Of a DNA stretch of 64,000 nt, positions 1-64,000 are shown piece by piece; position 1 is the first letter of the stretch, and every line of letters starts with the position of its first letter. Origin of the DNA: Duncaniella freteri. Lineage in GTDB: Bacteria; Bacteroidota; Bacteroidia; Bacteroidales; Muribaculaceae. Location: contig NZ_SJSA01000002.1 in NCBI RefSeq assembly GCF_004766125.1, positions 558,001-622,000 on the forward strand, in the 5' to 3' direction. A model generated the notes under the pieces. That model was given only the letters and a program-made list of their open reading frames with translations. It was not told the origin of the DNA and made no database searches. A program made the translations under genes and the position numbers.

Positions 1-498
1 AACATAGCCAAAGCCTTTAACTCCAACAGCATCACTCCACATTTTGCTGCCATTCTTTTCGGAATATCCGTTTTGAGCCTCACCTCCATCAGCATCCACT
101 ATGACCTCGATTGTGGATGTGTCTCTTTCTCGCGGCAACATAACATATGCCCCGGCATTTTCAAGCATAGGCACAAGATATGGATAGACATAGCTTTGGG
201 AATACAGGTCCTCCACTGTACCCATCAGCCTGCCACGCTGCCACATCCAGCGTTCCTCCTTTACATCATAATAGCGTCCGTGGCTTGGCCACAATGCGAT
301 ATTTATGCCGTCAAGACCATAAGGAGCCTCTGGGGCATCAGTGCGCACCACAAATGGACCGGATGTCCGTGGATCTGCTTTTACCACGCGAGTGACTTTG
401 GGTGCCTTCTTGTTTCTTTTCTTTGGTCTGCGTGTCGCAGCCGATGTTGACATAGCTGCAACGAGCAGCATTATAATGATCGTGATATAGTGCTTCAT
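1..498 (-). CDS. Exported xanthan-lyase/amidase-like hydrolase, 5' part only
   Basis: The gene starts at 498 on the minus strand and leaves the window after 166 codons without a stop. The N-terminus is a signal peptide (MKHYITIIIMLLVAAMSTSA) followed by a basic stretch (RRPKKRNKK). After it comes GLDGINIALWPSHGRYYD and a tract that includes WMWQRGRLMGTVEDLYSQ and AGAYVMLPRERD. These resemble the N-terminal catalytic region of Bacteroidales proteins annotated as xanthan lyase or N-acetylmuramoyl-L-alanine amidase with a golvesin-like C-terminal domain. This is recognition from memory, and the C-terminal half is not visible. The product is probably exported to the periplasm or surface. It is transcribed away from dnaN from its own promoter at 600-630. 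Confidence 0.6.
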   Translation of the reverse strand, partial: MKHYITIIIMLLVAAMSTSAATRRPKKRNKKAPKVTRVVKADPRTSGPFVVRTDAPEAPYGLDGINIALWPSHGRYYDVKEERWMWQRGRLMGTVEDLYSQSYVYPYLVPMLENAGAYVMLPRERDTSTIEVIVDADGGEAQNGYSEKNGSKMWSDAVGVKGFGYV

Positions 499-599
499 AT
501 TGATAGTGACGCCAAATGTGTCATTATGATTGGAACAATTAACCTGCATCATTTGACTCAATAAGTTCACATTATTTGCACATTCGGCGGATTCTTCGT

Positions 600-630
600 C
601 AAAATTAGTAAAAAATATCACTATTGACAA
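600..630 (-). promoter_or_regulatory. Promoter of the leftward exported hydrolase gene
   Basis: On the minus strand TAATTTTG (600-607) matches the Bacteroidetes -7 consensus TAnnTTTG. A TTG at 628-630 lies 20 nt further upstream. Transcription should begin near 593, giving a leader of about 95 nt before the ATG at 498. Confidence 0.6.
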
Positions 631-723
631 TAATGCATAGAGGTAATTTTTTAGTTATGTGATGTGTTGTCATTATTGTTTTATCTTATTCCGGGGCATT
701 TCCGAAGTGTTGAAAATACCGTA

Positions 724-754
724 TTGCACATTATCTAAAAAATGTCTACCTTTG
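724..754 (+). promoter_or_regulatory. Promoter of the dnaN operon
   Basis: TTG at 724-726 and TACCTTTG at 747-754 are separated by 20 nt, a full match to the Bacteroidetes -33/-7 pattern. The start codon of dnaN is at 809, leaving a leader of about 48 nt. Confidence 0.7.
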
Positions 755-808
755 TGATTTAAAAGGCATGCCTTTTTCACGCTTTGTCAATAATAACACT
801 ACTGAAAT

Positions 809-1939
809 ATGAAATTTACGGTACCAAGCAAGACGCTTCATTCGTTTGCTTCCGCAGTGAGCAAGGTGATCAATGCTAAGAATGCGATTACTATCCTTAA
901 CAACTTTCTCTTTTCGATAAAAGGGAATACGCTCACTATCACTGCTTGTGACGGAGAGAATACCCTGTGTGCCAGAATCCCTATCATGGATGTGGATGGT
1001 GAAGGTGATTTCTGTATAGATGCTCGCCGAGTGGTAGAGTTGCTGAGAGTCATGCCTGAACAGGAACTCAATTTTAATGTCAACGACTCCACTCTCTCGA
1101 TAGAGATGACTCATCCTAATGGCTCCTACAAGTTCATGGGTCTTCCCGGGAATGAATACCCCAATCTTAAAAAGACGCCTCAGGAAGGATCGATGACATT
1201 CAAGACTTCCGGAGCGTCACTTCTTCGTGGACTTGAATTCACAGCATTTGCCGCAGGTACTGATATGTTGCGTCCCCAGATGACAGGTGTGTATTGGGAC
1301 ATCAAGCCTGATCGTCTTGTGTTTGTTGCTACTGACACTCACAAACTTGTGAAATTTGAGGATCAGAGCATTCAGGCAGGAGTGGAAGGGTCGTTCATCC
1401 TTCCAAACAAGTCCACAAATGTATTCCGTTCAGTGTTCAGTAAAGATGAAGAGGTCACAGTTACTCTTGACGTTGAGCGCGGAGTGACTTTCGAGACTGA
1501 TACATTCACATTTGACAGCCGTCTTGTAAAGGGTCGCTTCCCGGATTATACACGCGTGATTCCTGAGAACAATCCTTACACCTTATCTATCAATCGTCAT
1601 CAGTTCACAACCGCGGTTCGCCGTGTGAGTCTTTTTGTAGATGAGGGTCATGGACTCATAAAGTTCCGCGTAACACCTGACAAACTTACCATCAAGGCAT
1701 CCGACAACGAATACAATACCTCAGGCTACGAGACTCTTGAAGCAGAATTCAATGGCAATGAGATGATTGTAGGTTTCAGCTCAAGCTATCTTACTGAACT
1801 TGCATCAGTGCTTTGGACCGACGACATTATCTTCCGTCTTGCGGATCCATCCCGACCTGCTGTGATTGTTCCTACCGAGGATAAGGCTGACACTAAGCTC
1901 ACAATGCTGCTCATGCCTATGAATGTACAGGAATTCTAA
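809..1939 (+). CDS. dnaN: DNA polymerase III subunit beta (sliding clamp)
   Basis: At 376 residues this has the usual length and the three-fold repeated clamp architecture. Recognisable stretches include RPQMTGVYWD, VFVATDTHKL, LVKGRFPDY and a C-terminus ending LLMPMNVQEF. The protein forms the ring that tethers the replicative polymerase and other DNA-processing enzymes to DNA. It is first in a tightly spaced rightward operon (dnaN, exonuclease, coaBC, porD-like, recN, rlmB) and has its own strong promoter. The ATG at 809 is the only good start. No dnaA lies beside it, so the gene does not by itself mark the replication origin. Confidence 0.97.
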   Translation: MKFTVPSKTLHSFASAVSKVINAKNAITILNNFLFSIKGNTLTITACDGENTLCARIPIMDVDGEGDFCIDARRVVELLRVMPEQELNFNVNDSTLSIEMTHPNGSYKFMGLPGNEYPNLKKTPQEGSMTFKTSGASLLRGLEFTAFAAGTDMLRPQMTGVYWDIKPDRLVFVATDTHKLVKFEDQSIQAGVEGSFILPNKSTNVFRSVFSKDEEVTVTLDVERGVTFETDTFTFDSRLVKGRFPDYTRVIPENNPYTLSINRHQFTTAVRRVSLFVDEGHGLIKFRVTPDKLTIKASDNEYNTSGYETLEAEFNGNEMIVGFSSSYLTELASVLWTDDIIFRLADPSRPAVIVPTEDKADTKLTMLLMPMNVQEF

Positions 1940-1952
1940 TTTTGGTAAAACA

Positions 1953-2714
1953 ATGCAGCTCAATTTAAAGAAGCCAATAATATTCTTTGACCTTGAGACC
2001 ACAGGCATAGACATCATGCACGATCGCATCGTGGAGATATCTATGATAAAAGTTCTTCCGTCAGGAGAGGAAATTGAGAAAACGAGGCGAGTGAATCCTG
2101 GTATACCCATTCCTGCCGAGGCTACAGCTGTGCATCATATCACTGATGCAGATGTGGCCAATGAACCTATGTTCCGTCAGATAGCCCGATCCCTTGCCAA
2201 TGAGATGACAGGATGTGACATTGCCGGATTCAATTCCAATAGATTTGACATCCCTATGTTGGATCAGGAGTTTCAGCGTGCAGGTGTTAAATTCGATTTC
2301 TCAAAGGCTCGATTTGTGGATGTTCAGACGATCTTTCACAAGAAAGAACAGCGCACCCTTGTTGCGGCATACCGTTTCTATTGCGGAAAGGAACTTGATG
2401 GTGCACATTCCGCCAATGCAGATACCAGAGCTACTCTCGAAGTGCTTAAATCGCAGCTCGACCATTATGATGATCTCCCAAATGATATTGAGGAATTAAG
2501 CAAATTCTCTCAGATGAACCGTAATGTCGACTTTATGGGGCGGTTGATATATAATGATGATGATAAGGAGGTGATCAACTTCGGTAAGTACAAAGGCAAA
2601 ATAGCGGAGGAGATACTACGTAAGGAACCGAGCTACTATGACTGGATAATGAAGAGTGACTTTGCACAGAACACCAAGGATTGTTTCACCCGCATACGGC
2701 TTAGAATCAAATGA
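1953..2714 (+). CDS. DEDDh 3'-5' exonuclease (DnaQ/epsilon-like) with a DUF3820-type tail
   Basis: A 253-residue protein with the three exonuclease motifs: FFDLETTGID (Exo I), GFNSNRFDIPML (Exo II) and HSANADTRATL (Exo III, DEDDh type). The C-terminal 50 residues (INFGKYKGKIAEEIL, YYDWIMKSDF) look like the DUF3820-type domain often attached to these nucleases. The frame is open from 1923 inside dnaN, but the ATG at 1953 starts just before the conserved core and gives a 13-nt gap after dnaN, so it is preferred. Its position beside the clamp gene fits proofreading or DNA repair. It overlaps coaBC by 4 nt (ATGA), indicating translational coupling. Confidence 0.88.
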   Translation: MQLNLKKPIIFFDLETTGIDIMHDRIVEISMIKVLPSGEEIEKTRRVNPGIPIPAEATAVHHITDADVANEPMFRQIARSLANEMTGCDIAGFNSNRFDIPMLDQEFQRAGVKFDFSKARFVDVQTIFHKKEQRTLVAAYRFYCGKELDGAHSANADTRATLEVLKSQLDHYDDLPNDIEELSKFSQMNRNVDFMGRLIYNDDDKEVINFGKYKGKIAEEILRKEPSYYDWIMKSDFAQNTKDCFTRIRLRIK

Positions 2715-3925
2715 GTTCACTTGCAGGAAAACATATCGTATTAGGCATATGCGGTGGCATAGCTGCCTACAAAAGCGTGTCGCTTCTCAGACTGTTTATA
2801 AAGGCTGGTGCAGAAGTGCAGGTAGTGATCACTCCGGCAGGGAAGGAGTTTATCACACCTGTAACTCTTTCAGCATTGAGCCAAAAGCCTGTTGTCAGTG
2901 AATTTTTTACCGCCAATACCGGAGAGTGGCATTCTCATGTCGATCTCGGATTGTGGGCTGACTGTATGGTGATAGCTCCGGCAACAGCCTCTACAATCGG
3001 CAAAATGGCACATGGAATTGCCGACAACATGCTTGTCACCACTTATCTTTCTGCCAAAAGTCCTGTATTCTTAGCTCCGGCAATGGACCTGGATATGATG
3101 TGCCATCCTTCAACACAAGCCAATTTGTCGCTTCTGAAATCATACGGCAACAATATTATCGAACCTGCAAGCGGCTATCTTGCAAGCGGACTGGAAGGGA
3201 AAGGGCGAATGGAGGAGCCTGAGAATATATTAGCGTATCTTGAACGCTATTTTGATAGGACATCCGACCTTTCCGGAAAAAGTGTTCTGATAACAGCAGG
3301 ACCTACATATGAGAAAATAGATCCGGTACGTTTTATTGGAAATTATTCTTCCGGCAAGATGGGGTATGCTCTGGCAGAGGAATGCGCATCGCGCGGAGCC
3401 AACGTCACATTGGTGTCCGGTCCGGTAGCACTATCCGCCAAATCCTCTAACATTAATGTGGTCAGCGTCGAATCAGCTCGTGAAATGCTTGATGAATGCC
3501 AAAAAGTGTTCCCGACATCCGACATTTCTATAATGTGTGCCGCTGTTGCTGACTATGCACCTGCCAATCCTTCCGATCATAAGATCAAGCGCGAAAAACA
3601 GGATGTTCCCACAATAACCCTTGTGAAGAATCCTGATATAGCAGCAACTCTTGGAAAAGAGAAACGCCCGGAACAAGTGCTTGTAGGATTCGCTCTTGAG
3701 ACCGATAATGAGGCTGTTAATGCATCAGAAAAACTTACAAGAAAGAATCTTGACATGATAGTTCTCAATTCTCTGCGAGATAAAGGAGCTTGCTTCGGAA
3801 CTGACACCAATAAAGTGTCTATAATCAGGTCGGACAAATCTCGCACAGATTTCCCGCTAAAAGACAAATCGGAAGTCGCCGGTGATATCATAGATGAAAT
3901 ATTGAAAATTCTCGGAAAGGTCTGA
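2711..3925 (+). CDS. coaBC: Bifunctional phosphopantothenoylcysteine decarboxylase / phosphopantothenate-cysteine ligase
   Basis: A 404-residue two-domain enzyme that makes 4'-phosphopantetheine from phosphopantothenate and cysteine on the route to coenzyme A. The N-terminal flavoprotein half has LGICGGIAAYK, WHSHVDLGLWADCMVIAPAT (His and FMN-binding region) and PAMDLDMM in the place of the PxMNxxMW motif. The C-terminal CTP-dependent half has ITAGPTYEKIDPVRFIGN, SSGKMG and AAVADYAP. Length and order match the standard CoaBC fusion. The start overlaps the exonuclease stop by 4 nt. Confidence 0.96.
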   Translation: MSSLAGKHIVLGICGGIAAYKSVSLLRLFIKAGAEVQVVITPAGKEFITPVTLSALSQKPVVSEFFTANTGEWHSHVDLGLWADCMVIAPATASTIGKMAHGIADNMLVTTYLSAKSPVFLAPAMDLDMMCHPSTQANLSLLKSYGNNIIEPASGYLASGLEGKGRMEEPENILAYLERYFDRTSDLSGKSVLITAGPTYEKIDPVRFIGNYSSGKMGYALAEECASRGANVTLVSGPVALSAKSSNINVVSVESAREMLDECQKVFPTSDISIMCAAVADYAPANPSDHKIKREKQDVPTITLVKNPDIAATLGKEKRPEQVLVGFALETDNEAVNASEKLTRKNLDMIVLNSLRDKGACFGTDTNKVSIIRSDKSRTDFPLKDKSEVAGDIIDEILKILGKV

Positions 3926-3934
3926 TCAATCACG

Positions 3935-4837
3935 ATGCGTTCACTTATAGCCTCTCTGCTCATAGCATTTTCTCTTGCGTCAACAGCACAGGAGTTGAAT
4001 TGCCGTGTGGAAGTGAACGCGTCTCAGATTGAGGGCACTAACAAGTCGGTATTCGAGGCTCTGCAAAATGCTGTCAATGAGTATGTGAACACCAATAAGT
4101 GGACTGCCACACAATTCTCACCGAATGAAAGAATTGAATGCTCAATGTTCTTTACCATCTCCGAATATAATCCATCAGATGGAAAGATGGTGGGGGATCT
4201 ACAGATCCAGGCGATACGTCCAGTGTATAACTCATCATACACTACTACACTGATAAACTTTCGAGACACAAAAATCGATTTCAATTACATTGAGAATGAT
4301 CCGCTTGTGTACAATGAGAGCCAGATGGAAAATCAGCTCACCCAGATATTGAATTTCTATGTCTACCTTATTCTGGCAGTCGATTTTGACAGTTTTTCAT
4401 TACATGGCGGAGACCCTTATTTCGACAAGGTGGCAACAATAGTTCATCAGGCTCAGTCATCAGGTGAGAGCGGATGGAAAGCGTTTGAGAACACCAAAAA
4501 TCGTTCCGCCGTGCTTGCATCATTCACAGATCAGTCAGTCCGTAGAATTCGTGAGTTGTACTACACCTATCATATGCAAGGACTTGATCAGATGTCGGTA
4601 AGCCCTGATAAGGGACGAAGTTCCATTGACCGTTCGCTTGACATATTGACGGAGATATACCGAATCTCGCCTATGTCGGTAGGGCTATCGATGTTCAAGG
4701 ATGCAAAACTTGATGAGCTTGTAAATATCTATTCAAAATCCACAGCCGAAGAACGGCGTCATGCTTTCGGATTACTATCCGAGATATATCCTACCGAACA
4801 TGACAGGCTGCAAAAAATCAAAGAACCTGAAAAATAA
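3935..4837 (+). CDS. DUF4835 family exported protein (PorD-like, type IX secretion)
   Basis: A 300-residue protein with a signal peptide (MRSLIASLLIAFSLASTAQ) followed by ELNCRVEVNASQIEGTNKSV, the hallmark opening of the DUF4835 family. Later stretches such as FNYIENDPLVYNES, YVYLILAVDFDSFS and GGDPYFDKA-like GGDPYFDKVATI are also typical. Family members are called PorD and are linked with the type IX secretion/gliding apparatus in Bacteroidetes. The biochemical role is not visible in the sequence. It sits 9 nt after coaBC and 17 nt before recN, an arrangement I recall as common in this order. Confidence 0.8.
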   Translation: MRSLIASLLIAFSLASTAQELNCRVEVNASQIEGTNKSVFEALQNAVNEYVNTNKWTATQFSPNERIECSMFFTISEYNPSDGKMVGDLQIQAIRPVYNSSYTTTLINFRDTKIDFNYIENDPLVYNESQMENQLTQILNFYVYLILAVDFDSFSLHGGDPYFDKVATIVHQAQSSGESGWKAFENTKNRSAVLASFTDQSVRRIRELYYTYHMQGLDQMSVSPDKGRSSIDRSLDILTEIYRISPMSVGLSMFKDAKLDELVNIYSKSTAEERRHAFGLLSEIYPTEHDRLQKIKEPEK

Positions 4838-4854
4838 CTAATCCTCATATAATT

Positions 4855-6513
4855 GTGCTCGAATCTCTTCACATATCAAATTACGCGCTGATTGACCGCA
4901 TTGACATCCTGTTTCATGAAGGATTTAACGTCATTACAGGTGAAACAGGTGCCGGTAAATCAATCATACTCGGAGCACTGTCCCTGATACTCGGCGGACG
5001 TGCTGATTCTCGTGTGGTAGCTGACCCATCCAGCAAGAGCATAATTGAAGCTGTGTTCACGGTGGATGGTTACGATGCATTGAAGGATTATTGTCTGCAA
5101 ACTGATATAGAGTGGGATGACGAGCGTTGCATCCTACGTAGAGAAGTCGCTCCGGCAGGCCGGTCACGCGCCTTTGTCAATGATTCTCCTGTGCCGCTTT
5201 CCAAGCTGCAGGCAGTAGCTATGCGGCTGATAGATATTCATTCACAACATCAGAATCAGCTCCTTGCTACTCCTGAATTTCAGCTCATGGTGATAGACAC
5301 ACTTGCCGGGAATGAACACCGTCTCAAAGAGTACTCCTCAAGATACAATTCTTTGCGTGACGCTGTTCGTCGCCTCAAGGCTATGAGACAGCGCGTGGAG
5401 AAAAGTAAAGAGGATGAAGAATTCACACGTTACCAACTGGAGCAGCTCGAAGAGCTTGCGCTATCTCAAGGTGAACAGGAAGAATTGGAGAATGAACGTG
5501 AGGTACTTACTAACCTCACTGCTATAAAGAATGCACTTGACAGGGCGATCGCCTCTCTTACAGGCGATGACACTAATGCTGTCGATCTTATTGACACAGC
5601 CATCGATGCTTGCGATGAGCTGGATGGAGTTCTATCGGAAGAGGATGACGTGCCGTCACGTCTGGAATCGGCTAAAATTGAGATATCTGACATTGCATCT
5701 TCTCTTGAAAATGTAAATGAGCGACTCGCGGCTGATCCCGGAAGACTTGAAGCTGTCGAGGAGCGTCTTAACAGTATCTATTCTCTTTGCCATAAGCATC
5801 ATCTGAACAATGGGGATGAGTTGTTGATCCTGCGTGATAATCTTCGTGCAAAGCTTCGCGAGCTTGACAACAGTGACGATATGGTAGCTGAACTTGAGAA
5901 GGAAGCACGCCGCGCTAAAGCCCTTGCAAAAGAGACTGCGGTCGAAATCTCCAACTCAAGAAAGGAGGAAGCCAAGAAGTTTTCAGCACATCTGAGAGAT
6001 ACGGCAATGCCTTTGGGCATGAAGAATCTTCAAGTCGATGTCGTTGTCGACCCCGCTGATATGGGACCTACCGGAATTGACTCCGTTCAGTTCATGGTCG
6101 CATTCAATAAGAACCAGAATTTAATGCCTGTTGGTGCTACAGCGTCAGGAGGCGAGATATCTCGTCTTATGCTCTCCATAAAGACTATAATAGCATCGCG
6201 TATGTCACTTCCGAGCATTTTGTTTGACGAGATTGACACCGGAGTCTCCGGTGATGTAGCCAATCGTATGGCTCTTATGATGCGAGAGATATCCAAATCT
6301 ATACAGGTCACCACCATTACTCATCTACCTCAGGTTGCAGCCAAGGGTGATACGCAATATAGAGTGTACAAAGAGGATGATGACCATGCAACCCACACCC
6401 GTATAAACCAGCTTACGCCTGAACAGCGTGTAAACGCTATTGCCGAGATGCTTGGCGGAGCAACGGTTGATGACGCAGCACGTCAAGCAGCCATTTCATT
6501 ATTAAACAGTTAA
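4855..6513 (+). CDS. recN: DNA repair protein RecN
   Basis: A 552-residue SMC-like ATPase of double-strand break repair. Walker A is GETGAGKSIILGA (about residues 29-41), followed by a long coiled-coil region, the signature TASGGEISRLMLSIK and Walker B LFDEIDTGVSGDVA, then the H-loop region TITHLPQVAAKGD. The start is a GTG at 4855; the next residues LESLHISNYALIDR align with the beginning of RecN proteins, so no upstream or downstream ATG is preferred. It is 12 nt upstream of rlmB. Confidence 0.96.
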   Translation: MLESLHISNYALIDRIDILFHEGFNVITGETGAGKSIILGALSLILGGRADSRVVADPSSKSIIEAVFTVDGYDALKDYCLQTDIEWDDERCILRREVAPAGRSRAFVNDSPVPLSKLQAVAMRLIDIHSQHQNQLLATPEFQLMVIDTLAGNEHRLKEYSSRYNSLRDAVRRLKAMRQRVEKSKEDEEFTRYQLEQLEELALSQGEQEELENEREVLTNLTAIKNALDRAIASLTGDDTNAVDLIDTAIDACDELDGVLSEEDDVPSRLESAKIEISDIASSLENVNERLAADPGRLEAVEERLNSIYSLCHKHHLNNGDELLILRDNLRAKLRELDNSDDMVAELEKEARRAKALAKETAVEISNSRKEEAKKFSAHLRDTAMPLGMKNLQVDVVVDPADMGPTGIDSVQFMVAFNKNQNLMPVGATASGGEISRLMLSIKTIIASRMSLPSILFDEIDTGVSGDVANRMALMMREISKSIQVTTITHLPQVAAKGDTQYRVYKEDDDHATHTRINQLTPEQRVNAIAEMLGGATVDDAARQAAISLLNS

Positions 6514-6525
6514 AATCACATCAAG

Positions 6526-7281
6526 ATGGAAAAATCAGATTACATATATGGCATCCGTGCCGTGATGGAGGCTATCGAAGCCGGTAAAGAGATTGACAAG
6601 ATATTCATAGCCAAGGATCTCCAAGGGGAGCTTGCCGCAGAATTAATCGGACTTGCCAGGCAGAACCATGTGGTGATGCAGCGCGTGCCATTGGAGCGTA
6701 TCAACCGTATTACACGCAAGAATCATCAGGGTGTGATCGCAATGATGTCGGCGATAACTTATCATCGTCTTGAACATCTCGTTCCGGAACTGTATGAAGC
6801 TGGCATGCTCCCTTTCATTGTAGTGCTTGACGGCATAACTGATGTGCGTAATTTCGGCGCGATCGCCAGGACTTGCGAATGTGCAGGAGTTGATGCCATC
6901 GTCATTCCGCAACATGGCAGTGTGTCAGTTGGCGGTGACGCTATAAAGACATCAGCCGGAGCATTACATCATATCCCGGTATGCCGAGTCGGATCAACAG
7001 CATGGGCTGTAAAATTCCTTAAAGAGAATGGTTATAATGTCGCCGCCGTGACAGAGAAATCCGATATGAACTATGTGGAGGGTGATTATACCGGACCTGT
7101 AGCACTCGTAATGGGTGCAGAGGACACCGGTATCTCAGAAGCAACTCTTGATCAATGTGAAACTCGCGTAGGTATACCTATGTTCGGTAATATCGGATCT
7201 CTCAATGTGTCAGTAGCAGCTGGTGTCGCTATATACGAGGTAGTCCGTCAGCGTCTTAACGCTAACCTTGAAGTTGTATAG
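6526..7281 (+). CDS. rlmB: TrmH/SpoU-family 23S rRNA 2'-O-methyltransferase (RlmB)
   Basis: A 251-residue SPOUT methyltransferase. The N-terminal substrate-binding domain starts YIYGIRAVMEAIEAGKEID, and the catalytic half has GITDVRNFGAIARTCEC, the loop ALVMGAEDTGIS and GIPMFGNIGSLNVSVAAG. These are the three SpoU motifs forming the SAM-binding knot. The best match is RlmB, which methylates G2251 of 23S rRNA, although the exact target cannot be proved from sequence alone. It is last in the dnaN operon. Its 3' end overlaps the convergent methyltransferase gene by 20 bp. Confidence 0.88.
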   Translation: MEKSDYIYGIRAVMEAIEAGKEIDKIFIAKDLQGELAAELIGLARQNHVVMQRVPLERINRITRKNHQGVIAMMSAITYHRLEHLVPELYEAGMLPFIVVLDGITDVRNFGAIARTCECAGVDAIVIPQHGSVSVGGDAIKTSAGALHHIPVCRVGSTAWAVKFLKENGYNVAAVTEKSDMNYVEGDYTGPVALVMGAEDTGISEATLDQCETRVGIPMFGNIGSLNVSVAAGVAIYEVVRQRLNANLEVV

Positions 7282-8389
7282 GCGATTCTGTTACAATCAA
7301 CACCTTGGACCCATCAAACACAGTCGCCCCGAACACTGTGATGTCACCTCCTTCACGAACTTTCAGTTTCTTGACCAGATCAGGTGCTGACAATGGGAAA
7401 TTTCGGGTCACGACATTGACTTTTGGATAATCGTTCCTGAATCTTCGGATGTTCTCTTTATTAAAAAGGAGAACATCTTTTATTTTATATTGTAATCCAG
7501 GGAAAGCGGAAATAGACTCATCGGAAATATAGAGATGCGTAAATGGATGCATCTTGTCATACCCGGCAATATTTCCTCCTGTTCCTTTCATCACGGCAGG
7601 GTAGGGCTGCATAAGAACCTTTCCTGGCTCGGGAGCTACGTATAGGTTGGTGGTTGTATCTTTGCCAGATAGAGTGTAGCACTGCCTGCCTATTGTGACG
7701 CATTCGGTATTGTAAACGGCGTTATTTCGGTCTATATCAAATACCACCTCTTTACATTCCTTGTTATTGCCGATCACGACGATATTACAATTACCTATGC
7801 CTAATTCACCTATTGCCGACTTGATATCTATCATTGGTGAGGCTTTTACTATAATCCTGTCACATCGAGCGAACATGCAAGGCAGAATTGCAGTAATATC
7901 AGGTGAACACTGGCTGAAAAGAAAATGTCTTCCAGAACTATCCCTGCGTGCCGGATCTATAAAAATCACATCAAAATGCTCTTGGGTTGTTTTCAGCCAT
8001 TCTACGGAATCGCCATGAACGACCTGTATATTGCCACGCTTTAAAGAGCGGATATTATTGCATAGTGCATCAGCAGCATCCTTGTCAATCTCTATAGCTG
8101 TCACATCGCATCCTTTTTTCGCAAAATGCAATGCATCAATTCCGAGTCCGGCTGTCATGTCAAGGATACGGTCTCCGGCTCTCACCATTGAGGAATGTAC
8201 GTCTGCAACATCGTCTGATGTCGACATCTCAGCCAATGCTATTGAGGGAAATTCAAAATCAGGGAGCTCCGACAGGGTGGCTGACAGTTTTTTGCTGCAC
8301 TTATGGCGACACTCCATCTGCAATATCTCCCGAAGCATCCGTTTATCTCCGTGATATTTCAGTCTCAATCTGCTGAAATCCTCGCTCAT
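7262..8389 (-). CDS. Class I SAM-dependent methyltransferase with a THUMP-like C-terminal domain (PG_1098 type)
   Basis: A 375-residue protein. SAM-binding motif I is LDMTAGLGIDALHFAKKG (around residue 95), followed by the acidic VTAIEIDKDAA and a DPARRD motif (FIDPARRDSSGRHF) where other methyltransferases carry their catalytic motif. The last 90 residues (LFNKENIRRFRNDYPK, VVTRNFPL) resemble the THUMP-like domain found in the Bacteroidetes PG_1098 family. RNA is the likely substrate, but this is inference. It is last in the operon that begins at 14143, 28 nt after tsaB, and its 3' end overlaps rlmB by 20 bp on the opposite strand. Confidence 0.8.
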   Translation of the reverse strand: MSEDFSRLRLKYHGDKRMLREILQMECRHKCSKKLSATLSELPDFEFPSIALAEMSTSDDVADVHSSMVRAGDRILDMTAGLGIDALHFAKKGCDVTAIEIDKDAADALCNNIRSLKRGNIQVVHGDSVEWLKTTQEHFDVIFIDPARRDSSGRHFLFSQCSPDITAILPCMFARCDRIIVKASPMIDIKSAIGELGIGNCNIVVIGNNKECKEVVFDIDRNNAVYNTECVTIGRQCYTLSGKDTTTNLYVAPEPGKVLMQPYPAVMKGTGGNIAGYDKMHPFTHLYISDESISAFPGLQYKIKDVLLFNKENIRRFRNDYPKVNVVTRNFPLSAPDLVKKLKVREGGDITVFGATVFDGSKVLIVTESPIQLQG

Positions 8390-8417
8390 AAGTGAACTTT
8401 ACACAATGTTACAACAA

Positions 8418-9128
8418 TCAACAACTTTCACCAAAAATATTCTTTTTGGGTTTGGTCGCCTGGAAATCCTTGATATAATATGGGGTGCTATAAGCGGTAT
8501 CGATGAAATCACGACGAGCAAAAGCCTGCTCACTGAGTGCTATCATATCTATGGCAAGAGGTCGTATATCAGGAATGAATTCAGCATTCACCGCATTGAT
8601 AACAGTCCTTGCCTTGTCACTTCCGTCTCCAAAAAACAGGACAGTCCTGCCCATCTCAAGAATATTCTCATATGAGTTTTCGTCAAGAATCAAAGGCATT
8701 CTCTCCATCAATGGTTCGAGTGAGAAGTTATAGGCACAGGTGTACACCTCCATACGTCGAGCATCCACCATAGGCACAAAAATTTCATCACCCACAAGAT
8801 TTTCTTTAGTGAACATCACCTGGCATGCAAGCAATTTGAGTGTGTCTATTCCGATCAATGGCACATCAAGGGCATAAGCCAGTCCCTTTGCCTCAGACAA
8901 TCCGATACGAAGTCCGGTATAACTTCCAGGTCCGATGGAAACTGCCACAGCATCAAGAGCTATTTCCTTTTCAGCAGCGAAATCAAGACAATACTTTACA
9001 TAATCACTAAGCAATGCAGCCTGATTACGGCCATCCATATCTTCCTGATGGGCGAGTACCATCCCTTCTGCGGTCAAAGCCACAGAAGTAGAAGCTGCTG
9101 AAGTTTCGATATTAAGTATTACAGCCAT
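8418..9128 (-). CDS. tsaB: tRNA threonylcarbamoyladenosine biosynthesis protein TsaB
   Basis: A 236-residue ASKHA-fold protein with ILNIETSAASTSVAL at the N-terminus and the diagnostic SIGPGSYTGLRIGLSEAKGL. TsaB is the inactive paralogue that dimerises with TsaD and supports t6A37 modification of ANN-decoding tRNAs. The length matches the family. It is 15 nt downstream of the folK-like gene and in the same leftward operon. Confidence 0.93.
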   Translation of the reverse strand: MAVILNIETSAASTSVALTAEGMVLAHQEDMDGRNQAALLSDYVKYCLDFAAEKEIALDAVAVSIGPGSYTGLRIGLSEAKGLAYALDVPLIGIDTLKLLACQVMFTKENLVGDEIFVPMVDARRMEVYTCAYNFSLEPLMERMPLILDENSYENILEMGRTVLFFGDGSDKARTVINAVNAEFIPDIRPLAIDMIALSEQAFARRDFIDTAYSTPYYIKDFQATKPKKNIFGESC

Positions 9129-9143
9129 ATTCTGTTTCTTATT

Positions 9144-9545
9144 TTATTCATCCTGGAATGAACCGTTGGCAAGCAGCTCACGATATCCTTTATTGAAGTA
9201 GTGACGTTCAAAGTCTTTCGGGCGGAGTATTCTCATATCATATATCACAAGGTCGAGGTCTATTGTGACCACTCCCTCTGCTTTTGAGTTTTTGTTTCGA
9301 CCTTGAAGCAATTCCCATTCTTTCAGATATTTTATAAGAGCGGCACTGCCTACAGGTGAGATCCCATGAATCACAGCATTTAGATACGGTGCATCCTTGC
9401 CATTGAAAGCCTCCGATTCGTATATAGATGACACACTGCATTTTGACAGATAGCCACACAGATGTTCTATAGCCTGATTCACTTGCGACTCCCTGTCAGG
9501 AGTATTGCTCCCCAATCCGATAGTGCAGGATGCTGGATAATCCAT
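9144..9545 (-). CDS. HPPK/FolK-like pterin pyrophosphokinase, atypical
   Basis: A 133-residue protein that begins like HPPK (CTIGLGSNTPDRESQVNQAI) and keeps the stretch DAPYLNAVIHG and the metal-binding DxD of TIDLDLVIYD (D96, D98). HPPK transfers pyrophosphate from ATP to the pterin before FolP acts. The arginine that precedes the DLD motif in standard enzymes (GPRTLDLD) is replaced here by valine (EGVVTIDLD), and the protein is about 25 residues shorter than E. coli FolK. It may be a degenerate or specialised paralogue. It sits between tex and tsaB; folP is at 25.4-26.3 kb in another operon. Confidence 0.7.
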   Translation of the reverse strand: MDYPASCTIGLGSNTPDRESQVNQAIEHLCGYLSKCSVSSIYESEAFNGKDAPYLNAVIHGISPVGSAALIKYLKEWELLQGRNKNSKAEGVVTIDLDLVIYDMRILRPKDFERHYFNKGYRELLANGSFQDE

Positions 9546-9558
9546 ATTACGGTATTAT

Positions 9559-11706
9559 TTATGATTGACTTACTCCTTTGATTGTTAATGCTATGCGTCC
9601 GCGTGCCACATCAATATCAATCACCTTGACTTTGATCCTTTGACCTATCGACACCAATTCGGACGGTGATGACACATATTTGTCACTCAATTGAGAGATG
9701 TGTATTAGACCGTTTTCCTTCATGCCAAGATCCACAAATACTCCGAATGCGGTTATATTGTTTACCTTTCCGCTGAGTTCCTGACCAATATGCAGATCAC
9801 CGATTTTCCTGACATTATCGTCATAAACGGTTTCTTCTACAGCCTCTCTCGGATCGCGACCAGGCTTCTCTAACTCAAGTATTATATCAGTCAGTGTCGG
9901 CAGTCCTGTTTCCTTGGTTATATATTTGTCAAGTTCGATTTTATGAAGCAGATTCCTGTCGCGGGTAAGACGTTCAACATCAGCATTCACATCCATAGCC
10001 ATTTGCTCGACCAATGCATATCGTTCAGGATGAACAGCTGTATTGTCGAGAGGATTCTTGGAGTCAGGAATACGCAGGAAGCCTGCGCATTGCTGGAATG
10101 CCTTATCGCCCATTCGAGGTACATTCATAAGCTCCGAACGTGTTGCAAAAGGTCCGTTTTCAGCACGGTATTTAACGATATTGGCAGCAAGAGTAGGACC
10201 TATACCCGACACATAGCTCAATAACTGGCGTGATGCAGTGTTGACATTGATCCCCACAGAATTTACACATGACTCAACTACATGATCAAGAGATTCCTTG
10301 AGCCGATTCTGGTTTACATCATGCTGATACTGACCTACGCCAATGCTTTTTGGATCAATCTTTACCAATTCGGCAAGTGGGTCAAGCAGACGTCGGCCTA
10401 TCGATACTGCTCCGCGCACTGTCACGTCTTCATTTGGGAATTCTTCTCGCGCCACATCTGATGCTGAATATATCGAAGCTCCCTGCTCATTGACCATGTA
10501 TATCTGCACGCGGCGAGGGAACACCACATCGCGTAGGAATCTTTCTGTCTCTCTGCCGCCGGTGCCTGTGCCTACAGCTATGGCGTCGATCCTATACCGG
10601 TCAACCATATAACATAATGTATCACCCGCGCCAACGAAATCGTTTGCAGGTGGAGTGGGGTAGACCACATCATGACACAATAGATTGCCTTGCTCGTCAA
10701 GGGCCACGACCTTACATCCGGTACGATAACCGGGATCAATGGCGAGAACGCGCTTACGTCCAAGTGGCGGAGACATAAGTAGTTGATGCACGTTATTGGC
10801 AAACATCTGTATTGCTCCGTCATCACTTTTCTCCTTTGTCACACCGGCTATCTCATTTTCTATCGAAGGACGCATCAACCTTCTGTAGCCATCTTTTACA
10901 GCAGCCTTCACGACTCCTGCTACAGCTGCGGATGCAGTGCTGCGCACAAACATCCGGTTCAGACGATCCATCATCTCATCATCGTCGATAGAAATGCTCA
11001 CCTTAAGTATGCCTTCCTCTTCAGCTCTTCTGATTGCAAGGTAACGATGAGAGTTACATGTGCGGAGCGGTTCGGAAAAGCTGAAATAGTTCTGATATTT
11101 CGCTCCTTCGGTCTCTTTTCCGGAGACTACTTTTGATGATATGGTGGCAGAACGCTGATAACGTGACCTGACTATGCTTCTTGCTTTCTCACTTTCGCTA
11201 ACCCATTCCGCTATAATGTCAGAAGCCCCTGACAATGCCTCTGATGTATCCTTGACATCACCCTTGACAAATTTCATTGCCATAATTTCGGGAGATGATT
11301 CGGACGATTGTGACATTATCATTTTAGCCAAAGGCTCCAGTCCAAGAGCTCTTGCAGCCTGTGCTCGGGTGTTGCGTTTCGGCTTATATGGCAAAAAAAT
11401 GTCCTCAAGTACTACCGGGTCAAGAGTCTCCTCGATTCTTGATTCCATTTCAGCTGTCAGAGCGTTCTGCTCCCGGATCACTTGAAGAATATATTCTTTT
11501 CTCTTTTCTATCTCGAAAAGAGCTTCATGTCGCTTCTTTATGTTATATACTGTCACCTCGTCCATTCCTCCTGTCGCCTCCTTGCGATAACGGGATATAA
11601 ATGGCACAGTAGCACCTTCGTCAAGCAGTCGCAAGCACGCTGCGATATGTTTACGCAGATAACTGCCAAATTCTTTGGTGATTATATTAGCATGTACGTT
11701 TACCAT
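9559..11706 (-). CDS. tex: Tex-family RNA-binding transcription accessory protein
   Basis: A 715-residue protein with the full Tex order. It has an N-terminal helical region with TVPFISRYRKEATGGMDE, a YqgF/RNase H-like domain (RVLAIDPGYRTGCKVVALDE near residue 320), helix-hairpin-helix repeats (YVSGIGPTLAANIVKYR, LMNVPRMGDKAFQQCAGFLR) and a C-terminal S1 domain (LSGKVNNITAFGVFVDLG). Tex binds nucleic acid and affects transcription; its exact role in Bacteroidetes is not settled. The start follows the metallophosphoesterase gene by 36 nt, with no promoter seen between them. Confidence 0.94.
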   Translation of the reverse strand: MVNVHANIITKEFGSYLRKHIAACLRLLDEGATVPFISRYRKEATGGMDEVTVYNIKKRHEALFEIEKRKEYILQVIREQNALTAEMESRIEETLDPVVLEDIFLPYKPKRNTRAQAARALGLEPLAKMIMSQSSESSPEIMAMKFVKGDVKDTSEALSGASDIIAEWVSESEKARSIVRSRYQRSATISSKVVSGKETEGAKYQNYFSFSEPLRTCNSHRYLAIRRAEEEGILKVSISIDDDEMMDRLNRMFVRSTASAAVAGVVKAAVKDGYRRLMRPSIENEIAGVTKEKSDDGAIQMFANNVHQLLMSPPLGRKRVLAIDPGYRTGCKVVALDEQGNLLCHDVVYPTPPANDFVGAGDTLCYMVDRYRIDAIAVGTGTGGRETERFLRDVVFPRRVQIYMVNEQGASIYSASDVAREEFPNEDVTVRGAVSIGRRLLDPLAELVKIDPKSIGVGQYQHDVNQNRLKESLDHVVESCVNSVGINVNTASRQLLSYVSGIGPTLAANIVKYRAENGPFATRSELMNVPRMGDKAFQQCAGFLRIPDSKNPLDNTAVHPERYALVEQMAMDVNADVERLTRDRNLLHKIELDKYITKETGLPTLTDIILELEKPGRDPREAVEETVYDDNVRKIGDLHIGQELSGKVNNITAFGVFVDLGMKENGLIHISQLSDKYVSSPSELVSIGQRIKVKVIDIDVARGRIALTIKGVSQS

Positions 11707-11742
11707 CGGAATGAGTAATTGTGTGTGTGATTATGTTAAGAC

Positions 11743-12930
11743 CTATTTTTTAATTAGCTTTAAAACTGTTATTTCAGGATTTGCCCCTATGCGGGAGGGA
11801 AATCCTACTGTGCCCACACCTATGTTGACATACATACGGTGAACAGAGTCGGCGTCGGCATACAACCCTCCCCAGGTTGAATAACGCCATACGGCAGGAG
11901 ACACACCGGCAATCTCCATCTGCATGGCATGTGTGTGTCCGGAAAGAGTCAACGGTATATTTATTCTACTGTTACCTGATATAGAGTCGTTCCAATGCGC
12001 AGGATTATGGCTTAAAAGCACTTTGAAAACCGAATCTTCCGGTGTAGGATATGCCTTTGTCAACGATCCGTATATCGGAAACGGATGGTCTCCGATATTT
12101 TCAACCCCAATGACTGCTATAGAGTCTCCGCCATGAAATATTTTTACAGATGAATTATTGAGCATACGCCATCCCATTGACGACTGAAGATCCTTAAGAT
12201 ATTGTATGCTTGAATCTTTTGCCGCTTTTGATGGCCAATCTGCATAGTCTCCATAATCATGATTACCCATTATGGAAAATACACCGTCTTTAGCTTTCAA
12301 TCGGCTAAGCGGTTTGACATGCGGAGCTAATTCCGACGAACGAGAGTTTACAATATCCCCTGTGAACACTACCAGATCGGCATCCAACGAATTTATAGTA
12401 TCAACAACCTTTGCCACAAATGTCGTATCATTGCCATAAGTTCCTGTATGAAAATCAGATATCTGCACTATACGGTATCCATCAAACCCTTTTGGAAGAT
12501 CGGATGTGGGGATATCCACTTCTTTAACATCAATATTGAATCGATTGATCAATGCCCCCCACCACATAGCCACGAATGCAACAACTGCCAACAATGTTGC
12601 AAGCATGGATACAAGCCTGATCCTCTTCTTTTTAAAAAGGCGTGGGATATTGGCTAACAGATCAATAGCAACAAATATATATTTTGCGAAATAAACTGAT
12701 AGGAACGCATACATCATCCACATTACGGAAAGCAACATTGAATTGTCACCTTCACGGCGAGGAAGAGAGACAGCACTTATCAACAGAATATAAAAAAAGA
12801 CTGATGACCATAATTGGACGCTGCCAAGAAGCCTGTTCCGTAATCTTTGGCACAGACTTCTATATATGTATACGTCTGAAAAAACACTTATTACTAAAAA
12901 GAAGAGGAGTGGAATCCAAGGGATACGCAT
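11743..12930 (-). CDS. Membrane-anchored calcineurin-like metallophosphoesterase
   Basis: The N-terminal 130 residues contain about four hydrophobic segments (IPWIPLLFFLVISVFSDVY, LWSSVFFYILLISAV, MLLSVMWMMYAFLSVYFA, MLATLLAVVAFVAMWW). The catalytic domain follows with the five metallophosphatase signatures: DFHTG, GDIVNS, GNHDYG, SHNP and LSGHTHAMQ. The domain should face one side of the inner membrane. Family members include UDP-2,3-diacylglucosamine hydrolase-like and YkuE-like enzymes; the substrate here is unknown. The frame is open to 12993, overlapping the upstream gene, but the ATG at 12930 begins at the first membrane segment and leaves a 43-nt gap, so it is preferred. Length is 395 residues. 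Confidence 0.82.
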   Translation of the reverse strand: MRIPWIPLLFFLVISVFSDVYIYRSLCQRLRNRLLGSVQLWSSVFFYILLISAVSLPRREGDNSMLLSVMWMMYAFLSVYFAKYIFVAIDLLANIPRLFKKKRIRLVSMLATLLAVVAFVAMWWGALINRFNIDVKEVDIPTSDLPKGFDGYRIVQISDFHTGTYGNDTTFVAKVVDTINSLDADLVVFTGDIVNSRSSELAPHVKPLSRLKAKDGVFSIMGNHDYGDYADWPSKAAKDSSIQYLKDLQSSMGWRMLNNSSVKIFHGGDSIAVIGVENIGDHPFPIYGSLTKAYPTPEDSVFKVLLSHNPAHWNDSISGNSRINIPLTLSGHTHAMQMEIAGVSPAVWRYSTWGGLYADADSVHRMYVNIGVGTVGFPSRIGANPEITVLKLIKK

Positions 12931-12973
12931 AGTGAAATCAAAAGAGGGGGAGTAGGGGAGAGTTATGAAAACA

Positions 12974-14143
12974 TCAGCAATATCCGGCAGCAATCAATTT
13001 ATTGCGCAAAGGATTTGCATACATTGTATACATATAAGTGCGCATAAAGTTCCGCTCCTGGACAGTTATATCAGGAACATCTATCTTATCAAGCTGTCCT
13101 TCTATATAAGCTGTCACTTTTGCGGCCTCCTCAGAAGAATATCTGTCAGAGTACATATCACTGTCGAAAGCTCGATCATAGGACACATAGTTGATAGGGA
13201 ATATCTTGTATCCTCCGTGTATTCCGCAATCGATACTATGGCACACTCTGCGATATACTTCCTGCTTATCGGTATCGGCAGAAATACTTTCAATAAGGGA
13301 GGATATGCAGGATGAAAATGCTATATGCACCCGGCCCTTATAGCCCATAAGACCAGTCTCCATGGAGAACAGATCATCATGCTGGCTTTTCTTAAAGGCT
13401 GGATCTCTATGCTTCAACAGATACTCGCGAGTCTTTAAATAATCGTTAGGGTCATATTCATAGGATATAGACACCGGGAATATGTTTAGTTCAGCAAGTC
13501 TCTCTGACACAGAGCCTTGACCACCAAGTGCCAGCATCTTTATGACACTCTCCTGAGTATGGTCGCTCGAATCCTTTGCACGGCCTTGACGCTGGGCTAT
13601 CCATATGCTCTCATGTTTGCCGGTGATTGCATAGTGGATATATGCCGAAAGTTGTTTTGCTCCTTCAAGAGCTTGGCGAGCCGGCAGATTACGTTTGACG
13701 ATAAAACTGCCGTTAAGTTTTACCAGATGCGTTATCCAGTCGTATATCAGTAGGTTATCACCGATTGCTACTTCTGACGTTCTCATTCCGTGTCTCAGGA
13801 AACAGAGATTTATGAATGATGCATCAAGTACTATATCTCTATGATTGGAAACAAAAGCATACGACAATTCCGGCTTGACATTCTCAAGTCCTGACATTGT
13901 TATTCCTGCAGAGGTGTGCGCTTCAAGCTCCTCAAGGAACTTTTGCATTATATTTATCTGAAAATCCTTCTTGGTGCGAGTGCTGCGAAGAAGGCTGACA
14001 AACTGTTCATAATCTACATCGGGCAGGACCCATCTGACAGCATGTTCAAATCCCGGTTCCTTGACCATCTCTGCAACTCGCTCGGCAAATTGCGAATCGT
14101 CATACGGAGCTATTTCTGTATAATCTAATTCTGGTGCGTCCAT
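12974..14143 (-). CDS. 1-acylglycerol-3-phosphate acyltransferase-like protein
   Basis: A 389-residue PlsC-type acyltransferase. The catalytic NHRDIVLD (HxxxxD) is near residue 100, followed by SFIVKRNLPARQALEGA and ESIWIAQRQGRAKDSSD, corresponding to the glycerol-3-phosphate and acyl-donor binding blocks. The family acylates lysophosphatidate in membrane phospholipid synthesis. The protein is longer than a minimal PlsC because of an N-terminal 75-residue extension and a C-terminal domain, as in other Bacteroidetes acyltransferases I know. First gene of the leftward operon; its promoter is at 14197-14227. Confidence 0.85.
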   Translation of the reverse strand: MDAPELDYTEIAPYDDSQFAERVAEMVKEPGFEHAVRWVLPDVDYEQFVSLLRSTRTKKDFQINIMQKFLEELEAHTSAGITMSGLENVKPELSYAFVSNHRDIVLDASFINLCFLRHGMRTSEVAIGDNLLIYDWITHLVKLNGSFIVKRNLPARQALEGAKQLSAYIHYAITGKHESIWIAQRQGRAKDSSDHTQESVIKMLALGGQGSVSERLAELNIFPVSISYEYDPNDYLKTREYLLKHRDPAFKKSQHDDLFSMETGLMGYKGRVHIAFSSCISSLIESISADTDKQEVYRRVCHSIDCGIHGGYKIFPINYVSYDRAFDSDMYSDRYSSEEAAKVTAYIEGQLDKIDVPDITVQERNFMRTYMYTMYANPLRNKLIAAGYC

Positions 14144-14196
14144 TACGCGCTGTTATATATATAATATATAATGAATAGTCGAAACAATAGTTGGGT

Positions 14197-14227
14197 CAAA
14201 GGTAGTCTATTTTACAATAATATGCAA
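14197..14227 (-). promoter_or_regulatory. Promoter of the acyltransferase-to-methyltransferase operon
   Basis: On the minus strand TACCTTTG (14197-14204) and a TTG at 14225-14227 are spaced by 20 nt. The predicted transcript start is near 14190, about 47 nt before the ATG at 14143. Confidence 0.65.
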
Positions 14228-14372
14228 TACAGCACCCTCAAATTAAGTCTTTTTAAGAACGAATGACACAGTGGGATAGGCGGACAGAATAAATATATTA
14301 AAATTCTATTTAACATAATACTGATTATGAGAAAGTCAAATGCGTTCTTTTAATGATACTCCTATTGGCTGA

Positions 14373-14400
14373 ATAATTATCCAAATATTTGGATAATTAT
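14373..14400. promoter_or_regulatory. 28-bp perfect palindrome, candidate operator
   Basis: The half-site ATAATTATCCAAAT is followed directly by its exact reverse complement, with no spacer. The centre lies between 14386 and 14387. It covers the -33 element (TTG at 14389-14391) of the promoter for the GT2 gene at 14455, so a bound protein would block RNA polymerase. The region between the two divergent genes (14144-14454) contains only this palindrome and the two promoters. Confidence 0.6.
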
Positions 14401-14419
14401 ATTATTTAATATATTTTTG
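14389..14419 (+). promoter_or_regulatory. Promoter of the GT2 gene
   Basis: TTG at 14389-14391 and TATTTTTG at 14412-14419, 20 nt apart. The start codon is at 14455, giving a leader of roughly 30 nt. Confidence 0.55.
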
Positions 14420-14454
14420 TCAGAAAGTTACTTATCATTTCAAAAATTTACTAT

Positions 14455-15201
14455 ATGCAACCGCTGTTTTCTATCATCACAGTTACATATAATGCTGAGG
14501 ATGTTCTTCCCGCAACGCTCAAAAGCATTAAAGAACAGACTTGTCATCTCTATGAATTGATCATTATAGATGGTAAATCATCCGATGCAACTGTCAAGAT
14601 AGTTCAAGACGCGAATATCAATAACACTGAAATTGTTTCAGAAAAGGACCGTGGCATATATGATGCAATGAATAAAGGACTTGGATTGGCTCAAGGTGAT
14701 TATGTAATATTTCTTAATGCAGGAGACTCGTTTCATTCGAAAGAGACTCTCGAACACCTTGCCGATGCCATTATGGATAATGATTATCCGGGTATTGTAT
14801 ATGGTCAGACCGACATTGTTGACAAAGATCGCAACCGCCTGGGCGACCGACATTTACTAGCCCCTGAAGTGTTGACCCTTGATAGTTTTAAAGATGGAAT
14901 GCTTGTATGTCACCAGGCATTCTGTGTACTTCGAAAAATCACCAATAATTATGATACTCGCATCAGGTATTCTGCCGATTATGAGTGGTGTATCAGATGC
15001 CTTCAACGTTCACACCGCAACTATTACCTGAATGAGACTGTAATCGATTTCCTGCATGGGGGGACAACAACTCAACATCATGTCGCATCTCTTATTGAGA
15101 GATTCAACATCATGTCGCATTATTATGGTCTCCTCCCTACCCTTTTTATACATATGAAGAAAGTTATATCCCATATAGGCAAAAAGATAGGAGTCAGATA
15201 A
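14455..15201 (+). CDS. Family 2 glycosyltransferase
   Basis: A 248-residue GT-A fold enzyme. FSIITVTYNAEDVLPATLKS and ELIIIDGKSSDATV form the nucleotide-sugar binding site, followed by SEKDRGIYDAMNKGL, typical of the subgroup that includes colanic-acid-type transferases, and the metal-binding LNAGDS. The central YSADYEWCIRC fits the acceptor-site ED/W region. The donor and acceptor cannot be told. It stands alone, facing ruvC tail to tail with only one base between the stops, and has its own promoter overlapped by a large palindrome, so it may be regulated separately. Confidence 0.88.
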   Translation: MQPLFSIITVTYNAEDVLPATLKSIKEQTCHLYELIIIDGKSSDATVKIVQDANINNTEIVSEKDRGIYDAMNKGLGLAQGDYVIFLNAGDSFHSKETLEHLADAIMDNDYPGIVYGQTDIVDKDRNRLGDRHLLAPEVLTLDSFKDGMLVCHQAFCVLRKITNNYDTRIRYSADYEWCIRCLQRSHRNYYLNETVIDFLHGGTTTQHHVASLIERFNIMSHYYGLLPTLFIHMKKVISHIGKKIGVR

Positions 15202-15202
15202 A

Positions 15203-15775
15203 TCACATCTTCACTTTATCGGGATTCTTAGCTATAAAATCTTTCCAGGACTTCGGTCCGGCAGCTATTGCGGGCTTTGAGGATTCGTAGTAATGACAGA
15301 GAGCGGCGGCAAGACCATCTGTCGCATCAAGTTCAAGTTCATCAAGCTGTGATAGAGGTATTGAAAGAATGCGTCGAAGCATTTCTCTGACTTGTTCTTT
15401 TGAGGCACCTCCGTTGCCTGTGATTGCCATCTTGATTTTTCTCGGCTCATACTCTACTATCGGAATATCACGCGATAAGGCGGCTGCCATAGCGACCCCC
15501 TGAGCTCGTCCAAGCTTGAGCATCGATTGAACATTCTTGCCAAAGAATGGAGCCTCAATTGCCATTTCATCAGGAAGATATTGTTCGACAAGTCCCAATA
15601 CTCGATCATAAATCCTACGCAGACGCAGGTAATGACTTTCAAAATTGCTTAACTTTATAACACCTAATGCAATAAGCATCGGTTTCTTCCCTTTTATCCC
15701 AAGAACACCATAGCCCATGACATTGGTGCCGGGGTCAATTCCTATGATGATTTTGTCAAAATCCTTTACGTCCAT
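15203..15775 (-). CDS. ruvC: Crossover junction endodeoxyribonuclease RuvC
   Basis: A 190-residue Holliday junction resolvase. The four catalytic acidic residues are visible in [26 protein letters not shown], and the C-terminal [17 protein letters not shown]. It cleaves four-way junctions together with RuvAB at the end of recombination. The start overlaps the DUF4286 stop by one base. It is the last gene of the long leftward cluster. Confidence 0.96.
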
Positions 15776-16083
15776 TACGGATTGAGAATCTCCATGTAAG
15801 TGGTGAAAAACAGCATTTTTTCTCCCATCAGACCTGAGAGCTTTGCACGCAGATCAGCAGCATGATTGTCATGCCACAGTTCAGCAGTCTCTTTATTTTC
15901 AGCCATCAGTTGCACAGCATAACCTGACATACCCTCTTGTGGCGGCATGGATATCCTCGCAAAAACAGGCTTGACAAGTCCTCCGATATTGAGGGCTGAA
16001 GGGAAATAGACATCTGTCACCCATCTGCGGAATTCAGCATCTACAGTTTCATGAACGTAATATGTTGTGTTAAGTATAGTCAT
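15775..16083 (-). CDS. DUF4286 family protein
   Basis: A 102-residue protein ([39 protein letters not shown]) matching the small DUF4286 family, which forms a ferredoxin-like fold and has no established function. No signal peptide or membrane segment. It overlaps cstA by 4 nt at its start and ruvC by 1 nt at its end, so the three are probably translated together. Confidence 0.8.
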
Positions 16084-17501
16084 TCTGGATTATTTTTATA
16101 AGCTTTCTTATATGCGAAAAATGTAATCACAATTGTCGAGATTACTCCTAAAGGAGCTGATATCAACTTATCGGTGACACCCATGAACTGAGGTGAGAGA
16201 AACACAAAGTAAGTGGATATGAATGTCATAACAATAGCCGGGATCAAAGCTACCCAAAAGTTTTTCTTCCTGCGCACAAGCCATACATATATGGTCCACA
16301 GTGTGAATACAGCAAGAGTCTGATTAGCCCATGCAAAATATCTCCATACCACACCGAACTCGACTAAAGTGATTCCGAATCCGATTATAAAAAGAGGTAT
16401 GCATACAATCATGCGGTTAAGGATTGGACGTTGATTATAACTGAAAATGTCGGCAATTATAAGCCTTGCACCACGGAAAGCCGTATCACCCGATGTTATC
16501 GGGGCTGCAACAACACCGAGAAGGGCAAGAATTGCACCCACCTTGCCAAGAGTGGTATTGGATATCACATCGACAGCCCAAGCTGCATTATTTCCATGTG
16601 CTGACAATTGTTCTCCAAGTGCCGCCGGCCCATGAAAAAATGCCATGGCTATCGCCGCCCATATCAAGGCGATGATACCTTCTGAAATCATCGAGCCGTA
16701 GAACACCGACTTGCATTTCTTCTCGCTTGCCACACACCTTGCCATCAATGGTGACTGTGTGGCATGGAATCCGGATATGGCACCGCAAGCTATGGTAATA
16801 AACAATGTCGGTATAATCGGAAGTGCCTCAGGGTCAAGTTGGAAATTATGGAAAGTGGTAAGTTCTGGAATTTCGTATTCTCCTGACAGAAGGACAACAA
16901 GAAGTCCGGCAGCCATAGCGACTAATGCAACACCGAACAATGGGTAAATCTTGCCAATGACTTTATCCACCGGAAGCAATGTGGCTATTATGTAATACGC
17001 GAGTATTATATAGACCCATACCTGCTGAGTGACGTCGCTTACCATCGTAGAGAGAAGTTGTGCCGGGCTAAGGATAAACACAGCTCCGACAAGAACAAGA
17101 AGTGCGATGGAAAACACTCTTACCACTGCTCGCGTACCCATTCCAAGATACTCTCCTATGACTTCCGGAAGACTCTTTCCATCATGGCGGAGTATCAGCA
17201 TTCCCGACAGATAATCATGCATGGCACCGAAGAATATGCAACCGAGAGTGATCCATAAAAATGCTACGGGACCGAAACATGCGCCGAGTATGGCTCCAAA
17301 TATCGGTCCTGTACCGGCAATGTTAAGCAACTGTATCAAAAATACCCTCCAGCGCGGAAGCTTTATATAGTCAACACCATCCTCCATTCTTATGGCAGGA
17401 GTCACATTTGCATCATCAGCTTCGGCGAGCCGTTCAAGATAGCTGCCATATGTAAAATATGCTATGATAAGAAGTGAAAGGCAGATTATGAAAGTTATCA
17501 T
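16080..17501 (-). CDS. CstA-family carbon starvation protein (peptide/pyruvate transporter)
   Basis: A 473-residue integral membrane protein with about 12-13 hydrophobic segments. The conserved CstA core is present: NIAGTGPIFGAILGACFGP, HDYLSGMLILRHDGKSLPEV, ISGFHATQSPLMARCVASEK and APITSGDTAFRGARLIIAD. Family members import peptides or pyruvate. It is the short form of the family (E. coli CstA is about 700 residues). It starts 23 nt after the NlpC/P60 gene. Confidence 0.9.
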   Translation of the reverse strand: MITFIICLSLLIIAYFTYGSYLERLAEADDANVTPAIRMEDGVDYIKLPRWRVFLIQLLNIAGTGPIFGAILGACFGPVAFLWITLGCIFFGAMHDYLSGMLILRHDGKSLPEVIGEYLGMGTRAVVRVFSIALLVLVGAVFILSPAQLLSTMVSDVTQQVWVYIILAYYIIATLLPVDKVIGKIYPLFGVALVAMAAGLLVVLLSGEYEIPELTTFHNFQLDPEALPIIPTLFITIACGAISGFHATQSPLMARCVASEKKCKSVFYGSMISEGIIALIWAAIAMAFFHGPAALGEQLSAHGNNAAWAVDVISNTTLGKVGAILALLGVVAAPITSGDTAFRGARLIIADIFSYNQRPILNRMIVCIPLFIIGFGITLVEFGVVWRYFAWANQTLAVFTLWTIYVWLVRRKKNFWVALIPAIVMTFISTYFVFLSPQFMGVTDKLISAPLGVISTIVITFFAYKKAYKNNPE

Positions 17502-17524
17502 TGTTTTTGGATTTTAACGTTGTA

Positions 17525-18463
17525 TCAAAAGTACCATGGATGATTTATGATTTGCCAAATTCCTTCTGACGAGATTTCTCCTTCGATTCTTGATGCTCCA
17601 CGATACACCCTTGCTGAAAAATCCGAGTCATCAGCCCGCATATAATTACACTTTACTCTGCCTGAGGAATGGATATATTTTCCTTCGGAATCATATAATG
17701 CAACATGTGATATTCTTCCGTCAGGAGTGGCACTGAAGAACAATAGATCGGCTGGACGAAGTGATGAAATATCCTCCGGCTCTATTCGTCGTCCGATATT
17801 TATCTGCTGGCGTGCATCACGTAATGTAAGGATTCCGTTTCCATAGTAAGCCACCCTGACAAGTCCGGAGCAATCCACCGATTTTGTCGAGCATGCCCCC
17901 CACAGATAAGGGGCTCCGTATAGATAATAGCATCGGTCAAGTATCTTTTGAGCTTCGAATGGTTGTGACGCCCAATCTTCAATACTGCTTACACAGTCCG
18001 TAGATACCCATCCATCCCTTCCGTCAGGCAGTGTGACATGACTGAACCGTCCCCTACTCTTTTTGCCGTTTACAATCGAGCCGTTCACCAGTTCTGTTAC
18101 TGTATTCCTGGGAGAAGAAATTAAAGTATCTCTGATAACCTTGACCTCTGACATTGATGTGACAGCAAGTCTTGATGAATTTTTCCAATTCTGCATCTCG
18201 GTGTCGCTGAGCCTTTTGACACTCGATATGTTCATATAACCAGTGTATCCGTCCGGACCTTCAAGCTTAAGCCATTCACTGCCATTGTCCTCAAGAACTT
18301 TCATTGGTGTGCCCATTATGGATTGAGACGACATCTCTGAAGCATGACTGCTCCCCTCTCTAATGCAGGCTACCGGTATATTAACAAGCACCCACTCCTG
18401 TTGCTGTTGGGCACTCAGCAATAAAGGCAGGGAAAAGAGCAATGACAATAAATAGTTTCTCAT
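17525..18463 (-). CDS. Exported NlpC/P60 cysteine peptidase with SH3 domains
   Basis: A 312-residue protein. A signal peptide (MRNYLLSLLFSLPLLLSAQ) precedes two SH3-like segments (CIREGSSHASEMSSQ, DGYTGYMNISSVK; then DGRDGWVSTDCVSS). The C-terminal NlpC/P60 domain starts near residue 175; YLWGACSTKSVDCSGLVRVA holds the catalytic Cys and RISHVALYDSEGKYIHSSG the catalytic His. It should cleave peptidoglycan stem peptides in the periplasm, probably between gamma-D-Glu and the diamino acid, as relatives do. It lies between tatD and cstA in the leftward cluster. Confidence 0.92.
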   Translation of the reverse strand: MRNYLLSLLFSLPLLLSAQQQQEWVLVNIPVACIREGSSHASEMSSQSIMGTPMKVLEDNGSEWLKLEGPDGYTGYMNISSVKRLSDTEMQNWKNSSRLAVTSMSEVKVIRDTLISSPRNTVTELVNGSIVNGKKSRGRFSHVTLPDGRDGWVSTDCVSSIEDWASQPFEAQKILDRCYYLYGAPYLWGACSTKSVDCSGLVRVAYYGNGILTLRDARQQINIGRRIEPEDISSLRPADLLFFSATPDGRISHVALYDSEGKYIHSSGRVKCNYMRADDSDFSARVYRGASRIEGEISSEGIWQIINHPWYF

Positions 18464-18496
18464 ATCAATTAAACGATGACAATAAGAAATTAGTCG

Positions 18497-19264
18497 TTAC
18501 ATTAAGAACAGTTTCTCCGCATTAGCGGTAGTAGCGGATGCAACTTCGTTAATATCAATCCCCAGTGAATCTGCTACAACGTGAGCAGTATATACCATAT
18601 ATGAACTTTCGTTCCGCTTGCCGCGTCTGGGAACCGGAGCAAGATATGGAGAATCGGTCTCCAGCAATAATCTTTCAAGCCCTATTGATGGAAGAGTAGC
18701 ACGAAGCATTGAATTCTTAAACGTAACTATCCCATTGATCCCGAAATAATAGTCCCCGGTTTTTCTTATCTTTTCAACATCATCAGGAGAGCCTCCGAAG
18801 CTATGGAATACACCTTTCACATTCCCTTTGTATCCGCCAAGCACCTCTATCACTTGGTCAAGACCATCTCTACAATGAACGATTATCGGAAGATTTTTTT
18901 CGACGGCCCAATTTACCTGAATATCGAATGTTTCCATTTGTTCCTTCTCAAAAGTCCTGTCCCAATAAAGGTCTATACCGATCTCTCCGATTCCCACATA
19001 GTCATCACAGCCAAGTTCTTTCGACACAATTTCAATACTATCCCTCCAGTCCGGCCCCACTTCTGTGGGATGCAGCCCCATGGCCATGAATGTATTGTCA
19101 GGATATAATCTATGAAGTTGTTTCATGGGCTCAATTGTGCCGCAATCCACATTAGGCAACAGCATGCGGGTTACACCGGCATCAATCGCCCTGTTGACAG
19201 CCTCATATCTGTCCTCTTCAAATTCAGGAAGATATAAATGAGTATGAGAATCAAATAGCGTCAT
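18497..19264 (-). CDS. tatD: TatD-family metal-dependent hydrolase
   Basis: A 255-residue TIM-barrel hydrolase. Metal ligands are visible in LFDSHTHLYLPEF, VGIGEIGIDLYWDRTFEKEQ, LPIIVHCRDG, GVFHSFGGSP and LETDSPYLAP. TatD-type enzymes are Mg-dependent DNases or hydrolases. The start overlaps the end of the polyprenyl synthase gene by 4 nt (ATGA). Confidence 0.93.
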   Translation of the reverse strand: MTLFDSHTHLYLPEFEEDRYEAVNRAIDAGVTRMLLPNVDCGTIEPMKQLHRLYPDNTFMAMGLHPTEVGPDWRDSIEIVSKELGCDDYVGIGEIGIDLYWDRTFEKEQMETFDIQVNWAVEKNLPIIVHCRDGLDQVIEVLGGYKGNVKGVFHSFGGSPDDVEKIRKTGDYYFGINGIVTFKNSMLRATLPSIGLERLLLETDSPYLAPVPRRGKRNESSYMVYTAHVVADSLGIDINEVASATTANAEKLFLM

Positions 19265-20223
19265 TTGTTCCTGGTGGCTGACTTTAGAGCAAGATCCATA
19301 AAGAATGAGCGGGCCTCAGGAGCAAGTTCCAGATGATCGAGACATTTTATTGCAGTATCGATATATGCGCTTATCAGTTCGTGGATACGCTGGGGAAGAT
19401 CAAGCTCGTCATAGATACTCCTTACAGCTTTTATCTTTGACTCAGGATCGTCAGTGGTACCAAGCATAGATTTTATTCGACCTGACTTATCCTCATTCAT
19501 AGCCATTATAAGAAGCCATGTCTTCTTGTCGTTCAGAATGTCTCCGCCAATAGATTTTCCGAATGTCTCTGGGTCTCCATAAGTGTCAAGATAATCATCC
19601 TGAAGCTGAAATGCAAGCCCAAGATTGACTCCGAAATCAAAGAACCGCACCTGAGTTTCGAAAGGGGCATCAGCCATAAGCGCGCCCATCCCGCAAGCAC
19701 ATCCGAGTAGCACTGATGTCTTAAGACGTATCATCTCCATATACTCCTCGACTGTAACATCTGTACGGCTCTCAAAATCCATATCATACTGCTGACCCTC
19801 ATAGATATTCATGGCTGTGCCATTGAATAGCTCAAGAGCTTGCGGAAGCCGTTCGCCGCATTTCACAGCAAGCAGCATATTTGCGGTCGTAAGCATCGCA
19901 TCGCCTGAAAGGATGGCAGTCTCTTCATTCCATTTAACATGAACAGTAGGACGACCTCGACGCACCTCAGCCTTATCCATCACATCATCATGAAGAAGAG
20001 TGAAGTTATGAAACATCTCTATTGCTATAGCCTGATGTATGGCAGTCATAGCCTCTTTGCCAAATGCCTCACAAGCAGCAAGGGCAAGCACTGGCCGAAG
20101 TCTCTTTCCTCCGCAATTGAGGGTGTAGCGTATTGGATCATACAGACCGCTTGGATGTCCGGGCAATCTCAGATTGGATATGGCATCCGTCACGATCTGT
20201 AGATATTCATTATACTCTTTCAT
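19261..20223 (-). CDS. Polyprenyl (trans-isoprenyl) diphosphate synthase
   Basis: A 320-residue prenyltransferase. The first aspartate-rich motif is FTLLHDDVMDKAEVRRGRPT and the second LAFQLQDDYLDTYGD; GGKRLRPVLALAACEAFG binds isopentenyl diphosphate. It condenses isopentenyl units onto allylic diphosphates to give farnesyl or geranylgeranyl products, needed for quinones or undecaprenyl carriers. Product length cannot be decided safely. It is 39 nt after rnr. Confidence 0.92.
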   Translation of the reverse strand: MKEYNEYLQIVTDAISNLRLPGHPSGLYDPIRYTLNCGGKRLRPVLALAACEAFGKEAMTAIHQAIAIEMFHNFTLLHDDVMDKAEVRRGRPTVHVKWNEETAILSGDAMLTTANMLLAVKCGERLPQALELFNGTAMNIYEGQQYDMDFESRTDVTVEEYMEMIRLKTSVLLGCACGMGALMADAPFETQVRFFDFGVNLGLAFQLQDDYLDTYGDPETFGKSIGGDILNDKKTWLLIMAMNEDKSGRIKSMLGTTDDPESKIKAVRSIYDELDLPQRIHELISAYIDTAIKCLDHLELAPEARSFFMDLALKSATRNK

Positions 20224-20262
20224 TGCAATTATGATTGGTCGGATTAAAAATGGAGGTATGGG

Positions 20263-22509
20263 TTATTTACGGCGGCGTTTCTTCTTCCCATGCGACTTAT
20301 CGGCAAGAGCTTCTCTAACTGACGCCTTCTTACCCATGTAGTCCTCGCCCTTTATAGCCAGGCCTTTGTCATCCAACAGGACAAAATCAAGTTGCTTCTT
20401 TTCCAGATCGGCACGAGCAACCTTGACATCCACATTGTCACCAAGCCTGTAACGATGATTGTGACGACGGCCTACCAGGCAATGGTTCTTTTCATCGAAA
20501 TCATAATAATCGTCAGCAAGATCCCTCATGGGTATAAGTCCCTCACAAAGATTCTCTTTCAGCTCCACATACAGACCCCACTCGGTGACACCCGAAATGA
20601 TTCCGGAATACGTCTCTCCGAGGTGTGACTGCATGTACTCTACCTGTTTGTACTTGATGGACGCACGCTCGGCACTTGCTGCCAGCTGTTCCATTTCGCT
20701 TGAATGCTTACACTGCTCCTCAAGTTTCTGTACAACCACGCTTCTGCCACCGGCAAGATAACGCTCCAGCAGGCGATGCACCATCATATCCGGATATCTG
20801 CGAATAGGAGATGTGAAATGCGTATAGTAATCGAAACCGAGACCATAATGCCCTATGTTTTCAGTCGAATATATAGCTTTTGCCATTGAACGGATGGCAA
20901 GGGTGGCAAGATAATTTTCTTCTCCCTTTCCTTTCACTTCGGCAAGCATCCTGTTTATTGACCTATTGATCTCTCGCGGAGTTCCTGATGACTTGACTTT
21001 ATAGCCAAAGCCGCGGGCTATGGCTGAAAAATCGGCAAGGCGTTGGGCATCCGGAACATCATGGATACGATACACAAAAGCTTTTGGCTTTTTCTTGTCC
21101 TTTGGTTTCCCGACATATGATGCGACTGTCTTATTGGCAAGCAGCATGAACTCCTCAATAAGCTTATTGGCATCTTTCGACACTTTGAAGAACACTCCTA
21201 AAGGTGTTCCATCCGGAGAAATTTCAAATTTCACCTCGGCACGGTCAAATTCCACCGAACCCTCTTCGTAACGTTCCTTTCTCAGCTGTTTAGCCATCGA
21301 ATCAAGCGCAAGGATAGCTTCCACGCAATCACCCATTCCGGTCTCTATCACGCTTTGAGCCTCCTCGTAACTGAATCGACGATTGGACTTGATTACAGTT
21401 CTTGCAATCATTGAGTTGTACACGCGAGCCTGCGCATCCATCTCAAATATCACAGAGAATGCCAGTTTCTCTTCATCAGGACGAAGAGAGCATATCCCAT
21501 TGCAGAGATGCTCCGGGAGCATAGGCACGACACGGTCCACAAGATATACGGATGTGGCTCGCTTCTGAGCCTCCTTGTCGATGATTCCGTCAGGCTTGAC
21601 ATAATGGGTCACATCAGCAATGTGAACACCCACTTCATAACGTCCATTAGGCAGGACCCTGAATGACAGCGCGTCATCAAAATCCTTAGCATCTGCGGGG
21701 TCAATAGTGAAAGTGAGCACATCACGCATATCCATGCGCTTCTCCACCTCTTCATCGGTTATGCCGGCCTCAATCTTGTTGGCGGCGGTCTCTACAGATG
21801 ACGGATACTTGTAAGGCAGTCCGAATTCCGCAAGGATTGCATGGATCTCGGCATTGTTCTCTCCGGCTTCACCAAGAATATCGATCACCTCGCCAGAAGG
21901 ATTCTTGAAATCCTGTTTCCATTCAGAGATTCTTACCACAGCCTTGTCGCCAGTCTTTCCACCTTTAAGCTTACTTTTTGGTATAAAGATATCCGTGGCG
22001 AGAAATTTCGAATCCGTGAGCAGATATCCGAAATGACGCTCCACTTTTAGAGTTCCGATGAAGGTCTGCTCTTTCTTCTCTATAATCTCGATCACCTCAG
22101 CTTCCGGCTCGGCTCCCCGACGATGAGCAGCTATATTTACACGCACTTTGTCCCCATTGAGGGCATGCATGGAATTGCGCTCTGCAATCATAAGAGTCTC
22201 ACCATCATTGTCGGTGACAACCGAATTCTTACCGTTGTTTCGGCGGACAAAGGTCCCTACAGCCTCATTGCCTCTTTGTGGAGACTTGTATTTTCCTGGT
22301 GAGACCTCTATAATATCACCATTGAATGCCATCTCAACAAGCAGTAGTGCCACATTGCGCTGCTGTGCGGCTGTTGATGCTCCGATGGCGTGAGAGACTT
22401 GCCTATAATTATAGGTATTGCCTTTTTGTTGGGACACAAACTCCCCGACTTTTTTATTCAAGGCTGACGCCTTGCGTCCTGAAGCATTTCCTGAAGATGA
22501 TTTTGACAT
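20263..22509 (-). CDS. rnr: Ribonuclease R (RNB-family 3'-5' exoribonuclease)
   Basis: A 748-residue protein with the RNase R plan. It has an N-terminal winged helix (KVGEFVSQQKGNTYNYRQVS), cold-shock domains, the catalytic RNB domain with the aspartate cluster TIDPADAKDFDDALSF and the loop FTSPIRRYPDMMVHRLLER, then an S1 domain (YSGIISGVTEWGLYVELKEN) and a basic tail ending KSHGKKKRRRK. It degrades structured RNA. The frame is open 11 codons further upstream, but MSKSSSGNASGRK from the ATG at 22509 is the usual kind of N-terminus. A small hairpin (GGGAC-TTG-GTCCC, 22528-22540) lies in its leader. Confidence 0.94.
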   Translation of the reverse strand: MSKSSSGNASGRKASALNKKVGEFVSQQKGNTYNYRQVSHAIGASTAAQQRNVALLLVEMAFNGDIIEVSPGKYKSPQRGNEAVGTFVRRNNGKNSVVTDNDGETLMIAERNSMHALNGDKVRVNIAAHRRGAEPEAEVIEIIEKKEQTFIGTLKVERHFGYLLTDSKFLATDIFIPKSKLKGGKTGDKAVVRISEWKQDFKNPSGEVIDILGEAGENNAEIHAILAEFGLPYKYPSSVETAANKIEAGITDEEVEKRMDMRDVLTFTIDPADAKDFDDALSFRVLPNGRYEVGVHIADVTHYVKPDGIIDKEAQKRATSVYLVDRVVPMLPEHLCNGICSLRPDEEKLAFSVIFEMDAQARVYNSMIARTVIKSNRRFSYEEAQSVIETGMGDCVEAILALDSMAKQLRKERYEEGSVEFDRAEVKFEISPDGTPLGVFFKVSKDANKLIEEFMLLANKTVASYVGKPKDKKKPKAFVYRIHDVPDAQRLADFSAIARGFGYKVKSSGTPREINRSINRMLAEVKGKGEENYLATLAIRSMAKAIYSTENIGHYGLGFDYYTHFTSPIRRYPDMMVHRLLERYLAGGRSVVVQKLEEQCKHSSEMEQLAASAERASIKYKQVEYMQSHLGETYSGIISGVTEWGLYVELKENLCEGLIPMRDLADDYYDFDEKNHCLVGRRHNHRYRLGDNVDVKVARADLEKKQLDFVLLDDKGLAIKGEDYMGKKASVREALADKSHGKKKRRRK

Positions 22510-22595
22510 AGTGGATGATATTATACAGGGACTTGGTCCCACTAATTATAACTTAATAATATTGTTTGCCGCAAAAAGGTTCACCGCTCCTTGCT

Positions 22596-24539
22596 TTATG
22601 CGTCAATATTCGCATAATTGGCGTTGGATTCGATGAAATCACGGCGAGGAGCCACATCTTCACCCATTAGCATGGAGAAGATTCGGTCAGCCTCAGCAGC
22701 ATCAGTAATGTTCACCTGCTTGAGCAGTCGCTGTTCCGGGTCCATTGTGGTGTCACGGAGCTCTTCAGCCGACATCTCACCGAGACCCTTGTAACGCTGC
22801 ACCTTAGTCTTTTCACCGTTCACAGCTATGAACTGCTGCACCTGGGCGTCAGTCCAGCAATACTCCTCATTTTTGCCACGTGAGCACTTATACAACGGAG
22901 GTGTGGCAAGATAGAGATATCCCTGCTCGATAATCGGGCGCATACGGCGGAAGAAGAATGTCATAAGCAATGTGGCGATATGGCTTCCGTCGACATCGGC
23001 ATCGGTCATGATTATGATCTTGTGATAGGCAAGTTTTGAAAGATTTATCTCCTTGGGATCCTCTTCAGTTCCGATCGACACTCGCATAGCTCTGTACAGG
23101 TTAGTGATCTCCTGGTTATCAAGGATCTTGTGGTCCATAGCTTTCTCCACATTCAGGATCTTGCCTCGCAGCGGAAGTATTGCCTGGAAGGTGCGATCTC
23201 GTCCCTGCTTTGCTGTTCCGCCTGCGGAGTCACCCTCGACAAGAAACAGCTCGCAATCCTCTGCATGACGTGAGGAACAATCAGCAAGCTTGCCTGGAAG
23301 ACCGCCTCCGGAGAGGGGTGATTTGCGAAGCACCTTATTGCGTGCATTGTAGGCTGCATGACGTGCCTGTGCAGCAAGAGCTATTTTCTCTACAATAGTT
23401 TTTGCCTGTTTCGGGTGCTCCTCAAGGTAATACCGCAGAGCTTCGCTGACAGCAGAAGAAACAGCACCGGCAACTTCACTATTGCCAAGTTTGGTTTTTG
23501 TCTGACCCTCAAACTGTGGCTCAAGCACTTTGACTGAAATAACAGCGGTAAGTCCTTCACGGAAATCGTCACCGGCGACATCAACCTTCACCTTGTCAAG
23601 AAGTTTATGCTCTTCCGCATATTTTTTCAGTGTAGTGGTGAGTCCGCGGCGGAAGCCTGTGAGATGTGTGCCCCCCTCTATGGTATTGATGTTGTTTACA
23701 AACGAATGTACATTCTCGTTGTATGTACTGTTGTAAGTCAGAGCAACTTCCACAGGTATCCCTTGACGCTCGGTGTTAAGATGTACCACGTCATTTATAA
23801 GAGATTCTTTGTTGGAGTCGATGTATTCAACAAATTCACGAAGACCGTCCTTGGAATAGAAAGTCTCGCTACGAGGATTCCCCTCCGAATCAAGATTACG
23901 CTTGTCTGTAAGAGTCAATGTGATACCGGCATTAAGGAATGCGAGATCTCGCAGACGTATAGCAAGAGTGTTATAGTCATATTCAGTAACGGTGAATATG
24001 GAGTCATCCGGCCTGAATGTAATGGTGGTACCTGTAGTATCACTATCCCCTACCACCTGGAGTTCGGTAGTAGGTTTGCCGCATGAATATTCCTGCATAT
24101 ATATCTTGCCGGAACGGCGTACCTCAGCACGAAGATAGGTCGAAAGAGCATTCACACAGCTCACACCCACACCATGCAGGCCACCTGACACCTTATAGCT
24201 CCCTTTATCAAACTTTCCACCGGCATGAAGCACAGTCAATACCACCTCAAGTGCACTCTTGTGCTCTTTTTCGTGCATATCTACTGGGATTCCACGGCCG
24301 TTATCGACAACGGTGATGGAATTGTCGGTGTTTATAGTCACTTCGATATGAGAAGCATACCCTGCCAGTGCCTCATCGATGGAGTTATCCACAACCTCAT
24401 ACACAAGATGGTGAAGGCCCTTCGCGCTGATATCGCCGATATACATCGCGGGGCGTTTCCTGACGGCCTCAAGTCCTTCGAGAACCTGAATATTGCTGGC
24501 ACTGTATTGTTCTTCTCTCAACTTTTCTTCTTCTGACAT
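22596..24539 (-). CDS. gyrB: DNA gyrase subunit B
   Basis: A 647-residue type IIA topoisomerase ATPase subunit. The GHKL ATP site has YEVVDNSIDEALAGYASHI and VVDNGRGIPVDMHEKE, the TOPRIM domain has CELFLVEGDSAGGTAKQG and IIMTDADVDGSHIATLL, and the C-terminus ends with GEDVAPRRDFIESNANYANI. The QGRDRTFQAILPLRGKILNV stretch is closer to GyrB than ParE. It has its own promoter at 24571-24601. Confidence 0.96.
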   Translation of the reverse strand: MSEEEKLREEQYSASNIQVLEGLEAVRKRPAMYIGDISAKGLHHLVYEVVDNSIDEALAGYASHIEVTINTDNSITVVDNGRGIPVDMHEKEHKSALEVVLTVLHAGGKFDKGSYKVSGGLHGVGVSCVNALSTYLRAEVRRSGKIYMQEYSCGKPTTELQVVGDSDTTGTTITFRPDDSIFTVTEYDYNTLAIRLRDLAFLNAGITLTLTDKRNLDSEGNPRSETFYSKDGLREFVEYIDSNKESLINDVVHLNTERQGIPVEVALTYNSTYNENVHSFVNNINTIEGGTHLTGFRRGLTTTLKKYAEEHKLLDKVKVDVAGDDFREGLTAVISVKVLEPQFEGQTKTKLGNSEVAGAVSSAVSEALRYYLEEHPKQAKTIVEKIALAAQARHAAYNARNKVLRKSPLSGGGLPGKLADCSSRHAEDCELFLVEGDSAGGTAKQGRDRTFQAILPLRGKILNVEKAMDHKILDNQEITNLYRAMRVSIGTEEDPKEINLSKLAYHKIIIMTDADVDGSHIATLLMTFFFRRMRPIIEQGYLYLATPPLYKCSRGKNEEYCWTDAQVQQFIAVNGEKTKVQRYKGLGEMSAEELRDTTMDPEQRLLKQVNITDAAEADRIFSMLMGEDVAPRRDFIESNANYANIDA

Positions 24540-24570
24540 ATCTGATGTTATTATTTTCTTTTTCTGTCTA

Positions 24571-24601
24571 CAAAATTACTAAAAATTTCCCAAATCGGCA
24601 A
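24571..24601 (-). promoter_or_regulatory. gyrB promoter
   Basis: On the minus strand TAATTTTG (24571-24578) is preceded by TTG (24599-24601) with a 20-nt spacer. The transcript start should be near 24564, 25 nt before the gyrB ATG. It separates gyrB from the upstream folP-cdaA pair. Confidence 0.6.
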
Positions 24602-24616
24602 AAGCGTGCAGCCCAC

Positions 24617-25393
24617 TTAATCATTGACCATAATCTGCGAAAGCCGATGTTCAAGGTCAGTCGAGCTAAGGCGGGTGTGAAGCACTCCTTTATGTGCAAC
24701 AGAGATGTTCCCGGTCTCCTCCGACACTACTATTGCAAAAGCATCGGTAGCTTGCGAGATGCCAAGTGCCGACCTATGCCGCAATCCGAGAGCTCTCGGG
24801 ACATTGCGGTCATGGCTTACCGGGAGAATACACCCTGCGCTGCATATCCTGCCTCGATCGACGATCATGGCTCCATCGTGAAGCGGTGAGTTCTTGAAAA
24901 AAATATTCTCTATCAACCTGGAATTAATGTCTGCATCAATTATATCTCCGCTCTTTTCATAGGACTCCAGCGACATCTCCTGCCTTATCACAATCAATGC
25001 TCCTGTCTTAGTCTTTGCCATATTCATGCATGCATACACAATTGGGAGCACATATTTGCGTGCATCCTGACCGTTGTTGTTTTTTTCATGCCTGAACAGA
25101 TTTTTAAGGAACCTCCACCTCTTATGGTCACCAAGCTCCACAAGGAACCGCTTGATCTGGTCCTGAAACAATATAACTATGACAAGCAGCCCTATACCCA
25201 TGAACTGGTCCAGAATAGTGCCTATGAGTTTTAGATTCAGTATCTGGGAAGTCAGGACCCAGACCACAATGAATGCAAGAACTCCGAAAAATATGTTTAT
25301 AGTGCCGCTCTCCTTCATTATCCTGTAAAGATAAAAAAGCAGGAGGGCTACTATCGCGATATCAAATGCATCTCTTATACCAAACTGGTCCAC
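24617..25393 (-). CDS. cdaA: Diadenylate cyclase CdaA (c-di-AMP synthase)
   Basis: A 258-residue protein with three N-terminal membrane segments (FDIAIVALLLFYLYRIM, INIFFGVLAFIVVWVLTS, FMGIGLLVIVILFQDQI) and a DAC domain. The catalytic motifs are SPLHDGAMIVDRG (DGA) and ALGLRHRSALGISQ (RHR). It makes c-di-AMP from two ATP at the inner membrane. It follows folP by 17 nt, an arrangement I recall as common in Bacteroidetes, where no CdaR or GlmM neighbour is needed. Confidence 0.94.
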   Translation of the reverse strand: MDQFGIRDAFDIAIVALLLFYLYRIMKESGTINIFFGVLAFIVVWVLTSQILNLKLIGTILDQFMGIGLLVIVILFQDQIKRFLVELGDHKRWRFLKNLFRHEKNNNGQDARKYVLPIVYACMNMAKTKTGALIVIRQEMSLESYEKSGDIIDADINSRLIENIFFKNSPLHDGAMIVDRGRICSAGCILPVSHDRNVPRALGLRHRSALGISQATDAFAIVVSEETGNISVAHKGVLHTRLSSTDLEHRLSQIMVND

Positions 25394-25410
25394 GTGTGTT
25401 TGTATTAAGA

Positions 25411-26253
25411 TTATAATGTGGATAATTCATACATTCTAACAGCCGCAACCGCCTCGCTGACATCATGAACCCTGAGGATTGAAGCACCTCTTGTGAGAGC
25501 TATCGTGTCAAGCGCGATTGTTCCAGGCAACGCTTCCATCGGAGTGATGCCGAGGCTCTTCGTTATCATTGACTTCCTCGACACTCCGACAAGAACAGGA
25601 GCTCCAAGTGATGACTTAAACAGTTGAAGATTGCGCATCATCTCGAAATTCTGTTCTGTAGTCTTGCTGAATCCGAAACCCGGATCAATGATAATATCCG
25701 ACACTCCCATAAGGCGTAACCGACGCAACTTTTCAGAAAGGTCCGATATCACATCAGCTGTTACATCATGATATTCTGTAAGAGCCTGCATTGTTGACGG
25801 ATTGCCACGCATGTGCATGAGTATGTATGGGGCGTTAAGATCCGCTACTGTTGCCCACATCTCCTGATCAAGATCTCCTCCTGAGATGTCATTTACGATG
25901 TCTGCACCAAGATTCACCACAGCCTCTCTTGCCACGCCGGCACGGAAAGTGTCGACCGACACTGGAATATCCTGTGAGATATCCCTTATCACTTTCATGC
26001 CCAAGGCTATTCGCCGACACTCCTCTTCCTCACTGACATCTGAGGCTCCCGGCCGCGAAGAATAAGCACCTAAATCGAGCATATCCGCCCCTGCTGTTAT
26101 CATCTCCTCCACTCTTTTTGCAATTTCCGGAATGGTGGAGGATCTTGAACCTGCGAAAAACGAGTCAGGAGTGACATTGACAATGCCCATTACCGCCGGT
26201 TTGTCGTATTCAAATAAACGACCTCGGATATTTAATGAGAAAGGAGTGAACAT
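25411..26253 (-). CDS. folP: Dihydropteroate synthase
   Basis: A 280-residue TIM-barrel enzyme that joins p-aminobenzoate to the dihydropterin pyrophosphate. Signatures are VMGIVNVTPDSFFAGSRS, LDLGAYSSRPGA, VNDISGGDLD, ILMHMRGNPSTMQ and IIIDPGFGFSKTTEQNFEMM. It is the target of sulfonamides. First gene of the leftward cluster; the 535 bp before it contain a promoter and hairpins described separately. Confidence 0.95.
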   Translation of the reverse strand: MFTPFSLNIRGRLFEYDKPAVMGIVNVTPDSFFAGSRSSTIPEIAKRVEEMITAGADMLDLGAYSSRPGASDVSEEEECRRIALGMKVIRDISQDIPVSVDTFRAGVAREAVVNLGADIVNDISGGDLDQEMWATVADLNAPYILMHMRGNPSTMQALTEYHDVTADVISDLSEKLRRLRLMGVSDIIIDPGFGFSKTTEQNFEMMRNLQLFKSSLGAPVLVGVSRKSMITKSLGITPMEALPGTIALDTIALTRGASILRVHDVSEAVAAVRMYELSTL

Positions 26254-26293
26254 CGGTGTCTGAATTGTGAGTCCTTGTGTTTGTTACAACATG

Positions 26294-26323
26294 CGAAGTT
26301 AGTAAAAAATATCCATATTCCAA
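26294..26323 (-). promoter_or_regulatory. folP: Possible folP-proximal promoter (weak)
   Basis: Minus strand TAACTTCG (26294-26301) differs from TAnnTTTG at one position and has TTG (26321-26323) 19 nt upstream. It would start transcription about 35 nt before folP. Confidence 0.35.
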
Positions 26324-26364
26324 AAACTATTTTTCAGATGCCAGGCAATAAATTCATGGCACTC

Positions 26365-26570
26365 TAAAAGGATACGAAGGAGCCCCTCCTCACGGAGTGA
26401 CTCCTTCGTCGTCTTAGCAATAAGACTCTACAAACCTAACATAAAAACACATTTACTATTATGCAATTCGATTACGGTATTCCATACATGAAATAATACA
26501 AAAAGTTTTCATCCATTAACCTTTTTCCTTATGTGTTCTGCGAATGGATCTAAAGCGTCGCTTACTTATC
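26365..26570 (-). ncRNA. Candidate small RNA or long structured leader upstream of folP
   Basis: A good promoter (TAATTTTG 26578-26585, TTG 26606-26608, both on the minus strand) fires about 320 nt before folP, with no sizeable open frame in between. The transcript would fold into two consecutive hairpins. The first is GTCTTA-TTGC-TAAGAC (26411-26426). The second is a 9-bp stem ACGAAGGAG/CTCCTTCGT (26374-26409) with an inner CTCC-GTGA-GGAG stem capped by a GNRA loop, followed by CCTTTT. It could end there as an RNA of about 200 nt or continue into folP. A 14-codon reading frame (ATG near 26502, peptide MDENFLYYFMYGIP) preceded by AAGGAAAAAGG lies inside. The rest of the 26254-26788 gap shows nothing else I can support. 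Confidence 0.4.
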
Positions 26571-26577
26571 CGTAATG

Positions 26578-26608
26578 CAAAATTAGCACCAATCCTATCC
26601 CATATCAA
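26578..26608 (-). promoter_or_regulatory. Promoter in the folP upstream gap
   Basis: TAATTTTG and TTG on the minus strand separated by 20 nt, an exact consensus arrangement. The transcript would start near 26571. Confidence 0.55.
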
Positions 26609-26788
26609 GCCGACAAGACTAAAATTGAGATATTTTACAAGACATTTTAAATGTATATAATTAATGCTCAGTTATTTATATTTTTAGTGGATTCGTAAAA
26701 ATATAGGTAATATTTAGACTTCAGACAATTGAAATAGGACTAAACAGAACACTTGACGGACGAAAAAGACCAATATTGTCAGATTTGA

Positions 26789-28369
26789 TCATATTGATTT
26801 TATCCTCATCACCTCCTCCTCAAACGAGTCTCTGTCAATCGCCCTACTCTTGAATTTGTTACGATAAGTGTATATCGTATAGACCGAATAATTCAACATC
26901 TGAGCAATACGCGAAGTATCCTCTATGCCGAGTCTCATCAGCGCGAGAATCCTGAGATCAGTATTCAGCTTTTCACCATCCCGCATAGTAAGTTTCTTTT
27001 CCGGCAGAAGAAGACTGTTCACGTCCTCCACAAAAGTCGGATATATATGCAGGAAAGCATCATCAAATATCCGATAGAACTCCTTGGACTGCTCCTCAAC
27101 AAACTTTCCTGACTTGGTTAGTTTCAACAAGTCCTCCCCTTTCCCGGCTGAAATCTTACGATTGACCAGCTTGCTGAATTGGTTTAGATTGTCCATATAA
27201 GTCGAACAAAGATTCAGGAATTGCGATAGATACACATCTTTTGTCCTGTTTGCCTCTGCAAGCTTTGATGACATGCGATGCTGTATCTCATTTTTCTTTT
27301 TAACAGTCTTGAAAGTCAGATAGAGAGCTATCAGCAATACAGCGAGGATAGCTATCACAACGAATATCCTGGTACGAAATGATTGAATCTGTGATCTATG
27401 AGCATTTTCTATAATAGGCATCTCCTGAGAAGTCTGTATAATCCTGAGTGCGACCTTGCAGTTCACGGCGTTCTGAAGAGCATGCGACAGATAATCATGT
27501 GCTCTTTTGATGTCATCACGACTATACAACAACCTCCCGAGTTCCTGAAGAGATGACACCTCAAGGGTAGCGCATCTTATATCAGATATAGCCGACAATG
27601 CCAGGTAATATATACGCCCGTGGTAATCACCATTGACATTAGAGATGTCCGACAACAGGTGACACGCACGTGCATACAATGGGTTCTTGTCATCAATATC
27701 CGCCACAAGGCTCGTAAGCTCCCTCTCCGCCATATCAAACTTTCTCGAATAGAACAGGTGTTCGACATAGTTCAGCCTGTACTGCGGAGTTTCGTGATTA
27801 AGCTCCTTGATAAGAGCTTTTTGGCTTTCTATTTCCCTGTCTCGATATTCTCTGTAGACTTCGGAATAATCGGAATAGAAATTTGAGATGTAATTGTACA
27901 TCTGCCTTCTGGCATCGTAATACTCAGCTTTCATACCTTTAGGGACAGACGCTTCTGATATGGAATCCATTATGCTCTGTGCGTTTGTTATGAACAGAAG
28001 CAGCGGCATAAAAGTGGCTCGTTTGATAGCAAATCTTGTACGTATCGAGTCATTGCCATGCTCTTTTGACATCTCATAACCTCGGTTATAAAATATCAAT
28101 GCCGAATCAACCTTATATGCATTATACTCCTCCCCTATCTGAAACATCAACCTGATCTGCTCCGACTCAGTCAACTTCCTATTAGAAAGCAGTGATTTAA
28201 GTGAGTCTATTGTATGTGTGCGCGATTCTATATATATGTCACACCTCTCCAACTCGCTATCAAGCCTTTTAAGCATACGCGCCACATCCCGCTCATCAAT
28301 CGTCGGTTTTGCCGACGTGATGAGCGGGAATATGGCGCATATTGTTATAATTATTCGCAGGAACATCAT
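26789..28369 (-). CDS. DUF6377-type membrane regulator: TPR-like sensor, one membrane segment, C-terminal HTH
   Basis: About 526 residues. A signal peptide (MMFLRIIITICAIFPLITSA) is followed by a helical, TPR-like periplasmic domain of about 300 residues, one membrane segment (IFVVIAILAVLLIALYLTF) and a cytoplasmic coiled-coil. A LuxR-like helix-turn-helix closes it (ILALMRLGIEDTSRIAQMLN, SVYTIYTYRNKFKSRA). This matches the Bacteroidetes DUF6377 regulators, thought to sense an envelope signal and bind DNA directly without a histidine kinase (inference). The frame is open to 28393; the start at 28369 gives the best signal peptide. It is 28 nt downstream of purT and may be read through from it. 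Confidence 0.78.
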   Translation of the reverse strand: MMFLRIIITICAIFPLITSAKPTIDERDVARMLKRLDSELERCDIYIESRTHTIDSLKSLLSNRKLTESEQIRLMFQIGEEYNAYKVDSALIFYNRGYEMSKEHGNDSIRTRFAIKRATFMPLLLFITNAQSIMDSISEASVPKGMKAEYYDARRQMYNYISNFYSDYSEVYREYRDREIESQKALIKELNHETPQYRLNYVEHLFYSRKFDMAERELTSLVADIDDKNPLYARACHLLSDISNVNGDYHGRIYYLALSAISDIRCATLEVSSLQELGRLLYSRDDIKRAHDYLSHALQNAVNCKVALRIIQTSQEMPIIENAHRSQIQSFRTRIFVVIAILAVLLIALYLTFKTVKKKNEIQHRMSSKLAEANRTKDVYLSQFLNLCSTYMDNLNQFSKLVNRKISAGKGEDLLKLTKSGKFVEEQSKEFYRIFDDAFLHIYPTFVEDVNSLLLPEKKLTMRDGEKLNTDLRILALMRLGIEDTSRIAQMLNYSVYTIYTYRNKFKSRAIDRDSFEEEVMRIKSI

Positions 28370-28397
28370 TTTACAGAGAGAAGATGCATCCAAGAGG

Positions 28398-29582
28398 CTA
28401 ATGTATATCTATTTCAAGCTTTCCGTAAGCTCGTTCAGCCTTCTCGCGAGCCTCTTCCACTGTATCGGCCGTGGCAAGAATCACACCCATGCGGCGATGC
28501 CCTTTGACTTCCGGTTTTCCGAATATCCTCATCTGCACACCAGGTTCTTCAAGCACTTTTTCAAGATTGCCGATCTCAATGCAGCTCGATTCGCCCTCTA
28601 CCACTACGGCACGAGAGGCGGAAGGACCGAAGAAACGTATCTCAGGCACAGGAAGCCCGAGAAGTGCGCGGGCATGAAGCGCAAATTCACTCATGTCCTG
28701 TGATATCATTGTCACCATTCCTGTGTCGTGCGGGCGCGGTGAAACCTCACTGAATATCACATCGTCACCTTTCACAAAAAGCTCGACGCCAAATATGCCA
28801 TATCCTCCGAGCGCGCTTGTGATCTTGCCGGCTATCTCCTGAGCCTTGTTCTTGGCCTCGGCTGCCATGGCCTGAGGCTGCCATGAATAACGATAATCAC
28901 CGTCAACCTGAATATGCCCTACCGGCTCACAGAAAGTAGTGCCAGCTATTGAACGCACTGTCAGCAATGTGATCTCATAATCGAAATCGACAAAACCCTC
29001 TACTATGACACGGCCAGCCCCGGCACGGCCACCTTCCTGGGCTATGCGCCACGACCGTTCAATGTCATCCTGAGTCTTTATCACGCTCTGCCCATGCCCG
29101 CTTGACGACATTATCGGCTTAACGACACATGGGATGCCTACAGCAGCAACAGCATCGACAAACTCACTGTAATCCGAAGCGAAACGATATGGGGAAGTCA
29201 TGAGACCAAGCTCCTCTGCCGCCAGCCGGCGTATGCCTTCACGATTCATTGTGAGATAAGCGGCATGGGCTGTTGGGGTAACATTATAACCCTCCTTTTC
29301 AAGCTCCACAAGGACTTGTGTCGCGATAGCCTCCACTTCCGGGATTATATGGTCAGGTTTCTCTCTCTCAATATTCTCGCGCAAGGCTTTTGGATCAAGC
29401 ATATTAAACACTAAAGCCTTGTCAGCGACATGCATCGCAGGAGCATTGGCATACTTGTCACATGCCACAACTTCCACTCCCAGCCTCTGAAGTTCGAGTG
29501 CCACCTCTTTGCCAAGCTCTCCGCTACCCAATAGCATAGCTTTTCTGCCACACGATGTCCACTTACTTCCAATCTTAGACAT
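28398..29582 (-). CDS. purT: Formate-dependent phosphoribosylglycinamide formyltransferase
   Basis: A 394-residue ATP-grasp enzyme that formylates GAR with formate and ATP, replacing the folate-dependent PurN step. Key regions are [26 protein letters not shown]-like [35 protein letters not shown] and [19 protein letters not shown]. The protein ends YGKLEIDIH. It is transcribed leftward from a promoter at 29629-29660, back to back with the carB promoter. Confidence 0.95.
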
Positions 29583-29628
29583 ATACCTATTTTTAGATTT
29601 TAATGAATATAATTACTATTTCCGCATA

Positions 29629-29660
29629 CAAAATTACAAAAATTCCACGAGAGTTCTCAA
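29629..29660 (-). promoter_or_regulatory. purT: purT promoter
   Basis: Minus strand TAATTTTG (29629-29636) with TTG at 29658-29660, spacer 21 nt. Only 5 bp separate it from the -33 element of the carB promoter on the other strand, so the two purine/pyrimidine genes share a compact divergent control region. Confidence 0.55.
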
Positions 29661-29665
29661 TAATT

Positions 29666-29697
29666 TTTGCCGGAGTGAGTATTTATTACTAACTTTG
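29666..29697 (+). promoter_or_regulatory. carB: carB promoter
   Basis: TTTG at 29666-29669 and TAACTTTG at 29690-29697, spacer 20 nt. The transcript should start near 29704, leaving a leader of about 135 nt before the carB ATG at 29839. Confidence 0.65.
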
Positions 29698-29756
29698 CAG
29701 CCAAAGAATCACTTTGATGCATTATTACACTTTAAAAACTGATCATACAATAATAT

Positions 29757-29795
29757 AAAAATGCGTTATCCACTCGCAGGGTAACGCATTTTTTC
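29757..29795 (+). terminator. Intrinsic terminator inside the carB leader (candidate attenuator)
   Basis: A perfect 12-bp stem, AAAAATGCGTTA (29757-29768) with TAACGCATTTTT (29782-29793), a 13-nt loop and a T-run to 29794. No rightward gene lies upstream for it to terminate, and I see no promoter between it and carB. It also contains a seven-codon frame, ATG at 29761 to TAA at 29784 (MRYPLAG). Confidence 0.6.
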
Positions 29796-29838
29796 TTATT
29801 TGCCATATTCGTCAATTATTCTCACAACTTATACCATT

Positions 29839-32800
29839 ATGGAAAAGAAACTGAAGAAAGTACTCGTACTGGGATCAGGTGCACTTAAGATCGGACAAGC
29901 AGGTGAATTTGACTATTCCGGATCTCAGGCACTCAAAGCCCTACGCGAAGAAGGTATCAGCTCAGTGCTGATGAATCCCAACATCGCAACGATCCAGACA
30001 TCTGAAGGCATTGCCGACAAGGTCTATTTCCTCCCTCTGACACCATATTTTGTTGAAGAGGTCATAAAGAAAGAGCAGCCTGACGGACTTCTGCTCGCGT
30101 TCGGCGGTCAGACCGCCCTCAACTGCGGCACCGAATTGTATCTCAGCGGCGTCCTTGACAAATATGGTGTAAAAGTACTTGGCACTTCAGTCGAGGCTAT
30201 CATGTATACCGAGGACCGTGACCTCTTCGTGAAGAAACTCGACGAGATCCCGATGAAGACTCCGAAGAGCCACGCTGTTGAATGCATGGATGATGCCCTC
30301 AAGGCTGCTCGCGAGATAGGCTATCCGGTAATGGTCCGTTCGGCTTATGCTCTTGGTGGTCTTGGAAGCGGAATCTGCACCAATGAGGAGGAGTTTGTCA
30401 AGCTTGCTGAAAGCGCATTCACATTCTCCAGCCAGATTCTTGTAGAGGAATCACTCAAAGGATGGAAAGAAATAGAGTTTGAGGTTATCCGCGATGCCAA
30501 CGACCACTGCTTCACTGTCGCAAGCATGGAGAATTTCGATCCCTTAGGCATACACACAGGAGAATCAATCGTTGTGGCTCCCACCTGCTCTCTCTCTCAG
30601 GACCAGGTGGAAATGCTTCAGGAACTTTCCCGCAAGTGCATCCGCCATCTCGGTATCGTAGGAGAATGCAATATACAGTATGCCTTCAATGCCGAGACCA
30701 ACGACTATCGTGTCATCGAGGTGAACGCCCGCCTGTCGCGCTCTTCAGCCCTTGCATCCAAAGCCACCGGCTACCCGCTGGCATTCGTTGCCGCAAAGAT
30801 CGCTCTTGGATACACCCTTGACCAGATCGGAGAGATGGGCACCCCTAACTCTGCTTATGTGGCACCATCTCTTGATTATCTGATATGCAAGATTCCAAGA
30901 TGGGACCTCACCAAGTTTGTAGGTGTGAGCCGCGAGATAGGCTCAAGCATGAAATCGGTAGGCGAAATCATGTCGATAGGTCGCTCATTCGAAGAGATAA
31001 TCCAGAAGGGTCTGCGCATGATCGGTCAGGGAATGCATGGATTTGTCGGCAACGACGGACTGCATTTCGATGACCTCACACGCGAACTCTCCCACCCCAC
31101 CGACCTGCGCATCTTTGCTATAGCCCAGGCTCTCGAAGAGGGTTATACCATAGAAAGGATTCATGAGCTTACCAAGATCGACCCATGGTTCCTTGGTAAG
31201 CTAAAGAACATTGTGGACTACAAAGAAAAACTTTCCACATATAATAATATAGAAGATATCCCCGCCGATGTGCTTCGTGAAGCCAAGGTACTCGGATTCT
31301 CCGACTTCCAGATTGCACGTTTCGTGATCAATCCCGAAGGAAATATGGAGAAAGAAAATCTTCAGGTGCGCGCACGCCGCAAACAGCTCGGCATCCTTCC
31401 TGCCGTAAAGCGTATCAACACTGTGGCAAGCGAACATCCCGAACTGACCAATTATCTCTACATGACCTATGCCGTTGAGGGATATGATGTCAATTACTAC
31501 AAGAATGAGAAATCAGTCGTGGTGCTCGGGTCTGGAGCCTACCGCATCGGCTCGTCAGTAGAGTTCGACTGGTGTTCGGTAAATGCCATTCAGACAGCCC
31601 GCAAGCTCGGATATAAGTCGATCATGATCAACTACAACCCCGAGACCGTGTCGACTGACTACGACATGTGCGACCGTCTGTACTTCGATGAACTTTCTTT
31701 TGAGAGAGTTCTCGATGTGATCGATCTTGAACAGCCCCGCGGAGTGATTGTGTCTGTAGGAGGACAGATACCTAACAATTTGGCGATGAAGCTTTATCGT
31801 CAGTCAGTGCCCATCCTCGGCACATCCCCGATATCAATCGACCGCGCCGAGAACCGCAACAAATTCTCAGCCATGCTCGATCAGCTCGGCATAGACCAAC
31901 CTGCATGGCAGGAGCTTACAAGCATCGATGATGTAAAGGATTTTGTCGACAAAGTGGGCTACCCTGTGCTTGTACGTCCATCCTATGTATTGTCTGGTGC
32001 CGCTATGAATGTATGCTACGACGAAGACGAGCTCGTCAACTTCCTTAAAATGGCAGCTGACGTCTCCAAGGAGTATCCTGTTGTGGTATCCCAGTTCCTG
32101 CAAAACACCAAGGAGATCGAATTTGATGCTGTGGCACAGAACGGAGAGATCGTAGAGTATGCCATCTCAGAACACGTGGAGTTTGCAGGTGTTCATTCAG
32201 GAGACGCCACTCTTGTGTTCCCGGCTCAGAAAATTTACTTCGCTACAGCACGGCGCATCAAAAAGATCAGCCGCCAGATAGCCAAAGAGCTCAATATATC
32301 CGGACCGTTCAATATCCAGTTCCTCGCCCGCAACAACGAGGTCAAGGTTATCGAATGTAATCTTCGCGCATCACGCTCATTCCCGTTTGTGTCAAAGGTG
32401 CTGAAACGCAATTTCATCGAGACCGCGACACGTATTATGCTTGATGCCCCCTACACTCGTCCCGACAAGTCGGCTTTCGACATTGACCGTATCGGCGTCA
32501 AAGCATCTCAGTTCTCTTTCTCCCGACTCCACAAGGCCGACCCTGTGCTTGGCGTAGACATGTCATCCACCGGAGAAGTGGGATGCATCGGTGATGACTT
32601 CGACGAAGCTCTTCTCAATGCCATGCTCGCCACTGGCTTTAATATACCCGAGCGTGGTATAATGCTCTCGTCTGGTGCAGCAAAGAGCAAGGTGGATCTT
32701 CTCGACCCGAGCCGTCTTCTTGCAGCTAAGGGATACAAGATCTATGCAACAGCAGGCACAGCAGCATTCCTTAACGAACATGGTATACCTGCCATTCCGG

Positions 32801-33060
32801 TATATTGGCCCGACGAATGTGCCGATGCCGAGGAGAATGTGATGAAAATGATTGCTGATCACAAGTTCGACCTCATTGTAAACATCCCCAAGAACCACAC
32901 CAAGCGAGAACTGACCAACGGCTATCGTATACGTCGTGGAGCCATTGACCATAATATTCCACTTATCACTAATGCCCGGCTTGCAGGAGCGTTCATCGAG
33001 GCTTTCTGCCACATGAATGTCAATGATATTAGCATCAAGTCATGGCAGGAGTATAAGTAA
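29839..33060 (+). CDS. carB: Carbamoyl-phosphate synthase large subunit
   Basis: A 1,073-residue enzyme, the normal length. Two homologous ATP-grasp halves are present: LVLGSGALKIGQAGEFDYSG in the first and VVLGSGAYRIGSSVEFDWCS in the second. The MGS-like allosteric domain is at the C-terminus (KIYATAGTAAFLNEHGIPA, LIVNIPKN). It makes carbamoyl phosphate from bicarbonate, ammonia and two ATP for pyrimidines and arginine. The frame is open to 29800, but the ATG at 29839 (MEKKLKKVLVLGSG) gives the standard N-terminus. carA is not in the window. A leader terminator suggests attenuation control. Confidence 0.96.
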   Translation: MEKKLKKVLVLGSGALKIGQAGEFDYSGSQALKALREEGISSVLMNPNIATIQTSEGIADKVYFLPLTPYFVEEVIKKEQPDGLLLAFGGQTALNCGTELYLSGVLDKYGVKVLGTSVEAIMYTEDRDLFVKKLDEIPMKTPKSHAVECMDDALKAAREIGYPVMVRSAYALGGLGSGICTNEEEFVKLAESAFTFSSQILVEESLKGWKEIEFEVIRDANDHCFTVASMENFDPLGIHTGESIVVAPTCSLSQDQVEMLQELSRKCIRHLGIVGECNIQYAFNAETNDYRVIEVNARLSRSSALASKATGYPLAFVAAKIALGYTLDQIGEMGTPNSAYVAPSLDYLICKIPRWDLTKFVGVSREIGSSMKSVGEIMSIGRSFEEIIQKGLRMIGQGMHGFVGNDGLHFDDLTRELSHPTDLRIFAIAQALEEGYTIERIHELTKIDPWFLGKLKNIVDYKEKLSTYNNIEDIPADVLREAKVLGFSDFQIARFVINPEGNMEKENLQVRARRKQLGILPAVKRINTVASEHPELTNYLYMTYAVEGYDVNYYKNEKSVVVLGSGAYRIGSSVEFDWCSVNAIQTARKLGYKSIMINYNPETVSTDYDMCDRLYFDELSFERVLDVIDLEQPRGVIVSVGGQIPNNLAMKLYRQSVPILGTSPISIDRAENRNKFSAMLDQLGIDQPAWQELTSIDDVKDFVDKVGYPVLVRPSYVLSGAAMNVCYDEDELVNFLKMAADVSKEYPVVVSQFLQNTKEIEFDAVAQNGEIVEYAISEHVEFAGVHSGDATLVFPAQKIYFATARRIKKISRQIAKELNISGPFNIQFLARNNEVKVIECNLRASRSFPFVSKVLKRNFIETATRIMLDAPYTRPDKSAFDIDRIGVKASQFSFSRLHKADPVLGVDMSSTGEVGCIGDDFDEALLNAMLATGFNIPERGIMLSSGAAKSKVDLLDPSRLLAAKGYKIYATAGTAAFLNEHGIPAIPVYWPDECADAEENVMKMIADHKFDLIVNIPKNHTKRELTNGYRIRRGAIDHNIPLITNARLAGAFIEAFCHMNVNDISIKSWQEYK

Positions 33061-33098
33061 AGCTACTCTTTAAGGAATATATATCTTATAAAGTACTC

Positions 33099-33137
33099 AA
33101 ATAAAGTGGACTAACCATCAGTCCGCTTTATTTTATC
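33099..33137 (+). terminator. carB terminator
   Basis: AAATAAAGTGGACT (33099-33112) pairs with AGTCCGCTTTATTT (33120-33133) with one G-T wobble; TTTTA follows. It lies 39 nt after the carB stop. Confidence 0.8.
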
Positions 33138-33176
33138 CGCAAAAACAAACCGATTGATTTGTTTTTGCGGATATTT
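33135..33176 (+). terminator. Second hairpin after carB
   Basis: A perfect 15-bp stem, ATCCGCAAAAACAAA (33135-33149) with TTTGTTTTTGCGGAT (33158-33172), loop CCGATTGA, then ATTTT. It directly follows the carB terminator and may back it up. TAATTTTG at 33180-33187 with TTTG at 33158-33161 (spacer 18) could be a promoter that reads into the small genes beyond. Confidence 0.6.
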
Positions 33177-33326
33177 TAGTAATTTTGTAATGCCTTTCTT
33201 CAAATAAAAAAGAACCTTGAATGTCGATTTCATAACTCACTTTTTTAGTTGCAAAATTAATTTTTTACCTCTCGTTTTCGAGTTATGCAGACTATGGACT
33301 AATCAAGTCATTATCAGGTCATTTGA

Positions 33327-33653
33327 GGACAAATCGTTACCGTTTTTGTCCGGCAGGGAATAGGTAACGATTTAGTAACGAAACTTTGGCTTTTACCGTA
33401 CGAACACAGTTTTCATAAAAACAATCCTCTGGAGTTCGAGCGATTTGAAAAGCTACATCAAAAGCAAGAGTGGTTTCTTGATGCAGGGGATGAAGATGAG
33501 GGTGGTTTCAACAATGCGGTGGAATCATTGTCCAAGAAATTAATATCACATGGAATCTGCGTCGAGCATCATATATCGCCCGGACATCATAATCTTCAAT
33601 ATGTCAAAAGCAATATTCGGAAATACTTAATCTTTTACGGAAACAGGATATGA
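33327..33653 (+). pseudogene. 5'-truncated hypothetical gene
   Basis: The frame is open from 33327 to a TGA at 33651-33653 but has no ATG, GTG or TTG start in its first half. The later part looks like a genuine soluble protein (EFERFEKLHQKQEWFLDAGD, GGFNNAVESLSKKLISHG, YVKSNIRKYLIFYGNRI). Its stop overlaps the ATG of a following 26-codon frame by the classic ATGA, which also argues for real coding history. I do not recognise the family. A 10- to 11-bp inverted repeat (AAATCGTTACC at 33331-33341, GGTAACGATTT at 33363-33373) lies at its 5' edge, where the original start is missing. Confidence 0.45.
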
Positions 33654-33730
33654 ACGAGTTCAAACAATTAGGTTCACATACGGATTTTACCGCTAATAAT
33701 TGTATACTGCTATGGAAAGTCGCAAAGTAA
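33650..33730 (+). CDS. Very short open frame following the truncated gene
   Basis: A 26-codon frame (MNEFKQLGSHTDFTANNCIL to WKVAK) whose ATG overlaps the previous stop (ATGA). It is too short for a family call and may be part of the same decayed gene cluster. Confidence 0.25.
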   Translation: MNEFKQLGSHTDFTANNCILLWKVAK

Positions 33731-33855
33731 TCATAACTTGGATTGCCGTTACAGTAGCAGTGATGTTCGCATTGCCGTTTGCTGTGGCAGGATTCGCGTC
33801 GGAATGTTTGGGAATGGCTTTGTGTATGATATTGTTTCATGACTTCATAAGGTAA
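33712..33855 (+). CDS. Small membrane protein, 47 residues
   Basis: MESRKVIITWIAVTVAVMFA begins a strongly hydrophobic protein with one clear membrane segment and a second weaker one (CLGMALCMILFHDFIR). It overlaps the end of the preceding short frame by 19 nt. The family is unknown. A MITE begins 10 bp after its stop codon, so the gene itself is intact. Confidence 0.45.
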   Translation: MESRKVIITWIAVTVAVMFALPFAVAGFASECLGMALCMILFHDFIR

Positions 33856-33872
33856 TTGGAAATGGAAAGAAT

Positions 33873-34051
33873 GGGTCAGTCCGAAAACCATGTGGGTGAT
33901 TAATCGTAAACGATGAGTTATAATACTGGTACCCAATCAAGCGGTTGTCTGACATACTTAATTTATAATGCCTTAAAAGAATCTGTATTCTTACATTGCA
34001 ATATTGGAATTTTTTCAAAATATTATGCCCACAGGGTTTTCGGACTGATCC
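33873..34051. mobile_element. 179-bp MITE with 24-bp terminal inverted repeats
   Basis: The ends at 33873-33896 and 34028-34051 are inverted copies of each other, identical at 22 of 24 positions (core TCAGTCCGAAAACC). The element is flanked on both sides by the exact 8-bp direct repeat GAAAGAAT (33865-33872 and 34052-34059), a target-site duplication. No open frame of useful size lies inside. Eight-base duplications and GG-starting ends are seen in families such as IS1595 and ISL3, so it is probably mobilised by a transposase encoded elsewhere in the genome. Confidence 0.8.
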
Positions 34052-34103
34052 GAAAGAATCACTGATCAATGCATAGTCGCTCGGCAGTTTTCTTAAATAA
34101 TAC

Positions 34104-34144
34104 AAAAACACCCAATTTTACATTGTAGGGTGTAAAACTGGGTG
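34104..34144 (-). terminator. Terminator of the tRNA-Ser gene
   Basis: On the minus strand a 14-bp stem with one mismatch (CACCCAGTTTTACA / TGTAAAATTGGGTG, 34109-34144) is followed by TTTTTG. It lies 37 nt beyond the tRNA 3' end. Confidence 0.75.
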
Positions 34145-34180
34145 TAATTCTTGTAAACGATTGATTTTCAATGTTTATTG

Positions 34181-34267
34181 CGGAGAGACAGGGATTCGAA
34201 CCCTGGGTACCCGTAAGGGCACAACGGTTTTCGAGACCGCCCCGATCGACCGCTCCGGCATCTCTCC
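34181..34267 (-). tRNA. tRNA-Ser (anticodon CGA)
   Basis: An 87-nt class II tRNA. The acceptor stem is GGAGAGA at the 5' end with TCTCTCC at the 3' end and a G discriminator; CCA is not encoded. The anticodon stem-loop is GCGGT-CTCGAAA-ACCGT, anticodon CGA, reading UCG. The long variable arm (TGTGCCC-TTAC-GGGTACC region) and the T-arm CAGGG-TTCGAAT-CCCTG are complete. A -7 element (TACCTTTG on the minus strand, 34286-34293) lies just upstream. Confidence 0.93.
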
Positions 34268-34285
34268 TTGTGGTCAATTGCGGTG

Positions 34286-34293
34286 CAAAGGTA
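34286..34293 (-). promoter_or_regulatory. -7 element of the tRNA-Ser promoter
   Basis: TACCTTTG on the minus strand ends 18 nt before the tRNA 5' end. No TTG is found at the expected distance further upstream. Confidence 0.5.
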
Positions 34294-34352
34294 GAAATTT
34301 ATTTTTTAATTTCCATCTGTTTTTATTGAAAATTTTATGCTAAATTTGTGCT

Positions 34353-35369
34353 ATGATTACTACGCGACAAAATTTCGAGTTATCATCCGTGACCACATTT
34401 GCTATTCCAGCAAAATGCGGCTGCTATATCGAGTATGACTGCCCTGAGGATATCCCGTTCATACTCTCCACTTTACGCCCTGACGTTGACTTCATTCATA
34501 TCGGAGGAGGCAGCAATCTGCTATTCACATCCGATTTCCCTGGGGTTGTGGTCCACAGCGCGATCAAAGGGATAGAAGTGATTGACGAGACACCATCGGA
34601 AGTAAAGGTCATGGTCGGTGCCGGAGAAAAAATGGACGATTTCATCCTATGGGCTTGTGACCGCCGGCTTTGGGGCATAGAGAACCTGTCAGGAATCCCC
34701 GGAGAAGTGGGAGCATCTGCTGTGCAGAATGTTGGGGCATATGGCTCGGAAGCAGCCGATGCCATTGTTGAAGTCAATGCCTACGACCGAGAAAGGGAGG
34801 AATTTGTGACAATAGAATGCAACGATTGCCATTACGGCTATCGTGACTCAATATTCAAGCGACAGGAATTGCGGGGATGCATGATAATACACTCCGTTGT
34901 CTACAGGCTTTCAAAAGAACCGAAACCCAATATCAACTATCCCGCACTCAAGCACTTATTCCCCACCCCACCTTCCACTCCTTCACAAGTGCGCGAGGCG
35001 GTGATCAATGTTCGTAATTCCAAGCTCCCCGACCCCACTGAAGTGCCGAGCGCAGGAAGTTTCTTTAAGAACCCTGTGGTCAGCAATGAGCAACTGGAGC
35101 ATGTAATCGAAGTGGAAGGCAACGACTCATTCCCTCACTTCAATACCGAAGGTGGCTGGAAAATTCCGGCAGCGTGGCTGATTGACCGATGCGGGTGGAA
35201 AGGACATCGGTCCGGCAATGTGGCTGTATGGCATCTGCAACCACTGGTGATTATAAACCCTGACCGCAACGCTACAGCTTCAGAGGTATTGGATCTCGAA
35301 AATGCTATCAAAGCGTCTGTCAGAGAGAGATATGGCATCACATTGAATCCAGAAGTTGAACACATCTGA
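34353..35369 (+). CDS. murB: UDP-N-acetylenolpyruvoylglucosamine reductase
   Basis: A 338-residue flavoenzyme of peptidoglycan precursor synthesis, reducing enolpyruvyl-UDP-GlcNAc to UDP-MurNAc. Signatures are LSSVTTFAIPAKC, HIGGGSNLLFTSDFPGVV, ENLSGIPGEVGASAVQNVGA, YGYRDSIFK and the C-terminal AGSFFKNPVVS with the catalytic Ser. The ATG at 34353 gives the expected N-terminus. A perfect -7 motif, TAAATTTG (34341-34348), ends only 4 nt before the ATG, so the transcript may be leaderless. First gene of an operon with murA, relA, a lipoprotein, yihY and ridA. Confidence 0.95.
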   Translation: MITTRQNFELSSVTTFAIPAKCGCYIEYDCPEDIPFILSTLRPDVDFIHIGGGSNLLFTSDFPGVVVHSAIKGIEVIDETPSEVKVMVGAGEKMDDFILWACDRRLWGIENLSGIPGEVGASAVQNVGAYGSEAADAIVEVNAYDREREEFVTIECNDCHYGYRDSIFKRQELRGCMIIHSVVYRLSKEPKPNINYPALKHLFPTPPSTPSQVREAVINVRNSKLPDPTEVPSAGSFFKNPVVSNEQLEHVIEVEGNDSFPHFNTEGGWKIPAAWLIDRCGWKGHRSGNVAVWHLQPLVIINPDRNATASEVLDLENAIKASVRERYGITLNPEVEHI

Positions 35370-35443
35370 CCACAACCACGTTAGCACAATATAAAAATTG
35401 TATACACATCACTCTTCCTCTATTTTATCAACTATTTAAAACA

Positions 35444-36754
35444 ATGAGCAAATACATCATCGAAGGCGGACATCGCCTGAACGGCAACATAAAACCACAA
35501 GGAGCAAAAAATGAAGCACTCCAGGTGATTAGCGCAGTGCTGCTGACCTCGGAGCCTGTCACCATTCATAATGTGCCTAACATACTGGACGTGAAAAACC
35601 TCATTGACCTCCTCAGGGCAATGAATGTCAAGGTGGAAAAGATCGGTGAACACAGCTACCGGTTCCAAGCCGATGATCTTGATGAGGACTACATATCAAG
35701 TGCCGATTTTGTAGCACGTTGCGCCGGATTGCGAGGCTCTGTGCTCGTTGTAGGACCTTTGCTTGCACGCCTTGGTCAATCATATTTTGCCAAGCCCGGT
35801 GGTGATAAAATAGGCCGACGCAAGGTCGACACCCACATCTCCGGACTCTCCAAGCTCGGAGCTATGATAGCCTATAACGAAGAGCGTCAGGCATATTACC
35901 TTGTAACAGTCAACGGTCTTAAAGGATGCTACATGCTCCTCGACGAGGCTTCTGTGACAGGCACCGCAAACATCATAATGGCTGCATCACTCGCTGAAGG
36001 CACTACCACCATTTATAATGCAGCCTGCGAGCCATATGTGCAGCAACTGTGCAGAATGCTTTCTCAGATGGGAGTTAAGATCGAAGGCATCGGCTCCAAC
36101 CTGCTTCGCATCACAGGGACGGACCATATCGGCGGAGCGGACCATACCATACTCCCCGACATGATCGAGGTGGGAAGTTTCATTGGCATGGCTGCACTCA
36201 CTCAAAGCGAGCTCACCATCAAGGATGTGTCCTACGATAATCTTGGTATAATCCCCGATTCTTTCCGCAGGCTAGGCATCAGACTCGAACGCCGTGGCGA
36301 CGATATCTTCATCCCTGCACAGGATGTATACGAGATCGAAACCAACCTCGACGGATCGATCCCCACCATAGCCGATGCTCCATGGCCCGGATTGACCCCC
36401 GACCTTCTTTCTGTAATGCTTGTGACCGCGACACAATGTCGAGGATCAGTGCTGATACACCAAAAGATGTTTGAAAGCCGCCTGTTCTTTGTCGACCGGC
36501 TCATTGACATGGGCGCACAGATCATGCTATGCGACCCTCACCGCGCTGTGGTGATAGGCCTTGACCACAAAATGCCCCTTAGAGCCAACAATATGCACTC
36601 CCCCGACATCCGAGCCGGAATAGCGATGCTAATAGCAGCCTTGAGTGCGAAAGGCATGTCGACGATCGACAACATCGACCAGATCGACCGTGGATACGAA
36701 GCTATCGACACCCGCCTGTCATCGGCCGGAGCATGCATCTCCAGGCGAGAATAG
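35444..36754 (+). CDS. murA: UDP-N-acetylglucosamine 1-carboxyvinyltransferase, Asp-type
   Basis: A 436-residue EPSP-synthase-fold enzyme that adds enolpyruvate to UDP-GlcNAc, the first committed step of peptidoglycan synthesis. PQGAKNEALQVI carries the Lys-Asn pair (K22, N23). The active-site loop reads AKPGGDKIGRRKVDTH, so the position of the usual fosfomycin-reactive cysteine (PGGC) is aspartate (D121, codon 35804-35806). The rest is standard (LPDMIEVGSFIGMAALT, WPGLTPDLLSV). It follows murB by 74 nt, so both early Mur enzymes are in one operon. Confidence 0.95.
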   Translation: MSKYIIEGGHRLNGNIKPQGAKNEALQVISAVLLTSEPVTIHNVPNILDVKNLIDLLRAMNVKVEKIGEHSYRFQADDLDEDYISSADFVARCAGLRGSVLVVGPLLARLGQSYFAKPGGDKIGRRKVDTHISGLSKLGAMIAYNEERQAYYLVTVNGLKGCYMLLDEASVTGTANIIMAASLAEGTTTIYNAACEPYVQQLCRMLSQMGVKIEGIGSNLLRITGTDHIGGADHTILPDMIEVGSFIGMAALTQSELTIKDVSYDNLGIIPDSFRRLGIRLERRGDDIFIPAQDVYEIETNLDGSIPTIADAPWPGLTPDLLSVMLVTATQCRGSVLIHQKMFESRLFFVDRLIDMGAQIMLCDPHRAVVIGLDHKMPLRANNMHSPDIRAGIAMLIAALSAKGMSTIDNIDQIDRGYEAIDTRLSSAGACISRRE

Positions 36755-36795
36755 AAATCTCTCAAGTCAAGTCAAGCCCATCTCTACTCTACAAA

Positions 36796-38994
36796 ATGGA
36801 AGGAAACAACAAACAGCTGTCCGATATACGCGAACTTGTACGCCGGCTCGCCTCTGAGGCTTCGGTTGTGAGCGAGCCTACCGACTATGCCAAGATTCGC
36901 AAGGTACACAAAGAAGCCATCAAATCCGGATATTTGCCATCACGCACCCACGGTATCGACCCTTCGGTGCGCTCGATAGAGACATGCATAGCACTATGTG
37001 AGATGGTATCGCCTGACCGCAACATGATTGTAGCAACACTCATATATAATCTGTGTGCGGCAGGAGTGCTTGATATCAACCGCATAGAAGAACTATGGGA
37101 TGCCGATGTGGCTCACCTTGTCACCGGACTGATGAAAGTGACCACTCTTTACGGCAAACAGACTGTAGTAAAAACCGACAATTTCCGTCGGCTCCTTATG
37201 GCACTTGCCGATGACATACGTGTCATCATAATCATGATAGTAGACCGCCTGACGCTTATGAGGGCGATCAACCATCATCCTGACGAAAAATTCGTCATCG
37301 ATACAGCTTTTGAAGCGAATTATCTGTACGCACCCCTCGCCCATCGCCTCGGCCTTTACAAAATAAAGAGCGAGCTTGAGGACATGTCGCTCAAATACTC
37401 GTCAAGGGAAACCTATACAAAGATAGCTCGTGAGCTCAACGAGACAAAAGCGGCTCGTGACGCATATATCGCATCGTTCATAGCCCCGGTGAAAGAGAAA
37501 CTCGACAAGACCGGGCTAAAATATGAAATCAAAGGGCGCACCAAAAGCATATTCTCCATCTGGAATAAGCTGCGCAAGCAACAGGTGGAACTGTCGGGCA
37601 TCTATGACCTCTTCGCCATCCGTATCATTCTTGATGTACCGCGTGAGGATGAGAAAGCTGAGTGCTGGAGGGTGTTCTCGATAGTCACGGATATGTACAC
37701 CTCCAATCCGAAAAGGCTCAAGGACTGGCTCTCAATCCCTAAAGGCAATGGCTACGAGTCTCTCCACACCACCGTCATGGGACCTGACAGCAAATGGGTC
37801 GAAGTCCAGATACGCACTCGCAGGATGGACCTCGTTGCAGAAAAAGGTCTCGCAGCCCACTGGAAATACAAGGGCATAAAGAGCGAGGGCCAACTGGACG
37901 CATGGATGAACAATGTTCGTGACATTCTTGAGACCGCCGACGGCCCCATGGAGCTCATGAAAAATTTCAAGATGGACCTGTATGACAAAGAGGTGTTCAT
38001 CTTCACTCCTATGGGCGACCTCTACAGGCTCCCTATGGGAGCATCTGTGCTCGACTTCGCTTTTGCCGTACATTCTAAACTCGGATGCTCATGTGTCGGC
38101 GGCAAGGTGAACGGACGAAACCGCAAACTCAATCACAAGCTCTCGTCGGGCGACACAGTAGAAATCACAACATCTCCGTCGCAAACCCCCAAACTCGACT
38201 GGCTCAACTTCGTAGTGACCAACAAGGCACGCAACAAGATACGCCAGACCATCAATGAGCGAGCCAACCGATCGTCAGAATTCGGTCGTGAACTGCTGCA
38301 ACGCCGCTGTAAAAACCGGAAAATAGAACTTGAGGAGGGCACACTGATGCGATCCATAAAAAAACTGGGATATCGCACAGTCACTGACTTCTATAAAGCC
38401 ATAGCAGATGAATCGATCGATGTCAACGATGTCATAGCCACCTATGAGCTAATTTATTCTGCCGAACATAAAGCTGAGATTGAGAGGCGAAGCGCAGAGG
38501 AGTTCGAGCTAATAGACCCGAACGAACGCCTTTCAGATGGCAATGATGACATACTTGTGATCGGCGATAACATAAAGGGGGTCAATTACCGGCTGTCAAA
38601 ATGCTGCAACCCCATCTATGGAGATGATGTGTTCGGATTCGTATCGGCAGAAGGTGTCATCAAGATCCACCGCATGAATTGCCCGAATTCAAATCACATA
38701 CGCGAACGCTATCCTTATCGCGTGATACGCACACGCTGGTCAGGGAAAGCAGGCAATCAGTTTGCCGCCACAGTGCGCATCTTGGGCAACGACGACATAA
38801 GTATTGTGACCAATATCACATCCATAATCAACAAAGAGAAGGATGTCAATATGCGCAACATATCAATCGAGTCGCATGATGGAATGTTCTCTGGCTTCCT
38901 CGTGCTTGGTATCAACGACACATCCGCGCTCAACAATATAATCAAAAAAATAAAAACCGTAAAAGGCGTAAAAGATGTTCAACGCAGCAATTAG
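36796..38994 (+). CDS. relA: RelA/SpoT-family (p)ppGpp synthetase with an inactive hydrolase domain
   Basis: A 732-residue long RSH protein. The synthetase domain is intact (IKGRTKSIFSIWNKL, GIYDLFAIRII, IPKGNGYESLHTTV, VEVQIRTRRMD), followed by TGS (EVFIFTPMGDLYRLPMGASV), a zinc-finger-like region (YRLSKCCNPIYGDDV, HRMNCPN) and a C-terminal ACT domain. In the HD domain the catalytic pair is lost: the position of HD is Tyr84-Asn85 (LIYNL, codons 37045-37050) and the preceding histidine region is DPSVRSIE. It is therefore probably a synthetase only. The frame is open to 36733, but the ATG at 36796 avoids the murA overlap. Confidence 0.9.
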   Translation: MEGNNKQLSDIRELVRRLASEASVVSEPTDYAKIRKVHKEAIKSGYLPSRTHGIDPSVRSIETCIALCEMVSPDRNMIVATLIYNLCAAGVLDINRIEELWDADVAHLVTGLMKVTTLYGKQTVVKTDNFRRLLMALADDIRVIIIMIVDRLTLMRAINHHPDEKFVIDTAFEANYLYAPLAHRLGLYKIKSELEDMSLKYSSRETYTKIARELNETKAARDAYIASFIAPVKEKLDKTGLKYEIKGRTKSIFSIWNKLRKQQVELSGIYDLFAIRIILDVPREDEKAECWRVFSIVTDMYTSNPKRLKDWLSIPKGNGYESLHTTVMGPDSKWVEVQIRTRRMDLVAEKGLAAHWKYKGIKSEGQLDAWMNNVRDILETADGPMELMKNFKMDLYDKEVFIFTPMGDLYRLPMGASVLDFAFAVHSKLGCSCVGGKVNGRNRKLNHKLSSGDTVEITTSPSQTPKLDWLNFVVTNKARNKIRQTINERANRSSEFGRELLQRRCKNRKIELEEGTLMRSIKKLGYRTVTDFYKAIADESIDVNDVIATYELIYSAEHKAEIERRSAEEFELIDPNERLSDGNDDILVIGDNIKGVNYRLSKCCNPIYGDDVFGFVSAEGVIKIHRMNCPNSNHIRERYPYRVIRTRWSGKAGNQFAATVRILGNDDISIVTNITSIINKEKDVNMRNISIESHDGMFSGFLVLGINDTSALNNIIKKIKTVKGVKDVQRSN

Positions 38995-39829
38995 ACAATG
39001 GCGTACACCACTCGCCATATTTACCTCATTAACCCTGCTTGCCTCCTGTTCAGGCTCGGCAGACAAGGATAGAGCACAGGCACTCCTTGACTCCGCCACT
39101 CAGGCGTTCGATTCAGGCAACTATATCCTGGCTCTCTCTATTACGGACTCTCTAAAAAGAAGCTATCCCTCACAGATTGACATACGCCGCAAGGCATTAC
39201 ATCTCACTACTCGTGCCACTGAAGGCCTGACGCTCCATAGGCTTGAGACAGCCGACTCCCTTCTTGCGACTCTCGGAGTGAAAGGAGATTCATTGCAGAA
39301 ACTTATCCGCTATGTCAAGAATCCGATAGAAGGATACTATGTAGGCATCAATGCCAAGGACGGAGGCATAGTCGGCTCCAACGGCATTCAGGCACGACTT
39401 ACACCCAACGGCAACTTCTATCTTATATCGTCACTCAAGTCCAAGGCTGTGAAAAGCACATCGGTCACAGTGGCATGCGATGGGGCAAGCGCATCGACCT
39501 CTACAGTTGCATACGACGGCGAGCGGAACGACCGTTCAATGGGTGCTGAAGTAATTACATACATGGGTGCTGAATGCGACTCCCTTGGTCATTTCATCCA
39601 GCTGCACTATTCCCAGCCCATGACTCTGACATTTAATGGTTCCACATCATACTCCATGCCTCTCCCACAGGCTCAGGCTCAGGAAATAGCCACCTTGTAT
39701 GAATACTCCACCACTATGCGACGAGCAAAAGTGGCATCACTGGAAAAAGAAAAGCTCACCCGCGCGCTCGATATAGCAAGAGCCCAGGCAGCAAAGACAT
39801 ATGTAGAGCCATCTGACGATGAAAAGTGA
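38975..39829 (+). CDS. Putative lipoprotein of unknown function
   Basis: A 284-residue protein. Residues 10-25 are hydrophobic and end in the lipobox LLASC, so Cys25 should be lipidated. Residues 30-100 are helical with a TPR-like look (DSATQAFDSGNYILALSITD), the middle is beta-rich (GGIVGSNGIQARLTPNGNFY), and the last 60 residues form a charged helix. The family is not recognised. It overlaps the end of relA by 20 nt in another frame and the start of the yihY gene by 11 nt, so the three are probably translationally coupled. Confidence 0.7.
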   Translation: MFNAAIRQWRTPLAIFTSLTLLASCSGSADKDRAQALLDSATQAFDSGNYILALSITDSLKRSYPSQIDIRRKALHLTTRATEGLTLHRLETADSLLATLGVKGDSLQKLIRYVKNPIEGYYVGINAKDGGIVGSNGIQARLTPNGNFYLISSLKSKAVKSTSVTVACDGASASTSTVAYDGERNDRSMGAEVITYMGAECDSLGHFIQLHYSQPMTLTFNGSTSYSMPLPQAQAQEIATLYEYSTTMRRAKVASLEKEKLTRALDIARAQAAKTYVEPSDDEK

Positions 39830-41180
39830 AAAGAAGTTTACCGAAAGGATTGAATCACGTTACAAGAGCATCTACGCTCGTGTAATGGCCATATGGGCAT
39901 ACTGCTCAGAAGGAGTGTGGGAGGACCATAGGACCACGCTTAAGGTCAACATCATCAAGACCGTCAATCTAACTGTAAAGACTTTTTTAAGCTCAAATCT
40001 TCAAAGCAAGGCGTGCGCTATGACCTATCGCACACTTCTTGCCATAGTCCCGGCTCTGGCTTTGGTATTCGCCATAGGCAGAGGATTCGGATTCCAGAAC
40101 CTGCTGCAAACACAGCTTTTCCATTATTTTCCATCCCAGCATAAAGCACTGGAGATGGCTTTCTCGTTTGTCGATTCCTGCCTCGCCCAAGCTTCGGAAG
40201 GGATATTTGTAGGTGTGGGTCTGGTTTTCCTCCTATGGACCATTATATCGCTCCTTGACAGCGTTGAAGAGACTTTCAACGAGGTGTGGGGAGTCACTGT
40301 CGACCGATCCATATTCCGCAAAGTCACTGACTATCTTGCCATCTGCATAATTCTACCTGTGTTAATGATATGCTCCGGTGGTCTTCAGATATTCATGTCA
40401 AAAACCATACAGCACCTTCTGCCGTTTGATTTCGTTACGCCTTTTATCGAATTCCTCCTTGACTGTGTCAGCTTCCTGTTCGCATGGTTATTCTTTACAG
40501 GAGCCTACATGCTAATACCTAATGCCAAGGTTAAGTTCAAAAACGCATTTCCGGCAGGAGCTATAGCAGGAACCTCATTTCAGGTGCTGCAATGGCTGTT
40601 CGTCACAGGACAGCTGTATGTCTCCAAATACAATGCCATCTACGGCTCTTTCTCGTTCCTTCCATTGATGCTCATATGGATGCAGATGTCATGGCTGATC
40701 ACCCTTGCCGGAGCTCTTATATGCTGCTCAGCACAGAACATATCTCTGTTCAGTTTCAACAAGCAGACGCAAAACATATCTGAGAATTACCGCCGCAAAG
40801 TGTCTATCGCAGTGCTGTCAACAGTCCTAAAACGATTTGCAGCAGGCGAATCCCCACTTACTGTAGCCCAAATAGCCAGCAGATATGACATCCCGTCACG
40901 CCTTGCAGCCAATATCACAGAACGGCTGCTCAACTGTGGCCTACTTGTCAGGGTCGCCCCTCTGGGGGAAACAGAGATATCCGATGATCTCCCCATACAG
41001 CCCTCCCTGAGCATTGATCATTACACTGTCTCCTTTGTCATCGACACGCTCCGCAATCATGGAGAAGACAACTTCATACCTGGTTTTGATAAAGAATTCC
41101 CAGAAGTCGTGAAAGTGTGCGACGAAATATATCGGCAGATATCTTCGGCAGAGGGAAAGACCCTTCTTACCGATCTTTAA
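39819..41180 (+). CDS. YihY/BrkB-family inner-membrane protein
   Basis: A 453-residue membrane protein with about six hydrophobic segments in residues 60-310. The family signature region is present: LQSKACAMTYRTLLAIVPAL near the start, SVEETFNEVWGV, and YNAIYGSFSFLPLMLIWMQM. A 130-residue cytoplasmic tail contains a winged-helix-like stretch (SPLTVAQIASRYDIPSRLAA), a common addition in this family. It was once called ribonuclease BN in error; the true function is unknown. Confidence 0.88.
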   Translation: MKSEKKFTERIESRYKSIYARVMAIWAYCSEGVWEDHRTTLKVNIIKTVNLTVKTFLSSNLQSKACAMTYRTLLAIVPALALVFAIGRGFGFQNLLQTQLFHYFPSQHKALEMAFSFVDSCLAQASEGIFVGVGLVFLLWTIISLLDSVEETFNEVWGVTVDRSIFRKVTDYLAICIILPVLMICSGGLQIFMSKTIQHLLPFDFVTPFIEFLLDCVSFLFAWLFFTGAYMLIPNAKVKFKNAFPAGAIAGTSFQVLQWLFVTGQLYVSKYNAIYGSFSFLPLMLIWMQMSWLITLAGALICCSAQNISLFSFNKQTQNISENYRRKVSIAVLSTVLKRFAAGESPLTVAQIASRYDIPSRLAANITERLLNCGLLVRVAPLGETEISDDLPIQPSLSIDHYTVSFVIDTLRNHGEDNFIPGFDKEFPEVVKVCDEIYRQISSAEGKTLLTDL

Positions 41181-41229
41181 ATACCCCAATTTTCAATTAT
41201 ATATTCATTATTAATCATTTCTAAAAGTT

Positions 41230-41604
41230 ATGAAAGAAGTAATCTCCACAACATCAGCTCCAGCAGCTATTGGTCCCTACAGCCAGGCCATCAAGTGCGG
41301 CTCACTGCTTTTCTGCTCTGGTCAGATCCCTGTAAATCCTGCCACCGGCGAAGTCCCTGAAGGCATCCAGGCTCAGACAGAACAATCTCTTGCTAACGTA
41401 AAAGCCCTCCTTGCTGCGGCGGGAACCAGCATTGACCGCGTGGTTAAAACCACCGTTTTCCTTGCCGACATGAGCCTTTTCGGCCCCATGAACGAAGTAT
41501 ATGGCCGCACATTCTCTGAGCCATTCCCGGCTCGTTCAGCTGTCGCTGTACGCGAACTTCCCAAACAAGTGCTTGTTGAAATCGAAGTGATAGCTGAGGT
41601 ATAA
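41230..41604 (+). CDS. ridA: RidA-family 2-iminobutanoate/2-iminopropanoate deaminase
   Basis: A 124-residue YjgF/RidA protein that hydrolyses reactive imines made by PLP enzymes. The family motifs are [29 protein letters not shown] and [15 protein letters not shown] with the substrate-binding Arg. Last gene of the murB operon, 49 nt after yihY, and followed by a strong terminator. Confidence 0.95.
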
Positions 41605-41631
41605 AGCCTTTTAACACAACAACGTCTTTTG

Positions 41632-41666
41632 GATGGTTGCGCTAATCATGCGCAACCATCTTTTTT
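41632..41666 (+). terminator. Terminator of the murB-ridA operon
   Basis: A perfect 11-bp stem, GATGGTTGCGC (41632-41642) and GCGCAACCATC (41650-41660), loop TAATCAT, then six T. This marks the end of the core operon and the left border of the accessory region. Confidence 0.9.
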
Positions 41667-42067
41667 ATATGCAGTTGGATTCATTTATGGTATTTACAAC
41701 CATTTATTACTCAATAATTTGCAAGCAATAAGTCAGAAATATGGTCGTAACCTTTAACGGTACATTCTAAAGGATGAAGATTTAATGCTTTTATTGATTC
41801 TTAACTTATTTGGGGTGTCAATACGAACGGTTTCTTCTTTTTTCAGTGCAGTTTGTTTCCGATATTCCACTTCTATTTTAGCTCATTGTCAAAGCCACTG
41901 CAAAGGTACTATATTTTGTTAGCCTTGTCTTTTGGTTGCACTGTATTTTTCAAACACGATATATGAGATCATGAAAGTTACGGAAATAAGAGGTAGTATA
42001 ACTTAAAACTCAAATATGTCTTGACAAAATTCGTCAAGGTACATTTGGTCAAGTGGCGAATTTGTTG
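41667..42067. other. 401-bp AT-rich stretch without a gene
   Basis: No convincing coding frame on either strand. It holds a minus-strand -7 motif (TACCTTTG, 41901-41908) with no partner and no gene to drive, and a short inverted repeat CTTGAC-N7-GTCAAG (42020-42038) just before the promoter at 42044-42075. It looks like non-coding debris between the core operon and the island. Confidence 0.5.
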
Positions 42068-42075
42068 TAACTTTG
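42044..42075 (+). promoter_or_regulatory. Promoter at the 5' edge of the GNAT fragment
   Basis: TTTG at 42044-42047 and TAACTTTG at 42068-42075, spacer 20 nt. The -7 element overlaps the point where homology to GNAT proteins begins, so the fragment may be transcribed. Confidence 0.5.
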
Positions 42076-42424
42076 TCTCCTGAATGACAGAATCAGCCGT
42101 CAGGATGTGACGAACAGTCAATGGAAAAAGATTAAGGGAGGATTCCCCGAGCGTAAGCAATTCGGAAGTTATCCGGCTATCAAGATTGGCCGATTCGCAG
42201 TATCGTCACAATATAAAGGGCGTAATATCGGTACTGACCTGATGAACCTCCTAAAAGGTATGCTCAACGAGAATCCCAACTACTCCGCTTTCCGTTACCT
42301 GACTGTTGATGCGTATCTATCCGCCATCGATTTCTATCAAAAGAATGATTTCAAGATATTATCAGAGAAGATTTTGAGTGACCACACCCGTTTGATGTTC
42401 TTCGATATGATGGAGTTGGAATAA
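42071..42424 (+). pseudogene. 5'-truncated GNAT acetyltransferase (TacT-like toxin type)
   Basis: The C-terminal two thirds of a GNAT protein. The reading frame runs from a TAA at 42068-42070 and gives LNDRISRQDVTNSQWKKIKG, then YPAIKIGRFAVSSQYKGRNI (acetyl-CoA loop), ending SDHTRLMFFDMMELE. The first 60 or so residues, normally carrying the N-terminal beta strands, are missing. A GTG at 42107 could still start a 105-residue product. Relatives include the acetyltransferase toxins of TacT type, but no antitoxin gene is visible beside it. Confidence 0.65.
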
Positions 42425-42454
42425 TTAGCTCTTACGCATAACTCGCATTTTGAG

Positions 42455-42798
42455 ATGAAAACGACCGACGATTTCTTCATTCCCGATAATGAGTCGTATC
42501 GGCATCTACCCATACATCTCCCGGTCATATCGAGATACACCGTGTCGATTCTTCGGAATATTTTGAATATAACCGAAATACCCGCAGATGGGACAAACAG
42601 CAGATGCCATCTCTTACCGATGGGGAAAAGGCGGTGCTTACTCTTTCAATTCAAGGGTATACCATGTCGGAGATAGCCGACAGAATCTGTCTGTCACCTG
42701 ACACCATCAAGAAATACCGTCAGCGCATATTCGAGAAACTTGATGTTCGCAATATCTCTGAAGCCATCGTAGCGGCTACAAACAACAAGTTACTCTAA
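42455..42798 (+). pseudogene. LuxR-type HTH regulator with its central domain deleted
   Basis: The ATG at 42455 begins with MKTTDDFFIPDNESYRHL, the opening of a known group of Bacteroidales LuxR-family regulators of about 250 residues. The frame then shifts, and the C-terminal part continues in another frame as SPGHIEIHRVDSSEYFEYN, followed by the intact HTH (GEKAVLTLSIQGYTMSEIAD, CLSPDTIKKYRQRIFEKLDV). The middle sensing domain (over 100 residues in relatives) is gone. An ATG at 42604 could still produce a 64-residue DNA-binding domain alone. The 3' end overlaps the convergent gene by 9 bp. Confidence 0.65.
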
Positions 42799-43329
42799 AT
42801 TCTTGCACTGGTAGAATCGAGGGAAGTGTTTGACCTCACGTCCGACCGCGATGTTGGCTGCTATTCTTGCGCTCATATATGCCGCCGTTTTGTTTGCAGT
42901 ATCGTTAGTTACCCCTTTCTCTATATCCGTCAGAGAATTGCGTAACCAGTTGCAGCCCTCCACATTCCAAAATGCGCAGTAACCCACCATATAGTTAGCC
43001 GCCCACTGTCTGAGGTTCGGTTTATTCAACAGATCTCGGCCTTCGCCCGGCATTACCACAATAGCTCCGGCTCCATTTACAAAGTCAAATGGAAGGATTA
43101 AAGGTATAATCGCATCTTTTGACCGACAAGAACTGCCTTCATTGACACTTTCTGCAATAACATCAACATTACTCGGCATAGTCATTCCATCAGAAGATGT
43201 TATTATTTGAATGGACTCAAAGCCCAACTGTTTAAGTTCAGCTTTGATGCTGTCTATAAACTCTATCGTCCCTATAACCGCAATCCGGCAGTATGCAATC
43301 CGGCGTTTTTCTTCACTTGTCATATTCAT
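42790..43329 (-). CDS. Hypothetical protein, possibly HesA/ThiF-like
   Basis: A 179-residue protein with no signal peptide. It opens with a Rossmann-like beta-alpha-beta stretch (RIAYCRIAVIGTIEFIDSIK), has IIPLILPFDFVNGAGAIVVM in the middle and QWAANYMVGYCAFWNVEGCN, then ends YMSARIAANIAVGREVKHFP. The pattern recalls E1-like (ThiF/HesA) proteins without the usual glycine-rich loop, but I cannot name a family. It is divergent from the interrupted lipoprotein gene, across an intergenic region with a large inverted repeat. TAATTTTG on its own strand (43345-43352) is a likely -7 element. Confidence 0.6.
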   Translation of the reverse strand: MNMTSEEKRRIAYCRIAVIGTIEFIDSIKAELKQLGFESIQIITSSDGMTMPSNVDVIAESVNEGSSCRSKDAIIPLILPFDFVNGAGAIVVMPGEGRDLLNKPNLRQWAANYMVGYCAFWNVEGCNWLRNSLTDIEKGVTNDTANKTAAYMSARIAANIAVGREVKHFPRFYQCKNLE

Positions 43330-43370
43330 AATTTATTTTCACTGCAAAATTAGAACTACCCCCTCTGTTG

Positions 43371-43432
43371 TGCCATACCTAAAAGTGTATGTTTTCACAG
43401 CTAAACGCATTTGTACACTTTTGGGTATGGCA
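43371..43432. promoter_or_regulatory. Pair of 19-bp inverted repeats between divergent genes, candidate operator
   Basis: TGCCATACCTAAAAGTGTA (43371-43389) and its reverse complement with one mismatch (43414-43432) are separated by 24 bp. The centre-to-centre distance is 43 bp, close to four helical turns. The pair occupies the space between the unknown leftward gene (start 43329) and the lipoprotein gene (start 43478). Confidence 0.6.
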
Positions 43433-43477
43433 AGGAATTTTTCTCAGTATTAATTTTGCATCAGAAAAATTTTGGTT

Positions 43478-43664
43478 ATGAACAAGACTCTTATTATATG
43501 TTGCTTAGCATTGTCTTTGGCATCATGTACTATGCAAAGACTTCCGCCATTCTCCTCTGAGAGCTGGCATATTGACAGTTATTCCGGTAATGCCAAAAGC
43601 AACACTGGTCTTGAGTTCGGATTCGGTTGCGAATGGATGATTACAGATACCGCGCTGATTCAGA
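43478..43664 (+). pseudogene. Lipoprotein gene, N-terminal fragment interrupted by IS21-family element
   Basis: A signal peptide with lipobox (MNKTLIICCLALSLASC) begins a protein that is cut after about 62 residues (WMITDTALIQ). The true continuation lies at 46358-46899 beyond the insertion sequence, in the same phase. Joined through one copy of the duplicated target TTCAGA, the two parts give a 242-residue lipoprotein (244 if the GTG two codons upstream is used). As it stands the frame runs 19 codons into the element. Confidence 0.75.
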
Positions 43665-43730
43665 TGGAAAAACCGGAGCAGACTGGGACAGTGCGCCGGA
43701 GCAGACTGGGACACTTTTGATGCTGCAAAG

Positions 43731-44453
43731 TTAATGATTTTTTCTGAGACTGTCGCCTTTTAGCTCAAAACGTATCGCTGAGTGCACCATCCGGTCGAGT
43801 ATGGCGTCGGCGGCGGTGGTGTTTGTCTCCAGACAGTCGTACCAGTCGGAGACGGGGATTTGCGAGGCTATGATTGTCGCCTTGCGGCCGTGGCGGTCCT
43901 CGATGATCTCCATAAGGTCGAGTATCTGCTCGTTGTTGAGTTTCTTGATTCCGAAGTCGTCGATTATGATCAGGTCGTAAGAGGCTATCTTCTCGAAGAG
44001 CCTCTTGGTCTGACGCTCGACTCTTGCCATGGCGAGGTCTTCCATGAGTTTGAGGATGCTCCAGTAGCGGGTCTTGAAGCCGGATATGCAGGCATGATGT
44101 CCGAGGGCCGATGCGAGCCAGCTTTTGCCCGTGCCGGTGGCTCCGGTTATGATCACAGGAATGCCGCGCCTGATGTATTCGCCGGCACACATCTGGGTGA
44201 TGTATGCTTTGTCAAGACCACGCGCAGAGTCGTATGCGAGTTCGTCGACTGACACCTGATAGCGGAACCGGGCGTTTTTGAGAAGCCGGGCATTCCGGTT
44301 TGCCCGGCGCATGTCGTGTTCTCCCTGAAGGAGAAGACGGAGTCCGTCCACGATGTTGAGTGAAGTTGCCTGACGTGTTTCCATCAGGCTCTGCCATGTC
44401 TGCGCCATTCCCGGAAGGCGCATCTGTCGGAGTTCAGAAAGGATTCTTTCCAT
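43731..44453 (-). CDS. istB: IstB-family AAA+ helper ATPase of IS21
   Basis: A 240-residue DnaC/IstB-like ATPase. Walker A is ITGATGTGKSWLASALG (G104-S111 core) and Walker B YDLIIIDDFGIKKL, with the sensor region ATIIASQIPVSDWYD. IstB oligomerises on target DNA and recruits the transposase. It follows istA by 33 nt on the same strand. No defect is seen, so the element could be active. Confidence 0.95.
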   Translation of the reverse strand: MERILSELRQMRLPGMAQTWQSLMETRQATSLNIVDGLRLLLQGEHDMRRANRNARLLKNARFRYQVSVDELAYDSARGLDKAYITQMCAGEYIRRGIPVIITGATGTGKSWLASALGHHACISGFKTRYWSILKLMEDLAMARVERQTKRLFEKIASYDLIIIDDFGIKKLNNEQILDLMEIIEDRHGRKATIIASQIPVSDWYDCLETNTTAADAILDRMVHSAIRFELKGDSLRKNH

Positions 44454-44486
44454 TGATTGTGTTGTTTTTATGTAAATGGTGGATTA

Positions 44487-46040
44487 TTATGCGAAAGCCG
44501 CTTTTCCGCGGATGTTGGAGTGATTTCCGGGAGGCGTCAGTTCATCGGCGTTCTCACGGAAGCCCTCGCATTGTGTCTTGATGAGAGCCTTGACGAACCT
44601 GTAGCGCAGATTGCCGTGGCAGACGGCTATGGTACATGCCTGACGGAACAGGGCCGGGTCGCTGTCGCGTTGGAGACTGAAGAAGCCCTGGGCAGTGCGG
44701 AAGTATACCTGTTCGGGCTGTCCTCCGGCGAATATGGCCTCTATTATTGTCTTGAACTCGGGGCTGATGCGTTCGGCTTTGGATATGAAGTACTCGGCGC
44801 TGTATGCGCGGTATTCCCTTGATTTTGGAGGAAGGTGCTCCTCGACATAGGTGTAGTCGTTGCGGCGGTATGAGCGCATGTGTGTGGCCACGCATTCTCC
44901 CGAGTGATATACGCGTACCTGCGTGGCTGTGAAGGTGACATCCACCTGCTGCCCGATCAGACGGTAAGGCACGGAGTATGAGTTGCGGTTCGCCCCGAAG
45001 GTGATGAAGCTGTTCGGGGCCACCTTCAGTGTGGCGCGGCGTTTGAACTCGAACGGAGCCTGCGGTAGCGGAGCCAGCATCGGTTTCTCGGAGGCCAGGA
45101 AGCACTCACGCCGCGAGTAATCGCAGCCGGTCAGCCGCTTCTGGTTATAGCGGTCGACAAGCTCAGCGACTGCCTCGTTTAGTTCTTCCAGAGAGTGGAA
45201 GATGCGGTTGCGCAGCGGGGCGTAGATATGACGGTAGGCCTTGTTGACGGCATCCTCGACCAGAGCCTTGTCCTTGGGCTTGCGAACTCTCGCGGGCTGT
45301 GCCACACACAGATAGTGGTTGGCAAGGTCGTTCATGCCTGTAGTCAGGTCAGGTTCGTAGGAATCGGCCTTCTTGACCGCCGATTTCAGATTGTCAGGCA
45401 CCAGTATCTTCGGGACACCTCCGAAAAACTCCAGAGCCCTGACCGTGGCCATCAGAAACTGCTCTATCCCCTGTGACCGCACGCACATGACAAAAGTCAT
45501 GCCCGAGTACGGCATTATGGCCACATACGTCTCCACAAACACCTCCTCCCCTGTGTCAGTGTCAATATACGACAGACGGTCCCCGGCAAAGTCAATCAGC
45601 ATCTTCTGTCCCGGCTGATACAGGTCGCGAAGTAACGTCGAGGGAGTGACCGCTTTCATATGCTGGGATATGTGATAGCGGAACTGCGACAGGCTGTAGC
45701 CGTCGGGGTGATCTCTGCGGTATTCCTCCCATAACAGCTGCGATGTGACATGCGGTTTTTTCAGTTCTTTCTCCAAAGCGGGCAGAAGTTCCTTCAGAAC
45801 TTCCATCCGCTCATCGCAATACGCCGGGCTGCCCCCGTTGAAACGGTGGTTCAGAACCGTGTCCTCCAGCGCTATAAGTTCGCGTGTCGTAAGAGGGTCC
45901 GCCTCAGCTATCGACTTGTAGCGGCTGACTGTGTTCTTGCTGATATGGAGCGCTGAAGCAATTGAACGGATCGATTCCTTTTGCGACAGGCGTATCAGCA
46001 CCTGCTTGATGATATTCATGCTTATCGGTTGTGTTGCCAT
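44487..46040 (-). CDS. istA: IstA-family DDE transposase of IS21
   Basis: A 517-residue transposase. An N-terminal HTH (ESIRSIASALHISKNTVSRY) binds the end repeats. The retroviral-type integrase core has its first Asp in KMLIDFAGDRLSYID, the second in ILVPDNLKSAVKKA and the Glu in KALVEDAVNKAYRHIY. The C-terminal beta domain (YSVPYRLIGQQVDVTF) is present. All catalytic residues are intact. The start codon is about 310 bp inside the element's end, after four terminal repeats. Confidence 0.95.
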   Translation of the reverse strand: MATQPISMNIIKQVLIRLSQKESIRSIASALHISKNTVSRYKSIAEADPLTTRELIALEDTVLNHRFNGGSPAYCDERMEVLKELLPALEKELKKPHVTSQLLWEEYRRDHPDGYSLSQFRYHISQHMKAVTPSTLLRDLYQPGQKMLIDFAGDRLSYIDTDTGEEVFVETYVAIMPYSGMTFVMCVRSQGIEQFLMATVRALEFFGGVPKILVPDNLKSAVKKADSYEPDLTTGMNDLANHYLCVAQPARVRKPKDKALVEDAVNKAYRHIYAPLRNRIFHSLEELNEAVAELVDRYNQKRLTGCDYSRRECFLASEKPMLAPLPQAPFEFKRRATLKVAPNSFITFGANRNSYSVPYRLIGQQVDVTFTATQVRVYHSGECVATHMRSYRRNDYTYVEEHLPPKSREYRAYSAEYFISKAERISPEFKTIIEAIFAGGQPEQVYFRTAQGFFSLQRDSDPALFRQACTIAVCHGNLRYRFVKALIKTQCEGFRENADELTPPGNHSNIRGKAAFA

Positions 46041-46351
46041 GGCTATATTCCTTATTTATGGGAATATAGCTGAAAATCATCAAAAGTGTCCCAGCATGCT
46101 CCGGTTTTTTGCGCCAGGCGCCCGACAGCCAGAGACTTGCGTCAGAGCGACTGTCCCAGCATGCTCCGGTTTTCTGCGCGGCGCGGCGTGCTTTCGGCCA
46201 TTTGTCCCAGCATGCTCCGGTTTTTACGCCTGTCGACCCCGAACTCAGGACGCAATTAGCTGATAATCAATCCTGCCTTCCGGCTCTAAAATGCAGATTT
46301 CGGCACTGTTTTATGCCTCCCATGCTGTCCCAGCATGCTCCGGTCTCTCCA

Positions 46352-46899
46352 TTCAGACATCTGAACAGATTGCATCATTTCCCAAACTGGCTGAATATCT
46401 GACACACGGGATAAGGCAGTTCCCGGAGATTACCGTGGATTCGATATACTTTTATAACCCTGCGCGCGGTTTGTTGTTTGTCTCATATCATCAAAACAAG
46501 CCATTGAAACCCAATACAGAGATTACTCTTTATAATGATTCCATGACGGTCTATAGCAAAGAGTTTACACGCATATTCGGGTGGATGAATACATATATTG
46601 AAGATGACGGTTGGGAAAACGGACCTGTAGAATCAGTTTATTCCAATTTGCATTACAACAAGGGAGACAAGCAATTTGTATTGCTGCAACGCATTCCCTA
46701 CAAGGACAAAAATATCGCAGTGTTCCATATATGTTCCTCCATGCCGAAGAAAGGTAAATGGTGGGAGGAATATCCTCGGGGCATATTTTGGAGAGTAGAT
46801 CTTGGGAATACAGACAACATCGAACATATAGCTTCTTATTTAAACTCTGCAAGAACAGTTGCAGTTTCAAATTTACAAATAATCCAATCGAAAGAATAA
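46352..46899 (+). pseudogene. Lipoprotein gene, C-terminal fragment after the IS21-family element
   Basis: The remaining 180 residues of the split lipoprotein, starting SIQTSEQIASFPKLAEYL and including EITVDSIYFYNPARGLLFVS, IFGWMNTYIEDDGWENG and WWEEYPRGIFWRVDLGN. The domain is not recognised. The frame is open back to 46291 inside the element and could give a fusion lacking a signal peptide. It ends 2 nt before the outer-membrane barrel gene, so the insertion may also affect that gene by polarity. Confidence 0.7.
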
Positions 46900-46901
46900 C
46901 T

Positions 46902-48977
46902 ATGCGAAATCTTATTGCAATATTTCTGCTTGCAGCTTCAACTGTTATGGTTTCGGCGCAAGAATCAAAGGATACAATCGCCGTTCAAGAGTTGAAGGAG
47001 ATTGTAATTGAGGCTCCAAAGGTAATTCACAAAGCCGATATGGATGTTTACCATCCTTCGCGAAGCGCAGTTGACAATGCAAAAAATGGTGTCCAACTTC
47101 TCTCTAACCTGATGATACCGTCGCTATCGGTTAGCGATGCCCTCGGAACCATCACCTCTGCCGGACAGACCGTGCAGGTACGGATCAACGGGCGTGAGGC
47201 TTCTGTAGACCAAGTCAAAAACTTACTGCCGACAACCATAAAGCGCGTTGAATGGATTGAAAATCCCGGATTGCGCTATAACGGAGCAAACACCGTACTG
47301 AACTTTATCGTTGCCAATCCCACGGTTGGAGGCTCGATGATGCTTTATGCAACTCAGGCCTTAAATCAGGCATGGGGACAATACAATGGAAATGTCAAGT
47401 TTAATTTCGGACGTTCTCAGATTGAAGTGGGCGGCGGTTATAAACTGACCGAAAATCTCAAAGTTCACCGCAACTATACTGAGACATTCCACTATCCTGA
47501 CGGCAAAACACTGACGCGCAACGAGACTTCGCGGGGTGGCAATATCGATAATTCCATTGCAAACCTTTGGGCTACATACAACTATATAAAGCCCGACACC
47601 ACTGTGATAGTTTTGGAGGCACGAGGGTGGCACAAACCTTCCAACAGGCAGGCTTACTATGGGTTGATGTCCTCAAGTGATGCGGCTAACGACTATTTTC
47701 TCACCGACATCAAAGGAGACAAAGGTATACGTCCGTCGTTCTCAGCTTATTGGGAACAGCATTTTGCAGGTCGTCAATTATTTGTAGTCGATTTCAAAAG
47801 TCAATTTTATACAGGACGAACTTTCTCCGACTATATAGAGCAAGACCCATCGACACTCAACTTTCTGACCGACATTCACACCAATATCAAAGACCGCAAC
47901 CAGGTCTATGCAATTGAAGCCGATTATATCAAGAACTGGAATAAGGCGCGACTTACAGCCGGAGTGTCTTATACCGCCAACCGCAACCGTTCTGTTTACG
48001 AAAATCTCGGCGGAGAGATATTCCACCAGCGTCAGGACAAAGTCTACTTTTTTGCCGAATACTTTCAACGTATTAACAAAGTGACCCTTACCGCCGGACT
48101 CGGCGCGCAATATACCGATTTCCTTTTCCGTGAAACAAATCTCGGAAGTCATTCATGGAACATGCGCCCGCAGGCCGCCGTGACATATTCAATAAATCAG
48201 AAGCATCAGCTACGACTGAATTTTGAATCATGGCAATCCACTCCTTCTCTTGCCGAGACCAATCCCACGCCACAGCAGCTCGACGGCTTCCAATGGCGTA
48301 TCGGCAATCCTGATCTTAAGACATCCAACAGCTATATGCTGACTTTACGTTACAATTTCCAGATCCCCCGTGTTTACGGCCAGTTCGGTGTTCGTGCTTA
48401 TACATCGCCCAACGCCATAACACCTTTACTCGAATGGCAAGATGAAAAACTGGTCACAATCTACGAGAACAGCCGCGGCTTGCAAAATATCTCGCTATTT
48501 CTTGCTCCTCAGGTGGAAATCGTGCCGAAATGGGCAGTCCTGAGCGGTTATCTTCAATGGCGAGCCGAACGTATGCGCGGAACCGGTTACAATCTTCATA
48601 ACAGTGCATGGAGCGGCAATGTATCTCTGCAAGTAATGCACTATGGCTTCACTCTTTCGGTTCAGTATGTTCGTGCACAACGAGACCTTTGGGGCGAGAG
48701 AATCTCATGGGGAGAGGATATAAATCACATAGACCTCACCTACAACTGGAAGAAATGGTCGTTCTCAATCGGCTGCATCATGCCATTCGGAAAGTACGAC
48801 CAAGGCTCAATGTCTCTTAGCCATTGGAATACCAACGAAAGCCACATGCGGACCAATTTCCGAATTCCTTACATCGGTATAAACTACAATCTGCAATGGG
48901 GACTTCAGAAACGTAAGGCAAACAAGATGATTAACGCCTCGGGAGAAACAGACCAATCAACAGCCGGGGGACGGTAG
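46902..48977 (+). CDS. TonB-receptor-like outer-membrane beta-barrel protein
   Basis: A 691-residue protein. A signal peptide (MRNLIAIFLLAASTVMVSAQ) is followed by a plug-like domain (VQELKEIVIEAP, VSDALGTITSAGQTVQVRIN, IKRVEWIENPGLRYNGANTV) and a long barrel of alternating beta strands. It resembles the outer-membrane beta-barrel family of TonB-dependent receptors without the carboxypeptidase-like N-domain. The substrate is unknown. It directly follows the split lipoprotein gene, which is probably its operon partner, so loss of that gene leaves this one orphaned. The frame is open 48 codons upstream, but the ATG at 46902 starts at the signal peptide. Confidence 0.82.
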   Translation: MRNLIAIFLLAASTVMVSAQESKDTIAVQELKEIVIEAPKVIHKADMDVYHPSRSAVDNAKNGVQLLSNLMIPSLSVSDALGTITSAGQTVQVRINGREASVDQVKNLLPTTIKRVEWIENPGLRYNGANTVLNFIVANPTVGGSMMLYATQALNQAWGQYNGNVKFNFGRSQIEVGGGYKLTENLKVHRNYTETFHYPDGKTLTRNETSRGGNIDNSIANLWATYNYIKPDTTVIVLEARGWHKPSNRQAYYGLMSSSDAANDYFLTDIKGDKGIRPSFSAYWEQHFAGRQLFVVDFKSQFYTGRTFSDYIEQDPSTLNFLTDIHTNIKDRNQVYAIEADYIKNWNKARLTAGVSYTANRNRSVYENLGGEIFHQRQDKVYFFAEYFQRINKVTLTAGLGAQYTDFLFRETNLGSHSWNMRPQAAVTYSINQKHQLRLNFESWQSTPSLAETNPTPQQLDGFQWRIGNPDLKTSNSYMLTLRYNFQIPRVYGQFGVRAYTSPNAITPLLEWQDEKLVTIYENSRGLQNISLFLAPQVEIVPKWAVLSGYLQWRAERMRGTGYNLHNSAWSGNVSLQVMHYGFTLSVQYVRAQRDLWGERISWGEDINHIDLTYNWKKWSFSIGCIMPFGKYDQGSMSLSHWNTNESHMRTNFRIPYIGINYNLQWGLQKRKANKMINASGETDQSTAGGR

Positions 48978-49002
48978 AATCTAAACTATAATCGTGTTGA
49001 AA

Positions 49003-49329
49003 ATGAAAAATTTTATAATATTCTTGATTTTGGCAGCAATAAATGTGGCTGCCTACGCAAAGCCGCACTGTCAGGGGTTCAACAACTACGATAACAAAGT
49101 CACTATCGTCTTTACTGATTATAAGGCTGGAAGTCAATATACAGTTTCCGATGTAATTTTCGTTCCTTCTTGGAAAGGGAAGGAATATAAAGCCACATCA
49201 GTCAGTACAACAGTTGAGAATGGAGTGGCTACTGTGACCCTCGAATTTCCGCATATAACCCAATTCTCAAATCCGAAAGTAATCCTCCGGATTAACGGTA
49301 AAAAGAGAACTTTCAAAGTATGCCAATAA
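49003..49329 (+). CDS. Small exported protein of unknown function
   Basis: A 108-residue protein with a signal peptide (MKNFIIFLILAAINVAAYA) and a compact beta-rich body (NNYDNKVTIVFTDYKAGSQY, VPSWKGKEYKATSV, KVILRINGKKRTFKVCQ). It has two cysteines (CQG near the N-terminus and the C-terminal CQ) that could pair. The family is unknown. It lies 25 nt after the barrel gene and probably shares its transcript, which ends at the terminator at 49433-49487. Confidence 0.65.
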   Translation: MKNFIIFLILAAINVAAYAKPHCQGFNNYDNKVTIVFTDYKAGSQYTVSDVIFVPSWKGKEYKATSVSTTVENGVATVTLEFPHITQFSNPKVILRINGKKRTFKVCQ

Positions 49330-49432
49330 AAGCGGATACATGGGGAATCAACCATATATCGAGGTTGATAGAGCTGAAATAATTCATCCAAGATTGAAAA
49401 GCTTCCTCAGTGACACCGAGAGGCTAACAAGA

Positions 49433-49487
49433 GCAAATGCCAATAACGGTTGCGGTTGATTCCACTCCCGTTATTGGCATTGCTGTT
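49433..49487 (+). terminator. Terminator of the barrel operon
   Basis: AGCAAATGCCAATAACG and CGTTATTGGCATTGCT form a 16-bp stem with one bulged A, followed by GTTTTC. It may also work for the leftward pseudogene that ends at 49500. Confidence 0.7.
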
Positions 49488-49499
49488 TTCACGCTATTG

Positions 49500-49969
49500 T
49501 CATTCTATCGGTTTGATAGCGTAGTTGTTGGGTATCATATGGTAGTTGAGGGGTATTAGCAGCTCTGACATATTGCGTTTTCCTTCGGCATCTATCGCGG
49601 AATAAACCATTGTGTCATCAAAAGCGATGTGTCGGAAGCCGTGCATATTGCCGTGGCCATCAGGAAGTCGTGGAACGAGGGGAATAGTCGGTCAATGTTT
49701 TTGGGAGAGCATCCGAAGCTGGCCACAATCAGAAGATTGTCCGGCAATCCAAGATAGCCGTCGCTGCGCTCCCAGCAACGGAGATATAGATTGAACACCA
49801 TTGGCTGGAACAGCGAGAAATTGCATCCGCAGTTTGTAGGGTCGCACACTACCTGAAAACGTTTGTCGAGATTGCGCTCCTCCCACAGCTGCAAGTCCTC
49901 GCCAAAGTCGAGAAGCCTGTCGGAGAGCATTGTCCAAAGATACGAGATAATAAGTCCTTTCTGTCTCAT
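49500..49969 (-). pseudogene. Frameshifted gene of unknown family
   Basis: The ATG at 49969 starts MRQKGLIISYLWTMLSDRLL and codes sensibly through LFQPMVFNLYLRCWERSDGY to KNIDRLFPSFHD. The coding pattern then moves to another frame: LPDGHGNMHGFRHIAFDDTM, ending in LNYHMIPNNYAIKPIE with TGA at 49500-49502. One lost C in the GACTTCC run explains the shift (GAC CTT CCT would restore it). The intact protein would have about 157 residues. I do not recognise it. It lies 12 nt downstream of the frameshifted RHH gene. Confidence 0.5.
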
Positions 49970-49981
49970 AATTCCTGATTG

Positions 49982-50322
49982 TCAGTGTTTCAATCCCCTG
50001 CGGGGCTTTTGTACATATTTTTTACGCATACGGTCGAACTCCTCCAAGGTTTGAGGGTCTTCGGGCGCATGGGTCTGGAACAGGTCGCCCAATGCTCCTA
50101 TCGCACCAACCGTCATGCCGACACCCTCTTCAAGCACAGATGCCTGTTCTTTCGGAGGTGTAGGATTCGCCCATGTAACCTGAAGTATCCCTTCTCTATC
50201 AGTGAGCGGATGACACCGCTCTTTGTCTCACCGCTTGCGCGGGAGTAAGCGCAGAGCCGACGATAGAGAGGGTCGGAAAGGTGGGTCGAGACCGTATGAT
50301 CCTTAGGTAAAGTATTCTTCAT
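49982..50322 (-). pseudogene. Frameshifted ribbon-helix-helix protein, possibly mobilisation-related
   Basis: MKNTLPKDHTVSTHLSDPLY and RASGETKSGVIRSLIEKG form an N-terminal RHH/CopG-like DNA-binding domain. The frame then breaks in a G-run near 50191; the second frame gives LQVTWANPTPPKEQASVLEE, IGALGDLFQTHAPEDPQTLE and ends RKKYVQKPRRGLKH. A single extra G would restore one protein of about 113 residues. RHH proteins of this shape accompany relaxases in Bacteroides mobile elements, and the inverted-repeat cluster just upstream looks like an oriT, but no relaxase gene is present. Confidence 0.5.
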
Positions 50323-50383
50323 AATCATTGTAATGGTTAAGGTGATTGAATTGGCAACAGCAAGTTTTGTGACCAACGGGAGC

Positions 50384-50438
50384 CGCCCCTTCTGCGTTTC
50401 GTGCAGCATGGGGCGAATCGCCGGATGTATTACATCGG
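50384..50438. other. Cluster of three inverted repeats, oriT-like
   Basis: In 55 bp there are three dyads: CGCCCC-TT-CTGC with GCAG-CAT-GGGGCG (50384-50415), the palindrome GGCGAATCGCC (50412-50422) and CCGGATGTA-T-TACATCGG (50421-50438). GC content is high compared with the AT-rich block beyond it. The position 60 bp upstream of an RHH gene is what one expects for an origin of transfer, but this is inference. Confidence 0.4.
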
Positions 50439-50459
50439 CATAAACTTACTTTGTTTTTA

Positions 50460-51180
50460 GTGAAAATATTAATCTAAATACTTGTAAAGGTTAAATACGC
50501 TCATTTCCAGCATATTTACGGATGGTACGATTGTTATAAAGCTAAATGGCATATGAGTTCATAAAATGGACAATCACTCTGATTTACAAAAGAAAATTAT
50601 TTGAGAATTAAGCTATATCTAAATTCTCAAATGCAACATCAATTACTATTTGTAAACCCAAATAAGTATATTTGCAAATTCAAATATCAACTATTGTTGA
50701 TTTGTAATCACAAACATACTAATTTTAATTCTGCGAACATCTCTTTATAGTATTTTTCGGATTCAGAAATAGTTATGCTTGTTAATGCAAAGCCTTAAAT
50801 TTTACCTTTTCAAATATATTTACAATTGCATACGTAGATTTATTATCTATATAAAACATTGATTAACACTAATTTTATAGCATTATAAATCAGTAATATA
50901 CAAAATATATTTAAATTAATTATTTAATAGTTATCATATCTCAAAGCAATTTATCTAACATTCCTAATACCCGCAATAAACATCATCTGTTTCACAGCGC
51001 ATACAAACTATCAATTAAAGTTCCACTTTAGTATTGCGCTTTTTTGACTTCCTTGTGTTATGCAATTGCAAATCTTAAAATTAACACTTATTCCACTTTT
51101 AGTTCTCAATGCCGAATCTGTGATTGTAAAACGAAACACTATATTTTTCATTAATAAATTTTGCAGTTTAAAATATTATA
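50460..51180. other. AT-rich non-coding block
   Basis: About 720 bp with very low GC and no plausible gene on either strand. It contains four ATTTG/CAAAY dyads near its left part (listed separately) and several A/T-rich motifs that resemble -7 elements by chance. The block separates the decayed island from the XRE regulator. Confidence 0.6.
50599..50715. promoter_or_regulatory. Array of ATTTG...CAAAT dyads, candidate operators
   Basis: Three sites follow ATTTG-N6-CAAAY: 50648-50663, 50670-50685 and 50700-50715, starting 22 and 30 bp apart, close to two and three helical turns. Just before them is a perfect 11-bp inverted repeat ATTTGAGAATT-N12-AATTCTCAAAT (50599-50632). A related AGTTTGTAAACT (51218-51229) touches the start codon of the XRE gene. 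Confidence 0.5.
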
Positions 51181-51190
51181 ATTACATTTG
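51161..51190 (+). promoter_or_regulatory. Promoter of the XRE-type regulator gene
   Basis: TTG at 51161-51163 and TACATTTG at 51183-51190, spacer 19 nt. The transcript start near 51197 leaves about 34 nt before the ATG at 51231, and the AGTTTGTAAACT dyad lies inside this leader. Confidence 0.6.
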
Positions 51191-51230
51191 CACATCGAAT
51201 AACAAATATAAATTCTAAGTTTGTAAACTC

Positions 51231-51854
51231 ATGGATCTTGTTTCCAGACTCAAACAATACCTCACGCTACGTGGTATCGGCATTACCCAATTCGCCGATG
51301 AGTGTGACATACCCCGCCCCACAGCATCTCAATTGCTTGCAGGACGAAACAAAAAAGTGAGCGACGAAATCATAGGTAAAATACACTTCACCTACCCTGA
51401 TCTTTCTGTGACGTGGTTGATGTTTGGCGAAGGGGATATGTCAACGGAAGGAAATATTGCAACGTCAGAGCCTGAAAACGCTCTCAAAAAAGACATTTCA
51501 GAGATTCAAATACTTGACAATAAACCGGCTGAGACAATTGATGAGGGTTTGTTTTCTGATAAAGAATCTCAACCAGAAAAAACAGGCACAATTGAAAGTG
51601 CGGAAATCCAGGAAAGTAGCGAGGAATTTTCGTTTGGCAACAATACTTTTTCATTCTCACATCAGGCAGCCACTGCCGACCCACATGCATCTCGGCCTGC
51701 CCAATGTGTGGACGCACCGATGCCTCAATCCAAACCTAAAACAACAGTTCAAGGGAAAGACAGAAGGGTTACAGGGATCGTGGTCTATTATAGTGATTCA
51801 ACCTATGAATCGTTCATCCCCGATCCTGATGCGAAACATCCGTTCATGCGTTGA
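51231..51854 (+). CDS. XRE-type transcriptional regulator with low-complexity middle
   Basis: A 207-residue protein. Residues 1-70 form a lambda-Cro/CI-like HTH (LTLRGIGITQFADECDIPRP, TASQLLAGRNKKVSDEIIGK) followed by VTWLMFGEGDM, typical of this group. Residues 85-165 are acidic and Ser/Thr/Glu-rich, probably disordered. The C-terminus ends in a short basic-then-structured piece (VTGIVVYYSDSTYESFIPDP) that I recall from Bacteroidales regulators but cannot name. There is no S24 peptidase domain. It probably regulates itself through the upstream dyads. Its 3' end overlaps the convergent TIGR04076 gene by 11 bp. Confidence 0.75.
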   Translation: MDLVSRLKQYLTLRGIGITQFADECDIPRPTASQLLAGRNKKVSDEIIGKIHFTYPDLSVTWLMFGEGDMSTEGNIATSEPENALKKDISEIQILDNKPAETIDEGLFSDKESQPEKTGTIESAEIQESSEEFSFGNNTFSFSHQAATADPHASRPAQCVDAPMPQSKPKTTVQGKDRRVTGIVVYYSDSTYESFIPDPDAKHPFMR

Positions 51855-52269
51855 TCTCAACTCTGAAAATCACCGGCCGAGAACCATCCGGACATGACAC
51901 CACCCTCACCCCATCATTGAAAAATTTACAGCACCCGCCGTTTCGTAATGACAACGCCTTAGACACAGATGCCACCAAGGCATCCCAGGCATGCGTGCAA
52001 AATCCAGGAGGGCATACATCACCGGATTTTATATTCCACTTCTCGCCAACATGAAATGATCTGCACGGTCCCTCCTCCGGATCATCAAGATACATGCTCT
52101 GCAAATCTTCATAGCATTCCATACGTACAACTGAGATTCGGCAATCACAAGGCATCACAGAACTGCCGCCACCCTTTTGGGTGTTCACAGCTGCGTAACC
52201 CTTAATTATGCCCAATACGACAGCCCCCAATGAGAGAGCTCCTATTTTGCAGAAATGCCTTCTATCCAT
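51844..52269 (-). CDS. TIGR04076-family protein with a Tat-like signal
   Basis: A 141-residue protein. The N-terminus MDRRHFCKIGALSLGAVVLG has the RR-x-F pattern of twin-arginine signals and a hydrophobic run. The mature part has the features of the TIGR04076 family: CRISVVRMECYEDLQ, CRSFHVGEKWNI, PPGFCTHAWDALVASV and CPDGSRPVIFRVE, with several conserved Cys. The family function is unknown; cysteine spacing would allow metal or cofactor binding. Confidence 0.75.
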   Translation of the reverse strand: MDRRHFCKIGALSLGAVVLGIIKGYAAVNTQKGGGSSVMPCDCRISVVRMECYEDLQSMYLDDPEEGPCRSFHVGEKWNIKSGDVCPPGFCTHAWDALVASVSKALSLRNGGCCKFFNDGVRVVSCPDGSRPVIFRVEINA

Positions 52270-52333
52270 CGCTTATACATGTACCTGTTGATTTGACAAC
52301 ATGACACAAAATTACAAAATTTGACATAAACAC

Positions 52334-52368
52334 CAAAGTGGCAACGCCGTCACGGAGTCGCCACTTTG
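52334..52368. terminator. Bidirectional-looking hairpin between TIGR04076 gene and rsgA
   Basis: CAAAGTGGC (52334-52342) pairs with GCCACTTTG (52360-52368); inside is CCG-TCA-CGG. No long T-run on either side. The 245-bp gap holds this hairpin and the -7 element just before rsgA, and nothing else clear. Confidence 0.45.
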
Positions 52369-52500
52369 ATAATAAACCAATCATTATCACATTTCTTGCA
52401 ATGGAAAAAGTAATTTTGCTATGCATTATTACAACATAGCCTGATGCAAAAAGGTTCATGAAAGGTTGAAAATATTTTTTCATTCTTCATGGAATTTTTG

Positions 52501-52508
52501 TAATTTTG
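52501..52508 (+). promoter_or_regulatory. -7 element directly before rsgA
   Basis: TAATTTTG ends 6 nt before the ATG at 52515, so a start at the usual distance would give a leaderless message. No good TTG partner lies at 17-23 nt. Confidence 0.4.
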
Positions 52509-52514
52509 TCTTTA

Positions 52515-53465
52515 ATGAAAGGTATAGTCATAAAGAATACCGGAAGCAACTACCTGGTACGCACCACAGACGGCATCGACAGGGCTTGCAAAATAAAAGG
52601 CAACTTCCGGCTAAAAGGAATCCGCACCACCAATCCGGTTGCAGTCGGCGACATTGTCAGCGTCACCGATGCTGCTGGAGGAGACACTCCATACATTATA
52701 TCGGTGGAACCACGCCACAACTACATCATACGCCGTTCAAGCAATTTGTCAAAACAGGCTCACATCCTTGCCGCCAATCTTGACCAAGTGTGCTTGATAG
52801 TTACACTATTTCACCCCACCACTTCCACAACATTCATCGACCGATTCCTTGCGACAGCCGAAGCCTACCGTGTTCCGGCAGTATTGGTCATAAACAAGAT
52901 AGATCTTCTTGAGAATGATTCGGAAGCACTGGAATATCTCTCAGCAGTAAAATACCTTTATGAATCCATCGGATACAAAGTGTGCCTCGTCTCTGCAAAA
53001 AACGGAGACGGACTTGAATCACTCAAAACGATCCTTGACAGTAAAGTCACTCTGTTTTCAGGGAACTCCGGTGTAGGAAAATCGACTCTTATAAACGACA
53101 TAATACCTGGAGCGGAACTCGCCACAGCAGAGATATCCAGCATCCATGATACCGGAATGCACACCACGACATTCTCCGAGATGTTCGCTGTACCGGAAAT
53201 GCCTGAAGGGACCTACATCATTGACACCCCAGGGGTCAAAGGATTCGGCACTCTCGAATTCGAAAAGCATGAGGTCGGGCATTATTTCCCGGAAATATTC
53301 CGATATGGCGCAGATTGCCGCTATGGCGACTGCACACACACACATGAACCGGGATGCGCCGTGAAGAACGCGCTTGATGAAAATCTCATCGCCAGATCAC
53401 GCTATGCTTCCTATCTGTCAATCCTTGAAGATGAGGATGACGACAAATACCGTAAAGGGTATTAA
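52515..53465 (+). CDS. rsgA: Ribosome small-subunit GTPase RsgA
   Basis: A 316-residue circularly permuted GTPase that assists late 30S assembly. An OB domain ([32 protein letters not shown]) precedes the permuted G motifs: NKIDLL (G4), SAKNG (G5), [14 protein letters not shown] (G1) and DTPGVKGFG (G3). The zinc-binding C-terminus is [17 protein letters not shown]. Three further codons are open upstream from a TTG, but the ATG at 52515 is preferred. It is followed by the ABC-F gene after 20 nt. Confidence 0.95.
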
Positions 53466-53485
53466 AATTTAGAAGATATTTTGAC

Positions 53486-55453
53486 ATGAGTATATCTATA
53501 AATAATCTCAAAGTAGAATTCTCGGCTAAATGCCTTTTTGACAATATTTCCTATATCATAAATCGTAAGGACAAGATTGCGCTTGTAGGTAAAAACGGTG
53601 CAGGAAAATCAACTATGCTCAAGATTATAGCCGGTTTACAGAAACCGACGTCCGGTAGCGTCGCCACTCCACACGACACAACTATAGGATACCTTCCACA
53701 ACATATGACAATAAGCGATACCGCTACTGTCATTGAAGAGGTGCGCACAGCTTTCAGCCACATCCATGAGATGCACGCTCGCCTGGACCGCATGAGCAAC
53801 GAACTCGCCTCCCGCACCGATTATGAATCGACGGAGTACCAGGATCTCATTGAATCCATGACAGCACTCACCGACCGCATCGCCATGGAGGAAAGCGAGA
53901 ATTGTGAAGCTGAAATGGAAAAGACTCTCATGGGACTTGGTTTCGTCCGTGAGGACTTCAACCGCCCCACATCAGAATTCTCCGGAGGTTGGCGCATGCG
54001 CATTGAGCTTGCCAAACTGCTCCTGACACGTCCTGACGTGCTTCTGCTCGACGAGCCCACCAACCACCTTGACATAGAGTCGATACAATGGCTCGAAAAT
54101 TTCCTGACCACCAAAGCCAATGCCGTAGTTCTTGTGAGCCACGACCGAGCATTCATCGACAATGTGACCAATCGCACCATCGAGATCTCCCTTGGAAAGA
54201 TTTATGACTACTCTGTAAATTACTCCAAATACGTTGTGTTGCGACAGGAAAGACTGGAACAGCAGATGCGCGCATTCCAGAACCAGCAGAAGATGATCAA
54301 GGAAACAGAGGATTTCATAGAGCGGTTCCGCTACAAGGCAACCAAAAGCGTGCAGGTACAGAGCCGCATCAAGCAGCTTGCCAAGATCGACCGCATCGAA
54401 GTCGATGAAGTGGACACCTCTCATCTCAATCTAAAATTCCCACCCGCCCCCCGTTCAGGCGATTATCCGGTGATAGCCGACAATGTGGGGAAAGCATACG
54501 GGCTACATCAGGTATTTGACAATGCGACATTCACCATCAAGCGCGGTGAGAAAGTGGCGTTTGTCGGTAAAAACGGTGAGGGAAAATCCACCCTTGTCAA
54601 ATGCATAATGGGAGAAATACCATTTACAGGCAATCTTAAAATAGGACATAACGTCAAAATCGGTTATTTCGCACAGAATCAGGCACAACTTCTTGACGAG
54701 GAAATTTCAGTCTTTGACACAATCGACAGAGTTGCTGTAGGTGACATCCGTACCAAGATACGCGACATTCTCGGTGCATTCATGTTTGGCGGTGAGGCTT
54801 CCGACAAGAAAGTGAAAGTGCTCTCCGGAGGAGAAAAGACCCGACTGGCAATGATAAGGCTTCTTCTCGAACCTGTCAACCTTCTCATTCTTGATGAGCC
54901 CACCAATCACCTTGACATGAAGACCAAGGATATTCTTAAAAATGCCATAAAAGAATTTGACGGCACGGTCATCGTCGTAAGCCACGACCGTGAATTCCTT
55001 GACGGTCTGGTGGAAAAGGTTTATGAATTCGGTGGAGGGAAAGTAAAAGAATGTCTCGGAGGTATATACGAATTCCTTGAAAAGAAAAAACTCGCCTCTC
55101 TTTCAGAACTTGAACGTTCAACTACACCTACTGAAAAGCCTTCTGCAAAAAAGTCTGAGCAAAAACCTTCGGATGGCCCCAACACTCAGACACAGACACG
55201 AAAGCTCTCCTATGCAGAACAGCGTGAACATGAAAAAATTGTCAGAAAAGCGAAAAAGAAAATGGATGAGGCAGAGTCTGAAGTAAGCCGGCTGGAACAA
55301 GAAGTGGCAGATATAGAATCAATAATATCTACAGGAAGCTTTCCTTCCGACATCTACGATCGCCATGCAGCCACAACAAAGCAGCTCGAAAACGCAATGT
55401 CGCTATGGGAATTAGCAACGCTCGAATATGAGGAAATAAATTCCACAAAATAG
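53486..55453 (+). CDS. ABC-F family ATPase (Uup/YdiF-like)
   Basis: A 655-residue soluble protein with two ABC domains and no membrane segments. The first has LVGKNGAGKSTMLKI, SGGWRMRIELAKLLL and LLLDEPTNHLDIES, and the second has FVGKNGEGKSTLVKC, LSGGEKTRLAMIRLLL and LILDEPTNHLDMKT. The linker contains RYKATKSVQVQSRIKQLAK, the ABC-F interdomain signature. The C-terminal 110 residues are charged and coiled-coil-like. ABC-F proteins act on the ribosome; this one is closer to the translation-factor/Uup types than to known resistance proteins. Confidence 0.92.
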   Translation: MSISINNLKVEFSAKCLFDNISYIINRKDKIALVGKNGAGKSTMLKIIAGLQKPTSGSVATPHDTTIGYLPQHMTISDTATVIEEVRTAFSHIHEMHARLDRMSNELASRTDYESTEYQDLIESMTALTDRIAMEESENCEAEMEKTLMGLGFVREDFNRPTSEFSGGWRMRIELAKLLLTRPDVLLLDEPTNHLDIESIQWLENFLTTKANAVVLVSHDRAFIDNVTNRTIEISLGKIYDYSVNYSKYVVLRQERLEQQMRAFQNQQKMIKETEDFIERFRYKATKSVQVQSRIKQLAKIDRIEVDEVDTSHLNLKFPPAPRSGDYPVIADNVGKAYGLHQVFDNATFTIKRGEKVAFVGKNGEGKSTLVKCIMGEIPFTGNLKIGHNVKIGYFAQNQAQLLDEEISVFDTIDRVAVGDIRTKIRDILGAFMFGGEASDKKVKVLSGGEKTRLAMIRLLLEPVNLLILDEPTNHLDMKTKDILKNAIKEFDGTVIVVSHDREFLDGLVEKVYEFGGGKVKECLGGIYEFLEKKKLASLSELERSTTPTEKPSAKKSEQKPSDGPNTQTQTRKLSYAEQREHEKIVRKAKKKMDEAESEVSRLEQEVADIESIISTGSFPSDIYDRHAATTKQLENAMSLWELATLEYEEINSTK

Positions 55454-55486
55454 CTTCGGCTTTGGGGATGAACAAATTTTGAAGAT

Positions 55487-56215
55487 TTAATCAGAAGCGA
55501 TTGATGACGGCTTGCCGACAGGATATCCCGAGGCAAAATAAAATACCGTTCTTGGATCAATAGCCTCGCCCCTATATCGTGTCTCAAAATGCAGATGTGG
55601 ACCTGTAGTATTTCCGGAATTTCCACTCAGGGCTATCGCCTGCCCGGCAACCACATAATCTCCGGGCGAGACTATCGACATCTTCAAATGGGCATATCGC
55701 GTCTCCATTCCATCATCATGAATAAGGACGATATAACGCCCATATCCCTTTGCCTCATAATCCACTCTTTCAACCCTACCCGAAAGCGGAGCAAATACAG
55801 TGTCTCCGGGATTCATTGCCACATCTATCCCTTTGTGCATTCTTCCGAAGTTGGGTCGATAGCCAAAACCTGAGGTGATACGTCCCCATTCCATACCTTT
55901 TAGAGCCCCAATATATCCAGGATAAGGGACCGTGCTTTTTATCCCATTATTGCCAATAATCCCTGACTTATGATATCCACATCCCGAGTAGGCATGTGAT
56001 ATATAATTCAGCGGACTCACTGCCGATATCTTTACATCCTCAGAATGAGAGATTGCAGACAGAATACTGCTGATATCCGCTTTTTCGGATATCTCATCAT
56101 GTTTCTCATGATTTTCTGATGAAATCATGAATGACAGCACGTCAGACACCTGAGCATGTGAAATGCCGGAGCCTGACGCGATAATAATTGAAATAAAAAT
56201 CCGTAAGAGAGACAT
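55487..56215 (-). CDS. Exported M23 metallopeptidase
   Basis: A 242-residue protein. A signal peptide (MSLLRIFISIIIASGSGISH) is followed by a 100-residue linker and a LytM domain: RMHKGIDVAMNPGDTVFAPL holds the first zinc ligands (HxxxD) and TTGPHLHFETRYRGEAIDP the HLH motif. All zinc ligands are present, so it should be an active endopeptidase of peptidoglycan cross-bridges. It ends the leftward polysaccharide-export group, 27 nt after the chain-length gene. Confidence 0.92.
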   Translation of the reverse strand: MSLLRIFISIIIASGSGISHAQVSDVLSFMISSENHEKHDEISEKADISSILSAISHSEDVKISAVSPLNYISHAYSGCGYHKSGIIGNNGIKSTVPYPGYIGALKGMEWGRITSGFGYRPNFGRMHKGIDVAMNPGDTVFAPLSGRVERVDYEAKGYGRYIVLIHDDGMETRYAHLKMSIVSPGDYVVAGQAIALSGNSGNTTGPHLHFETRYRGEAIDPRTVFYFASGYPVGKPSSIASD

Positions 56216-56242
56216 TCCTCTTATCTGCCAATTTCTTGTGAG

Positions 56243-57373
56243 TTACTCTTCTGCACAATCCGTTTGTTGCTTTTCGCCACCTTCTGCCAGTTTTTTCTTA
56301 TAATCCTCAAGGAGTGGAGATATCAGTAATATCCAAGCGGCACAAGCCACAAAAGCAAGAAATGTAAATCCGACAAGAATCAGACCTTTTTTTGGACTCA
56401 TTGCCCGGATAGGCACAGTTGCCGGAGTCACTATGGCATATACAGGTGTGTTCTCCTGCACTTTAGCCTGGGCCTTCTGTACCTGCTGGGCTGTCTGATT
56501 GTACAGGTTGAAAGCGAGAGTCGCCTCATTCTCAAGACGATCCTGCATAGTCTGAGCCGAGTGGAATGCAAGCCCCTGGTTCCTGTCAAGATAGTCGGCA
56601 TAACGCTGCTGTGCTTTGTAATAATTGCTCTGAGCCTCCTCATTAAGTTTCAAAGCATACTCCAGGTCATTACGAGCCTTGTTTGTACGATAGTTTGTCA
56701 CATATTCCTGAAGGCGAGCCACCACTGTATCAGCAAGCACAGCCGACACAAGGGGATCCTGCATATTCACATCTATTGTAACAACACTCGTTTTTGTGTC
56801 GACTGACGCAGAAACCCGCTGATTAAGAGCCTCTACAAGACCATTTTCTTCTACAGTAAGCTGAAAATTGTCAAGTTTCTTCCCCTCGGCAGGCTCATCA
56901 TTGCTACGCAATGCTCCAAGAAGTTTGAACGGAAGCCCCATAACCGTACTCCACCAAGGAGCCCTAATCTCATTTTCAAGATATTGGCGCACAGTCATTT
57001 TTTTGCCGTCATCTTTTGTTGTCACCTGTACATCAAAAAGACTTGTGGTAAAAGGCACCGAACTAACGACATCCGGATAAAGCTGTGGATACACAGCATC
57101 TGCTCCAGATGATGAGCTCATAGAAAAGCCTGCCATTGACGCCAATGCGCCAAGACTGCCACCTCCACCCTTGGAATCTGCCACTTCGGGAGCAAGCTTT
57201 ACCGAAGTAGCATACTCTTTAGGGATGCTGAACGCAACAACCAGACCGAACACTGCTCCACAAGCACTCCAGACAGCCAATTTTTTGCGTTTCTTCCAAA
57301 GAGTCATTGCAAGTTCAAGAAGATCGATCTCCATCTCCTCTTCCTGGCTCTTATTTATATCATTTTCCTGCAT
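56243..57373 (-). CDS. Wzz-family polysaccharide chain-length determinant
   Basis: A 376-residue inner-membrane protein with the two-membrane-segment plan of polysaccharide co-polymerases: residues about 33-50 (VWSACGAVFGLVVAFSIPKE) and 335-355 (LILVGFTFLAFVACAAWILL), with a large coiled-coil periplasmic part between (LNEEAQSNYYKAQQRYADYL). PVYAIVTPATVPIRAMSPKK is the proline-rich stretch before the second segment. No tyrosine-kinase domain is attached. It pairs with the SLBB export protein 13 nt upstream. Confidence 0.9.
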   Translation of the reverse strand: MQENDINKSQEEEMEIDLLELAMTLWKKRKKLAVWSACGAVFGLVVAFSIPKEYATSVKLAPEVADSKGGGGSLGALASMAGFSMSSSSGADAVYPQLYPDVVSSVPFTTSLFDVQVTTKDDGKKMTVRQYLENEIRAPWWSTVMGLPFKLLGALRSNDEPAEGKKLDNFQLTVEENGLVEALNQRVSASVDTKTSVVTIDVNMQDPLVSAVLADTVVARLQEYVTNYRTNKARNDLEYALKLNEEAQSNYYKAQQRYADYLDRNQGLAFHSAQTMQDRLENEATLAFNLYNQTAQQVQKAQAKVQENTPVYAIVTPATVPIRAMSPKKGLILVGFTFLAFVACAAWILLISPLLEDYKKKLAEGGEKQQTDCAEE

Positions 57374-57386
57374 CGGGCTTATGAAT

Positions 57387-59900
57387 TTACTTAAAGATAT
57401 TAGTGATTGTGGCAGCCATTGTAGCTACAGAAGTGAAGCTTGTTGCGAGTGTAAGAATCTTGGTCCAGTCCGTACCGCTATTTTTAGGTTTGCTCGGCAC
57501 AATAATCTGACAACCCGGCTCTATCGGGGTATTCTTCTTTGCTTTGGCAACTGTTCCGTTGAGATAGACAATAAAAGCCTTTCCCTTTTTAGCCTGCTGA
57601 CCATAGCCTCCAGCCTGATCTATATAATAGCTCAGTTTCTTTCCCGGCTCATACACCACAGCATTAGGGAACATCACATCTCCTGTTATCTTTACAGTAC
57701 TCTGTTCCTGTGGTACATAAAGCACATCTCCAGGCTGCATCACAAGGTCATAAGTAGACCCCGGATTATTAAGAGCTTTCTGCAAATCGATACCCACATT
57801 ATATGTATCAGAAACTTCAATCTTGCTAAGGGCAAGAGAATCAGCCTGACCCGCCTGATTGTTAGCCATTGCCAGGCGCAAAGTTTCCTTTCGGGCAATA
57901 TATTCAGCCTCTGTAAGCTTGCGAGAAAGACTTGCTCCTTTTATATAGGCTCCTTCAATCACCCCTCCGGCGCGTTTCACAAGCTCCGAAACTCGTTCAT
58001 TACGTCTCTGTAGTACATACTCTCCATCAAAAAGTACTTCACCGTTAATTTCAACAGTGGTCTGAGCTCCATAGCCTGGAGATTTCCTTACCACTACACG
58101 ATCATACGGTTTAAGGACAAAATGTTCACCCTTTCCTACCGCAAATCCACCGTCTATCGACACGGAATACACATGCGAAAGCTGCTGTGTAGCTGTCACA
58201 GAGGTGGGGTCTACAATTCGGCGTGACACATCGACACGCGCAGTGGAGGCTCCTTCAAGCAGACCTCCGGCTTGAAGTATAATGTCCTCGACCGTCATGT
58301 TTTCCGCATAAGGATACGTCCCGGGATTGGTCACCTGTCCGGCGATTGTGATATCTCCACGGTCGGTAAGATCATCAATGCTTGAAATCTCGATTATATC
58401 ATTACGCTTAAGCTCCACATCAGGTGAAATCCCTGCCATAATGTTCTTCAAGTCAAGAGCAATTATCTGTAGCTGCATGTCAGGGCCCTCACGGTAAAGC
58501 AGCACACGGTCGTCATAAGCATTATCTGTAAGCCCATCTGCTTTACGTATCAGGTCAGACACAGTACGGATATCACGCCCTATGGCGAACATTCCGGGGC
58601 GATATACAGCACCCTTCAACTCAACCCTGTTAGCATAACGGTCAAGTATGGTACCCACTGTTATCATGTCCCCATCCTTTAGACGATAGGAACCGAATTC
58701 TCCTCGCTCTATATTATAAAGTTCATTTTCTGTTCCGCTCTGTCGCTCCAGACGCACCATTCCTGAATATGCGTCTCCGGTAAAACCGCCGGCATAATCA
58801 AGAATCGTTTTAATGGTCTCATCCGGCTTGATTTCATAGTACATCGGACGCTTCACATTTCCGTCAATGCTAACAAGCTGTTCATAAGGAGGTACAATTA
58901 TCACATCCCCTTCCTGAAGACGTATGTTTCCATTGGTTTTCCCATTGAAAAGATATTCGTATATGTCGACACCTGCCACTTTTTTATTGTTGCGCAGCAC
59001 CTGGATGTTACGGAGTGAACCTATATCATTTATCCCTCCTGACAGATAAAGCGCATGGAATACTGACGAAAACGGCGACATACGGAAAGTGCCAGGAGTG
59101 GCAACCTCTCCAAGAATATCGACCTGTATCGTGCGCACCTGACCGAGAGTGACCTGCACATCGGTCTCGGCCTCGCTCATTCCTGCGTATTTACGTGAAA
59201 AAGCGTTCTTAATATGCTTGTTGGCATCACTGATAGTCATCCCGTTAAGATAAACCGGACCAATCTGTGCTATCATTATACTCCCTTCCGGAGATATCAT
59301 CTCACGCAAATGATCTTCAGATGTGCCCCAAATATCGATAATCACTTCGTCACCAGGACCAAGACGATAGTTCTGAGGGGTAGCCAAATTCTCACTTGGC
59401 TCGAATGATAAAGCCTGCGTGTTAAAAATTTTGTGACCGTAAATCTCCTTGTAGTTCAGAGAATCAATGGCAAGATTCACATTCTCGTAAAGTAGACCAT
59501 TGTTATCATTATTATAATAAGAATCATCGGCCGATGTGAAATCAACAGGTCCACCCTGTATCCTCGACTGTGACACACCTTTTTCATAATTCCTTCTTGT
59601 CGAAACATTATCTTTCTGACGAGAATTCTCTGAGTTGCCTCTACGGCGGTCGCCATTGACACTTGTAGAGTTACGGCTATCTGCAGCTTCTCCCCTCTGC
59701 TGTGCCTCGTATTTGGCCTTTATTCTTTTTGCCTGATCAGGAGTGACCCCCTTTGCAAGAAGTTCCTTCCCTATCTGCTGCTCGGTTTTTCCGGCTGCCG
59801 ACTGTTTCTTTATATAATCTATCACCTGCTGGTCGGTCAAAGCCGATACCATAAGGCTGCAAACCATAAATAATGGCAGTAAAACACGCCTCATTTTCAT
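57387..59900 (-). CDS. SLBB-domain polysaccharide export protein (Wza-like)
   Basis: An 837-residue exported protein. The signal peptide (MKMRRVLLPLFMVCSLMVSA) is followed by a charged, helical region of about 120 residues. Then come the Poly_export domain (YRLGPGDEVIIDIWGTSEDH, GSIMIAQIGPVYLNGMTISD) and a chain of about six SLBB domains, for example QVDILGEVATPGTFRMSPFS, ITIAGQVTNPGTYPYAENMT and VKITGDVMFPNAVVYEPGKK. The last 25 residues form a hydrophobic helix. It should form the outer-membrane channel for capsule or exopolysaccharide together with the Wzz-like protein. No glycosyltransferases lie nearby, so the sugar cluster is elsewhere. Confidence 0.92.
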   Translation of the reverse strand: MKMRRVLLPLFMVCSLMVSALTDQQVIDYIKKQSAAGKTEQQIGKELLAKGVTPDQAKRIKAKYEAQQRGEAADSRNSTSVNGDRRRGNSENSRQKDNVSTRRNYEKGVSQSRIQGGPVDFTSADDSYYNNDNNGLLYENVNLAIDSLNYKEIYGHKIFNTQALSFEPSENLATPQNYRLGPGDEVIIDIWGTSEDHLREMISPEGSIMIAQIGPVYLNGMTISDANKHIKNAFSRKYAGMSEAETDVQVTLGQVRTIQVDILGEVATPGTFRMSPFSSVFHALYLSGGINDIGSLRNIQVLRNNKKVAGVDIYEYLFNGKTNGNIRLQEGDVIIVPPYEQLVSIDGNVKRPMYYEIKPDETIKTILDYAGGFTGDAYSGMVRLERQSGTENELYNIERGEFGSYRLKDGDMITVGTILDRYANRVELKGAVYRPGMFAIGRDIRTVSDLIRKADGLTDNAYDDRVLLYREGPDMQLQIIALDLKNIMAGISPDVELKRNDIIEISSIDDLTDRGDITIAGQVTNPGTYPYAENMTVEDIILQAGGLLEGASTARVDVSRRIVDPTSVTATQQLSHVYSVSIDGGFAVGKGEHFVLKPYDRVVVRKSPGYGAQTTVEINGEVLFDGEYVLQRRNERVSELVKRAGGVIEGAYIKGASLSRKLTEAEYIARKETLRLAMANNQAGQADSLALSKIEVSDTYNVGIDLQKALNNPGSTYDLVMQPGDVLYVPQEQSTVKITGDVMFPNAVVYEPGKKLSYYIDQAGGYGQQAKKGKAFIVYLNGTVAKAKKNTPIEPGCQIIVPSKPKNSGTDWTKILTLATSFTSVATMAATITNIFK

Positions 59901-59993
59901 CTGTATAAACGATAATTCTATTTTACGGAATTTCAGAACAAAACTGTGCCGATGATTGGTGTATACCTGAAATAACCCATGCCGGGAATACCT

Positions 59994-60008
59994 CGATAAT
60001 GATTATCG
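59994..60008. promoter_or_regulatory. Inverted repeat in the leader of the export operon
   Basis: CGATAAT-G-ATTATCG, a perfect 7-bp dyad around one base, lies about 7-21 nt downstream of the expected transcript start. It could be an operator or a small leader hairpin. Confidence 0.35.
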
Positions 60009-60021
60009 GTCAAATCTGTTG

Positions 60022-60053
60022 CAAAGTTAAAAAATTTATTCAACTTTCACAAA
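60022..60053 (-). promoter_or_regulatory. Promoter of the polysaccharide export operon
   Basis: Minus strand TAACTTTG (60022-60029) with TTTG (60050-60053), spacer 20 nt. Transcript start near 60015, leader of about 115 nt before the SLBB gene. Confidence 0.6.
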
Positions 60054-60079
60054 TGGAATCTGACAATCAAGCACATGTT

Positions 60080-60124
60080 AAAAAAAACTACTCAGGAGCG
60101 GCAGTAAATACTGTCGCTCCTGAG
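60080..60124 (-). terminator. Terminator of the rpsF-rpsR-rplI operon
   Basis: Minus strand CTCAGGAGCG (60115-60124) pairs with CGCTCCTGAG (60091-60100), extended by CAGTA/TACTG inside, followed by TAGTTTTTTTT. It separates the ribosomal operon from the export operon. Confidence 0.85.
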
Positions 60125-60148
60125 CGTTTATTATTAGCGAGCAAATAA

Positions 60149-60589
60149 TTATTCTGCTACAACTTCAAAAGGAACCTCTACTGTCACGTCACGGTGGAGA
60201 CGGATAGTAGCAGTGTAGCTGCCTACTTCTTTCACAGCCTCAAGAGAGATGAGCTTACGATCAACATTGTGACCAAGCTTCTCAAGAGCCTCGGCAATCT
60301 GTATAGAGTTAACAGAGCCAAAGATTGTGCCTGTGGAAGATGTCTTTGCACCGATAGTGAGCTTCACGCCCTCAAGTGCTGCGGCAGCAGCCTCCGCATC
60401 AGCCTTAATGCGCTCAAGTTTGTGAGCACGCTGACGCTGGTTCTCAGCAAGTACTTTAAGAGCTGCCTCGGATGCGATCACAGCTTTGCCTGTAGGGATA
60501 AGGTAGTTGCGACCGTATCCGTTCTTTACTTCGACTACATCGTCCTTGTAGCCAAGGCCGTTGATGTCCTCTTTAAGAATGATCTTCAT
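60149..60589 (-). CDS. rplI: 50S ribosomal protein L9
   Basis: A 146-residue protein with the N-terminal L9 signature ([40 protein letters not shown]), the long connecting helix and the C-terminal RNA-binding domain ([20 protein letters not shown]). Third gene of the S6-S18-L9 operon. Confidence 0.98.
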
Positions 60590-60610
60590 AATTCCTGATA
60601 GCTTTTAAAG

Positions 60611-60877
60611 TTATTTCATCAAGTCAGTAACGTAGGGAAGGAGAGCCAAGTGGCGGGCACGCTTAACGGCCTGAGCCACGCGACGCTGGAACTTGAGTGA
60701 AGTTCCGGTGATGCGACGGGGAAGAAGCTTGCCCTGCTCGTTGAGGAACTTCTTGAGGAATTCGGGATCCTTGTAATCGATATACTTGATACCGCTTCTC
60801 TTGAAACGGCAATATTTCTTTTTCTTAACGTCTACCGACAGGGGGGTGAGGTAGCGGATTTCTGATGCTTGTGCCAT
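60611..60877 (-). CDS. rpsR: 30S ribosomal protein S18
   Basis: An 88-residue protein with the S18 core ([54 protein letters not shown]). The single Cys does not form a zinc site. It lies between rpsF (3-nt gap) and rplI (21-nt gap). S18 binds S6 on the 30S platform. Confidence 0.98.
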
Positions 60878-60880
60878 GAT

Positions 60881-61243
60881 TTAGTTCTCCTTTACTTCTT
60901 CGTTGACAGATGTGGTTGACTTACGGCTGCGACGCTTCTCGGCATACTCTGCGGCATACTTGTCGTTGCGGAACACGAGGAAACGAAGCACGCGCTCGTC
61001 GCGACGGAATGCGGTCTCAATCTTCTTGACGATAGTGGAATCGCCGTCAAACTCTACAAATGAGTAGAAGCCGGTTGACTTTTTCTGGATGGGATAAGCA
61101 AGCTTGCGAAGACCCCAGATCTCTTCGTTGACGATAGATGCACCGTTGTCGGTGAGCACCTTCTCGAACTTTTCTACCGCTTCCTTCATCTGCTGGTCAG
61201 ATAAAACGGGAGTTAAAATGAAAACGGTTTCGTAATGATTCAT
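60881..61243 (-). CDS. rpsF: 30S ribosomal protein S6
   Basis: A 120-residue protein with the S6 pattern ([60 protein letters not shown]) and an acidic tail ending EEVKEN. First gene of the operon. The leader contains a hairpin GGCTTC-GGAT-GAAGCC (61283-61298), in the position where S6:S18 autoregulatory structures occur in other bacteria, although I do not see their CCG loop motif clearly. Confidence 0.98.
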
Positions 61244-61316
61244 TTTAGTGAATGATTAGTGAATTATTTGATGGTTGCGCCAGGCTTCATCCGAAGCCAA
61301 CGCGTTTTTCCGGGTG

Positions 61317-61348
61317 CAAAATTAGTGAATATAATGTCTATATCCAAA
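61317..61348 (-). promoter_or_regulatory. Promoter of the rpsF operon
   Basis: Minus strand TAATTTTG (61317-61324) and TTTG (61345-61348), spacer 20 nt. Leader of about 67 nt. Confidence 0.65.
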
Positions 61349-61367
61349 TATTTAGACCATTATTATT

Positions 61368-63779
61368 TCAAAAATCCACACTCAGGCGAATATTGAACTG
61401 CCGGCGGGTTAAATAATTTGGCACAGCATACTGCACATCATTGACATCCGTAACCCAATAATAGGAAGCCACGTTGGATATATCAAGGAGATTAAACATA
61501 TCTACCCCGAGCCATACACTTTTAAGCCACCTCCATGCACCCAAGCGTGATTCACCATCTTTTACCGGAGAGAGCAGAGCGTATTGCAGTCCTACATCAA
61601 CACGCTTATAAGGCGGCATACGGAAATAGCCCTCATCACGTGTGCTGCGTGGTGCCGTAGATGGCAGCCCCTGCATAAACACGCCTCTGAGTGCGAACTT
61701 CAAACGACGGATCTTTGGGAAATAGTCCGTGAAGAAAATCCCCAGCGAATAGCCACGGTCAGTTGGTCTCGGCACATTTATCCCATGTAGCGTCTCTCTT
61801 GTTTTCATCAGCGAAAAGCTTATCCAGGAATCACTGCCAGGCACAAATTGCCCGAAAAGTTTCATGTCAATTCCTGTTGCACAGCCTGAAGACTCATTCA
61901 TCCCTGAATACACCAATTTGAGATTATCAATCTCATACGGCACCAGATCCGACATCTTCTTGTAATACACCTCCCCTGACAATCTGAAAGGTCTGCCTAA
62001 TGCCCTGAAAGTGTAATCCGTACCGGTTATTATATGGACGCTTTGCTGTGACCTGATATCTTTATTGAGAGTGATTGACTGGTTCCCAAAGCCGTCAGCG
62101 ACAGCCATACGATATTCCTTATAAAAAGGTGACTGATAATACAATCCTGTAGCAAACCGGAATGCCCATCCCGGATGCTCCTCCGGAATAAAACCGACTG
62201 ACACTCGCGGACTCACAAGCGTTTCTTTATTGAAACTCCAGTGACACATCCTTACACCGGCATTAACTGTGACAAACCCGGCAGAAGTTGATAACCTCCA
62301 GGCATCCTGCAAAAACGCCGTAAAACGTAATGATGACACATCATGTTTGGAATCAAGGCTGTACACCATAGAAAGTTCCGTTGGCGATACCGGGATGGAA
62401 AATCCGGCAGAATCCCTGAGCTCCCATTCCCTGCTGCGATCCATGACACACTCTCTTTGGATACCGACACCATACCCAAGAGTGTGGCGTGGATTTATGG
62501 CACTCTCACCTTTGATGGCAAATGACATTACTGATGCTTTCAATCTGTTCCGTGCATGTTCACGGTAACGCCCCACCCCAAGTTCCCCACCAATATCGGA
62601 TGTCCCAGCCTGATCAAGCCAATACTCTCCGGATATATCGTAAGCAACAAGTTCATTGGTGAGATAACTTGATGCCACAAGCCTTAACGCTGTGCCACGG
62701 TTCACTCGATACTCCAACGAAAGAGCTCCTAAATATGTCTCGAAGCGATCCTTTTCCTGACCATCAAAATACACAGTAAACTGCCTGGCGTCCATCGACG
62801 TGCCAAACGTAGTGGTTCTGTTTACAGGTGTGAAAACATAATTGTTTATAGATATATTGCCAAGAAACGATCCCTTCAGCCTATCGGAGAACTTATATGT
62901 AAGAAATGTCTGGTAATCGAAATAACGAGGGCCATACTCCCCTTTGGTGTCCATTGAACTAAGTAGTGATGAAGCCGACTTGTATCTCACACCATGAAGC
63001 TGGCTGAATCGGTTGGAGCCCTGCCCTAAGGACAGAGCACCCCCCATAAGGCTTCCTGTCAATGATCCTTCGAATGAATCCAACTCACGATAGGTTATAT
63101 CCAGCACCGACGACATTTTGTCACCATATTCTGCCGGATAACCACCTGTCGAGAACCCGATCGACCCTACCAGGTCAGGGTTTACAATACTCATCCCCTC
63201 TTGCTGCCCAGCCGAAACGAGCTGAGGCCTATATATCTCTATATCATTTATATACACCGAATTTTCATCATATGAACCACCTCTCACAGAATATTGCGAC
63301 GACATCTCATTGCTACTGTTAACACCAGCCATCGTTGTAATCAACGACTCCACACTCCCGCCCGATACATCAGGCGAACTATGTAACTGTGAAGCATCAA
63401 TTATAGCAATCGATCCTGTCTGTTTTTTCAGTTCAGCCACCTCTACCTGTTGCAGCATTTCGGAATCGAACTGCATGCGCATATTCAATGCAACCTCTCC
63501 TGAAGCTCCGACCAGCCTCCGCTTCTCCTCCCTATATCCTATACATGAAAAAATTATAGTAATGGTATCCGACATGGCACACGACAGAGAATAATCCCCA
63601 TCTGACCCTGATGTGGTGCCGACAGCAGTCCCTTCTATACGGACAGTAGCAAACTCTATAGGCCCACCTTTAGTATCTGTGATCTTTCCATGCACCTTTA
63701 CCTGCCCCACAGCTATAACAGGCAACAGTATGCCTGAAATTAAAAGTATACATATTATAATGTGACGCAGTATTGACAT
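61368..63779 (-). CDS. TonB-dependent receptor with carboxypeptidase-like N-terminal domain
   Basis: An 803-residue outer-membrane protein. A signal peptide (MSILRHIIICILLISGILLP) is followed by a CarboxypepD_reg-like domain (VKVHGKITDTKGGPIEFATV, DGDYSLSCA), a plug (SVESLITTMAGVNSSNEMSS, YSVRGGSYDENSVYINDIEI) and a beta barrel of about 600 residues ending in RRQFNIRLSVDF with the C-terminal Phe. It is smaller than SusC transporters and has no SusD partner, so an iron, cofactor or other small substrate is as likely as a glycan. A 9-bp hairpin sits just before its start codon. Confidence 0.92.
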   Translation of the reverse strand: MSILRHIIICILLISGILLPVIAVGQVKVHGKITDTKGGPIEFATVRIEGTAVGTTSGSDGDYSLSCAMSDTITIIFSCIGYREEKRRLVGASGEVALNMRMQFDSEMLQQVEVAELKKQTGSIAIIDASQLHSSPDVSGGSVESLITTMAGVNSSNEMSSQYSVRGGSYDENSVYINDIEIYRPQLVSAGQQEGMSIVNPDLVGSIGFSTGGYPAEYGDKMSSVLDITYRELDSFEGSLTGSLMGGALSLGQGSNRFSQLHGVRYKSASSLLSSMDTKGEYGPRYFDYQTFLTYKFSDRLKGSFLGNISINNYVFTPVNRTTTFGTSMDARQFTVYFDGQEKDRFETYLGALSLEYRVNRGTALRLVASSYLTNELVAYDISGEYWLDQAGTSDIGGELGVGRYREHARNRLKASVMSFAIKGESAINPRHTLGYGVGIQRECVMDRSREWELRDSAGFSIPVSPTELSMVYSLDSKHDVSSLRFTAFLQDAWRLSTSAGFVTVNAGVRMCHWSFNKETLVSPRVSVGFIPEEHPGWAFRFATGLYYQSPFYKEYRMAVADGFGNQSITLNKDIRSQQSVHIITGTDYTFRALGRPFRLSGEVYYKKMSDLVPYEIDNLKLVYSGMNESSGCATGIDMKLFGQFVPGSDSWISFSLMKTRETLHGINVPRPTDRGYSLGIFFTDYFPKIRRLKFALRGVFMQGLPSTAPRSTRDEGYFRMPPYKRVDVGLQYALLSPVKDGESRLGAWRWLKSVWLGVDMFNLLDISNVASYYWVTDVNDVQYAVPNYLTRRQFNIRLSVDF

Positions 63780-63784
63780 TTAGT

Positions 63785-63807
63785 TATAGTTGGTTGGTCC
63801 AACTATA
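63785..63807 (-). promoter_or_regulatory. Hairpin in front of the TonB-dependent receptor start codon
   Basis: TATAGTTGG (63785-63793) and CCAACTATA (63799-63807) form a perfect 9-bp stem with a 5-nt loop. In the leftward transcript it ends 5 nt before the ATG (63779), covering the ribosome-binding region. There is no T-run, so it is not an ordinary terminator for the upstream gene. Confidence 0.45.
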
Positions 63808-63842
63808 AAACGCTACATATATTAAAAAATTGCATCCACACC

Positions 63843-64000
63843 TCACAGAACTCTCCTGCTGAGCCTGCGTGGGAACAAGAATACTATTGATAAAGCCACC
63901 ATGACTGCAAGAGCCCAAGGATAGTAAAGATAAGAGAACGGTGCAGCAGGCGCTATTCCTGCCAAAGACGCGGCAAGCAACGTCTGTGCTCCATAAGGGA
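63843..64000 (-). CDS. NhaC-like Na+/H+ antiporter, C-terminal end only
   Basis: The last 51 codons of a gene that begins beyond the right edge. The sequence PYGAQTLLAASLAGIAPAAP followed by FSYLYYPWALAVMVALSIVF matches the last membrane segment region of NhaC-family antiporters, ending FPRRLSRRVL. The stop codon is at 63843-63845, 63 nt before the receptor gene. Confidence 0.7.
   Translation of the reverse strand, partial: PYGAQTLLAASLAGIAPAAPFSYLYYPWALAVMVALSIVFLFPRRLSRRVL

Follow-up and report, generated by a model that had tools for sequence, protein, structure and literature searches.

The window analysed here is a stretch of 64,000 nucleotides from Duncaniella freteri. At 33873..34051 it carries a 179-bp element with no assigned strand, placed between the stop codon of a small open reading frame (ORF) and a hairpin behind a tRNA-Ser gene. 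The element is bounded by terminal inverted repeats of 24 bp, at 33873..33896 on the plus strand and 34028..34051 on the minus strand. The two arms are complementary at 22 of 24 positions (92%). A perfect 8-bp duplication, GAAAGAAT, flanks the element at 33865..33872 and 34052..34059 (both plus strand), a feature of ISL3 membership. An earlier note on this DNA had described the same structure at the same coordinates (33865..34059) as a 179-bp MITE with exact 8-bp flanks beside a tRNA-Ser gene, and each of these elements of the description was reproduced. The distances it gave, about 10 bp from a small gene and about 130 bp from the tRNA, were measured as 9 bp and 128 bp.

An inverted-repeat scan of the whole 64-kb window (24-nt arms matching at 22 or more positions, with their starts separated by 55 to 2000 bp) found this pair only. 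In 100 first-order Markov windows of equal size, the same scan detected 0 pairs, whether or not matching 8-bp flanks were required. The element folds into a strong long stem (z −6.1), as any element with such long inverted ends would. All Rfam matches at or near it are below the gathering scores. The two ORFs tested (88 and 50 aa) gave no Pfam match above the cut-off, in keeping with the lack of a transposase of its own. A promoter scan of 33700..34360 found none, fewer than in shuffled sequences. Since no recognised gene is disrupted and no promoter is matched, the effect of the element on its host is probably neutral.

Upstream of the element lies the remnant of an island (33400..33872, plus strand). 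It consists of the 3′ part of an esterase gene (33400 to approximately 33653) and a small hydrophobic ORF (33712..33855, plus strand), which is an island gene. The ORF is 47 aa long from an ATG at 33712 and 51 aa from a TTG at 33700, and ends 9 bp before the first GAAAGAAT. Its DNA has matches of 70–82% in the family genomes G181, G118, G198, G098, G062, and G071, which marks the ORF as a candidate for a conserved gene of the island. Downstream, the end of the island towards the tRNA (34060..34179, no strand) contains a hairpin at 34108..34145 with a T-tract after it on the minus strand; this hairpin is probably a terminator behind the tRNA gene. The tRNA-Ser(CGA) gene itself (34180..34267, minus strand) adjoins murB and is the probable integration target of the island.

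Empty and occupied sites

We searched 297 genomes of the family with the island DNA that precedes the element and obtained matches in 15, the window's own included. Two candidates per genome were scored, and 12 loci from 11 of the 14 other genomes were examined. Two of these 12 loci continue across the site. They belong to G164 (genus g20) and G038 (genus g13), both from the family of the window's host but of different genera from it. The joined flanks in G164 match at 99.6% over 247 bp and contain GAAAGAAT once, without the element; 60 bp through GAAAGAAT and 25 bp beyond it are letter-identical to the window. In G038, they match over 270 bp at 84%, again with one GAAAGAAT and no element. Relative to these empty sites, the window has exactly 187 bp extra, which is the element plus one copy of the duplication. 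The empty sites in two genomes establish the element as a real insertion, and the flanking repeats that the earlier note took as a signature of transposition are thus substantiated.

The element was also found in ‘Bacteroidales bacterium C35’ (G297, contig L074), in one copy with the same duplication and 1 difference in 179. The flanks of G297, with the element, and G164, without it, are identical (473/473 bp). The window flank matches each of them at 471 of 473 positions, the two mismatches being the same in both comparisons. That a site with the element and a site without it have identical flanks indicates that the insertion is recent relative to the spread of the island DNA. The case is a clean one, with the same island DNA present with and without the transposon in different genomes and the flanks identical.

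The 195-bp stretch formed by the element and its duplications occurs once in the window's genome and, in a survey of 27 genomes of the genus, in 1 of 27, namely the window's own. An identical locus in all relatives, the pattern the earlier note had set against transposition, is not what the genus presents: the element is missing from 26 of the 26 other genomes. A single copy is unlike the typical MITE, for which several copies are usual, though not required.

The probable carrier island and its tRNA-Ser genes

The upstream flank of G297 matches the window from 33400 onward only. Before that point, G297 has the whole esterase gene, a GNAT acetyltransferase, a GyrI-like protein, a META-domain protein, an FMN reductase, a Toprim primase, and a mobilisation-like protein. 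The 467-aa mobilisation-like protein matched no Pfam or NCBIfam model; by eye, it resembles a Mob (mobilisation) protein. The window's genome has one relative of it elsewhere, 56% identical over residues 1–254 of 467. The tRNA-Ser gene at the end of the G297 island also has the anticodon CGA, and its sequence and neighbours differ from those of the window's tRNA-Ser. The same insertion is thus found beside two different tRNA-Ser genes.

A related island in G038 ends at a tRNA-Ser(TGA) gene and extends to a tyrosine integrase with matches to PF00589, PF13102, and PF17293 above the cut-off. Between the tRNA and the integrase are a YhcG/DUF1016 protein, an AAA protein, and the primase. No integrase was seen in G297, where the contig starts inside the island, or in the window's remnant. 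A search of G038 for a second att copy, in which the 18-bp end of the tRNA was allowed as many as 3 mismatches, located this end only in the tRNA itself within the 12 kb of L260; the contig ends approximately 450 bp past the integrase. The island of G164 is rearranged (L253, contig C94), with approximately 4 kb inverted. The esterase gene is cut by the inversion, its first 447 bp being separated from the remainder, and the two pieces overlap by 9 bp.

The tRNA-Ser/murB locus of the window recurs in G006 and G002, which belong to the same genus. Their similarity to the window begins at 34180 and 34178, respectively, which places the border of the island at the end of the tRNA gene. Against this border, the downstream match of G164 stops at 34084 (33 bp). 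The island flank has no match within the loci examined in G006 and G002. Since this locus lacks the island flank there, and since the islands of G297 and G038 have their ends at different tRNA-Ser genes, the comparison indicates that the window holds the last 0.7–0.8 kb of an island that is sited at different tRNA-Ser genes in different hosts. The island is predicted to be mobilizable.

In the hairpin behind the tRNA, both arms change together between G038 (locus L242; AATTTTACA/TGTAAAATT) and G297 (L074; GATTTTACA/TGTAAAATC). This covariation suggests a terminator that has been kept. The window's copy of the hairpin has one mismatched pair.

Coding insertion sequences with the same ends

The earlier note could not name the element and looked to a full-length insertion sequence (IS) with the same ends for a family. 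Such coding IS were found. The element arms match the IS ends of Bacteroides nordii, B. muris, B. stercorirosoris, and Parabacteroides massiliensis at 22–24 of 24 positions. The left IS end of B. nordii (L116) is 23/24 to both arms. The scores of the P. massiliensis ends (L139) against the left/right arms are 23/23 and 22/24, and those of B. muris are 23/23 (L147) and 22/24 (L071). The left arm is 23/24 to an IS end in B. nordii, B. muris (L147), and P. massiliensis, and the right arm is 24/24 to the second P. massiliensis end and to the B. muris end of L071. The IS end of Bacteroides sp. UBA939 is 20/24 to the arms.

The 1430-bp copy in UBA939 encodes two proteins that match NF049916 (ISAon1 upstream) and NF049917 (ISAon1 downstream) above the cut-off, with a further match to PF01610 (DDE_Tnp_ISL3); its flanks have no duplication. 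The IS of B. nordii is approximately 1.46 kb long with CTTTTAAG on both sides, and its proteins are likewise above the ISAon1 cut-offs (NF049916 and NF049917). This copy has a broken downstream frame and an altered right tip, such that its right end scores 10–11/24 when aligned without allowing for the indel. B. stercorirosoris has several partial copies at contig ends (L102, L043, and L081), and the copies of B. muris are partial as well. The P. massiliensis IS spans 3.1 kb and is interrupted by another insertion. In the B. muris, B. stercorirosoris, and P. massiliensis copies, the ISAon1-type protein was matched by tblastn only. A 22-aa transposase start gave no match to NCBIfam, the query being too short. 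The element inserted into the P. massiliensis IS sits between the two transposase frames, and its protein looks, by eye, like an IS110-type transposase.

Because coding IS have the same ends, we assign the element, on sequence grounds, to the ISAon1 group of the ISL3 family as a non-autonomous member. The analysis thus gives the element a family name. Its interior resembles no IS seen, save for approximately 50 bp at the right end, which are weakly like Phocaeicola massiliensis repeats (E 4e-3 to 0.6). These repeats (L040–L042) have an end like GGATCAAGTCAAAAAGTGTGTGGGCATAATATTTTGAAAAAATTC, a composite of three, and may be another non-autonomous family of the ISAon1 group.

We also looked for the terminal 16 bp of the element. 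In the window's genome, the only exact occurrences are at the element's own two ends, with 8 other places at two mismatches each; the reversed pattern, used as a control, gave 3 places. No exact second copy besides the element was found in the window's genome, G297, G038, or G164, which is an incomplete draft (83%). On this basis, none of these four hosts has a matching IS. Places with one or two mismatches to the end number 8 in the window's genome, 3 in G164, 5 in G038, and 5 in G297; at the 8, 2, and 2 of them examined in the first three genomes, respectively, no ISAon1-type protein was found (within 1.5 kb in the window's genome).

Across the 297 genomes of the family, the exact 16-bp end is present in 5, the window's and four of genus g23 (18, 14, 4, and 1 copies). 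Of these 37 ends in g23, 28 were read and have 28 different 8-nt flanks; many lie at contig ends, as repeated IS give. The further copies with different duplications that had been anticipated are therefore seen not for the 179-bp sequence but for other elements whose ends are of the same kind. A pattern scan of genome contigs returned at least 120 stretches with the 16-bp end, of which 38 were inspected in sequence, and all loci collected were searched for the 24-bp end. Many of these stretches are in other phyla and are probably chance 16-mers.

An order-level search gave matches in 51 of 393 genomes (E up to 0.01, the two first candidates per genome being scored). In the 50 genomes other than the window's, the matches were at most 62 bp long, mostly in the AT-rich interior, and were treated as chance. 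The exception is G355, in which a 23-bp match to the element ends lies beside an ISAon1-type protein. Plasmid and phage collections held no full-length relative of the element; the phage matches (E 0.6) were taken as chance, and a scan of viral contigs for the 24-bp end found nothing.

Origin of the insertion and comparison with known elements

We are confident that the element is a miniature ISL3/ISAon1 derivative that was inserted in trans into a tRNA-Ser island, was carried with it to at least two hosts, and has been left in a decayed island in the window's host. An ISAon1-type transposase, made up of the upstream protein and the DDE protein, would bind the 24-bp ends in trans, insert the element, and duplicate 8 bp. 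Movement by such a transposase is the most likely route. The target would have been the terminal part of a mobile island whose integration sites adjoin tRNA-Ser genes, and the event would have taken place in another host, likely a member of the Bacteroidaceae or Tannerellaceae. The island, with the element and duplication fixed inside it, would then have entered at least two hosts; we infer this order, insertion first and carriage second. In the window's host, the island would later have decayed to a remnant of less than 1 kb. Because the same insertion occurs in two contexts, in the window and in G297, the element most likely jumped once into the island elsewhere and was carried along as a passenger, rather than jumping in the window's genome.

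An independent transposition in the window's lineage, driven by its own more distant ISAon1 transposases, is improbable. The window's genome has 9 matches to the ISAon1 upstream protein. Perfect 8-bp duplications at three of these loci show that a transposase of this kind has been at work in that genome; three others have paired ends and no duplication, and in three no paired ends were found (one with a coding frame and two decayed). However, the ends of these elements, seen at 8 of the 9 loci, match the element arms at only 13–16 of 24 positions. G297, moreover, has the same insertion and the same duplication with a near-identical 473-bp flank in another context, for which a single event followed by transfer is a simpler account than the same event happening twice. 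Two decayed ISAon1-like copies of the window's genome (L208 and L209) are of a second type, with ends like GGGTCAGCGGATTTTTCCGGTGGG.

Slightly less probable still is that the element is the decayed remnant of a once full-length IS that suffered an internal deletion and can no longer move. Its single copy in both genomes that have it would fit such a remnant, but both ends are nearly intact and the G297 copy has the same 179 bp. The identical flanks of the occupied and empty sites also point to a recent insertion, with little time to delete 1.2 kb. That there is no transposon, and that an ancestral hairpin or regulatory RNA is flanked by a chance repeat, can practically be dismissed: the strong fold in its favor is expected of long inverted ends, two genomes have sites without exactly the 187 bp, which refutes it, the ends are common to coding IS, and no match to an Rfam family within the element attains the gathering score.

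The case shows that a mini-element in single copy can be a real insertion of recent date, with a matching transposase that only other species are known to have. A broader reading, which we hold tentatively and think somewhat less probable than its opposite, is that orphan ISL3/ISAon1 mini-elements pass from one gut genus to another chiefly by being carried on tRNA-Ser islands, reach hosts without a matching transposase, and wait there for one. If so, the copy number in one genome would say nothing of how widely such an element travels.

The closest relatives are the coding ISAon1-group IS described above (L116, L147, L102/L043/L081, and L139), which share the 24-bp ends and, in B. nordii, the 8-bp duplication. 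They differ in having a transposase in two frames, with lengths of approximately 1.46 kb in B. nordii and 3.1 kb in P. massiliensis (only part of the IS being seen in the others), whereas the element here has 179 bp and no transposase. Two short elements share its terminal 16 bp, one of 270 bp in a sheep-gut Bacteroidaceae MAG (L064) and one of 94 bp in genus g23 (L014). Both have the end GGGTCAGTCCGAAAAC and perfect 8-bp flanks (GTTACTCC and CATATTTT, respectively), but their interiors are different and the right arm of L014 is poorly matched.

Within the literature collection searched in full text, no paper has the word ISAon1. A duplication of 8 bp is described as the classical length for ISL3 (PMC7643977). 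A 187-nt ISL3-type MITE with 8-nt repeats has been published from Microcystis aeruginosa (PMC11448079). It resembles the present element in its ISL3-type ends, 8-nt direct repeats, stem-loop, and similar size. It differs in its 9-nt ends, which match GGCTCTTCG, in being repeated in the genome, and in its cyanobacterial host. MITEs of the ISL3 type are thus a kind already known, and what is new here is this member, with its unusually clean proof of insertion.
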